From IMG/VR virus record IMGVR_UViG_3300025671_000195, positions 1 to 36,932 of that record: a DNA stretch of 36,932 nt. One strand, written 5' to 3'. The notes under the pieces were generated by a model. That model had not been told where the DNA came from and did no database searches. It saw nothing but the letters and a program-made list of their open reading frames with translations. Made by a program: the position numbers and the translations under genes. This document shows, one piece after another, positions 1 through 36,932 of the stretch. The DNA is from a virus. Position 1 is the first letter of the stretch, and each line of letters opens with the position of its first letter.

Positions 1-207
1 GAATTAAGCTCTATTTATTAATGGTTCGGGTTATGAATTATATTTGGTTTCAAGGTGTCAAAAATACTGATATATTTTATTTATCAAAGACTTATGCGTG
101 ATAGGTATTATTTATAACCAATGCAACAAATAATTATCCATGTCAAACTATGATTTTATATTATATCTTTTTATATTATATGTTTTTATATAATGAAATC
201 GCATGCT

Positions 208-262
208 CGACCTTTAGGTCGGATCAAATGGACCCCCCGAAGGGGGACATACTAGGGTGTCC
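208..262. other. Cluster of short GC-rich hairpins
   Basis: CGACC (208-212) pairs with GGTCG (217-221) across a TTTA loop. CCCCC (234-238) pairs with GGGGG (242-246) across a GAA loop. GGAC (230-233) can close around that hairpin with GTCC (259-262), or GGACA (245-249) can instead pair with TGTCC (258-262). The last two foldings exclude each other. These are GC islands in a very AT-rich stretch, so they stand out. No T-tract follows, so a simple intrinsic terminator is unlikely. Confidence 0.55.
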
Positions 263-336
263 GTACTTATGTATTACAACTAATAAATTTCTCATAGAAA
301 TTCTCAATATCAAGGGATCATATAATTATTAAAATC

Positions 337-387
337 GTGGCTCGCTATTCGCTTTGCTCATAAGCACAGCTCGCATAGCGTAGCTAC
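337..387. other. Long imperfect hairpin, candidate structured RNA or DNA element
   Basis: The 51 bases fold on themselves almost completely. GTGGCT (337-342, one G-T pair) pairs with AGCTAC (382-387). CGCTAT (343-348) pairs with ATAGCG (375-380), leaving T381 bulged. After a small internal loop, GCT (351-353) pairs with AGC (368-370) and TGCT (355-358) with AGCA (363-366) around a CATA loop. That makes 19 pairs with no coding frame. There is no downstream T-run, so it is not an obvious terminator. It lies upstream of both promoters and would need a transcript from the left edge or beyond the window to be made as RNA on the + strand. Confidence 0.6.
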
Positions 388-452
388 TGCTCGCCTAATC
401 TACTGAGTAATGGGGTAGAGGTATGTGATAAGTAAAATAAATCAGAACTCTA

Positions 453-481
453 TTGACTTTTCTTTGAAAATATGGTAGAAT
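453..481 (+). promoter_or_regulatory. Sigma70-type promoter P1
   Basis: The -35 box is TTGACT (453-458) and the -10 box TAGAAT (476-481), with a 17-base spacer that ends TGG, giving an extended -10 feature. It shares the first nine bases and the TGG with the promoters at 624 and 13195. It would start a transcript near 488 that runs through a small hairpin at 571-591 into the first gene. Confidence 0.75.
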
Positions 482-623
482 ATTTATATTAGTAAAGATT
501 AATTAAATAATTATATTATTATATCATTATACTATATTAAATATATTATACATATATTCTTAAGGCGAATAGTCTGTCTGTGTGTCAGACTTCACATTCC
601 TTCTACTAATTAACAAATACCTC

Positions 624-652
624 TTGACTTTTTTTCAAAGTTGTGGTATACT
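624..652 (+). promoter_or_regulatory. Sigma70-type promoter P2
   Basis: TTGACT (624-629) and TATACT (647-652) are separated by exactly 17 bases, and the spacer ends TGG (extended -10). Predicted start is about 659, some 28 bases before the ATG at 687. It is the second of a tandem pair feeding the small terminase candidate and fibre genes. Confidence 0.85.
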
Positions 653-686
653 ATTAAGGTAGACTCTTAGAATAACCTTAATACTC

Positions 687-1238
687 ATGGACATCAATAC
701 TTACAAAGAACATCTGCTGACTTCAGATGGTCAGTTCAAGACCATTAGTCTTTTCTGGGAATTTCGCCAATTCTCTGCAGATCATGTGGAGCCTATCTTC
801 ACGCTCAAACCCCATGACATTGAGAAAGAAGGCAAAGTCTACCCTTCACTCAAACAGATATATCTAACCTATGATCACGTCCCAGGATTCGAATATGAGT
901 TTGCTACAGATATTTTTGGGTCTTGGGACCATTGGTTAAAGATTACAGAGTCTAAGATGTTGAAAGAGTATATACAAGCTTGGAGAGATGAGTTAGATGT
1001 TCGTATCAAAGCTCAGGCTCTTAAAGCCATGATGTTTGCATCTCGTGATAACGATGCTAAAGGAATTAACGCTGCGAAGTACCTAGCCGACAAAGGTTAC
1101 GTTTCTAAACGTGGTCGTCCCTCTAAAGCAGAACTCGAACGTGAACGTAAGATCCAAGCAGGTGTTCGTAACGATTTAGAGTCAGACATGGAACGAATAG
1201 GTCTTAAGGTTGTCAATGGAGGAGAAGACAAGAAATGA
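687..1238 (+). CDS. Putative terminase small subunit
   Basis: 183 residues. The C-terminal half (about residues 95-165) has a helical stretch followed by AAKYLADKGYVSKRGRPSKAE and a charged helix. That arrangement (helices, then a Lys/Arg-rich GRPSK linker) is what I associate with small terminase/DNA-recognition proteins of marine podoviruses and T4-like terminase small subunits. If right, it binds phage DNA and guides the large subunit (9831) to the packaging site. It is the first gene after two strong promoters and overlaps the next gene by ATGA. It is unusually far from the large terminase, and no other small-terminase candidate sits beside that gene. The assignment rests on family resemblance only; a general DNA-binding protein is the alternative. 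Confidence 0.5.
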   Translation: MDINTYKEHLLTSDGQFKTISLFWEFRQFSADHVEPIFTLKPHDIEKEGKVYPSLKQIYLTYDHVPGFEYEFATDIFGSWDHWLKITESKMLKEYIQAWRDELDVRIKAQALKAMMFASRDNDAKGINAAKYLADKGYVSKRGRPSKAELERERKIQAGVRNDLESDMERIGLKVVNGGEDKK

Positions 1239-1417
1239 TGAAGTTTCCAGTACAGGATACATTTATTGCTTATTGTGCTACAAATGGTTATCCAACAGAA
1301 TACAATGATGGTCTTCGTGTAGCATTACAGACAGATCTAAGTTCTTCTAAGAAATCTTTGAATGACTTAATGAAGGAATACTTTGACACCAATGGTGCTG
1401 AGTATCTTTATCCATAA
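1235..1417 (+). CDS. Small hypothetical protein
   Basis: 60 residues, not recognised. It begins at an ATGATG that overlaps the stop of the preceding gene (ATGA) and ends in TAATG shared with the next gene. The upstream gene end supplies GGAGGAG as ribosome binding site. Composition is ordinary and soluble, with no Cys cluster or membrane segment. The overlap on both sides is the main reason to accept it as real. Confidence 0.6.
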   Translation: MMKFPVQDTFIAYCATNGYPTEYNDGLRVALQTDLSSSKKSLNDLMKEYFDTNGAEYLYP

Positions 1418-1674
1418 TGCCATACATGACCAATGGTAAGAGAGACTACAAGAAAGAACTCTCTTGGGAAAAGAAAAAGAAACCGACACGAGTAAAAGAT
1501 CGAGCAGCTCGTAATGCAGCTCGTAAGAAGATGGGATTAAAAGTAGGGGATCCAAGACAAGTAGATCACGTTAAGACTTTAAAAAATGGTGGTTCTAACA
1601 GTAGAAGTAACCTTAGAGTTGTTTCTGCTAAAACTAATTTAACAAAAGAGGCAAAGAGGAAACGTAATGGCTAA
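1417..1674 (+). CDS. HNH-type endonuclease-like protein
   Basis: 85 residues, very basic. After a Lys/Arg-rich N-terminus it has KKMGLKVGDPRQVDH (DH at 50-51), a GGSNSRSNLR segment (about 58-66) and a final VVSAKTN. This is the beta-beta-alpha metal layout of small phage HNH proteins: the central Asp-His and the middle Asn are present, while the last metal-binding position reads Asn (74) rather than His, as in HNN variants. Small HNH proteins often sit beside terminases and help cohesive-end or headful cleavage, which fits its place two genes after the putative small terminase. A homing role is less likely for such a short protein. Its end overlaps the next gene by 8 bases. Confidence 0.7.
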   Translation: MPYMTNGKRDYKKELSWEKKKKPTRVKDRAARNAARKKMGLKVGDPRQVDHVKTLKNGGSNSRSNLRVVSAKTNLTKEAKRKRNG

Positions 1675-2011
1675 AATTACAATCAGTGACATAGCATCAG
1701 GTTACGCTAGTACCACAGCATTAAATGCTTCGTTTAATGCAATCGAAGACGAATTTAATAATAGAGTTTTATATCGAAATAATTTATCTGGAGAACCTAA
1801 CCAGATGCAAAATGATTTAGATATGAACGGATTTAATATTAATAATGTAAATGGTTTACAAACAACAGCATTAACAGTTAATGGTGTAGATTACTTATCA
1901 GCGATGCAAACAGTCTACAACAATTATACCAGTATCACCCAGAGTGTTACTGTTAGCACAGCTTCACCTTCAGGAGGTAGTGATGGTGATATTTGGTTTA
2001 AAATAACTTAA
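1667..2011 (+). CDS. Tail fibre/appendage protein
   Basis: 114 residues. The N-terminus (MAKITISDIASGYAST, then an ALNASFNAIEDEF helix) and the central block with LDMNGFNINNVNGL are typical of phage fibre proteins, where a short adaptor helix is followed by beta repeats of the type M(N/G)xxxIxNVxxL. The C-terminus ends in GSDGDIWFK, a motif often seen at the end of phage fibre modules. It is the first of a run of four fibre-like genes on the same strand. No trypsin-like or glycosidase domain is visible. Its function is likely to be structural in the tail fibre or its attachment. Confidence 0.6.
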   Translation: MAKITISDIASGYASTTALNASFNAIEDEFNNRVLYRNNLSGEPNQMQNDLDMNGFNINNVNGLQTTALTVNGVDYLSAMQTVYNNYTSITQSVTVSTASPSGGSDGDIWFKIT

Positions 2012-2030
2012 TTAAGAGGAGAAGTAAACA

Positions 2031-2426
2031 ATGGCAGCTTTATCAGACTACGCAGAGAATCTGGTGCTCAACTGGTTAATGACCACTGGTTCTGCTACAA
2101 GACCAACAGCATGGTATGTATCATTACATACAGGATCACCTAACGATGCAGACGATGGTGCAAATGAAATTTCAGGTAATGGTTATTCACGTCAAGCATT
2201 AACAGTAGATGCAGCATCAGGTACAGGTGGCACAACATCTAACAATGCTAACGTAACTTTTACTGCAAGTGGAGGCGACTGGGGAACAATTTCTCACATA
2301 GGTATTTATGATGCTTCAACATCAGGCAACCTATTATGGCATGGTTCTATGACAGCATCTAAAACGATTGCTGATGGAGATACATTACAGTTTAACACTG
2401 GCAACATTGACCTTACAATAGCGTAA
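2031..2426 (+). CDS. Gp80-like tail fibre/appendage protein
   Basis: 131 residues preceded by a strong GAGGAG site 8 bases before ATG. The sequence has the hallmark elements of a common small phage appendage family: an N-terminal helix (YAENLVLNWLMT), WYVSLHTGSPNDADDGANEI, then GYSRQALTV, a beta-rich middle and a C-terminal strand with DGDTLQF. I recall this family annotated as phage tail fibre protein (Gp80 type). The whole reads as a single compact beta domain. It probably forms part of the fibre or a capsid/tail decoration. Neighbours are fibre genes on both sides. Confidence 0.65.
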   Translation: MAALSDYAENLVLNWLMTTGSATRPTAWYVSLHTGSPNDADDGANEISGNGYSRQALTVDAASGTGGTTSNNANVTFTASGGDWGTISHIGIYDASTSGNLLWHGSMTASKTIADGDTLQFNTGNIDLTIA

Positions 2427-2436
2427 GGGAACTTAA

Positions 2437-3111
2437 ATGGCAGAAGGCTATCGAATAACGGAGGTCAGTGATTTTCGGATCACTGAAGATGGTCTCTCTC
2501 GGTCTACTGAAGGTTTTAATGAGGGAGAGGTTTCCCTATCAGCTTCAGGGAGTGTAGCTAGTGTAGGTTCTTTAACCACACATGCAGATGCAAGTTTAAG
2601 TACACAAGGCTCCATGCTGAATGCAGGAGTAGGTGTCTTATTTGGAGTAGCAGCAGTTAATGCAACAGGTAGCGTAGCAGCACTACCTTTAATTACACAG
2701 TTAGCAAGTTCTGCTTTAAATGCTACAGGTACTACAACTTCTGATGGTATTAGAATACGATACGGAGTATCAGCTTTATCATCAGCAGGATCCTTAGCAA
2801 GTACTTCTCTAAGAAGTAGATTTGGAGTTGTTGAAGGAGGAAGTACCGAAGTATTTAGAATTACCGAAGCAGGTGATTCAAGAGTTCTTGAAAATGGTAC
2901 TGATGTAAGAACAAGTATACAGGCTGAAGGTAATATTATAGCAGCTACTTTAATTGGTGATGGTGATAAAACATTATTCTCATCTGAACCTTACTATAAA
3001 GAGGTAGGTACTTGGAGAGATATGCTTCCCTATGTTAAATGGAATGGAGCATGGACTGGTAATATTAGAATTTATAAACACACTAACGGAGCTTGGAAAA
3101 GGAGTTATTAA
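2437..3111 (+). CDS. Repeat-containing fibre protein
   Basis: 224 residues. Two copies of a RITE..D.R..E.G motif frame the protein: near residues 5-22 (RITEVSDFRITEDG) and near 141-156 (FRITEAGDSRVLENG). Between them runs an Ala/Ser/Gly/Val-rich region with a degenerate repeat of about 32 residues containing (F/Y)GV.A(V/L)...GS.A. The C-terminal 30 residues hold three Trp-Asn/Lys pairs (VKWNGAWTGN, HTNGAWKR), a typical virion-protein end. The RITE-type repeats are familiar from marine phage fibre and structural genes. It probably builds a beta-helical shaft. No enzyme motif is visible. Confidence 0.6.
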   Translation: MAEGYRITEVSDFRITEDGLSRSTEGFNEGEVSLSASGSVASVGSLTTHADASLSTQGSMLNAGVGVLFGVAAVNATGSVAALPLITQLASSALNATGTTTSDGIRIRYGVSALSSAGSLASTSLRSRFGVVEGGSTEVFRITEAGDSRVLENGTDVRTSIQAEGNIIAATLIGDGDKTLFSSEPYYKEVGTWRDMLPYVKWNGAWTGNIRIYKHTNGAWKRSY

Positions 3112-3114
3112 AAG

Positions 3115-4188
3115 ATGGCAAACATTAAAATATCAGACTTAACAGCAGCATCAGCAGCAGCAGATGCTAATGAGTTTGAAATAAACGAAGCAGGTACCAG
3201 TAAAAAAGTTACTGGATCACAAATTAAAGCATACGTCAATTCTGCAGACGGAGCACTGGCATCTAAAAATACAGTTGCTACAGCAGATATTGATAACCTT
3301 GCAGTAACGGAAGCTAAACTAGCAGATAATTCAGTTACTTCTGCTAAGATTGCTAATGGTACTATTACAGGTACAGATATTGCAACAGATACTATTACTG
3401 CAACAAATATTGCAGCGAATGCTGTAGGAGCTTCTGAACTTGATGTTTCAGGTAATGGTACAGCAGGACAAGCTTTAACTTCTGATGGTGATGGTACATT
3501 CTCTTGGGCAGATGCAGGAGGAGGTGGTTATATTATCAATAGAGTAACTTCTTATGGTAATTCATCTACATGGACTAAACAGCCTAATACTGAATTAGTA
3601 AGTGTTATAGCTATTGGTGGTGGTGGTATGGCATGTGCTGTAGGTATTAACTTAAACAACCAAAACATGGGTGGAGGAGGTGGAGGTGGTATGGGATCTG
3701 CTACCTTTAATATAGCTCAATCAGGTAATACACAAGCCATTACTGTAGGAGCAGGAGGTACTCTTACATATAATAACCCTGGTAACACTTTAAATAGTAC
3801 TAATGGAAATGCAGGTGGGCAGTCTAAATTTGGTAATATTGTAGTTGCTAATGGAGGAGCTGCTGCTGTAAACAACGTAGGTGGAGCAGGAGGAAATGGA
3901 GCAATCAATGTTCCTGCTATTACTACAGCAACAGGAGGTGGTGGAGCAGGATGTAATAATAGTGGTACTAATAATGTTCTAGCTACTGGAGGACAACTTG
4001 GAGGAAGAGGCTATTCACATCCAGCCTCTGCATATAATAATCAAACTTATGTTGAAGTAGTACCAGGACAAGTAGCAAGTTCAGGTACTGTTGGGTTAGG
4101 TTATAATGCTATAAGAGCTTCAGGTCCTGCTACTACTATAACAGGATATGGAGGAATTGTTGTTGTTATTGAATGGAGTCCAATCTAA
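3115..4188 (+). CDS. Tail fibre with glycine-rich receptor-binding tip
   Basis: 357 residues with three parts. The N-terminal 50 (MANIKISDLTAA...FEINEAGTSKKVTGSQI) is the usual phage fibre adaptor. Residues about 60-140 are short beta repeats built on VTxAKLADNS/ITGTDIATDT/GASELDV. From about 145 on, the protein is a Gly-rich domain with GGGG runs (GGGGGGGMG, GGAGGNG, GGGGAGC) and ends GYGGIVVVIEW. Gly-rich motifs at a fibre tip occur in T-even-like Gp38-type adhesins and many marine phage fibres, where the loops between glycine helices contact the receptor. It is followed without a gap by the tail fibre chaperone, which supports the role. It is the most likely host-range determinant in the window. 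Confidence 0.75.
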   Translation: MANIKISDLTAASAAADANEFEINEAGTSKKVTGSQIKAYVNSADGALASKNTVATADIDNLAVTEAKLADNSVTSAKIANGTITGTDIATDTITATNIAANAVGASELDVSGNGTAGQALTSDGDGTFSWADAGGGGYIINRVTSYGNSSTWTKQPNTELVSVIAIGGGGMACAVGINLNNQNMGGGGGGGMGSATFNIAQSGNTQAITVGAGGTLTYNNPGNTLNSTNGNAGGQSKFGNIVVANGGAAAVNNVGGAGGNGAINVPAITTATGGGGAGCNNSGTNNVLATGGQLGGRGYSHPASAYNNQTYVEVVPGQVASSGTVGLGYNAIRASGPATTITGYGGIVVVIEWSPI

Positions 4189-4529
4189 TGAGATATTGTA
4201 TAATAGAAAATAATGTAGTTACTAATGTAATTGAAATTAGTAATGATGAAGATGCAAAACTTTTTAATGCAGTTTATTTAGGAGAAGAAGCTGCTATAGG
4301 TGATGTTATTATTGATGGAGTTGTTTCTGGTAAATCTATACAAAGTGATTCTGCTTTAATTGCAAATAGAGTAAGAGAGACTAGAAATAAATTGCTTGCA
4401 GATACTGATTGGTGGGCATTAACTGATCATGTAATGACCCCTGAACAAACTGCTTATCGTCAAGCATTAAGAGATATCACAACGCAAGATGGCTTTCCAA
4501 ATAATGTAATATATCCACCCTTGCCATAA
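4188..4529 (+). CDS. Tail fibre assembly chaperone (Phage_tail_APC-like)
   Basis: 113 residues from the ATG at 4188, which shares TAATG with the stop of the fibre gene; an ATG 15 bases upstream in the same frame is less likely. The C-terminal half carries the signature of the phage tail assembly chaperone family: RETRNKLLADTDWWAL, MTPEQTAYRQALRDIT and QDGFP..V..PP.P at the end. Such proteins act in the cytoplasm to fold or trimerise the fibre just upstream and are not part of the virion. Its last codons contain the -35 box of the promoter for the oxygenase cassette. Confidence 0.8.
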   Translation: MRYCIIENNVVTNVIEISNDEDAKLFNAVYLGEEAAIGDVIIDGVVSGKSIQSDSALIANRVRETRNKLLADTDWWALTDHVMTPEQTAYRQALRDITTQDGFPNNVIYPPLP

Positions 4530-4549
4530 TATATATAATATACTATAAT
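4521..4549 (+). promoter_or_regulatory. Sigma70-type promoter before the oxygenase genes
   Basis: TTGCCA (4521-4526, one change from consensus) and a perfect TATAAT (4544-4549) with a 17-base spacer. The -35 overlaps the end of the chaperone gene and the rest fills the 51-base gap before the first oxygenase. Expected start is near 4556. The gap is extremely AT-rich, so a chance TATAAT is not excluded, but the exact spacing is notable. Confidence 0.6.
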
Positions 4550-4580
4550 AGATAAGTAACATACTAAGATAAAGGTGTAA

Positions 4581-5141
4581 ATGGATACTGTAAGTCAACG
4601 CTTAACTGATTGTGCTTTTTTTCCAAAACATTTAAGTGATTCTTTTTGTGATAATGTTGTAACAGCTTATACACAAGATAGTATAGCTAAAGAACCTCCA
4701 ATTATAGGAAATGACGGAAAGAAAGTAGATAGATCTGTTCGTGATGTTGAGCGTGTTATACTTCCTCAAAATCAAGGTATAGGATCTGCATTAACTGCTA
4801 CAGGATTAAATGCAAATCACTATTGGTGGAAATATAATATTACTCATTCTAATCAAACTGAGTTTTTAATATACAAACCAAATGGACATTATGATCCTCA
4901 CATAGATACTTATCATGCACATAGTGATGAAACAAGAAAACTTACAGTATTAGCTTTTCTTAATGATGATTATGAAGGCGGAAAGTTTTTTCTTAATCCA
5001 GAGGGAACTCCTTATTATCCTCATCAAGAAAAAGGAACCATATTAGTATTTCCTAGTTATATGGTACATGGTGTTGAGCCTGTTACAAAAGGAATAAGAT
5101 ATAGTTGTGTTACATGGTTAGTAGGACCTTACTTTAAATGA
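4581..5141 (+). CDS. 2-oxoglutarate/Fe(II)-dependent oxygenase 1
   Basis: 186 residues, prolyl-4-hydroxylase-like double-stranded beta-helix enzyme. The iron facial triad is complete: H107-x-D109 (in HYDPHIDT) and H163 (FPSYMVHGVEP). R173 (GIRYS), ten residues on, is the expected 2-oxoglutarate-binding basic residue. The intervening strands LTVLAFLNDDYEGGKFF and KGTILVFPS match the family. It would use O2 and 2-oxoglutarate to hydroxylate a protein side chain, sugar or base; the substrate cannot be read from sequence. First of three such genes in a row, overlapping the second by 4 bases (ATGA). The tail fibre or host surface is a possible target, given the neighbours. Confident on the family, not on the substrate. 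Confidence 0.9.
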   Translation: MDTVSQRLTDCAFFPKHLSDSFCDNVVTAYTQDSIAKEPPIIGNDGKKVDRSVRDVERVILPQNQGIGSALTATGLNANHYWWKYNITHSNQTEFLIYKPNGHYDPHIDTYHAHSDETRKLTVLAFLNDDYEGGKFFLNPEGTPYYPHQEKGTILVFPSYMVHGVEPVTKGIRYSCVTWLVGPYFK

Positions 5142-5722
5142 TACTTAGTATATTTAAAAAAGATAATATAGATTTAGCTATTATAGATGAGTTTTATAAT
5201 ACTAATGAATTACAAGAAGTAAATAAAGAAATTAAAGATTTATATAAATTTAAACAAGAAGCTTCTTTAACAAATGCAGCTACAGATAATAATAAAACTA
5301 ATAAAGTAAAAACAGGTTCAGGAGTATTATTATATGATTATTATACTGATCCAAGACAATCTCCTATAATAGTTTATAATCAAAAGGTTTTTACAAATAG
5401 TTATTTAGATAAACTTATTGAATATAATATTAACTATAAACATATTAGAAAATCAAATTTAGATTCTATATTATTAAATTATTATGATAATAATCAATAT
5501 TATGATAGTCATGAAGATAGAACATTATATACTGTTTTAGTTTTATTAAATATAGGAAAGTTTAAAGGAGGAGGAGTTTACTTTAAAGAGATTGATAAAG
5601 AAATAGAATTTAAAGAAAATAGAGCAATTATATTTCCAGGATGCGTTACACATAAGGCTATGCCTATTCAAGGAGATGGAACAAGAGTTAGTGTTGCTCA
5701 TTTTATAAGTTATAAAAATTAA
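5138..5722 (+). CDS. 2-oxoglutarate/Fe(II)-dependent oxygenase 2
   Basis: 194 residues, clearly different from its neighbours in sequence. H125-x-D127 (YYDSHEDRT), H172 (FPGCVTHKAMP) and R183 (GTRVSV) make a full triad plus 2-oxoglutarate arginine; TVLVLLN..KFKGGGVYF and AIIFPG are the family's beta strands. The gene is much more AT-rich than the phage average: runs such as 5400-5480 have almost no G or C, and Asn, Lys, Tyr and Ile are heavily used. This suggests recent acquisition or relaxed constraint. It starts within the stop of the first oxygenase (ATGA), so the two are coupled. The substrate is unknown. Confidence 0.85.
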   Translation: MILSIFKKDNIDLAIIDEFYNTNELQEVNKEIKDLYKFKQEASLTNAATDNNKTNKVKTGSGVLLYDYYTDPRQSPIIVYNQKVFTNSYLDKLIEYNINYKHIRKSNLDSILLNYYDNNQYYDSHEDRTLYTVLVLLNIGKFKGGGVYFKEIDKEIEFKENRAIIFPGCVTHKAMPIQGDGTRVSVAHFISYKN

Positions 5723-5749
5723 AATAAGTTTTAAGATAAGGATAAAAAT

Positions 5750-6325
5750 ATGGATGGATTTATAAGAGTTAATAGAAATGCTTTTAGTCATGAATTTTGT
5801 AATAAAGTTATAGATTATTTTAATGAAGCAGAAGAAGGAGGTTTAGTAATTGATCGTCAATCACATGATCAAGTTCCTAAATTATTAAAACAAGATTTAG
5901 CTAGATTTATACCTGAACAATCTTTTCCATTTAGCCATACTTCTAAAGAAATTTTAACTGAGTTTAATGATGTATTCTGGGGAAAATGCTACGCAGAATA
6001 TGCAAACCAATATGATATATTAAGTTCATGTGATGCTCATAAATCATATACAATTAAAATTCAAAAGACAAGACCTGGTGAAGGTTATCATGTATGGCAT
6101 GCAGAAAATACATGTAGAGAGCATAGCAATAGATTATTAACATGGACAGTATATCTTAATGATGAGTTTGAAGCAGGAGAAACAGAGTTTCTTTATCAAC
6201 ATTATAGATATAAACCAAACAAGGGAGATTGTGTAATATTTCCTGCAGCTTTTACACATACTCATAGAGGAAACCCACCCATAGGTGGAGACAAATATAT
6301 CATTACAGGATGGATAGAATTTTAA
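5750..6325 (+). CDS. 2-oxoglutarate/Fe(II)-dependent oxygenase 3 (variant triad)
   Basis: 191 residues. The first half contains TIKIQKTRPGEGYHVWHAEN, where the metal motif is H117-x-E119 instead of HxD. The second half has TVYLNDEFEAGETEFLY, GDCVIFPAAFTHTHRG with H172 (or H170) as distal ligand, and K182 where arginine normally binds 2-oxoglutarate. GYHVWH-type proteins are common in marine phages and usually annotated as prolyl hydroxylase-like. The HxE ligand is tolerated in some members, so it may be active, but Lys for Arg makes this less certain. It has its own AAGGAT site and follows the second gene after 27 bases. Confidence 0.8.
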   Translation: MDGFIRVNRNAFSHEFCNKVIDYFNEAEEGGLVIDRQSHDQVPKLLKQDLARFIPEQSFPFSHTSKEILTEFNDVFWGKCYAEYANQYDILSSCDAHKSYTIKIQKTRPGEGYHVWHAENTCREHSNRLLTWTVYLNDEFEAGETEFLYQHYRYKPNKGDCVIFPAAFTHTHRGNPPIGGDKYIITGWIEF

Positions 6326-6326
6326 T

Positions 6327-6920
6327 ATGACAACTGCAAAAGAAGTAGAACAGGAACTAAGGTCTCATGAAGAACTGTGTGCCGAAAGGTACGCTAATAT
6401 ACATGCTCGTATAGACAAAATAGAAGCTGTTCTTAATAAACTTCTTTGGACTATCATTATAGGATTTGGTAGTATTGTTGTATCTACTATTATTATTAAT
6501 AAAGCTGATGCAGCAGAAACAACCATAAATTATAAGGGTCAACCAGTTCCTTCTGCCATGGCACCTTCGATGTCTGCTTTTTCTCAAGATGTTTGTGCTG
6601 TACCTGCCTCAGGTGGTATTAATACAGGTGTATTTGCTGTGTCAGGTGGAACTGTTCTCACAGATGATAACTGTGTTCGAATTAAGCTCGCCAAGACTTT
6701 AAATGACCTTGGGCTAAAAGTAAGTGCTGTGTCAGTTCTATGTGAAGATATTAAAGTATGGAACGCTATGGAGATGAGTGGTTCACCCTGTCCTGTGGGA
6801 GGAGCCCTAGGATCAGCAGCAAGAGCTGCTTGGTATGAACTATATCCTGAAAGGTTTACAAAGCTATATGGTAAAGATTTTACGCTTCCTACTTATACTA
6901 AACCTCTTAACTTGGAGTAA
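6327..6920 (+). CDS. Membrane-anchored protein with periplasmic Cys domain
   Basis: 197 residues. The N-terminal 38 form a charged amphipathic helix (EVEQELRSHEELCAERYANI), followed by one membrane segment (about 39-58, LLWTIIIGFGSIVVSTIII) and then ADAAET, which could be a signal-type cleavage site. The remaining 135 residues face outward and contain four Cys spaced as two possible disulfides, with SVLCEDIKVWNAMEMSGSPCP near the end. I recall similar proteins beside lysis genes in marine phages without known function. A role in the envelope (lysis control, superinfection exclusion) is inference from topology and position. It is transcribed with the oxygenases and runs into the next exported protein with a 53-base overlap. 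Confidence 0.6.
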   Translation: MTTAKEVEQELRSHEELCAERYANIHARIDKIEAVLNKLLWTIIIGFGSIVVSTIIINKADAAETTINYKGQPVPSAMAPSMSAFSQDVCAVPASGGINTGVFAVSGGTVLTDDNCVRIKLAKTLNDLGLKVSAVSVLCEDIKVWNAMEMSGSPCPVGGALGSAARAAWYELYPERFTKLYGKDFTLPTYTKPLNLE

Positions 6921-7899
6921 TGCTTATGCTTGGTACTGTACATACACACCTGACTCGGATGGCTACATGGTTGAAGACTCGTTGGTCTGCGTTGGTATCG
7001 AACCCTCAGTTGCCATTATGGACTACTGGTGTGTCTCGTATCAACCAAATGATCCAATCTGTCAAGACTACAGTAGGTGCGTGGACCAAACAGAACAAAG
7101 AACAACTGCTTGCACAGAGCCTTTCACTACTGGTTTCGTTAATGAAAGTCGTTTCTATTCTTGTAGTATTGACAGTTGGAGTGCTTGGACTGTTAGTTCG
7201 TCTCATTGTGAACCTTTACCTCCTAGTTGTGTCGAAAGTCAAGAGGAGCAAACAATAGCATGTCAGGATGGTTACACAGGGTCTATAACACAATCAAGAT
7301 CGACAACTTGCTCGACTCCTTATTCAGACCCAATGACTGGTCCTTGGATTACAAGCTCCAATTCGTGTACCCTAAAAGCAACAGATCCTACAAGCATAGA
7401 GAGTCCATTGAATCCTGCAAGCCCTCTGAGTCTAGATCAACCAGACCCAGTTGGGATTACTTCAGAACCTGTGGATATGAATCCAGTTCCAATGAACAAT
7501 CCAGTGGAACAGGAAATGGCGATTCCTCAAGTACAGGAAAAACCAACAGAGACAAATACAACGAAGCCTTCGACATCAAACTCTACGGAGACGAAGGAAG
7601 AGAAGCAAGAGGCAAAACAAGAACAGAAGATAAAGACAAAGGAAAACGAAACAGTCGTTCCTGGGTTTGGGATTGCTATTGATTTTGCATTGATAGAGCA
7701 GCCACAAGGCTACTATCAAGAACAATTAACTAACCTTTTAGACTTAGAACAGGAACAGAACTATGCCAGAGAACAAAACCTTCTCCTTGACCTTATCTCC
7801 CCAAATGGTATTGGGCTTAATCTTAACGATTCTGCCAATAATAGGTGGAGGAGCTTATTACACGATAACCCTCTACAATCAGATGCTTTCGGTGATTGA
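6868..7899 (+). CDS. Exported Cys-rich protein with thrombospondin-like repeats
   Basis: 343 residues from ATG 6868, chosen because it starts a clean signal peptide (MVKILRFLLILNLLTWSNAYA, cut before WYC); an upstream in-frame ATG at 6835 adds 11 residues. Two homologous Cys repeats follow, about 70-122 and 124-173. Each has a leading Cys, a Q/E-rich TxxC, a SR..(S/T)CS segment, then W.(A/S)W(T)..S..C. The SWSAWTVSSSHC piece closely resembles the core of thrombospondin type 1 repeats. Next comes a Pro/Asn/Thr-rich then Lys/Glu/Gln-rich linker (about 185-265). The last 45 residues overlap the following gene in another frame. It is probably secreted or periplasmic and disulfide-bonded. Other frames are also open here (6920-7258, 7227-7682); the Cys periodicity and signal peptide make this the coding one. 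Confidence 0.65.
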   Translation: MVKILRFLLILNLLTWSNAYAWYCTYTPDSDGYMVEDSLVCVGIEPSVAIMDYWCVSYQPNDPICQDYSRCVDQTEQRTTACTEPFTTGFVNESRFYSCSIDSWSAWTVSSSHCEPLPPSCVESQEEQTIACQDGYTGSITQSRSTTCSTPYSDPMTGPWITSSNSCTLKATDPTSIESPLNPASPLSLDQPDPVGITSEPVDMNPVPMNNPVEQEMAIPQVQEKPTETNTTKPSTSNSTETKEEKQEAKQEQKIKTKENETVVPGFGIAIDFALIEQPQGYYQEQLTNLLDLEQEQNYAREQNLLLDLISPNGIGLNLNDSANNRWRSLLHDNPLQSDAFGD

Positions 7900-8176
7900 A
7901 GAGTTTGATAGTTCTAAGATAGAAGCTTTAGAGCATCAGATGAAGACACAACAAGAACGATATATGGAGTTAATGCAAACAAATGTTAAGTTACAAGACA
8001 AGGCAAGCGATGCTTTTGTGTTGGCTAAAGAGACAGCAGCAATCGCAAAAGGAAGCCAAAGAGAAGTTGAAGCAAGTTTAAACGCTATGCGTAATGAAGT
8101 AAGAGCTGAGCTCGAAACAGTCAATGCTAAAATGAAAGCACTACAAACAGCAACGACTAACCCACTAGGAAGGTAA
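7763..8176 (+). CDS. Single-pass membrane coiled-coil protein, possible spanin-like lysis protein
   Basis: 137 residues. A short N-terminus, one strong membrane segment (about 14-38, MVLGLILTILPIIGGGAYYTI) and then almost 100 residues of charged heptad-like coiled coil (KIEALEHQMKTQQERYMELMQ onward). This N-in, C-out layout is that of inner-membrane spanin (Rz-like) subunits, and it lies directly before the holin and endolysin. No Rz1-type lipobox gene was identified inside it. It starts inside the previous gene with a 137-base out-of-frame overlap, and an AACAGGAACAG stretch precedes the ATG. A holin accessory or a structural membrane protein is the alternative. Confidence 0.6.
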   Translation: MPENKTFSLTLSPQMVLGLILTILPIIGGGAYYTITLYNQMLSVIEEFDSSKIEALEHQMKTQQERYMELMQTNVKLQDKASDAFVLAKETAAIAKGSQREVEASLNAMRNEVRAELETVNAKMKALQTATTNPLGR

Positions 8177-8178
8177 CA

Positions 8179-8667
8179 ATGTTAAGTATATTATCAGGAA
8201 TATTAGGTTTTGCCACTTCAGGTTTACCAAGTGTATTAGACTTCTTTAAGAATAAAGCAGATCAAAAGCATGAACGTGAGATGGCATCTTTACAAACAGA
8301 GCGTGAATTAGCTCTAGCTGAAAAAGGTTTTGCATCTCAAGCAAGAATAGAAGAAGTAAGAACAGATCAAATAGAAATGCAAACCTATGCTCAAGAAAGA
8401 GTAGCATTATATGATCATGATAAGAAACTACAAGAAGGTGCTAGTGGTTGGGTTAAGAATTTAAGTGCTTCTGTAAGACCTGTTGTGACCTATATGTTTG
8501 TGTTCTTATTATTGTTTACTGATATAGCAGGTATGATATGGGCTATTAAAACAGGTGTTGACTTTGAAATAGCATTAGGTTTAGTATTCTCAGATGAAGA
8601 GATGGCAATCGTAGCTTCTATCATAGGCTTCTGGTTTGGATCTAGGCACTGGGATAAGAAGAAGTGA
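8179..8667 (+). CDS. Holin of the 3-TM (GTA-holin-like) family
   Basis: 162 residues with a hydrophobic N-terminus (LSILSGILGFATSGLPSVL), a central charged helical region (about 25-90) and two membrane segments (about 100-123, VRPVVTYMFVFLLLF; about 132-154, ending IVASIIGFWFGSRHWDKK). The motif SASVRPVVTYMF and the FGSRHW.KK end are characteristic of the three-transmembrane holin family first noted in gene transfer agents. It would form the inner-membrane lesion that lets the lysozyme of the next gene reach the wall. It has a GGAAGG site and overlaps the endolysin start (GTGA). Confidence 0.85.
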   Translation: MLSILSGILGFATSGLPSVLDFFKNKADQKHEREMASLQTERELALAEKGFASQARIEEVRTDQIEMQTYAQERVALYDHDKKLQEGASGWVKNLSASVRPVVTYMFVFLLLFTDIAGMIWAIKTGVDFEIALGLVFSDEEMAIVASIIGFWFGSRHWDKKK

Positions 8668-9149
8668 TCACAGGTGAACTTGGGATCAAACTTATTAAGC
8701 AATTTGAAGGCTGTCATTTCAATCCTTATCTTTGTCCTGCTTTACTTTGGACTGTGGGGTATGGTCACGTTCTCTATCCTGAACAGGCTACCCTCCCTTT
8801 AGCAAGACGAAAGGAAATAAGACTTGATCCAAAAGATAACAGAGTATGGAGCCAAGAGGAGGTTGATGATTTACTTAAGAAAGATCTTAAGAGATTTGAG
8901 TTGGGAGTTTCTCGTTATATCACTGTTCCTCTTAAGCAGTGTGAATTTGATGCACTTGTATCATTTGCATTTAACCTAGGAAATGGGACTTTACAAAGAA
9001 GTAGTGTTCGTTCTAAGTTAAATCGAGGAGAGAAGGAAGAAGCGATGGACACTCTTCTAAAGTATTGTAGAGCAGGTGGTAAAGTTCTACGAGGATTAGA
9101 AAGAAGACGAGCAGCAGAAGTTAATTTGTTTTTCATGGAGAGTAAATAA
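8664..9149 (+). CDS. Endolysin, T4-type lysozyme (GH24)
   Basis: 161 residues starting at GTG 8664, which overlaps the holin stop. The T4 lysozyme catalytic spacing is present: E15 in QFEG, then Cys24 after eight residues in the place of Asp, then T30 in LLWTVGYGH after five (the E-8-D/C-5-T pattern). Later motifs [17 protein letters not shown] and R.KLN.GE support the family. It hydrolyses peptidoglycan between MurNAc and GlcNAc. There is no N-terminal signal or SAR anchor, so it needs the holin at 8179. It ends with TAATG shared with the next small gene. Confidence 0.9.
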
Positions 9150-9283
9150 TGCCACTAAAGAAAGGTAAATCACAAAAGACTATTTCTGAGAATATTAAAA
9201 AAGAGATGAAATCAGGTAAACCACAGAAACAAGCTATTGCTATTGCATTAAGCAAAGCAGGTAAATCTAAGAAGAAGAAGTAA
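9149..9283 (+). CDS. Small basic protein (DUF6496-like)
   Basis: 44 residues. It starts at ATG 9149 inside the lysozyme stop (TAATG). The protein begins [20 protein letters not shown] and continues with [20 protein letters not shown], the compact pattern of a widespread tiny phage and bacterial protein family (I recall DUF6496). About a third of the residues are Lys. Function unknown; the charge suggests nucleic acid binding. It heads a group of four small genes placed between lysis and the large terminase. Confidence 0.7.
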
Positions 9284-9284
9284 T

Positions 9285-9563
9285 ATGGCTAAAGATCCTA
9301 GACTAGAAAGAGCAGGAGTATCAGGTTATAACAAACCTAAACGTACTCCAGGTCATCCTACTAAGTCACATGTTGTTGTTGCTAAGTCAGGAGATCAAGT
9401 AAAACTTATACGCTTTGGTCAACAAGGTAAACAAGGAGCAGGAGCTAATCCTAAGACTGCTTCTGAGAAAGCAAGACAGAAGTCATTTAAAGCTCGTCAT
9501 GCTAAGAATATAGCTAGAGGTAAGATGTCAGCAGCGTACTGGGCTGACAAAGTTAAGTGGTAG
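9285..9563 (+). CDS. Conserved basic phage protein, unknown function
   Basis: 92 residues, Lys-, Gly- and Arg-rich. Begins with a MAKDPRLERAGVSGYNKPKR block followed by TPGHPTKSHVVVAKSGD, then IRFGQQGKQGAG, and ends FKARHAKNIARGKMSAAYWADKVKW. I recognise this as a highly conserved protein of many phages, but no function is known to me. The Gly/Lys patches and the conserved FKARH..NI.(R/K)GK.S.AYWA block suggest a nucleic-acid-binding or packaging accessory role, which its position before the large terminase would fit. Overlaps the next gene by 7 bases. Confidence 0.75.
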   Translation: MAKDPRLERAGVSGYNKPKRTPGHPTKSHVVVAKSGDQVKLIRFGQQGKQGAGANPKTASEKARQKSFKARHAKNIARGKMSAAYWADKVKW

Positions 9564-9745
9564 AAGACTCACCCTGTAATGGGGTGTGTCGAATGAAAGG
9601 TACTCGATGTATATCATGTCATCGCACCTTTGAAGATTTAAGTCAATGGTTGTACCTTACTCGTGAAGAACGTTTAAACAGAATGGAGCAGATTAAAAAT
9701 GAGCTTAGTAGAAAACATAAACAAAAGAAAGAAAGCAGGAACTAG
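9557..9745 (+). CDS. DUF1289-type Cys4 protein
   Basis: 62 residues from GTG 9557, overlapping the previous stop. SPCNGVCRM...CISCHRTFEDLSQW...REER reproduces the DUF1289 pattern: C7, C11, C18 and C21 as a likely zinc or iron site, then RT.(E/D)...W.....ER. In bacteria this family sits in small cytoplasmic proteins of unknown role. The C-terminal tail here is an added Lys-rich stretch. It overlaps the start of the next gene by 47 bases in another frame. One of four small genes before terL. Confidence 0.75.
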   Translation: MVEDSPCNGVCRMKGTRCISCHRTFEDLSQWLYLTREERLNRMEQIKNELSRKHKQKKESRN

Positions 9746-9830
9746 CAGAAGTAAAAAGAAATCTACTATAAGTGCTAAAGCTTATAAAGATATGCAGAAT
9801 AACTGGGGCAAAAAGAAGAAGAAAGCTTAA
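9699..9830 (+). CDS. Small Lys-rich protein before terL
   Basis: 43 residues: MSLVENINKRKKAGTSRSKKK followed by STISAKAYKDMQNNWGK and a KKKKKA end. The stop is directly followed by the ATG of the large terminase (TAAATG). Short proteins with the same KAGTSRSKKKSTIS..AY..M core occur just before terminase genes in marine phages, as far as I recall. Strongly basic, so DNA or RNA binding is likely, but it is too short to be called a terminase small subunit. It overlaps the Lys-rich tail of the previous gene. Confidence 0.7.
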   Translation: MSLVENINKRKKAGTSRSKKKSTISAKAYKDMQNNWGKKKKKA

Positions 9831-11366
9831 ATGTCAAAAGCTAGTATAGATCAAATAAGAGAAGCAGCAGAAGCTGATCTCTTAACGTTTATTAAGTTAG
9901 TAGCTCCTCACTTAATGTTAGGTGCTATTCACGAAGAATTAATACAATGGTGGCAACGTCAAGATGCTAAACAAAACCAATTAGTATTACTTCCTCGAGG
10001 ACACATGAAGTCTAAGTTGATTGCTTATAGAACTGCATGGTGGATTACAAAGCATCCTGAAACAACTATACTCTATGTTTCTGCTACTGCTGACTTAGCT
10101 GAAAAACAACTATATGCAATTAAGCAGATTCTAGATAATCCAATCTACAGACGTTACTGGTCAGACATGATACACCCAGAAGAAGGTAAACGTGAAAAGT
10201 GGGCAGTTGCTGAGATTGCTGTAGACCATCCACAAAGAAAACTAGAAGGAATTAGAGATGCTACTTGTAAGGCAGTTGGACTTACTTCAAATACTACTGG
10301 CTTCCACGCTGATGTCGTTGTTCTTGATGACATTGTTGTGCCTGGTAACGCTTATACTGAAGATGGAAGAGACAAAGTATCAGCAGCTTATAGTCAACTG
10401 GCTTCCATTGAAAATCCTGGTGCTTATGAGTGGGTTGTTGGTACTCGTTATCACCCCAGAGATATTTATGATACTATGATTAACATGAAAGAAACTCTTT
10501 ATGATGATGAGGGAGAGTTAGTATCAGAAGATCCAGTCTATGAATTATTCCAAAGAGTTGTAGAAACCAATGGTGAGTTTTTATGGGCTAAAAGAACAAG
10601 AGAAGATGGTAAAGCTTTTGGATTTGATGCTAAAGAACTAGCACGAATCAAAGCTAAGTATGTAGATAATACTCAGTTCTATGCTCAATATTATAACAAT
10701 CCAAATAGTAATGAGACAGCTCGTATCAATGCAGATAACTTTCAATATTATGATAGAAATGTTCTACAAAATAAAGAAGGTGATTGGTACATGCGAGATC
10801 GTAAACTTAATGTGTATGCAGCAATCGACTTTGCGTTCTCATTAAGGAAGAAAGCTGACTATACAGCGTTAGTTGTTGTAGGAGTAGATCATCAAGGGAA
10901 CTTCTATGTTTTAGACATAGATCGATTTAAAACAGAACGTATTGTAGATTATTATAATCACATTCTTACAGCATGGCAGAAGTGGGGCTTTAGAAAACTT
11001 AGAGCTGAAACCACAGTAGCTCAACAAACGATTGTTAAAGAGCTAAAAGAAAGTTACTTAAAGCCTAATGGTATACCTCTTTCTATTGAAGAGTTTAGAC
11101 CTACTAGACATTTAGGTGACAAAGAAGAACGTGTAGGTGCAGTGCTTGAACCTAAGTATGACAACTTACAAGTATGGCATTATAAAGGTGGTAATTGTCA
11201 ATCATTAGAAGAAGAATTAGTCATGACTCATCCACCTCATGACGACATAAAGGATGCTCTATCAAATGCTATAGCTATAGCTGTGATTCCTAAACAGCGA
11301 GTAGGAGCTTTTAGTGTAGGTAGAAATATAGTAACACACTCACGCTTCGGTGGTGTATCTTATTAA
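9831..11366 (+). CDS. terL: Terminase large subunit
   Basis: 511 residues, ATPase plus nuclease motor that packages DNA through the portal. The ATPase half has a Walker A-like LPRGHMKSKL (54-63), Walker B VVVLDD (162-167) and a coupling-type GTRYHP (204-209). The nuclease half has the first Asp in AAIDFAFS (D333) and a DDIKDALSNA acidic pair (about 471-475). Length and motif order fit podovirus terminases. It is preceded by four tiny basic genes and followed after 12 bases by the portal gene, the usual packaging order. A close small-subunit gene is lacking; the 687 gene is the candidate. Confidence 0.95.
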   Translation: MSKASIDQIREAAEADLLTFIKLVAPHLMLGAIHEELIQWWQRQDAKQNQLVLLPRGHMKSKLIAYRTAWWITKHPETTILYVSATADLAEKQLYAIKQILDNPIYRRYWSDMIHPEEGKREKWAVAEIAVDHPQRKLEGIRDATCKAVGLTSNTTGFHADVVVLDDIVVPGNAYTEDGRDKVSAAYSQLASIENPGAYEWVVGTRYHPRDIYDTMINMKETLYDDEGELVSEDPVYELFQRVVETNGEFLWAKRTREDGKAFGFDAKELARIKAKYVDNTQFYAQYYNNPNSNETARINADNFQYYDRNVLQNKEGDWYMRDRKLNVYAAIDFAFSLRKKADYTALVVVGVDHQGNFYVLDIDRFKTERIVDYYNHILTAWQKWGFRKLRAETTVAQQTIVKELKESYLKPNGIPLSIEEFRPTRHLGDKEERVGAVLEPKYDNLQVWHYKGGNCQSLEEELVMTHPPHDDIKDALSNAIAIAVIPKQRVGAFSVGRNIVTHSRFGGVSY

Positions 11367-11378
11367 TAAGGAATAACT

Positions 11379-13193
11379 ATGGCAGGTAAAGTAGCAGAAA
11401 TCAAAAGGTTATTAGAAGGAGATAGTTTAGCTACACAGCTTTCTCATCTTTACAATAACTGGTGGATTCAAAGACAAGACAAAGAAGAAGAGTGGAGAGA
11501 GTTAAGAAACTATCTATTTGCAACTGATACAACTAAAACAACTAACTCTAAACTTCCTTGGAAAAACAAAACAACACTTCCTAAACTAACTCAGATTAGA
11601 GACAATCTTCATGCTAACTACATGGATGCTTTATTTCCTAATGACAACTGGATGAAGTGGGAAGGTTATAACTTAGAAGATTCTACTAAGAAAAAACGTA
11701 GAGCTATTGAGTCTTATCTTAAAACTAAACTAAAAGAATCAGGCTTTAGAGAAACAGTATCACAATTAGTATATGATTACATTGACTATGGTAACTCTTT
11801 TGCTGAAGTAACGTATGTAAATGAAGAGCATACTGATCCTACATCAGGTGATGTTATTACTACTTATCGTGGTCCTAGATTACTAAGACTTTCTCCTTTT
11901 GATGTTATCTTTAATCCTACGGCTGTTTCTTTTGCAGAGTCTCCTAAGTTTACTCGTTATATAAAAACAGTAGGTGAATTACAGAAAGATCTTAAATATA
12001 GACAAGATCTTAACTATGATGAAGATGCTGTTCAAAGAGCTATGGAAATTCGTAAGAGTATTTCTTCATTTAGACAAGAAGATGTTAATAAAGCAGAAGC
12101 CTATCACATTGATGGTTTTGGATCTTTACAAGAATATTATCAATCAGGCTTAGTAGAAATACTAGAGTTTGAAGGTGACATTTATGATCAACAAGAAGGT
12201 GAACTTTTAGAACGTAAATTAATTACTATTATGGATCGTTCTATAATTATTCGTAATATGGATAATCCTTCTTACTTAGGTAAAGATAATAAACATCATG
12301 TAGGTTGGAGAAAACGTCCAGACAACTTATATGCTATGGGTCCTTTAGATAATCTAGTTGGTATGCAGTATCGAGTAGATCATTTAGAGAACTTAAAAGC
12401 TGATGCACTAGACTTAACTATACATCCACCGATTGCAATTAAAGGTGATGTAGAACCATTTGAATGGGGTCCTGAAGCTACAATTCATATTCCTGAAGAT
12501 GGTGATGTAAGTATGATGCCTCCTAACCCTGCTGCTTTTCAAGTTAATAATGAAATAGCTGCTATATTAGCTATTATGGAAGAAATGGCAGGAGCTCCTA
12601 AAGAAGCTATGGGCTTTAGAACTCCAGGTGAAAAAACAGCATTTGAAGTACAACAACTACAAAATGCTGCAGGCAGAATATTCCAACATAAAATTAACCA
12701 ATTCGAGGTTGAGTTCTTAGAACCAATCTTAAATACCATGTTAGAAGTTTCTAAACGTAACATGGACATTGTCGAGGTTTCTCGTGTAATGGATGATGAT
12801 CTTGGTGTTGCCGACTTCTTATCTATTACTAAAGAGGATATTACAGCTAAAGGTAAGCTCCGTCCTATCGGTGCTCGTCACTATGCTGCAAGAGCTCAAC
12901 TTGTACAGAATATGATTGGTGTCTTTAATAGTCCTATGGGACAACTTATATCTCCTCATATCTCAGCTAAACGTTTAGCTAATATGATTGAAGAGTATAT
13001 GGGCTTTGAACAATATGAATTTATTAAAGATAACGCTGCTGTATTTGAACAAGCTGAGACTCAACAATTAGTTAATCAAGTTCAACAAACATTACGAGCT
13101 CAACAGGCAGAACCTGGTTTAGAAGAAGCTCAAATGGGAGATCAAGTGGCAGCCCTACAAGAAGGGCAAACCCCACAAGAACCTCAAGTTTAA
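11379..13193 (+). CDS. Portal protein
   Basis: 604 residues. Location directly after terL, length and sequence (NNWWIQRQDKEEEWRELRNYL, TLPKLTQIRDNLHANYMDALFP, long wing and stem region, then NAAGRIFQHKINQFEVEFLEP and a Gln/Glu-rich C-terminus) identify a podovirus head-tail connector. Twelve copies would form the ring at one capsid vertex through which DNA is packaged and ejected. The C-terminal 60 residues (QAETQQLVNQVQQT... QEGQTPQEPQV) look like a flexible acidic tail. The -35 box of the capsid promoter starts 2 bases after its stop. Confidence 0.9.
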   Translation: MAGKVAEIKRLLEGDSLATQLSHLYNNWWIQRQDKEEEWRELRNYLFATDTTKTTNSKLPWKNKTTLPKLTQIRDNLHANYMDALFPNDNWMKWEGYNLEDSTKKKRRAIESYLKTKLKESGFRETVSQLVYDYIDYGNSFAEVTYVNEEHTDPTSGDVITTYRGPRLLRLSPFDVIFNPTAVSFAESPKFTRYIKTVGELQKDLKYRQDLNYDEDAVQRAMEIRKSISSFRQEDVNKAEAYHIDGFGSLQEYYQSGLVEILEFEGDIYDQQEGELLERKLITIMDRSIIIRNMDNPSYLGKDNKHHVGWRKRPDNLYAMGPLDNLVGMQYRVDHLENLKADALDLTIHPPIAIKGDVEPFEWGPEATIHIPEDGDVSMMPPNPAAFQVNNEIAAILAIMEEMAGAPKEAMGFRTPGEKTAFEVQQLQNAAGRIFQHKINQFEVEFLEPILNTMLEVSKRNMDIVEVSRVMDDDLGVADFLSITKEDITAKGKLRPIGARHYAARAQLVQNMIGVFNSPMGQLISPHISAKRLANMIEEYMGFEQYEFIKDNAAVFEQAETQQLVNQVQQTLRAQQAEPGLEEAQMGDQVAALQEGQTPQEPQV

Positions 13194-13194
13194 C

Positions 13195-13223
13195 TTGACT
13201 TTTTAAACAATTTATGGTATACT
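13195..13223 (+). promoter_or_regulatory. Sigma70-type promoter of the capsid unit
   Basis: TTGACT (13195-13200) and TATACT (13218-13223), 17-base spacer ending TGG. It is nearly the same as P2 at 624 (same -35, same spacer ends, same -10 followed by ATTA). The predicted start (13229-13231) coincides with the ATG of the next gene at 13231, so the first message would be leaderless or nearly so. With the terminator at 15663 it delimits a transcript for scaffold, capsid and the 162-residue virion protein. Confidence 0.85.
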
Positions 13224-13230
13224 ATTATAT

Positions 13231-13452
13231 ATGGATCTAAAATCAGATAAAGCTAAGTCGCTTACTAAAGATCAAGTATTTAGAGAGATAAAAGATTATC
13301 TAACAGAACAGATTGAGTTGTCAAGACGTAAATCTATAGATGAAGATAATTTCTCTTTACCTTCATGGTCTGAATATCAAGCATTCCAACTTGGCTTTCA
13401 AAAAGCTTTTACTAAACTATATAATCTTATTCCTGACCAAGGAGAAAAATAA
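13231..13452 (+). CDS. Small protein of the capsid unit, unknown function
   Basis: 73 residues, soluble, charged, probably helical. SWSEYQAFQLGFQKAFTKLYNL near the end is an aromatic-rich helix. The ATG falls at the expected transcription start of the promoter just upstream, so no Shine-Dalgarno leader would be present on that transcript; readthrough from the portal gene would supply one. The end shares TAATG with the scaffold gene. The position between portal and scaffold is common for small marine podovirus proteins of this kind. Confidence 0.65.
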   Translation: MDLKSDKAKSLTKDQVFREIKDYLTEQIELSRRKSIDEDNFSLPSWSEYQAFQLGFQKAFTKLYNLIPDQGEK

Positions 13453-14162
13453 TGGCTGAAGATAATAATAATACACAACAAGTTTCTGAGTCGACTACCC
13501 AAGAGGCTCAACAAGCAGATACTTCTACCCCGAAGTTTGAGATTCCGACAGAAGCTCTAGACTTTGTAGGAGAAGGTAAGAAATACAAATCAGCAGAAGA
13601 TGCGTTAAAGTCAGTTCCTCATGCACAAGAGCATATCAAAACCCTAGAGGATGAGATGGCTCAGTTGAAGGAAGAACTAACAAAACGTAAAACTACTGAA
13701 GAGTTATTAGATGAATTAAAGTCTGGCATTCAACCAACAGAGGCTACCCCTCAAGGTGTTGAACTTGATCAAGATAGAATAATGCAGTTAGTTAATCAAA
13801 CTCTTGAGCAAAAAGAAAAGCAATCTAAAGCTAAGCAAAATGCACAAACAGTAGCTAATAAGTTTACTGAACAGTATGGAGCTCAAGCTGAATCTGCTTA
13901 TACTCAAATTGCTAAAGATGCAGGACTAACTGTAGAACAACTTAATAACTTAGCTGCAACATCTCCTAATGTTGTTATGAAGCTTGCAGGATTTGAAACT
14001 AAATCTACACCAGTAGGTAAACCTTCAAGTTCTATTAATACACAAGCTTTAGGATCAACAAAGCCAACTGAGCTTTCAGCTAGAGTACCTAAAGGTGCTT
14101 CTACTAAAGACATGTTAGCTGCTTGGAAAAATGCAGGTGAGAAAATTAAATCTCAATTATAA
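13452..14162 (+). CDS. Capsid assembly scaffolding protein
   Basis: 236 residues, rich in Glu, Gln, Ala and Lys. An acidic disordered N-terminus (to about 35) is followed by a predicted coiled coil (EHIKTLEDEMAQLKEELTKRK, about 58-78), a Gln/Lys-rich helical region (about 100-135) and a short Lys-containing C-terminus (KDMLAAWKNAGEKIKSQL) of the kind that docks on capsid protein. Composition and its place directly before the major capsid gene define it, rather than any sequence motif. It would be lost from or degraded in the mature head. Confidence 0.85.
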   Translation: MAEDNNNTQQVSESTTQEAQQADTSTPKFEIPTEALDFVGEGKKYKSAEDALKSVPHAQEHIKTLEDEMAQLKEELTKRKTTEELLDELKSGIQPTEATPQGVELDQDRIMQLVNQTLEQKEKQSKAKQNAQTVANKFTEQYGAQAESAYTQIAKDAGLTVEQLNNLAATSPNVVMKLAGFETKSTPVGKPSSSINTQALGSTKPTELSARVPKGASTKDMLAAWKNAGEKIKSQL

Positions 14163-14174
14163 TAAGGAAATATT

Positions 14175-15158
14175 ATGTCACAATTAACTAGCAATACTAC
14201 AGCTTTTATTGAAGCTCAACAGTATTCACAGTTTATTCTTGAGAACTTACACGACTATCTATTGCCAGAAGGTATGTGGAGAGATGTAACTGACTTCGGT
14301 TCAGGTACAACTCTTAACATCAAGACAGTAGGTACTGTAACTCTTCAAGATGCTGCTGAGGATACTCCTCTTAACTTCTCTCCTATTGACACAGGTAACT
14401 TAACACTTGCTATTACTGATTATATTGGTGATGCTTGGAAAGTTTCTGATGACCTTCGTGAAGATGGTTCTCAAGTAGATACACTCATGGCGATGCGTGC
14501 TATGGAATCTACTCGTGCCTTAGGTGAAAACCATGAAACTAAATTCTTAGCTGCTGCTAACAGTGCTCACACTGCTGCTAACGCTAACTTAGTAAATGGT
14601 CGTCCACATCGTTGGGTTGCAGGTGGAGCAGGTGCTTCTACTCGTAACATGACATTAGATGATATCATCGCTATGAAATTAGCATTTGATAAAGCTAATG
14701 TTCCATCAGGTGGTCGTCTTGCTATTGTAGACCCAGTTGTTGAAGCTACATTGAACAGCTTACAAAACTTAGTAAACGTATCAAACAACCCAATGTTCGA
14801 AGGTATCGTAACAGAAGGTTTTGCTCGTGATCATAAGTTTGTAAGAAACATCTTTGGTTTTGACATCTACACTTCTAACTTCTTACCATCATTAACATCT
14901 ACAGAAGCTATCGATGGCTCAGGCTATGGCTTAGCTAATGATACAGGTGAAATTGGTGACAAGGCTAACGTATTTATGTGTGTTGCTGATGACTCTTGCA
15001 AGCCAATCATGCACGCATGGAGACGTGCTCCTAAAACAGAAGGTTGGAGAGATCAAGAAGAAAGAGCTGACAAGTATCAAGTTACTTCTCGCTTTGGTTT
15101 CGGTGCTCAACGTGTAGATACACTTGGTGTTATTTTAACTGACGAAGCTACATACTAA
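14175..15158 (+). CDS. Major capsid protein (HK97 fold expected)
   Basis: 327 residues. The N-arm SQLTSNTTAFIEAQQYSQFIL is followed by LPEGMWRDVTDFGSGTTLNIKT, an alpha/beta core and RFGFGAQRVDTLGVIL at the C-terminus, a layout I associate with capsid proteins of marine podoviruses. It follows the scaffold gene and a clear AAGGAA site. Codon use differs from the rest of the phage: CGT is the preferred Arg codon (for example at 14590-14610) where other genes use AGA, a sign of high expression. The first 17 residues reappear in the small protein at 17075. Confidence 0.9.
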   Translation: MSQLTSNTTAFIEAQQYSQFILENLHDYLLPEGMWRDVTDFGSGTTLNIKTVGTVTLQDAAEDTPLNFSPIDTGNLTLAITDYIGDAWKVSDDLREDGSQVDTLMAMRAMESTRALGENHETKFLAAANSAHTAANANLVNGRPHRWVAGGAGASTRNMTLDDIIAMKLAFDKANVPSGGRLAIVDPVVEATLNSLQNLVNVSNNPMFEGIVTEGFARDHKFVRNIFGFDIYTSNFLPSLTSTEAIDGSGYGLANDTGEIGDKANVFMCVADDSCKPIMHAWRRAPKTEGWRDQEERADKYQVTSRFGFGAQRVDTLGVILTDEATY

Positions 15159-15173
15159 TAGGGAGACGAAACA

Positions 15174-15662
15174 ATGAGTTATGAAATTGATGCTAAACGT
15201 GGAGTAGCTAACCACTACGGAGCTAGAACAACAGATGGCAGTAAAGGTGCTCAAACAGCATCTACAGGTATTATCAAAAGAGCCCAATGGGATTTCTCTT
15301 ATGATAATCTTCCTGCTTCTGGAACTAGCAATTTACAATATGTTATTCCTGCAAACGCAACAGTTGTTTCAGCTAAGTTATATGTTGATGTAGCATTTAC
15401 TTCTACATCTACTACAACAGACTTAGTTGTTGGATTGTATACTTCTGCAGGTTCTGCTATTGATGCTGATGGTTTAGTTTCTGCATCAGAAGCTACACAA
15501 ACAGCTATTGGCACTGCAGGTAACGTTGTTACTGGTGCAGGTGCTTTAGTAGGTAAAACAATCGGTGCTACTGCAGGAGAAGTTGTAGTTGCTCCTACAG
15601 TTGACGATTTACTTACAGGTAAAGCTCGTCTTGTCGTTGAATACGTTTACGACAAAAACTAA
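15174..15662 (+). CDS. Virion protein following capsid, probable head decoration
   Basis: 162 residues, Ala/Thr/Val/Gly-rich and beta in character: SNLQYVIPANATVVSAKLYVDVAF and TGKARLVVEYVYDKN are alternating strands. Not a recognised enzyme. Lying between the major capsid gene and an efficient terminator, on the capsid transcript, suggests stoichiometric production with capsid, as for decoration or cement proteins. It starts after a GGGAG site 8 bases upstream. A head-completion or fibre role cannot be excluded. Confidence 0.6.
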   Translation: MSYEIDAKRGVANHYGARTTDGSKGAQTASTGIIKRAQWDFSYDNLPASGTSNLQYVIPANATVVSAKLYVDVAFTSTSTTTDLVVGLYTSAGSAIDADGLVSASEATQTAIGTAGNVVTGAGALVGKTIGATAGEVVVAPTVDDLLTGKARLVVEYVYDKN

Positions 15663-15698
15663 TTAGGATAGGGGTCTTCGGACCCCTCCTAATCTTTT
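15663..15698 (+). terminator. Intrinsic terminator with UUCG tetraloop
   Basis: AGGGGTC (15670-15676) pairs with GACCCCT (15681-15687) around TTCG, the very stable C(UUCG)G loop. Outside it, TTAGGA (63-68 of this block) can pair with TCCTAA (15687-15692), lengthening the stem to 12-13 pairs with a 2-base bulge. It is followed by TCTTTTAGG, a short T-run. It lies one base after the stop of the decoration candidate and should end most capsid-unit transcripts, letting some readthrough reach the tail genes. Confidence 0.85.
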
Positions 15699-15712
15699 AG
15701 GAATATATATTT

Positions 15713-16288
15713 ATGACAATACAACATAACATTATCACAGATCCAGATATACATGAGCCTAAGGGTGTAGCAGCAGCTACAAGTGGTAAAGTATATATTT
15801 CTAATGGATCAGGATCAGGTGCATGGACATATCCTCCAGGTAAAGCTCATGCTGAAATCTATATATCAGGTGGAACAACAACACATACATTAGCAGGTGC
15901 TTCTGCTTATTCTTTACTTAATCCAAGTGGAGAGTGGACTGCTTCAGGTAATGAAGACATTCTTACAGTAACTCCAGGTAGTGGTATTATTACTCTTAAC
16001 CAAGCAGGACATTACTTAATAACCTTTTGGATTAACTTTACAACAACAGCTATTGCTTCAGGATCTGCTTATAACTTTAAGTATGCTCTTGATGGCTCAG
16101 TAGGAACTAGATTAAGTTCTGTTGTTAAACCTACTAATGGTGTTGATACACTAATATTATCATCAACAGGTACACTAGCAGCAACAGCAGGTCAAACCCT
16201 ATCAATATTTGTAAGTGGAGACGGAACTTCTTCAGGACAGAATATTACTCCTACTGAAGCAGGTTTAGTTGCTCTATTCTTAGATTAG
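15713..16288 (+). CDS. Beta-rich virion protein (C1q/TNF-like appearance)
   Basis: 191 residues. After an N-terminal tail with VAAATSGKVYISNGSGSGAW, a typical fibre or decoration linker, a jelly-roll-like domain follows with HAEIYISGGTT, LTVTPGSGIITLNQAGHYLIT and TAGQTLSIFVSG, ending AGLVALFLD. The arrangement resembles C1q/TNF-type trimeric domains in phage head fibres and decoration proteins. It is the first gene past the capsid terminator, with an AGGA site 10 bases upstream that overlaps the end of the terminator T-run. Structural virion role likely; exact location not known. Confidence 0.6.
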   Translation: MTIQHNIITDPDIHEPKGVAAATSGKVYISNGSGSGAWTYPPGKAHAEIYISGGTTTHTLAGASAYSLLNPSGEWTASGNEDILTVTPGSGIITLNQAGHYLITFWINFTTTAIASGSAYNFKYALDGSVGTRLSSVVKPTNGVDTLILSSTGTLAATAGQTLSIFVSGDGTSSGQNITPTEAGLVALFLD

Positions 16289-16298
16289 GAAATAAATT

Positions 16299-17075
16299 AT
16301 GGCTAAAATGACACTACTTGAAATGGTACAAGACATCATGTCAGATATGGATTCTGATGAGATTAATAGTATTAATGATACAGTTGAAGCTCTTCAAGTA
16401 GCACAGATTATTAAATCAACATACTATAATATTATAGATGGTAGAGACTTTCCTTTTTTATATGAAACATTTCAATTAGAATCAAGTGGTACAAACACTA
16501 GACCTACTCACATGGGTTTACCTGAAACCATTATTGATCTTAAAACAATTAATTATAACTGTAGAAAACTTACAGATACTAAAGACAAATACAAAGAGAT
16601 TCTTTATAAAACACCTGAAGACTTTCTTTATATCTTAAATCAAAGAAATAGTTCAGAATCTAAAGTTACTACTGTAACTGATACTACAGGTATCTCTCTA
16701 TTGATTTATAATGATAGAAGTCCTCAATACTTTACTTCATTTGATGATGACAACCTTGTATTTGATTCTTATGATAGTGCTGTTAATACTACTTTAGTAG
16801 CAGCTAAAACACAATGTCATGGTAAACGATCAGTAGCCTTTACATTGTTAGATACATTTACACCTGATTTACCAGTGCAAATGTTTACATACTTACTTGC
16901 TGAAGCTAAATCAACTGCTTTCTTAACACTTAAACAAATGGCTAATCAAAAAGCAGAACAAGTATCTATATCTCAAAAACGTAGAATGTCTCAAGATGCT
17001 TGGAGATTAAAGAATGGAATTACATATCCAAACTATGGTCGAAAAGCAGGAGTGAAAGGAAAGCCTAATTACTAA
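16299..17075 (+). CDS. Head-tail adaptor (tail tubular A-like)
   Basis: 258 residues, mostly helical at the N-terminus (TLLEMVQDIMSDMDSDEINS, about 3-25, then VAQIIKSTYYNIIDGRDFPF) with a beta middle region and a C-terminal helix ending AWRLKNGITYPNYGRKAG. The start ((L)LEMVQ.IMSDMDSDEVNSI) is a pattern I know from adaptor proteins of marine podoviruses that stand where T7 gp11 does. Its place after the capsid genes and before the nozzle gene (17684) agrees. It would dock beneath the portal. Shares TAATG with the next small gene. Confidence 0.75.
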   Translation: MAKMTLLEMVQDIMSDMDSDEINSINDTVEALQVAQIIKSTYYNIIDGRDFPFLYETFQLESSGTNTRPTHMGLPETIIDLKTINYNCRKLTDTKDKYKEILYKTPEDFLYILNQRNSSESKVTTVTDTTGISLLIYNDRSPQYFTSFDDDNLVFDSYDSAVNTTLVAAKTQCHGKRSVAFTLLDTFTPDLPVQMFTYLLAEAKSTAFLTLKQMANQKAEQVSISQKRRMSQDAWRLKNGITYPNYGRKAGVKGKPNY

Positions 17076-17233
17076 TGACACAATTAACAAGCAACACTCA
17101 AGCATTTGTTCATAAAGAACAATATGGTAAATCAACTAAGAAAAGGAAGACTGCTATGAAAACTATGAAAAAACCTATGCCTAAAAAGAAACCAATGAAG
17201 AAAATGGGTAAACCTAAAAAACAAGGATACTAA
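17075..17233 (+). CDS. Small basic protein with capsid N-arm-like start
   Basis: 52 residues, start ATG 17075 inside the preceding stop (TAATG), stop at 17231. Residues 1-17 (MTQLTSNTQAFVHKEQY) match residues 1-17 of the major capsid protein (MSQLTSNTTAFIEAQQY) at 11 positions plus S/T and I/V changes, and the DNA is similar too. After that it turns into a Lys/Met/Pro-rich tail (KKRKTAMKTMKKPMPKKK, ending KKQGY). It looks like a copied capsid N-arm fused to a polybasic tail. Role unknown. It may mark a partial capsid gene duplication, or a protein that binds the same partner as the capsid N-arm while contacting DNA. Confidence 0.75.
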   Translation: MTQLTSNTQAFVHKEQYGKSTKKRKTAMKTMKKPMPKKKPMKKMGKPKKQGY

Positions 17234-17234
17234 A

Positions 17235-17414
17235 ATGGGACTTTCTAAAAAACAAATGCAAGACATTATAGATAACTTTGGTGAGTATGAAGAAGATGCT
17301 CCTGCTCCTTCAAACTTTAAAAGTCCTAAAGAAGCAGCAGAAGACTCTATAGAACGTACTAATCAAGTAAGAAAAGACGAAGAAGAACGTAGAAAGAAAA
17401 TGAAAGGTAAATAA
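17235..17414 (+). CDS. Small charged helical protein
   Basis: 59 residues, starting at ATG 17235 one base after the previous stop and ending in TAATG shared with the next gene. N-terminal MGLSKKQMQDIIDNFGEYEED is followed by a Pro-rich spot (APAPSNF) and a long charged helix (SIERTNQVRKDEEERRKKMKGK). No recognised domain. Small proteins of this type between adaptor and nozzle genes are usual in marine podoviruses; whether they are virion parts is unknown. Confidence 0.65.
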   Translation: MGLSKKQMQDIIDNFGEYEEDAPAPSNFKSPKEAAEDSIERTNQVRKDEEERRKKMKGK

Positions 17415-17680
17415 TGGATACATTCACAACTCCGAATGGTAAGGAATTAAAGATAGTTAATGCCCCTGGCACAGGTCATTATAAAATACAATTTACACAA
17501 GGTGGAGAACTTCCACAAGAACTAACAGGTTTCTATACCTCTAGTGCTGTAGCACAAGTAGCTGTTCGTAACTATCTTTTAAATAATAAAGATAGGTTTG
17601 AAAAGAAAGCAGAAAATAAGAAGTTTGTTAATGAACTAAAACAGTCATTAAAAGAAAAAGAACAACCTACCGAGGAATAA
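17414..17680 (+). CDS. Small protein before the nozzle gene
   Basis: 88 residues. The N-terminal half is beta-like (FTTPNGKELKIVNAPGTGHY, then IQFTQGGELPQELTGFYTSS) and the second half a Lys/Glu-rich helix (RFEKKAENKKFVNELKQSLK). I recall similar short proteins with TxPNGKEL...FT.GGE.P..L.G.(F/Y)T in marine phages next to tail genes, of unknown function. It is translationally coupled to the gene before it (TAATG), and GAGGA near its end serves as the ribosome binding site for the nozzle gene 4 bases downstream. Confidence 0.65.
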   Translation: MDTFTTPNGKELKIVNAPGTGHYKIQFTQGGELPQELTGFYTSSAVAQVAVRNYLLNNKDRFEKKAENKKFVNELKQSLKEKEQPTEE

Positions 17681-17683
17681 TAA

Positions 17684-19939
17684 GTGGCAGCAAAAACCGA
17701 GAAAGTCTTTAGATCCTTTGTTAAAGGTCTAATTACAGAGGCTAGTCCTCTTACATTTCCAGAAAATGCTTCTATTGATGAGCAGAACTTTGTTCTCAAT
17801 AGGGATGGCTCTCGTTCTCGTAGACTAGGTTTAGACTATGAAGGTACTTACGCTAAGACATCTACAGGTTTAACAGCAGATGATATTAAAGAAGGTAAGC
17901 AATCTTTTCATAGATGGGATACACCTAGTGGTACTTCCTCTATAGCTATAGGAGTAGTTCGTGTTAAAAACAAACTATGGTTTGTTGATTTACTTACTTC
18001 TGCTCCTAGTGCTAATTTACTTAATAGTGGTAATCCTATTACAATAACAGGATTATCAAATAACAATATAGAAACATCTACACTTAATAATCAATTAATT
18101 ATTGTAGGTAAAGATCTAGATAAACCTGTTGTTTTATCTTATGATTATACAACAGATACAGTATCTCAAAGAACTGTAGATATTAAAGTTCGTGATATAT
18201 GGGGTCTTGATGATAGTTTAGAAGATGATGAAAGACCTGCTACTTTATCAGATGAACATAAATATAATCTTCGTAATCAAGGTTGGAATGAAAACATTGT
18301 TACTAAGGGTGGAGGAGATGCTCTTGATGAAACCTTTACAGCATTAAGTGCATATCCAAGTAACTCAGATCAATGGACTCTTGGTAAGATCAGTAATTCT
18401 TCTGATGCTGATTATGAAAAGTTTGATCCTGAAGTATTAGAAAAGAACTCTCAATCTAGATATTCTGTATCAAGAGGTTCTATTGTTATAGATGCTTTTG
18501 ATAGAGGCTCTTCTAGAGAAGCAGGAACAGATGTTACAGGTTTAAATTCTGATACAGAAACAGGTAATATATCTACTGTAGCTTCTTATGCTCAACGTAT
18601 TTTCTATTCAGGTATAGATTCAACTGTTACAGATGGTGATGCTAAGTCTCCTAATTATTCAGGTTATATTTTCTTTACTAAAGTTGTAACTTCAGATAGT
18701 GACTTTGGTAAATGTTATCAAGAAGCAGATCCTACAGATCCTGGTATTAATGACATTATTGATTCAGATGGTGGTACTATTCAGATACCAGAAGCTACTC
18801 GTATTGTTAAAATAGCTTCCTCACAGTCTTCTTTACTTGTGTTTGCAGAAAATGGTATATGGGAAATCTATGGAGACACGGGAGGCTTTATTGCTTCTTC
18901 TTTCCAAGCTAATAAGATTTCTACTAATGGTATCTTTAATGCTAACTCTGTTGTTAATATCAATGGTAACTTTATGTATTGGTCTAAAGCAGGTATCTAC
19001 ACTTTAGTAACAGATGCTGCTTCTGGTCGATTTAGAGCTGAGACTATATCTCTAACAACAATACAAACTTTGTTTTTACAAATACCTGATATAGGTAAAA
19101 ATAACTGTAAAGGATTCTATGATGAAAAAGAAAATAGAGTACGTTGGTTATATAATGATGCAGATGACATTACTTATACGAACAATAATTATATAAATAG
19201 ATATACTAAGGAACTTGTATTTGATTTAACACTCCAAGCTTTTTATACTAATGTATTTAGTCAGTTAGCTACAAGTTCTCCTTATGTTGCTGATTATATT
19301 GAAGTACCTGGCTATGCTATATCCAGTTTTGATGAAGCTGTTTTAGTAACAAATGGTAATACTGTTATTGATAGTAATAGTGACACAGTAGTTACAACAG
19401 AAGATCTTTTACTTAATAGAAGTTCTCAGTTTAGTTATCTAACGATTGCAGGTACAAACTTTACTATATCTAAATTTAATAACTTAACATTTAAAGACTG
19501 GGTAACAGAAGATGGTACTGGTGCTAATTATAGCAGTTATCTTGTAACAGGTTATGAATTATTTAATGATGTAATGAGAGATAAACAAACTCCTTATATA
19601 TTCTTTTATTTTAATCGTACTGAAGATGGGTATACAGCAGACGGAGCTAATTTAATATTAAATAACCAATCCTCTTGTAAAGTACAAGCACAATGGAACT
19701 GGGCTAATAGTGCTAATAGTGGTAAATGGGGTAACGAGTTTCAAGCTTATAGACTATTAAGAAACTATATACCTAGTGGATCAGGTGATCCCTTTGACTA
19801 TGGTGATGGAGTTATTGTAACTAAAAGTAAACTTAGAGGTTCAGGTAAAACATTAAGTATTAAGATAAGTTCAGAAGAAGGAAAAGATATGAAATTATTA
19901 GGGTGGGCAGTTCCTGCTACAACAACTTCAGTAGTTTAA
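17684..19939 (+). CDS. Tail nozzle protein (tail tubular B-like)
   Basis: 751 residues from GTG 17684 behind a GAGGA site. The start (FRSFVKGLITEASPLTFPENASIDEQNFVLNRDGSRSRRLG) is the signature of podovirus nozzle proteins equivalent to T7 gp12: a FVKGL.TE.SPL..PE....E.N....RDGS RRR pattern. The rest is beta-propeller-like sequence (for example RIVKIASSQSSLLVFAENGI and YVADYIEVPGY). Length is close to T7 gp12 (794). Six copies would form the tail tip below the adaptor. Gene order adaptor, nozzle, gp13-, gp14-like supports it. Confidence 0.85.
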   Translation: MAAKTEKVFRSFVKGLITEASPLTFPENASIDEQNFVLNRDGSRSRRLGLDYEGTYAKTSTGLTADDIKEGKQSFHRWDTPSGTSSIAIGVVRVKNKLWFVDLLTSAPSANLLNSGNPITITGLSNNNIETSTLNNQLIIVGKDLDKPVVLSYDYTTDTVSQRTVDIKVRDIWGLDDSLEDDERPATLSDEHKYNLRNQGWNENIVTKGGGDALDETFTALSAYPSNSDQWTLGKISNSSDADYEKFDPEVLEKNSQSRYSVSRGSIVIDAFDRGSSREAGTDVTGLNSDTETGNISTVASYAQRIFYSGIDSTVTDGDAKSPNYSGYIFFTKVVTSDSDFGKCYQEADPTDPGINDIIDSDGGTIQIPEATRIVKIASSQSSLLVFAENGIWEIYGDTGGFIASSFQANKISTNGIFNANSVVNINGNFMYWSKAGIYTLVTDAASGRFRAETISLTTIQTLFLQIPDIGKNNCKGFYDEKENRVRWLYNDADDITYTNNNYINRYTKELVFDLTLQAFYTNVFSQLATSSPYVADYIEVPGYAISSFDEAVLVTNGNTVIDSNSDTVVTTEDLLLNRSSQFSYLTIAGTNFTISKFNNLTFKDWVTEDGTGANYSSYLVTGYELFNDVMRDKQTPYIFFYFNRTEDGYTADGANLILNNQSSCKVQAQWNWANSANSGKWGNEFQAYRLLRNYIPSGSGDPFDYGDGVIVTKSKLRGSGKTLSIKISSEEGKDMKLLGWAVPATTTSVV

Positions 19940-20241
19940 TGAGAGTATTATACGAAGAAAAAGATAATGGTTTTATAGGATTAAGTTGGGAACCTACCCT
20001 AAAAGTATGGATTCTTCATATAGATTGTAAAGAGTGGAGTAAAGAAACTTATAAAAGATATAAAGAAATAGGTCAAATGATTCGAGAAGAATTAAAGAAA
20101 AAAGGTATTACAGAAGTTTATGGACTATCTGAAACACCTAAAGAAGTTAAGTTTAACAGAATGTTTGGGGGTGAGGTTCTTCCTTATATTGTATATGATT
20201 CAGAAGGAAAACCTAATTATTTAGTTAAAGGAGTATTATAA
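19939..20241 (+). CDS. gp13-position protein, GNAT-like end
   Basis: 100 residues from ATG 19939 (TAATG with the nozzle stop); a longer frame from 19903 would overlap the nozzle gene and is less likely. The end, VYGLSETPKEVKFNRMFGGE, resembles the last helix and strand of GNAT-type proteins, and T7 gp13, which occupies the same place between gp12 and gp14, also has a GNAT-like end. T7 gp13 is needed for assembly of the internal proteins. The match is positional and weak in sequence; the N-terminal acetyl-CoA-binding part is missing, so enzyme activity is unlikely. Confidence 0.6.
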   Translation: MRVLYEEKDNGFIGLSWEPTLKVWILHIDCKEWSKETYKRYKEIGQMIREELKKKGITEVYGLSETPKEVKFNRMFGGEVLPYIVYDSEGKPNYLVKGVL

Positions 20242-20895
20242 GTGGGTAAGGCAGTCAAAACAGTAGCAACAGTAGCAGCCATTGGTTTTGGTGGATATGC
20301 TGCTTTTGGTCTATCAGGACCAGGTTTTGGTTACATGGGATCAGGTCTAGGAAGCTTTGGTAAATTAGGATTAGCTGCTAAAACTTTAACAGCTTCTAAA
20401 GCTCTTTCAATAGCAGGTCTGGGTTTACAAGTTGCTTCTGCTGTCCAACAAAGAAAATATGCAGGAAAAGCAGCTAAATTTGAAAGCCAAAGAGCAGATG
20501 CAGCTAGACGATTAGAAGAATCAAGACGAAGACAAAGTGATGTAGCTGCTCGACAACAAAGATTAGCTGCTATTAGAGAACAACGTATTCGAACAGGTCA
20601 AATTACAGCAGCAACTGGAGGAGCACAATTAGGCTTAGCAGGTACCTCTGGATTTACTGGAGCAGTAGGAAGTTTATCTACTCAAGCTGCCGCTAACATA
20701 GGACAAATAAATGTTGCTCAAGGTTTTGCTAGAGAGCAAAGTGGATATAGCCAACAAGCTGCCTCTGCTGCCTCTCAAGGAGCTTTAGCAGGAGCACAAG
20801 CTCAGGGATGGAGTCAGATGTTCTCATTAGCTACAAATATGGGTGGAGCAAGTAAAAACTTATTTAACGCATTTGATTTAAAAGCAAAGGTATAG
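20242..20895 (+). CDS. Internal virion (ejection) protein, gp14-like
   Basis: 217 residues from GTG 20242 with an AAAGGAG site. The N-terminal 70 are Gly/Ala-rich and hydrophobic (VATVAAIGFGGYAAFGLSGPG), the middle a highly charged helix of Arg, Gln and Ala (RRLEESRRRQSDVAARQQRL) containing many R(T)GQI-type turns, then an Ala/Gly/Ser/Gln-rich C-terminus. That composition and position fit T7 gp14, which is ejected first and forms a channel in the outer membrane. It is followed by the large gp15/16-like genes. Confident on class, not on exact function. Confidence 0.8.
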   Translation: MGKAVKTVATVAAIGFGGYAAFGLSGPGFGYMGSGLGSFGKLGLAAKTLTASKALSIAGLGLQVASAVQQRKYAGKAAKFESQRADAARRLEESRRRQSDVAARQQRLAAIREQRIRTGQITAATGGAQLGLAGTSGFTGAVGSLSTQAAANIGQINVAQGFAREQSGYSQQAASAASQGALAGAQAQGWSQMFSLATNMGGASKNLFNAFDLKAKV

Positions 20896-20898
20896 TGA

Positions 20899-23800
20899 AT
20901 GGATTATAGTAATAGCTTTAGAATACCTAAAGAGGCAGGAAAACCTCAACTTTCAGAAGATCAAGCCTCTGATACAGCCTTATATACTGCAGGTTCTTAT
21001 CCACAAACTAATGATCTTTATCAAGATTATGAAAGAATTTACAATGAATTATTAGATAAAGGGTATTCAGAGTCTGTAGATTTAGCTAATCAAGCTTATA
21101 GAGATGAACAAGAAAGAAATAGTAAAGGTATTGTAGCTACTATTATTGAAGACCCAGAGATGCCTGTTGAACAGAAAAAAGCTATTGTTGAGATGTATAA
21201 AGACAAAGGTTTTATATCTGATAATATTAAGAATAAGTTTATGGAAAACCTAGGTATTTTAGATCTAGGTGATTCTGAAACAGACACAGAAGCTCAAACA
21301 GAATTATCAAAAAGCATTAAAACTAAATCAATTCAAGAAGACTATAATAAGTTTGAGTTTTCAATGCAAGATGGTTATGATAAATCTATTGCAGCTTTAG
21401 CTTCAGGTAAGAAACCAGAACCTTCTGCTGATCAAGACAAGTTTTCTTTAAGTGAAATGAATGATCGCTTTAAGAAGTACATGGCAGAAGCAGGTAAAAA
21501 CTATGAAGAAGGTATTGTAAACTTCTCTAAACAACTCTTTGCTGAAGGTTTAAGTGTAGCTAATTTTATCTCTGCTCTTCCTTACTTTGCATCTGACATT
21601 TATGAAACTATATATGAAGCAGAGTCTTCAGGTAAAGAATATGAAAACTATAGACAGGCAAGAGATGCTGCTCATAAAAAACTAGATAAAACTGTAGTAG
21701 CTGACATAATGCTAGGACAATATGCAGAGTCTTTAGGGGTGGCAGAACAGTATGAAAACTCTTTAATTAATAAAGGGCTTACTAAACTTGATGAAAAGAT
21801 AACAGAACTTACAATTACTATAGCTGACTTTAATAAAGAAACAAATAAACTTTATGCTGATAAAGGTATTACAGCTATACAATATTCAGAAGATCCTGAA
21901 CAGATTAGAGTAGGGATAGACTTAGCTTTATTAATTGCTCCTTTTAAATATAAACCTGAAGTCTTTAAAGTAGAAACTCCTAAACAAATAAAGAATACAG
22001 TAATTGATACTGGTCGTCCTGATAGTCCTATTAACAATATGATGATTAGTAATCCTAAGATAGGTGCAGAGTTTGTAGCAGAAGCTATTATGGATTCAAC
22101 AGGTCGAAATGCTAAGATACTAGGTACAACACCTGAGGGTGCTCTTGCTAAGTATGTATTTCCTAAGTATGGTGATCTTAATCAGTTTACTTTTATACCT
22201 GATGTTAGACGTAATTTACCTAAAGACTTAGTTAATCAAAAGAACTATCCATTAACACCTGGTCAAGAGAAAGCATTACAGTATGCTTTACATGATAATG
22301 TTATTACAGATCCAGTACAAAGACTCAATGATAAAGTAATTAGAGAGTCAGTACACGAGTATAGTAATAACCTTTACTATAATCAACCTTCTTCTGTAAT
22401 CTTAATGGACTCATTTAAGTATACAGAAAAGCAAGTATATAGCCCTAGTCCTTACTACCCATATACTGCTATTGATCAGCTTAAGTTTGCTTATGATAGA
22501 TTAAATCAACGTATCTTAAACAATCTTCCTATTGAAGAAAGAGGTCGTGTTCAGATAGCTGACTTAACAGAAAACAAAAGATATACGACTCCTGATGAAG
22601 TACTAAATGCTTATAGAAATAAACCTTCTGGTACTCCTAAAGAGTTTATATTAGAATGGACAACAGAGAAACCTTATGATCCTACTTTAAATCTAGGAGA
22701 CAAACTATCATCTAAAAGAAAAGAAATAAGTTTACTTCCTGGTTTTCTTCCTGATTTTGATATAACTGGTATTGGTAGGTCAGTGATAGGAGAGGCTATA
22801 TCAGGTTCTCCTGCTCTTGCAGATTACTTCCAAGCAGGTATGGCAGGTGGAGAGCTTAGAGCTCGTATGTTAAGCCGTGAAGGTTTACGTCCTATTAAAC
22901 AACTTATACTAAATAAAGAAGCTAAGAAACTTTACCCTGAGTTTAAACAGTTATTAAAAGATAGAGAAGCTAACTATAAAGAAGAGTACTCTATTGATGA
23001 GATTCAAACTGAATATGCAGTATCTCGAAAAGAAGCAGCTAAACTAAATGAGATGCAAGATGCTTGGATTAGAGTTAATAACTTTGTTTATTTAATGGAT
23101 AACTTGACTCATCGTTCTTCTTTACAAGAAAGAGGTTTTAACAAAGGTTTATTTAGTAGTGATGGTTCAGTGTATCTTCAAGCTGTAAGACTGACCTTTG
23201 AGATTCCTGCTCCTGTTGAGGGACAACCTTTTAAAGCTTATGACTTTGATACTAAAACAGGTATAGAAGTACAAACTCTTGAAGAGAGAAGTAATGGTAT
23301 CTTTGAAGTAGAAACAGGTAAACAACTTGTGTTACTAGAAAAAGCACAGCAACCTATGTGGAATGAAAGAAATACTTATGGTCTTGTAGGTAAAGACTTT
23401 AAACTAGATGTTCTTCCTGAAGAAGTTATACCTAAAGTACCAGGTCACTCAAGACGTATACAAAAGGGTCACTTTATTGTTAGACAAGTGCCTAAAGAGT
23501 TATTTATTGATGGTATTAAAGTTACTAATGAAATTAGACTTAAGAATGAGCATTCAACAGCAGTAGGTATAGCTCGTTATAAGAAGGATGCAGATGCTCT
23601 AGTAGCTAGATTTGAAGACAAAGACAACTATTATACATTTAGAGAAGAAGCTAGAGAAAGTAATCTTAGAGATGTAATTACTGAGTATGAGTTTCATCAT
23701 GAAAGAGTAGAAACTGCTAAAGAAAGAGGAGAAGCTCTTGAGTCTATTGATGGAGAAACTACACTAGCAGATGGTTTACAAACAATGATGAGAGAGGTAC

Positions 23801-25848
23801 AAAGATCCTCTAATCAGTTTGCGTTTAAACAGTATTATCCTGCTATGGTTAAACAGATTGAAAGAGAGTTTAGAAAGTATCTACCAGATGGTAAGTATCC
23901 TAAACGAGTTGAAGACATTCAAGATTATAAGAAAACTAATAATAAAGAAATGCTTCAAGCAGCTAAACATGCTTATCGTAAGTTAGAGTTTTATAGACAC
24001 AATGCTTTCTATAATGCTGATAAATACTATCAAAACACTTTTCATTGGATAGCAGATAAACTAGAAGACTCAGGGTTATCAAAAGAACTTGCAGCATTAT
24101 CTAGAGATCTAGGTAATCAAGGTACAACTCTTCCTTTAGGAATAGCAAGAAAGATAACTTCTATTATGTTTATTTTAGCTCAGACTCCTTGGAGACACTG
24201 GGTAATTCAGCCTTCTCAATATGCTGAGATTAGTTCTATTAGTCCTACATCGGCTGCTAAATCATTACGATTAATGCCTGCTGTACTAATGAACTTAATG
24301 GCAGAACATCCTACTTTAAGTGCTGCTAAACCTATTCTTAATAAGATGTTTACTAAGAAAATGACTGGAATAGATCCTAAAGATTTATCAAGAATAGTAG
24401 AGATTCTTAGAATGGATGGTGTTATTGATGCTGTTCAAGCTAACCCTATTACTGGTGACTTCTTTAGAAGTTCTACAACTAAGTTTCAAGAAGCTTGGTT
24501 TGAATCTGTAGCTAATAAAACAATAGCTCCAATTAAAGGAGCTTTAGATGTATTAGGTTCAAGTGGCTATGTAATTGGTGAATTGATTAACAGAATTGGC
24601 TTTTGGTTACAACTAAGAGAGAAATGGTTACAGGATAATCCAGGTAAAAACTGGGATACTCCTAAAGTTAGATCATATCTAAACTTTGAATCATTTAGAA
24701 GATCAGGTGCTATGCAAAAAGCAGGAGGTACATCTCTTGATATATTCCCTGTTGCTAACTTAATATTCCAATTCCAACCTGCTCAACGTAACATCTTTAA
24801 CAATTACTTTGAAAAAGGTGCTACTAGCATGAATCAGGCTGATAGACGTAAATGGACTATCATGAGTGCTCTTTGGAGTGGTGTTGCAGGTATACCTTTT
24901 GGCTTAGCAATCTTAGATTGGATGCTAGAAAATACAGATGTCGATGAAGAAACTTTTAATATGATGACTCATGGTCTATGGGATTTAACAGGCTCTGATA
25001 CAATTAAAGAATCTACTAATAAATTAGGTAATCAATCTGGTTTCTGGATTACTGATATGATTAAACAATCATTAGTATTCTTTGGTATGGCTGATAACCC
25101 ATACAATAGTAGATTCCCAGGTGAAGCTGCTTTTGGAAGAATAAATAGAACACTTAGTAATGTTACGACATTCTTAAAAACTAAACCTATTACTGAGTTT
25201 ACAGCAGAAGACTATAAAACTTTAGGTTGGATGATGACACAGCCTATAGCTATTGGTAAGAACATGCTTGATGCTAAAATTCTTTACGAAAGAAAAGAAA
25301 TTGTATTAGGTAATGGTAAAGTAATACCAGTAGAAGATAGAGACTTAATAGATGTATTTTGGATGGCAGCAGGCTTCCCTCCTAAAGATAAACATACAAT
25401 CTATGCTCTTGAAAGAACTGTAAAAGAACATCAAGATAATAAGAAAAACTTTGTTAATAAAATTAATAACTTAATAGCACAGTCTATAAAAATACATGGT
25501 AATAATCCTGAAGAACTAGACAAGATGCTTGCAGCTACTAGCTTACTATGGTCCATAGCTGAAGAATCTGAACTATTTAGTACACAAGATGTTTATGATA
25601 TGCAAACTTCTGTAATTAACTTTGTAGATCAAACACAAGAGCCTGCTCTTTCGAACATAGTAGATTACTACTGGAACAAAGAGTATGGCGAGTCTAAAGG
25701 TAAAATGTTAGAACTTAGAAATCGTCTTAAAACAATGGGACGACAAGACATGTTAGAAATTGTAGACACTTTGGATGGAATAAATCCACCTAATAAATTA
25801 AAAGGTAAACCAATAACTGTAACAGCACCGAAAAAGGAAAATAAATAA
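20899..25848 (+). CDS. Giant internal virion protein
   Basis: 1649 residues, the largest gene here, about 13% of the window. I see no enzyme motif. It is mostly helical and charged, with hydrophobic segments late in the chain (around 1090-1150, SIMFILAQTPWRHWVIQ... LMPAVLMNLMAEHP; and around 1325-1345, GVAGIPFGLAILDWML). T7 gp16, its positional equivalent, is 1318 residues and crosses the inner membrane to pull in DNA, so a comparable ejection role is likely. In T7 the transglycosylase is on gp16; here it is on the next gene. Shares TAATG with the following gene. Confidence 0.75.
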   Translation: MDYSNSFRIPKEAGKPQLSEDQASDTALYTAGSYPQTNDLYQDYERIYNELLDKGYSESVDLANQAYRDEQERNSKGIVATIIEDPEMPVEQKKAIVEMYKDKGFISDNIKNKFMENLGILDLGDSETDTEAQTELSKSIKTKSIQEDYNKFEFSMQDGYDKSIAALASGKKPEPSADQDKFSLSEMNDRFKKYMAEAGKNYEEGIVNFSKQLFAEGLSVANFISALPYFASDIYETIYEAESSGKEYENYRQARDAAHKKLDKTVVADIMLGQYAESLGVAEQYENSLINKGLTKLDEKITELTITIADFNKETNKLYADKGITAIQYSEDPEQIRVGIDLALLIAPFKYKPEVFKVETPKQIKNTVIDTGRPDSPINNMMISNPKIGAEFVAEAIMDSTGRNAKILGTTPEGALAKYVFPKYGDLNQFTFIPDVRRNLPKDLVNQKNYPLTPGQEKALQYALHDNVITDPVQRLNDKVIRESVHEYSNNLYYNQPSSVILMDSFKYTEKQVYSPSPYYPYTAIDQLKFAYDRLNQRILNNLPIEERGRVQIADLTENKRYTTPDEVLNAYRNKPSGTPKEFILEWTTEKPYDPTLNLGDKLSSKRKEISLLPGFLPDFDITGIGRSVIGEAISGSPALADYFQAGMAGGELRARMLSREGLRPIKQLILNKEAKKLYPEFKQLLKDREANYKEEYSIDEIQTEYAVSRKEAAKLNEMQDAWIRVNNFVYLMDNLTHRSSLQERGFNKGLFSSDGSVYLQAVRLTFEIPAPVEGQPFKAYDFDTKTGIEVQTLEERSNGIFEVETGKQLVLLEKAQQPMWNERNTYGLVGKDFKLDVLPEEVIPKVPGHSRRIQKGHFIVRQVPKELFIDGIKVTNEIRLKNEHSTAVGIARYKKDADALVARFEDKDNYYTFREEARESNLRDVITEYEFHHERVETAKERGEALESIDGETTLADGLQTMMREVQRSSNQFAFKQYYPAMVKQIEREFRKYLPDGKYPKRVEDIQDYKKTNNKEMLQAAKHAYRKLEFYRHNAFYNADKYYQNTFHWIADKLEDSGLSKELAALSRDLGNQGTTLPLGIARKITSIMFILAQTPWRHWVIQPSQYAEISSISPTSAAKSLRLMPAVLMNLMAEHPTLSAAKPILNKMFTKKMTGIDPKDLSRIVEILRMDGVIDAVQANPITGDFFRSSTTKFQEAWFESVANKTIAPIKGALDVLGSSGYVIGELINRIGFWLQLREKWLQDNPGKNWDTPKVRSYLNFESFRRSGAMQKAGGTSLDIFPVANLIFQFQPAQRNIFNNYFEKGATSMNQADRRKWTIMSALWSGVAGIPFGLAILDWMLENTDVDEETFNMMTHGLWDLTGSDTIKESTNKLGNQSGFWITDMIKQSLVFFGMADNPYNSRFPGEAAFGRINRTLSNVTTFLKTKPITEFTAEDYKTLGWMMTQPIAIGKNMLDAKILYERKEIVLGNGKVIPVEDRDLIDVFWMAAGFPPKDKHTIYALERTVKEHQDNKKNFVNKINNLIAQSIKIHGNNPEELDKMLAATSLLWSIAEESELFSTQDVYDMQTSVINFVDQTQEPALSNIVDYYWNKEYGESKGKMLELRNRLKTMGRQDMLEIVDTLDGINPPNKLKGKPITVTAPKKENK

Positions 25849-28235
25849 TGGCAAAAGCACCTGATTTTTCACAACAAATGGCAACCTCAAACTTTCAAGG
25901 TTATGTAGAGCAAGGCATTGTAGACAAGTCTGAAGCAATTAAAACAGCAGCAGACTTTAGTGCACTCTCTCAAGGTATAGGTTTAGCTTATGATACTTAC
26001 ACTGCCTATGATAAATCTAAGGTACTTGGAGGTATTTCTGAGCAAATAGATGCTTTAGCTAGAGAACAACAAGGACGTAGTTTAGTAGGTATGGAAACAC
26101 AAAAGAAAGAAATCCTACAACAAAGAGACGAATTTAATAGAACATTAGATGAATCTGATTATGATGGTTCTTATCCTTTAAATCTTAATACTTCTTTAAA
26201 CAAACAAGTAGTAGAGCTCAGAGACTCTTTAATGGAGAAAACTGATCGTTTTATTAAAGCTAAAGAACAAGGTGCTATGACTGACATGGAATTATCAGAA
26301 CGTCTGTCTGCTCTATATAGAGAAGAAACAACACGAAATCCTGCTTACCAACAAGAAATTAAGTCTCATATTAGTATTTTAGAAGATCAGTATAATCTTA
26401 AAAAACGAGTTGCTTATGATAAAGCCATAGTAGATGGTCAAGCTGACTCTACTAAAAAACTTCATACTTACATTATTGATCAAGTTAAAGACTATCCTTC
26501 TTTAAGACTAAGTGACTATCTTGACCCTGATACTCTTCAGTTTACTCAAGAGGGTATGCAGCGAGCTATACAAGACATTGAAAAGAAAGCAGCAGGAAAG
26601 GCTTTATATGAACAAGTAGAGCGTGATGTAAAGATGTCTAATCTATCTGATGAACAAGCACAGAAATACATTCTTAATAATAATATGATTCCTGCTTATG
26701 CTAATGGTTCTTTTGCTGTAGCTGAAATGAACCTTAATGACATATTTAGAGATGTAGATCCTGAAAATGCTAGTGCTGTAGCCGAAGCTACTAATAAAGC
26801 TAATTCTTTTATGTTACAACATATTAGAAAGTTCAAAGATACTTATTCTGCTGCTCGAGGAAATGCAACAATTAATCTCTTACTTAATGAACATGAGACT
26901 GATTTAAAAGCTTTACAAGCAAACATTAAATCTTTTGCAGATGGTACTTATAAATCTGAAAGCTTAGCAAGAGTTCTTAAGATACAAGAAGACTATGGTA
27001 AGACAGAGTTTTATAAAAAGATGGGTCCTGAAAAGATTGTCTTTATTGACTATGCTACTAAGATCTTTGGTAAAGAAGGTTTTGAATTAAATAGAATGAC
27101 TATGAGAGGTAAGGAAAAAGTAGTCAATAGTATTTATGATATGCTTAAACCTGCAGGACAACAACTATTATTAGGCTTAGGTATTAATCCTGATGATCCT
27201 ACATCAACAGGTGAAACTGATAAAACTAAAAATGATCGTAAAGTTATGTCACAAGTAGGTTATAACGCAAATGATCTTCTTGCTAAAGATGAAAAAGGAG
27301 TTCCTATATTAGATACTATTTTAAATAATACTGCTAATATTGCTAAAGAGAATCCTGACAATGCTAAGCTTTGTACAACATTTGAATGTCAAATTGACTT
27401 ATCATTATCTACAATTAAAGATACAACACTTAATGAAAATGATAGATTTAAATTCCATGAACAGTTAATTAATAGAACTTCATCGGATGATTTAAACATT
27501 GTCTTTTCTAAGATAGAATCAGGAACAAGAGCAGGTGTTAAAGAGGCTGTAGATGGTTACAATAGAGTTCTTGTACAAGATATGCAAAAAGATCAGCTTG
27601 ATAATCCAGATCGAAGCTATAAGTTTAGTATCGATGGCTTTGGTTATATTATGCCTGAGTCTTCTTTAAATAGAGTCTATGCTAATAAAATGAATAAAGC
27701 TTTAGGTTCTTATGCTAACGCTATGGGTAAGACTAGAAAAGAAGCTGCTGAAGAGTTTATGCAAACATACTTTCCAAGTCAAATCTCAGGTGTAGAAGCT
27801 ACTCCTGATTCAGCAGTAGATGTTCAAGGTGAGCCTACAGGTGATCCTATTGAAAAAGTTGTAGATCAAATTGCTATTCAAGAATCTAGCAATAAACACA
27901 TGGATGAACAAGGTAATCTAATTGTAAATCCAAAGTCAGGAGCTGTTGGTAAATACCAGATTATGCCTGATACAGCTAGAGACCCAGGCTATGGTGTAGC
28001 TCCTTTAACAGATGATACAGAGCAAGAACATCGTAGATTTGCTACTGAATACTACAATGCTATGTTAAAAGAGTTTGATGGTGATCCAGAAAAAGCATTA
28101 GCAGCATACAATGCAGGTCCTGGTGTTATTAAGAAAGCGATACAACAAGAACCTGATGATTGGCTATCTCTATTATCTAAAGAAACTAGAGACTATGTAG
28201 CTGACATTCTTAAAGGTCTTTCTCAAAAGAAGTAA
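25848..28235 (+). CDS. Internal virion protein with C-terminal lytic transglycosylase
   Basis: 795 residues. The first 660 are charged helices of the internal virion type. From about 668 a lytic transglycosylase (SLT) domain follows: catalytic E679 in AIQESSNKH, GAVGKYQIMPDTA (698-710) and ALAAYNAGPG (about 750-759). The domain would open peptidoglycan during DNA ejection. In T7 the equivalent domain is at the N-terminus of gp16. The gene ends SQKK-TAA, and a coding-like stretch in the +1 frame begins at once (see 28339), which may be a lost or recoded extension. Confidence 0.85.
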   Translation: MAKAPDFSQQMATSNFQGYVEQGIVDKSEAIKTAADFSALSQGIGLAYDTYTAYDKSKVLGGISEQIDALAREQQGRSLVGMETQKKEILQQRDEFNRTLDESDYDGSYPLNLNTSLNKQVVELRDSLMEKTDRFIKAKEQGAMTDMELSERLSALYREETTRNPAYQQEIKSHISILEDQYNLKKRVAYDKAIVDGQADSTKKLHTYIIDQVKDYPSLRLSDYLDPDTLQFTQEGMQRAIQDIEKKAAGKALYEQVERDVKMSNLSDEQAQKYILNNNMIPAYANGSFAVAEMNLNDIFRDVDPENASAVAEATNKANSFMLQHIRKFKDTYSAARGNATINLLLNEHETDLKALQANIKSFADGTYKSESLARVLKIQEDYGKTEFYKKMGPEKIVFIDYATKIFGKEGFELNRMTMRGKEKVVNSIYDMLKPAGQQLLLGLGINPDDPTSTGETDKTKNDRKVMSQVGYNANDLLAKDEKGVPILDTILNNTANIAKENPDNAKLCTTFECQIDLSLSTIKDTTLNENDRFKFHEQLINRTSSDDLNIVFSKIESGTRAGVKEAVDGYNRVLVQDMQKDQLDNPDRSYKFSIDGFGYIMPESSLNRVYANKMNKALGSYANAMGKTRKEAAEEFMQTYFPSQISGVEATPDSAVDVQGEPTGDPIEKVVDQIAIQESSNKHMDEQGNLIVNPKSGAVGKYQIMPDTARDPGYGVAPLTDDTEQEHRRFATEYYNAMLKEFDGDPEKALAAYNAGPGVIKKAIQQEPDDWLSLLSKETRDYVADILKGLSQKK

Positions 28236-28338
28236 TGAGCCTGTAGCCCAAGAGGAGTCTGCAGGCAGTGACATAGTAAGAACTAAACTTTATCCAGGAG
28301 AGGATAAATACTTTAAAGAAAATCCTAATGTTGGTGGT

Positions 28339-28905
28339 ATGATGACAGAGGATAATAAAGTTATTATTAATCCATATTCTAAATTGTCAGATAAAGAAAA
28401 ACAAAAAGTCATTGAAAATGAAACTATTAGATTAGGTTTTAAAACTAATAATATAGTTCCTAATATAGAAGTTACTAAGGAACAAAGAGAGTTCTTTAAA
28501 GGAACTCCTTATGAGTCAAATGAAGATGCTATGAAACAAACTATTGTAGCTCGTATTATGACAGGAGATCCTAGTGTTAATGCTACTGAAGATCAAATGG
28601 CTGAAGCAAGTATGTATAGAAGAGATGGTTCTAAGAAGTCAGCTCAAGGTTTTTTAGGTCCTATTCTAGATAATCAAGGTAGGACAATGTCTGAATTTTC
28701 TATAGGTCTTCCTATTAAACAACCTGATGGTACTGAAAAAGAAATGGAAGTACCTAGTTTAGTTCCTGGTTTAACAGAAGAAGAAATAAATATTCTTAGG
28801 ACTGATCCTAAAAATATACCTGTATCTATAAGAATAAAAGCAGCTCGACATGCAGAGCAAAGATTAAGAGAAGGAAAAAGCGTTTTTTATGTTGATGGAG
28901 AATAA
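28339..28905 (+). CDS. Phage protein of unknown function, probable frameshifted start
   Basis: 188 residues from the first ATG, but that ATG has no ribosome binding site. The same frame stays open upstream to 28237 and reads like protein (EPVAQEESAGSDIVRTK, then LYPGEDKYFKENPNVGG) with no ATG, GTG or TTG. The core (MTEDNKVIINPYSKLSDKEK... FFKGTPYESN) belongs to a family I recall from marine podoviruses next to internal virion proteins. Three readings: one base lost after a coupled TAATG start at 28234-28238; a +1 recoding at the transglycosylase stop giving a fusion; or a true internal start. C-terminal half contains QGFLGPILDNQGRTMSEFSIG and ends FYVDGE. Coding confident, start not. Confidence 0.7.
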   Translation: MMTEDNKVIINPYSKLSDKEKQKVIENETIRLGFKTNNIVPNIEVTKEQREFFKGTPYESNEDAMKQTIVARIMTGDPSVNATEDQMAEASMYRRDGSKKSAQGFLGPILDNQGRTMSEFSIGLPIKQPDGTEKEMEVPSLVPGLTEEEINILRTDPKNIPVSIRIKAARHAEQRLREGKSVFYVDGE

Positions 28906-28907
28906 CT

Positions 28908-29030
28908 ATGATTAGTTGGAAGTCGTTTAAACTACCTCCAATTAATCTTTGGAACATTCCTTACCAGGATAAAAGGGATGGAAGTTGGCAGGTAGGTTTA
29001 TATAATCTTGATAAAGACAAGCAGTCCTAA
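28908..29030 (+). CDS. Last left-arm small protein
   Basis: 40 residues: MISWKSFKLPPINLWNIPYQ followed by DKRDGSWQVGLYNLDKDKQS. Short SWK..KLPPINL(Y/W)N(I/V)P proteins occur in marine phages, as I recall, without a known function. It starts two bases after the previous stop. Its final 89 bases overlap, in antisense, the end of the 71-residue minus-strand gene, so the two arms meet tail to tail here. The codon for its sixth to ninth residues includes a GTTTAAAC palindrome. Confidence 0.55.
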   Translation: MISWKSFKLPPINLWNIPYQDKRDGSWQVGLYNLDKDKQS

Positions 29031-29157
29031 AGTCTCTAGGCTCTACTGTTTTAATTAAACATTTATTAACGTAGTCTGTAGCATGGGCACACGATTCAAA
29101 GTTGCCCTCGTACATAGGTGTGTTGTTGATATATACAACTAAAACATATTCAAACAT
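28942..29157 (-). CDS. Last right-arm protein, unknown function
   Basis: 71 residues. Begins MFEYVLVVYINNTPMYEGNF, continues ESCAHATDYVNKC and TACLYQDYINLPANFHPFYPG. The pattern of a short beta strand (YVLVVYINNTP) followed by a helix with Cys and a C-terminal (L)(Y/H)QDYI.LP looks like a small globular family I recall from pelagiphages; no function known. It has a good AGGAGA site 6 bases before ATG and lies behind a strong inverted repeat (29175-29214). Its 3' end overlaps the convergent 40-residue gene by 89 bases. Confidence 0.65.
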   Translation of the reverse strand: MFEYVLVVYINNTPMYEGNFESCAHATDYVNKCLIKTVEPRDFRTACLYQDYINLPANFHPFYPGKECSKD

Positions 29158-29174
29158 ATATGTCTCCTGTAAAA

Positions 29175-29214
29175 GTATAGGTAGTAGAGGAGAGGCGAAC
29201 CCCTACTACCATAC
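29175..29214 (-). other. Intercistronic inverted repeat, acceptor/T-arm-like minihelix
   Basis: GGTAGTAG pairs with CTACTACC (29180-29187 with 29203-29210), extended by GTAT/ATAC (29175-29178 with 29211-29214) past one bulged base. On the minus strand the region between the 8-pair stem arms reads AGGGG, TTCGCCT, CTCCT: a 5-pair stem (one G-T) and 7-base loop, the geometry of a tRNA T-arm stacked on an acceptor. It lies in the 65-base gap between two minus-strand genes and is followed by ACTTTTAC. It may be a terminator/processing hairpin or a tRNA remnant. Confidence 0.55.
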
Positions 29215-29222
29215 ACGTCTCC

Positions 29223-29597
29223 CTAGTCAGGGACTTTAACTACCATCACTGGTAGATTTCTTTTCTGGGCATACTTAATACCATACTCTGTACCTTTACT
29301 ACGAGTATCCCAGATGGCTAGAACTTTATCTGCGTTATCTATCATCTGTTTAGTTCTAACAAAGAAATACTTACTATCAAATTCTGCTGTAGGATCTATT
29401 AGATGGTAGGGTATAAACTCTACAACATCTATTCCTCGAGCCTCAGCATACTTCTTTGATAATGGGTCGACACCCTTGGCACTCCCTAGGAGGAAGGTGA
29501 GAGTGCCCGTGCCGTGCTCTTTGATAAAGCGATCTATGATAGGAAAGACCTTTTCTGCTTTATCGATAGAGCGAGAACCAATTATACATACTTTCAT
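29223..29597 (-). CDS. SLOG-family (DUF2493/YAcAr-type) nucleotide-binding protein
   Basis: 124 residues forming a single Rossmann-like domain. KVCIIGSRS (1-10) with the GSR turn, LTFLLGSAKGVDPLSKKYAEA (Gly-rich loop after the second strand) and VRTKQMIDNADKVLAIWDTRSKGTEYGIKYA give the DUF2493 pattern: the GS.GVD loop and the conserved R...M...AD..(L/I)..(W)D..S.GT. SLOG proteins bind nucleotides or nucleotide-derived ligands; relatives include DprA and TIR-associated SLOG sensors. In this place, near an RNR and a phosphoesterase, it might act in nucleotide metabolism or in counter-defence; that is inference. ATG shares TAATG with the upstream gene. Confidence 0.75.
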   Translation of the reverse strand: MKVCIIGSRSIDKAEKVFPIIDRFIKEHGTGTLTFLLGSAKGVDPLSKKYAEARGIDVVEFIPYHLIDPTAEFDSKYFFVRTKQMIDNADKVLAIWDTRSKGTEYGIKYAQKRNLPVMVVKVPD

Positions 29598-29734
29598 TAT
29601 CTATACCACGCTAATTGAATTCTGATTATTAATAAATCAATTAGACAATATCCTACTTCAACACCATTTACCTCTGCTTCAGTAAATTCAATGCCTAATT
29701 GAACCCCACATATAGGTTGTATAGTGGCAATCAT
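29597..29734 (-). CDS. Small conserved phage protein after RNR
   Basis: 45 residues, overlooked by a 60-residue cut-off: MIATIQPICGVQLGIEFTEAE followed by VNGVEVGYCLIDLLIIRIQLAWYR. It starts in the RNR stop (TAATG) and ends in TAATG of the SLOG gene, so it sits in a perfectly coupled string. The fold is probably two strands and a hydrophobic helix. Similar proteins accompany RNR or polymerase in marine phages, as I recall. Function unknown. Confidence 0.7.
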   Translation of the reverse strand: MIATIQPICGVQLGIEFTEAEVNGVEVGYCLIDLLIIRIQLAWYR

Positions 29735-31608
29735 TATATCTCACAGCTTCCTGCTGTACAAGCTAATGTTTGCTGACCTATTGTATTATCTTCCATCTCT
29801 ACAAACTCTGTCCAATCAATCGTCTTAGGAGTCTTAGCTAGAAGTTCTTCATACTGTTCTTTACTACAGTCTTCGTAAGGAGCCTGTTGATAAGTATGAT
29901 CACTGTGTGGTAGGAAAGATACACCTGAGATTTCATCAAAGTGTTTCCAAACCCAAGCACCAACCTCAACCCACTCATCATCTTTAACAGAGATAGTGAC
30001 TGAAGGTTTATGCTCACACCAATGTCTTTGATAGATAATCCAATTCTCTAACTGCTCAAGAGCTGTCATACCATCTCTAAGAATAGCACCTTTAGGAGCT
30101 TTCATAGGGAATGTAAACACTGCTGTATTGTCAGGTCTAAATGCTTCATCCTCTACAGCTACTCCTTTGTCTTTGAGGAATCCATAGATGGGGTCTTTTT
30201 TGTCCATTCTGATTCGTCTATAGTAATAGTCATTGTGCCGTGTATGTATACCGCTAGCAGAGTCAACCAACTGAGAAACAGTACCGCTAGGCTTAACACA
30301 AGTAATTGATGCAGAAACTGGAATATCCAATCGCTTAGCGTACTTTTCGTTTGTTTTTCTTGCTTCATCTCTTAGCCTTTCTAGCATTTCAGGGTTAGGA
30401 TTAGAAGTAATCTCAGCATCCATGATGCCTGTCATTGATACTCCTAGTAATCTTTCTTCTTCTGTATTCTGTTTCCACTCAGCAGATAAGAATTTAAAGT
30501 CTGTTAGAGTCGATTGGATAGTACCAAGAATAGTGGCAAGTCGAACTTTTCTAGCAAGGGATTCTTCTGTATCATTTGCTCGTACGACCACTTCCGTAAG
30601 GTTACAGAATTGCTTATCACGGAGTATAATCTCTGAACAAGGATTGGTTCCGTAACTAAAATCTGGACTTCTACGTCCCCACTTATTTGCTTGATCCTGT
30701 GCAGCGATTCTATTAAAGATACCTCGTTCACCTGATTTTGACTTAACCAATGATACCCATTCTTCCATGAAAGTTTCACTGTCAGGTTTCTCTGTATAGG
30801 CAACTGAGTTGTTGGCAAGACCTCGATGTGGGTGATCATTATACCAGGCTCCCATTTTAGCTTCACGCATTCTGCGATCAGTCAAGTTAGATAAAGAGAT
30901 AAGAGCAGAACGTCTTACACCTCCAACAACAACGATCTCTCCAATCATACACATAATATCATGTACTTCGATAGAGTTTAGCTTACGTCCTTTAGCATGT
31001 TTAAACGTCTCCGTTACGAATTCAAATAACCTTTTCAATGGATCAGGACCACTGGCTCTACCACCAAATGTTTTTAGTCTAGCTCCTGCAGGTCGTACTC
31101 GAGAGAAATCAAACTTAGGAATATCACCTTCATAGAGTGATGACAGGAGTTTCTTGAAAGCCTTTGCCCAACCTAATTTACTGTCTTCGACAACGATTAA
31201 GTCATCACAGATCTTCAGGTCGAGGGGTATGGCAGGAAGCTTATCAATCTCCTGTCGCTCACAACTAAAACCTACACCAGTCCCATTCATTAGGATGTAT
31301 AGAGCTTCACTAAATGCTCGTTTATTATTTACTGCTAAGTAAGAACAGTTGTAAGCAGAGATGTTATCTCTTTCACAAGCTTCTCCTGCAGTCATTAATA
31401 ATCTCATAGAAGGCATAACTTCAAGATTAAGAACGGCTTCTTTAATCTCTTTGATTTCCTTCTTTAAATCAGGTGTCTTTGTTTCTAGGTAGGTAACTAA
31501 ACGATCAACTGTTTCTGACCATGTTTCTCTTCTGTTTTTCTCAGGTATGAATCTAGCATATCGAGACATCGCAATTACATCTTGATATACTGTAGGTAAA
31601 TTACTCAT
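29734..31608 (-). CDS. nrdJ: Class II (adenosylcobalamin-dependent) ribonucleotide reductase
   Basis: 624 residues, monomeric B12-dependent ribonucleoside-triphosphate reductase. It makes deoxynucleotides for phage replication. Key cysteines are present: C88 in NCSYL and C335 in FCNLTEV as the active-site dithiol, C324 in NPCSEI as the thiyl radical site with E326 nearby, and a C-terminal CTAGSC pair (C617, C622) that passes electrons to the dithiol. VGGVRRSALISLSNL and CVKPSGTVSQL are further family motifs. There is no separate small subunit or activase, as expected for class II. It starts inside the stop of the upstream gene (ATGAGTAA). Class II requires host B12 supply. Confidence 0.95.
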   Translation of the reverse strand: MSNLPTVYQDVIAMSRYARFIPEKNRRETWSETVDRLVTYLETKTPDLKKEIKEIKEAVLNLEVMPSMRLLMTAGEACERDNISAYNCSYLAVNNKRAFSEALYILMNGTGVGFSCERQEIDKLPAIPLDLKICDDLIVVEDSKLGWAKAFKKLLSSLYEGDIPKFDFSRVRPAGARLKTFGGRASGPDPLKRLFEFVTETFKHAKGRKLNSIEVHDIMCMIGEIVVVGGVRRSALISLSNLTDRRMREAKMGAWYNDHPHRGLANNSVAYTEKPDSETFMEEWVSLVKSKSGERGIFNRIAAQDQANKWGRRSPDFSYGTNPCSEIILRDKQFCNLTEVVVRANDTEESLARKVRLATILGTIQSTLTDFKFLSAEWKQNTEEERLLGVSMTGIMDAEITSNPNPEMLERLRDEARKTNEKYAKRLDIPVSASITCVKPSGTVSQLVDSASGIHTRHNDYYYRRIRMDKKDPIYGFLKDKGVAVEDEAFRPDNTAVFTFPMKAPKGAILRDGMTALEQLENWIIYQRHWCEHKPSVTISVKDDEWVEVGAWVWKHFDEISGVSFLPHSDHTYQQAPYEDCSKEQYEELLAKTPKTIDWTEFVEMEDNTIGQQTLACTAGSCEI

Positions 31609-31792
31609 CTAAATCTATCTCCTCTTTTAAATTATCAACTTCTTCTATCAACTTATCAAAGTTATCTTCTATCTTATCTTGAAACTTTTCTACGATTTCT
31701 TCTGATTCAATATCGAGTAACTCTAATAGTTCTGTTTCTTCCATCTTACAGAGTTCTTCTTTAAGTTCTTGGAAGGTTAGGTTATTTGCCAT
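31601..31792 (-). CDS. Small acidic coiled-coil protein before RNR
   Basis: 63 residues from the ATG giving MANNLTFQELKEELCKMEE. A longer in-frame start at 31852 adds 20 basic residues that come from antisense-like reading over the neighbouring small gene and is disfavoured. The protein is Glu/Leu/Asp-rich with heptad-like spacing (LLELLDIESEEIVEKFQDKIE, LIEEVDNLKEEIDLDE). No domain recognised. It overlaps the RNR start by 8 bases, and the gene before it by 11, so translation is coupled. It might be an RNR-associated helper, but that is only positional. Confidence 0.6.
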   Translation of the reverse strand: MANNLTFQELKEELCKMEETELLELLDIESEEIVEKFQDKIEDNFDKLIEEVDNLKEEIDLDE

Positions 31793-31919
31793 CTTTTTTA
31801 TCGGTTTCTTTCTTATCTTTCTTACCAAAGATACGATCAAAGTTAGCATCAAACTTATCTTTATCTCTTAGTTTAGATATTATACGCTCTCCAGTATGTG
31901 GATTAGTGTCTACCATCAT
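31782..31919 (-). CDS. Small hypothetical protein, strongly charged
   Basis: 45 residues: MMVDTNPHTGERIISKLRDK followed by FDANFDRIFGKKDKKETDKK. It fills the interval between the 97-residue gene (17-base overlap at its start) and the 63-residue gene (11-base overlap at its end), which would otherwise be an unexplained 110 bases in a tightly packed operon. HTGERI.SK is a short conserved-looking motif; the rest is Lys/Asp-rich. Function unknown. Confidence 0.6.
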   Translation of the reverse strand: MMVDTNPHTGERIISKLRDKDKFDANFDRIFGKKDKKETDKKDGK

Positions 31920-32196
31920 CGATCCTTTCTTCATATAATAATGCCATAGCTAAATAGTTAATAGCTCCTAGCATTTCTCGTTTATACCATAAATAGTTTG
32001 TAGCTTCTTTATTCTTTACTGCTTCCATGATCTTCTTCTGAGCCTGTCCTGTAAGGAAACCTGTACCATGTGTATCAGCTAAGCTAACCCAAGGTTGGGT
32101 CATAAAACACTTACCATTACCATGTCGTTCTTCACCTTTACCATCTGAGGCTTGTTCTACTGCTTCTTCAAAGATCTTTTCTAATGGGTGTATCAT
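31903..32196 (-). CDS. Conserved phage protein, unknown function
   Basis: 97 residues. After an amphipathic helix (MIHPLEKIFEEAVEQA) comes KGEERHGNGKCFMTQPWVSLADTHGTGFLTGQAQKKIMEA and an end with KREMLGAINYLAMALLYEERI. ERHG...F..QPW....(D)..G.GFLTGQA.KK..EA is a pattern I recall in many phage proteins of this size; two His and the Arg/Glu pairs hint at a metal or nucleotide site. All-helical. It is the first gene after a consensus promoter, with GAGG 9 bases upstream; but the ATG lies only 4 bases past the -10 box, so the transcript from that promoter probably starts inside the gene. Confidence 0.6.
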   Translation of the reverse strand: MIHPLEKIFEEAVEQASDGKGEERHGNGKCFMTQPWVSLADTHGTGFLTGQAQKKIMEAVKNKEATNYLWYKREMLGAINYLAMALLYEERIDDGRH

Positions 32197-32199
32197 AAT

Positions 32200-32228
32200 A
32201 TTATACCTCGTTTAAACGCTTTTGTCAA
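32200..32228 (-). promoter_or_regulatory. Consensus sigma70 promoter with palindromic spacer
   Basis: On the minus strand, TTGACA (32228-32223) and TATAAT (32205-32200) are both perfect and the spacer is 17 bases. The spacer holds GTTTAAAC (32210-32217) flanked by C and G, a 10-base palindrome that could bind a dimeric repressor. Expected start is near 32193, inside the 97-residue gene, so the promoter would serve the small genes, RNR and SLOG gene downstream. The -35 overlaps the end of the phosphoesterase gene. Confidence 0.85.
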
Positions 32229-32997
32229 GCTTTTTACCATACTTTTGTTTAAGATAATTAATACTTACTGCCATCTCATCAAAAGAACCATCATTAACTT
32301 CATGGAGCATATAGAATCCTCTCCAGTGTTGATTAGTCTGAGAACTTAAATAATCCTCATCGTGTTCGTAGCATGATCCTGCAATAATAGCTGTAATGTC
32401 TCTTCCGTCTGCTCGACTGGAGTAAGAAATTTGTCTTCCTTGTTGATGTCCTGCGAAACATGACATGTGCTTACGAGTAAGTAGCGTTCTAGCCGATGTA
32501 ATCGGTCTTCCCATGACACCACTTGCGAAATAGTGACTATAAGCAATACCATCAACAACGACCACATCAAGAAAAGGATACACAGTCCAACCATATTCTT
32601 CATATTTAAGATCTCCTATGCTAATTAAATCTTCTAACTTACGATCATTATTGATAGCTCGATCAATACGATCCTCATGATTACCTAAAGTTAATATCAT
32701 CTCAGGTTTATAAAGTTTACGTTTGTCTTTACGCTGTCTGTTTTGTAATCGAACTAGAGGAGCTGTAAGGGCATCCATAGCTTTATGAACTGCTTTAATA
32801 TCTGCCTTATAAGTTCTGCCTTCAAAGGCTTTCTTACCTGTATCATACGAAGAAAGACTAGGCATATCTGCAAAGTCTCCTATACATACAATAACATCAG
32901 GTTGTTTATCTACGATGTATTGACCTAACCATCTTAAATACTGTACCGAGTGTCCTGGTTTAACCTGACAATCAGGTATCACTAAGTGCTTTCTCAT
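32212..32997 (-). CDS. Metallophosphoesterase
   Basis: 261 residues. Calcineurin-like fold with a two-metal site: D9 in LVIPDCQ, D41 in CIGDFAD, N106-H107 in LGNHEDR, H155 in AYSHYF and H184 in FAGHQQGR. Each matches the family order D-x-H/Q, GD, GNHE, H, GH. The family includes DNA and nucleotide phosphodiesterases and RNA 2',3'-cyclic phosphatases, so the substrate is open. Position between endonuclease I and nucleotide genes suggests nucleic acid or nucleotide processing, or removal of cyclic-nucleotide defence signals; both are inference. It overlaps the previous gene by 4 bases and its end carries the -35 box of the next promoter. Confidence 0.85.
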   Translation of the reverse strand: MRKHLVIPDCQVKPGHSVQYLRWLGQYIVDKQPDVIVCIGDFADMPSLSSYDTGKKAFEGRTYKADIKAVHKAMDALTAPLVRLQNRQRKDKRKLYKPEMILTLGNHEDRIDRAINNDRKLEDLISIGDLKYEEYGWTVYPFLDVVVVDGIAYSHYFASGVMGRPITSARTLLTRKHMSCFAGHQQGRQISYSSRADGRDITAIIAGSCYEHDEDYLSSQTNQHWRGFYMLHEVNDGSFDEMAVSINYLKQKYGKKLDKSV

Positions 32998-33191
32998 GAA
33001 AGTTTACCTCCAGAATTTATAAAATAATCTATCTCTGCCTCAATGTCTCCTTGATCTTCTACTCTAATGACTCCCATATTAATTAATTGCATAACAGCAA
33101 ATTCAATAAGAGCTTGAGCTTCTTGATCATCTACTTCACATTTAAAAGAACAACTACCATCTTCATTTCTTAAGAAGTTTTTTATAATCAC
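32994..33191 (-). CDS. Small hypothetical protein
   Basis: 65 residues. NEDGSCSFKCEVDDQEAQAL and LIEFAVMQLINMGVIRVE are its best features: a short beta hairpin with two Cys followed by a helix. Composition is acidic. It starts inside the end of the endonuclease I gene (29-base overlap) and ends with ATGA over the phosphoesterase start, consistent with a real coupled gene. No family recognised. Confidence 0.6.
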   Translation of the reverse strand: MIIKNFLRNEDGSCSFKCEVDDQEAQALIEFAVMQLINMGVIRVEDQGDIEAEIDYFINSGGKLS

Positions 33192-33549
33192 TTATCCAAT
33201 CCTTTCTAGCATCAAGCCATTCGAATCCATTATCTTCAGCCCACATCCAATAGGATGTTTTACTTCCTTTACGAATCTTAACATCAGGATTCATAAATAA
33301 GAATATAATACGAGTCTTTGGATTGCACTGTTTAAACCACACCATTTTCTTTCTAGTCTCTAAATCTAGTTTACCTTTAGCCTCGATGTAGATCTCAGCA
33401 GTTCCAGGTTTAAAGTCAGGAATATAGGTGCGTTCTATTGCAGGTTGGATATAGGAATATTTGTTGGGTTCATACTTACAAGCTGTAAATACTTTCTTAA
33501 GTTTATCCCAAACTGTCTTTTCAAACTTACTTCTGAATGAGGGCATCAA
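33163..33549 (-). CDS. Endonuclease I, Holliday-junction resolvase (T7 gp3-like)
   Basis: 128 residues. Resolves branched DNA and degrades host DNA in T7-like phages. The catalytic set of T7 endonuclease I is kept with almost the same spacing: E10 (KFEKTVWDKL), D45 (YIPDF), E56 and K58 (YIEAKG). T7 has E20, D55, E65, K67. The end (RKGSKTSYWMWAEDNGFEW) also matches T7 (KGSPTSYGEFCEKHGI). Slightly shorter than T7's 149. It overlaps the exonuclease gene by 23 bases. Confident assignment. Confidence 0.9.
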   Translation of the reverse strand: MMPSFRSKFEKTVWDKLKKVFTACKYEPNKYSYIQPAIERTYIPDFKPGTAEIYIEAKGKLDLETRKKMVWFKQCNPKTRIIFLFMNPDVKIRKGSKTSYWMWAEDNGFEWLDARKDWISDYKKLLKK

Positions 33550-34225
33550 ATCTATCCTTATAATAAGAGTTTTCTTCTCGTAGAATCCATAAGCATCCTG
33601 CGTTCATAAGAAACTCGTTATCGTTACCATAAAGGTTTCTGACAACACTAAGCATATCAAGTTCGTTTAAACATGATGCTAACAAAGTTTTAGCTTTCTT
33701 ATCACCAATCTTCTCAATACCTTTAATATTGTCAGAGGTATCACCCTTAAGACATTGTTCATAAAATAGACGAAGACCCTCTAGTTCTGTCTGATCAACA
33801 AAAGTATCAGGTCTTGTCCATCCTTTGCCACTGATTTCCCAGGAGAAATGCTTCCCTGGTATCTGGAGTAAATCTTTATCAAGGGAACATATTATCGTAT
33901 TATCTGTTTGATTTATTCCCAAAGCATCATCTGCTTCTAACCCATCAGGGGCAAGTTCTGCATTTAAAGATTGCATCGCATAATCACGACACGCATCTAA
34001 ATGCACAGGTTTAGGTGCTCGTCTATGAGCTTTGTATTCAGGATAAATAGTTTTCCTGAAATTACGAGAGCCTGTAAGAAATGCTTGATATTCACTAGAT
34101 CCTGTCTTCTCAAGTATTTGATCAAACAGTTCGTTTAAACGATATATAGCAATACCTACATCATCTTTCTCAGCACTCGCTGCACATCGAAAGCACACTA
34201 AATCCATGTCGACTAAAGCTTTCAT
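33527..34225 (-). CDS. 5'-3' exonuclease (FEN/T5 D15-like)
   Basis: 232 residues. Flap endonuclease family; removes RNA primers or resects DNA ends. Metal-binding acidic residues are seen in order: D6 and D8 (VDMDL), the arch region RNFRKTIYPEYKAHR (about 54-68), E97/D99/D100 (EADDALG), D116 and D118 (SLDKDLLQ), then KGDTSDNIKGIEKIG (D162, D165) of the helix-hairpin-helix DNA clamp. Host Pol I carries this activity on its N-terminus; in this phage it is separate from the family A polymerase, the usual T7-like arrangement. Overlaps the SSB gene by one base (TAATG). Confidence 0.9.
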   Translation of the reverse strand: MKALVDMDLVCFRCAASAEKDDVGIAIYRLNELFDQILEKTGSSEYQAFLTGSRNFRKTIYPEYKAHRRAPKPVHLDACRDYAMQSLNAELAPDGLEADDALGINQTDNTIICSLDKDLLQIPGKHFSWEISGKGWTRPDTFVDQTELEGLRLFYEQCLKGDTSDNIKGIEKIGDKKAKTLLASCLNELDMLSVVRNLYGNDNEFLMNAGCLWILREENSYYKDRFDALIQK

Positions 34226-34743
34226 TATAATGGAATATCGTCTTCCATATCTGCAACTGAATTAGCAGAATTGTTATCCATTACAAAGTTCTCAAACTCT
34301 TTAGCCATACCTAGAATGTCTGCTACTGATGGTCTTTTACCTTCAGCAGTTAGAGCAGTAATAGCAGAAGAAATTGATGACTGTCTTACGATCATAACTT
34401 GACGTTGTGCTCGTTCTTCTTTAGTTTCATAATTACTACCAGTGACTCGTGTAGTTGGTTTAGCATTACTTGAAGTACTTGTAGCTTGTGCTATTGCATC
34501 AGCTCCAATACTAATCCACTGCCAATAACCATTGTCATCCTTCTGAGTATTGACATCTACTGTATCACCTTTTTGCCATTCTTTAGCCTGTTTAAACACA
34601 TCAGGATTACTGAATGACATTAGCTTTTTAGATTGCACTTGACCACTATCATTCTTGTATGTTACTTCCATTGACTGATATGATCTACCATTCTTAGTTG
34701 AATGAGTATTAGGTTGTCCTACATCAATTACTGTGATTTGCAT
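34225..34743 (-). CDS. Single-stranded DNA-binding protein
   Basis: 172 residues. An N-terminal OB-fold candidate (MQITVIDVGQPNTHSTKNGR... WQKGDTVDVNTQKDDNGYWQWISIG, about 1-80), a Ser/Thr-rich linker (about 85-105), a helical region, and a short acidic tip VADMEDDIPL. The acidic tip ending in DDIP(L/F) is the protein-interaction tail of SSBs. It protects exposed strands and recruits replication enzymes. It overlaps the polymerase C-part by 20 bases and is next to the exonuclease, typical of a T7-like replication block. Confidence 0.8.
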   Translation of the reverse strand: MQITVIDVGQPNTHSTKNGRSYQSMEVTYKNDSGQVQSKKLMSFSNPDVFKQAKEWQKGDTVDVNTQKDDNGYWQWISIGADAIAQATSTSSNAKPTTRVTGSNYETKEERAQRQVMIVRQSSISSAITALTAEGKRPSVADILGMAKEFENFVMDNNSANSVADMEDDIPL

Positions 34744-35449
34744 TTATAATCTCCATATCACCCCATGTTTGTCCAACTTGACATTCGACTCGCATAGGTA
34801 AATTAAATTCTACTCCGAATAACCTACTAAAATTATCAGGAATATCCTCGAAACATTTATCAACTATGTTGACCAATGTAACATTATCCCATACTTTTGG
34901 ATCAAAGTCAAGGATAATTGAATCGTGAACAGTATTCACCATCTTCACTCCATCACGACCTTTAAGACGATTCCTCAATGATACTCGAGCTATCGCCATT
35001 AAATCTGCACCTAGTCCTTGAACTGGATAATTTAATATCTTTGTTCGAGGATACTTCATCTTACCATACTTAATCTCAGGCTCATAAAAGTAAGTTCGTC
35101 CTGTTGGCATGATAAGCTTATGATCTCTTGTAGCTTTAAATACAATCTCTTCGTGCCACTGATAGAGTTGTTTGTATTTACCATAGAATTCTTTAATGAT
35201 CTTTTCCCAGTAGTCTTCATTACCTACATCTTTGAAGTTAGGATCATTAGCATAAGACCAGGCACTACCTCCATAGATCAATCTAAATACGAATGTCTTA
35301 GCAATCAATCTACTAGGTAATCCAAATCTCTTCTGATTATCAGAGTGCATATCTGTGCCTTGCCATATCTCATCAATCGCTATTTGATCTTGAGACAGAT
35401 AACTGGCACCTACCCACTCTAGTTGTTTTGCATCTGCTTGTAATAACAT
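34724..35449 (-). CDS. DNA polymerase family A, C-terminal part (palm/fingers)
   Basis: 241 residues carrying all catalytic motifs of the polymerase domain. Motif A is ADAKQLEW with metal ligand D6, starting only five residues after the Met. Motif B is R47-xxx-K51-xxx-F55-xxx-Y59-G60, with Phe at the position equal to E. coli Pol I 762. NYPVQGLGADLM follows, and motif C is VHDS (H175-D176). It lacks the exonuclease, thumb and first palm strand, which are encoded at 35894-36932. ATG overlaps the stop of the small gene before it (TAATG), with AAGAGG about 7 bases upstream. The two parts should assemble into one enzyme; continuity at the break suggests no missing residues. Confidence 0.9.
   Translation of the reverse strand: MLLQADAKQLEWVGASYLSQDQIAIDEIWQGTDMHSDNQKRFGLPSRLIAKTFVFRLIYGGSAWSYANDPNFKDVGNEDYWEKIIKEFYGKYKQLYQWHEEIVFKATRDHKLIMPTGRTYFYEPEIKYGKMKYPRTKILNYPVQGLGADLMAIARVSLRNRLKGRDGVKMVNTVHDSIILDFDPKVWDNVTLVNIVDKCFEDIPDNFSRLFGVEFNLPMRVECQVGQTWGDMEIINANHSN
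34883..34911 (-). promoter_or_regulatory. Possible internal promoter for SSB and exonuclease genes
   Basis: Minus strand: TTGACT (34911-34906), 17-base spacer ending TGG, GATAAT (34888-34883, one change from consensus). The -35 and the TGG before the -10 match the three left-arm promoters. It lies inside the polymerase coding region, where it encodes FDPKVWDN, so coincidence with coding sequence is quite possible. Expected start is near 34876, about 130 bases before the SSB gene. Confidence 0.4.
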
Positions 35450-35703
35450 TAGTAATGCCTCTTAATATAATCTATTAATTTCTTTTTAGATGGAACAGAC
35501 AAATTCTTCATGAGAAACTCAACACCTTCAATCATAATTAAATCTTCAATGTCTTTAGATATATACTGCATCCAAGCTCTATCAAGTCCCATCTTTTCAA
35601 TGTGTTCATATAACTCGTTTAAACGATCACTACGAGGATTATCATTACGAAAGTAATCATCTATACCTGTAATAGCTACGCTTATTTTCTTGCTATGACT
35701 CAT
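35449..35703 (-). CDS. Small protein inside the split polymerase, paralogue B
   Basis: 84 residues, between the two polymerase parts and coupled on both sides by TAATG. The first half is polar (AITGIDDYFRNDNPRSDRLNE), the second a helical module ending LIDYIKRHY. Residues 43-84 align without gaps to the last 42 of the 64-residue protein next door, with 12 identities (A, DI, I, GVE, M, L, S, final HY). The gene carries one GTTTAAAC in its RLNEL codons. No known domain; not an HNH, GIY-YIG or LAGLIDADG nuclease. It may bind the polymerase. Confidence 0.7.
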   Translation of the reverse strand: MSHSKKISVAITGIDDYFRNDNPRSDRLNELYEHIEKMGLDRAWMQYISKDIEDLIMIEGVEFLMKNLSVPSKKKLIDYIKRHY

Positions 35704-35897
35704 TAATAGTGTTTAGCTAGCCACTTAACAATCTGTTCAGTAGAGTAATCATTAAGATGTTCCATAACGATCTCAACACCTATTTCTTGAATGATTGTGT
35801 TTATGTCATTAACTGTATGCACTACATAAGCTTCTTCCTGATCTGATTGAAGTTGCATACCCTCATCATAATCAGGTGTGTAATTGTCACTGTTCAT
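35703..35897 (-). CDS. Small protein inside the split polymerase, paralogue A
   Basis: 64 residues. Its start, with the best Shine-Dalgarno in the region (AAGGAGG, 4 bases before ATG), lies within the last codons of the polymerase N-part and overlaps its stop (ATGA). The acidic N-terminus (NYTPDYDEGMQLQSDQEEAY) is followed by a helical module (NDINTIIQEIGVEIVMEHL, ending IVKWLAKHY) shared with the 84-residue neighbour. No enzyme motif. The pair looks like a duplication, and strong translation of this gene right after the N-part hints at a function with the polymerase. Confidence 0.7.
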   Translation of the reverse strand: MNSDNYTPDYDEGMQLQSDQEEAYVVHTVNDINTIIQEIGVEIVMEHLNDYSTEQIVKWLAKHY

Positions 35898-36932
35898 ACT
35901 GCCTCCTTATATCTTGATAATAATAGACCTTTGATTTCACTATCAAAGTTTTGTAAATTAGGTTTACTACTTGATAGTCTACCTGTCCTTGCTACGCACT
36001 GGTTAAGTTGACCATAAATATGACCTCGTTCCCAGTTTTGTTCTGTAATCAAATTAACTAAACCTTTATAGTATGCTGTCATTCTCTTCTCTAAAACGGC
36101 TCTTGTCAATATGATCTTAATAACTTCTGAAGCTTTCTTCGATCCTGCTAAACTCCTAAGTGTTTGCTCATCAGTAGAATATAAACCTTCTTTTTCTAAT
36201 TCTGAGCCTTTTAATGGTTTAACAAGCCTAGGTAATTCTAGTTCTTTGTCTCTCCATCTCATTCTTACTTCACCTTTTTTCTGTCCTGATTTAAATATAC
36301 CATCAGGTTCTTGCTCCCTATACTTAATAGTGCCACCATAAAGAAGAGCACTGACGTGATCGACACTACTAGCATTAAAAGAGGGGAAGTTATGGTAACT
36401 ATACAATCTCTGATCAAGCTTAGCAATCTGTTCCTCCAATTCATTACCTAAAATCTCTGACTTATCCTGATCGTATAAGACTCCATTAAACTCCATTTCC
36501 TCAAGAACAAGTAAGTCCTGATTGTGTAAGCTGATTAGTCTTTTAAGATGTGAGTTAGCCTCAAGATCTTCTAACTGTTTTAAATATACTTGCTCTGTAA
36601 GATCTAAATCTTTCTGCAAATACTCCTCTAGAATATCACGAGGAATCTCATTAGTATCAATGCCATTCTTCCAATACTCTTCTTTAACTATGTCTAGTTT
36701 AGTCTCTAGTCCATAGTGTTCACAAACTTGATTCAAGCTAGGATATGGTTTTGATTGACCTGTTAGCATGAAATGCACCAACTGACAATCCCATATTCTC
36801 TTCTCTTGAAAGTCTATGCCATATTTACGAATCCAATGTAAATCAAATTTAATATTGAATCCTACAAGCATATCATGATTGTTGATGACCGACTGAACAT
36901 GATCAAGATCATCACGATATGGATGTTCTGTA
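35894..36932 (-). CDS. DNA polymerase family A, N-terminal part (exonuclease, thumb); runs off the window
   Basis: At least 345 residues; the frame is open to the right edge (TEHPYRDDLDHVQS before the Met at 36871), so the real start is outside. FNIKFDLHW is exonuclease motif II and EEYLQKDLDLT contains the Y..xD of motif III, so the proofreading domain is present; motif I lies beyond the edge. The thumb follows, then YGQLNQCVARTGRLSSSKPNLQNFD, the conserved segment before the palm. It stops after IKGLLLSRYKEAV, where an intact family A enzyme would continue into motif A, found on the separate gene at 34724-35449. Split rather than degraded: both sides keep every expected residue. Confidence 0.9.
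   Translation of the reverse strand, partial: TEHPYRDDLDHVQSVINNHDMLVGFNIKFDLHWIRKYGIDFQEKRIWDCQLVHFMLTGQSKPYPSLNQVCEHYGLETKLDIVKEEYWKNGIDTNEIPRDILEEYLQKDLDLTEQVYLKQLEDLEANSHLKRLISLHNQDLLVLEEMEFNGVLYDQDKSEILGNELEEQIAKLDQRLYSYHNFPSFNASSVDHVSALLYGGTIKYREQEPDGIFKSGQKKGEVRMRWRDKELELPRLVKPLKGSELEKEGLYSTDEQTLRSLAGSKKASEVIKIILTRAVLEKRMTAYYKGLVNLITEQNWERGHIYGQLNQCVARTGRLSSSKPNLQNFDSEIKGLLLSRYKEAV

Follow-up and report, generated by a model that had tools for sequence, protein, structure and literature searches.

The window, that is, the whole stretch of 36,932 nucleotides analyzed here, is a linear IMG/VR record of 36.9 kb without the early region, and its source is a Zobellviridae-type podophage. 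The + strand carries the large terminase, portal, major capsid, and tail genes, while DNA polymerase, exonuclease, and ribonucleotide reductase are encoded on the − strand. The nearest relatives are the OM43 phages MEP401 and MEP402, the Manatee Spring phage MW202697, and the Lentibacter phage ICBM2, with MEP401/402 and ICBM2 belonging to the Zobellviridae by classification. Since three contigs of closer relatives (L002–L004) run beyond the left end of the window into apparent leftward genes, positions 1–686 are part of the divergent region between two arms. The first rightward gene (687–1238, + strand) encodes a phrog_8035 protein, and the large terminase subunit TerL follows at 9831–11366 on the + strand (phrog_38, E 3.6e-95). 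At the other end of the window (34724–36931), the DNA polymerase is encoded by two − strand ORFs separated by a small one. The polymerase of MEP401/402 is split likewise, and the authors of the work on these phages suggested an intron (PMC10580990).

The initial annotation described positions 200–400 as a structured non-coding block upstream of the first promoters. The first sigma70-like hexamers downstream of the block start at 453 and 624. A T-tract was said to be missing, and a transcription terminator was indeed excluded, as no stem followed by a T-run was found in 1–700. The 19-pair imperfect hairpin at 337–387 (+ strand), which lies over GCTCGC repeats, was recovered with the coordinates and pairings originally given and with a folding energy of −21.6 kcal/mol. 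None of 300 dinucleotide shuffles reached so low an energy (z −3.7), and among 3,688 segments of 60 nt, the one that begins at 331 had the second-lowest minimum free energy. The stems and mutually exclusive pairings described for 208–262 are also present, but their folding is not exceptional (z −0.2; 117 of 300 shuffles were at least as stable), and this segment is distinguished by its GC-rich composition rather than by its folding. It contains, on the + strand, a small hairpin CGACC-TTTA-GGTCG at 208–221, which is kept in L004 only, a hairpin CCCCC-GAA-GGGGG at 234–246 formed by a C-tract and a G-tract, and an alternative hairpin GGACA/TGTCC at 245–262 (arms 245–249 and 258–262), which excludes the one at 234–246.

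Window positions 230–303 match a site found in around fifty relatives, with one copy per locus and on a single strand. The site is defined by a fixed point, which is spanned by TGCAT|TGCAMCT..AATTTCTMAYAGAAATT and preceded by G-tracts at distances of about 42, 31, and 23 bp. The core in the window, TGTATTACAACTAATAAATTTCTCATAGAAATT (270–302, + strand), scored 29.9 with a 33-column matrix built from the gap-free alignment of 18 named phages, none of which came from the clade of the window. The runner-up in the 36.9-kb window scored 9.2, and ten shuffled windows peaked at 5–18. The fixed point in the window falls at 274/275 (±1 bp), in the divergent region, 412 bp before the gene that begins at 687 and ahead of the structural genes. 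In 23 IMG/VR relatives, a single copy of the site was likewise found on the same strand upstream of the phrog_8035 gene.

Among 38 nonredundant sequences, G occupied positions −31 to −28 in 86–100%, with more G-tracts near −42 and −23. The conserved tract corresponds to GGGGG at 242–246 in the window (+ strand), 29–33 bp before the predicted cut. According to the family alignment, the C-tract opposite it (233–238, + strand) stands where other lineages have a G-tract. This −42 tract is C in the window, L004, L008, MEP402, and VpV262, and likewise in L176, L178, L180, L183, and L205. The hairpin at 234–246 exists because the −42 tract is C in the window, and it therefore represents one of the states in which a conserved pair of tracts occurs.

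The same core lies directly behind the terminal repeat of the cobaviruses ICBM1 and ICBM2, whose direct terminal repeat (DTR) ends are PacBio-supported and located in exactly the corresponding region (PMC6775973). The repeat-end junctions are ACAAT|GCGACTAAAGATTTTCTAATAG in ICBM2 and ACAAC|ACACAAAAATATTTACTAACAG in ICBM1, with GTAT|TACAACTAATAAATTTCTCATAG as the counterpart in the window, so the sequence directly after the ICBM1/ICBM2 repeat end is also present here. A second model covering −45 to +28 was trained on 16 environmental contigs, MEP402, and the Manatee phage, a training set that included no phage with determined ends, although the register of the training contigs was taken from the first matrix, which introduces a mild circularity. 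The top match of this model on either strand was at most 1 bp from the DTR end in all five short-DTR phages, with offsets of −1 for ICBM1, −1 for ICBM2, 0 for Vibrio phage VpV262, +1 for Pseudoalteromonas phage RIO-1, and +1 for Pseudomonas phage O4, and the five DTR ends share one alignment column. The short core by itself placed four of the five, while the core match of VpV262 was poor and needed the G-tracts. Among the phages with reported ends, Klyazma alone departs from the fixed point: its annotated 711-bp repeat (OP125547, L024), reported as Sanger-verified (PMC9960094), stops 82 bp (712–793) before its copy of the site. The second DTR boundary was also checked for a copy of the site, and none was found there.

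A protein-blind check was conducted by fetching IMG/VR contigs solely by the 16-base core and then scoring them. TerS-like and TerL genes were present downstream on the same strand in 11 of the 17 best-scoring contigs; ten of these clearly had the G-tracts, and in the remaining one (L074) the G-tract was weaker. Another five had neither G-tracts nor TerS-like/TerL genes, and the last (L130) had the motif and the G-tracts with no terminase gene within the stretch covered. As a probe, the 16-base core alone proved too weak and returned many unrelated contigs.

Sequence comparison thus demonstrates a homologous placement of the terminus, and the block that precedes the first genes is very probably the genome-end (terminase) site of a short-DTR Zobellviridae-type podophage. 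A packaging or end structure was among the possibilities raised by the initial annotation, and homology to phages whose termini have been reported supports it strongly. The predicted chromosome end, a putative terminase cut, would lie at 274/275 (±1 bp). Given this cut point, 208–262 would be the end of the DTR and 337–394 flanking unique sequence. By homology to ICBM1, ICBM2, VpV262, RIO-1, and O4, the DTR is predicted at 100–274, with 274 as its right edge and a start at 100 that is only indicative. The DTRs of most relatives range from 74 to 172 bp, namely 159 bp in ICBM2, 172 bp in ICBM1, 139 bp in VpV262, 121 bp in RIO-1, and 74 bp in O4, against the 711 bp reported for Klyazma. The VpV262 and RIO-1 values were taken from annotation, and the O4 repeat was detected here as identical record ends.

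Several other repeats were observed around the predicted end. Three 15-bp AT-rich direct repeats at 149–194, within the predicted DTR, are kept in L002 and L004 and absent from L003. Fur-box-like arrays such as ATGATAATCATTCTCA and AATGAGAATCATTCTCA lie immediately upstream of the G-tract block, probably within the DTR, in L003 (around 2530–2620), L008, and the oyster phage contig PQ867841 (L037). Imperfect palindromes of the GTGATAAGTAWTACTTATCA type flank the predicted end of the window on both sides (67–86, 98–117, and 425–445) and also occur upstream in L002–L004, MEP401, MEP402, and L176; they resemble operators for a regulator of phage or host origin.

On the unique side of the predicted cut, three GCTCGC direct repeats (340–345, 369–374, and 389–394; + strand) are spaced by 29 and 20 bases and account for three of the four + strand copies in the 36.9 kb. 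The spacings in relatives are 29/10, 29/20, 30/10, 21, and 9/41, all at most one base off whole helical turns, although these values are partly non-independent owing to shared ancestry. The copies are never inverted in the relatives compared, and the repeats persist where the 337–387 stem fails. The simplest reading is that they are candidate binding sites for a packaging protein beside the cut.

The phrog_8035 gene adjoins TerL in several genera, with Klyazma, TC6, CVT22, ICP2, CW02, and L014 as examples, while tail genes separate the two in the window. In the AlphaFold2 model of the protein (mean pLDDT 73.8), long helices follow a compact, helical N-terminal portion, and the sequence contains an AT-hook-like RGRP segment, for which some members gave weak Pfam matches. 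Searches of Pfam and NCBIfam otherwise gave no match for phrog_8035, and Foldseek returned only weak matches, including some annotated as terminase small subunit, with E values of at least 0.28. The assignment as a candidate small terminase is therefore based on gene position.

We propose that, in the concatemer, the terminase would recognize the G-tract array (around 230–262) and the AT-rich core (270–302), and probably also the phased GCTCGC repeats at 340–394. Cutting at about 274/275 would create a chromosome end beside the leftward early genes, so that the DTR would lie immediately to the left of 274, with unique DNA to the right continuing into the structural operon. Both the recognition by the terminase and what each element contributes to it are inferred. 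It is conceivable, if improbable, that the packaging enzyme recognizes a non-B or alternative structure and thus reads the end through an unusual DNA shape, which would be provided by three phased, G-quadruplex-capable G-tracts in most lineages and by the C-tract/G-tract hairpin in the clade of the window.

A replication origin, to which the hairpins, repeats, and AT-rich DNA at the junction of the divergent arms would belong, is a very unlikely explanation of the block. The divergent intergenic position, the AT-rich 15-bp repeats, and the strong conservation of the AT-rich stretch 488–560 in L002–L004 are in its favor, but an origin does not explain a conserved fixed point at most 1 bp from the DTR ends of five phages. 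The earlier suggestion of an origin is compatible with the intergenic region, while nothing within 200–400 is specific to one, and an origin elsewhere in 1–686 would be compatible with the terminus explanation. Between two promoter-like sites, 449–600 comprises AT-rich non-coding DNA and a GTCTG..CAGAC hairpin and is nearly identical in L002–L004, exceeding the flanking DNA; it is a candidate origin or regulatory element.

The initial annotation also considered an unknown phage RNA or switch. A structured RNA (small RNA, leader, or switch) transcribed through 200–400 and acting by its fold would fit the stability of 337–387 relative to its shuffles, and the covariation score ranked within the top 20 of 500 shuffles for five sequences. 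However, the stem is broken in L002, L004, and L008, with 26% of cells unpaired. L002 and L004 lack half of the 3′ arm of the outer stem, and L003 retains the outer stem with a different inner hairpin. The covariation analysis called for at the outset, applied to the four stems (337–387, 208–221, 234–246, and 245–262) among few close relatives and hence with limited power, gave nothing convincing, and conservation of the pairings in relatives was not observed. An Rfam scan of the window produced no match. Averaged over the family, the folding z was −0.6 on the upstream side of the cut point and −0.4 on its downstream side, folding z-scores revealed no structure shared across the family, and inverted repeats around the cut showed no excess over control regions. 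Moreover, both rightward promoters lie downstream of the block, and the conserved part of the block, 270–302, is nearly unstructured. What the relatives have in common is a DNA sequence on one strand, not a pairing, and the hairpins are probably by-products of the tracts and repeats rather than a conserved feature. An RNA acting by its fold is accordingly extremely unlikely.

In T7, a palindrome near the terminal repeat has been proposed as a hairpin primer for duplication of the repeat. An equivalent role for the stable fold at 337–387, which lies on the unique side around 60–110 bp from the cut, is the least probable explanation, as the stem is disrupted in the three relatives named above and the others have no comparable excess of inverted repeats or folding.

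The preferred reading, a terminase site at the genome end, can be compared with known systems. In lambda cosB, the R sites are bound by the small terminase gpNu1. The site described here resembles cosB in that phased same-strand repeats flank the cut, in this case beside a candidate small-terminase gene; the sequences are unrelated, however, and the site in the window implies no cohesive ends. The window shares with T7 a DTR genome that is presumably cut from concatemers by terminase, but the sequences differ and the window showed no gene for a T7-type RNA polymerase. The cobaviruses, Lentibacter phages ICBM1 and ICBM2 of the Zobellviridae, are closer, with the same divergent early/structural region and a G+C-rich repeat end, but their three G-tracts are replaced in the window by the C-tract/G-tract hairpin. 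In the available sections of the cobavirus paper, the DTRs and the G+C-rich repeat end are already described and compared with T7 for DTR and concatemer cutting, while neither the sequence across the cut nor its occurrence elsewhere in the family is described in those sections (PMC6775973). Apart from the site, VpV262, RIO-1, and O4 show little sequence similarity to the window. No earlier description of a family-wide site was found in the searchable literature, which did not include the RIO-1 and VpV262 genome papers, so an earlier mention is possible.

For most phages in this Zobellviridae-type family, the genome ends are undescribed. Because the site locates the reported short DTR ends with an accuracy of 1 bp from sequence alone, it would allow metagenomic and misassembled genomes to be oriented and cut correctly. 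It also names a putative DNA substrate together with a candidate small terminase, and the phased repeats and the replacement of a G-tract by a C-tract at one position provide specific predictions on what the terminase may read.
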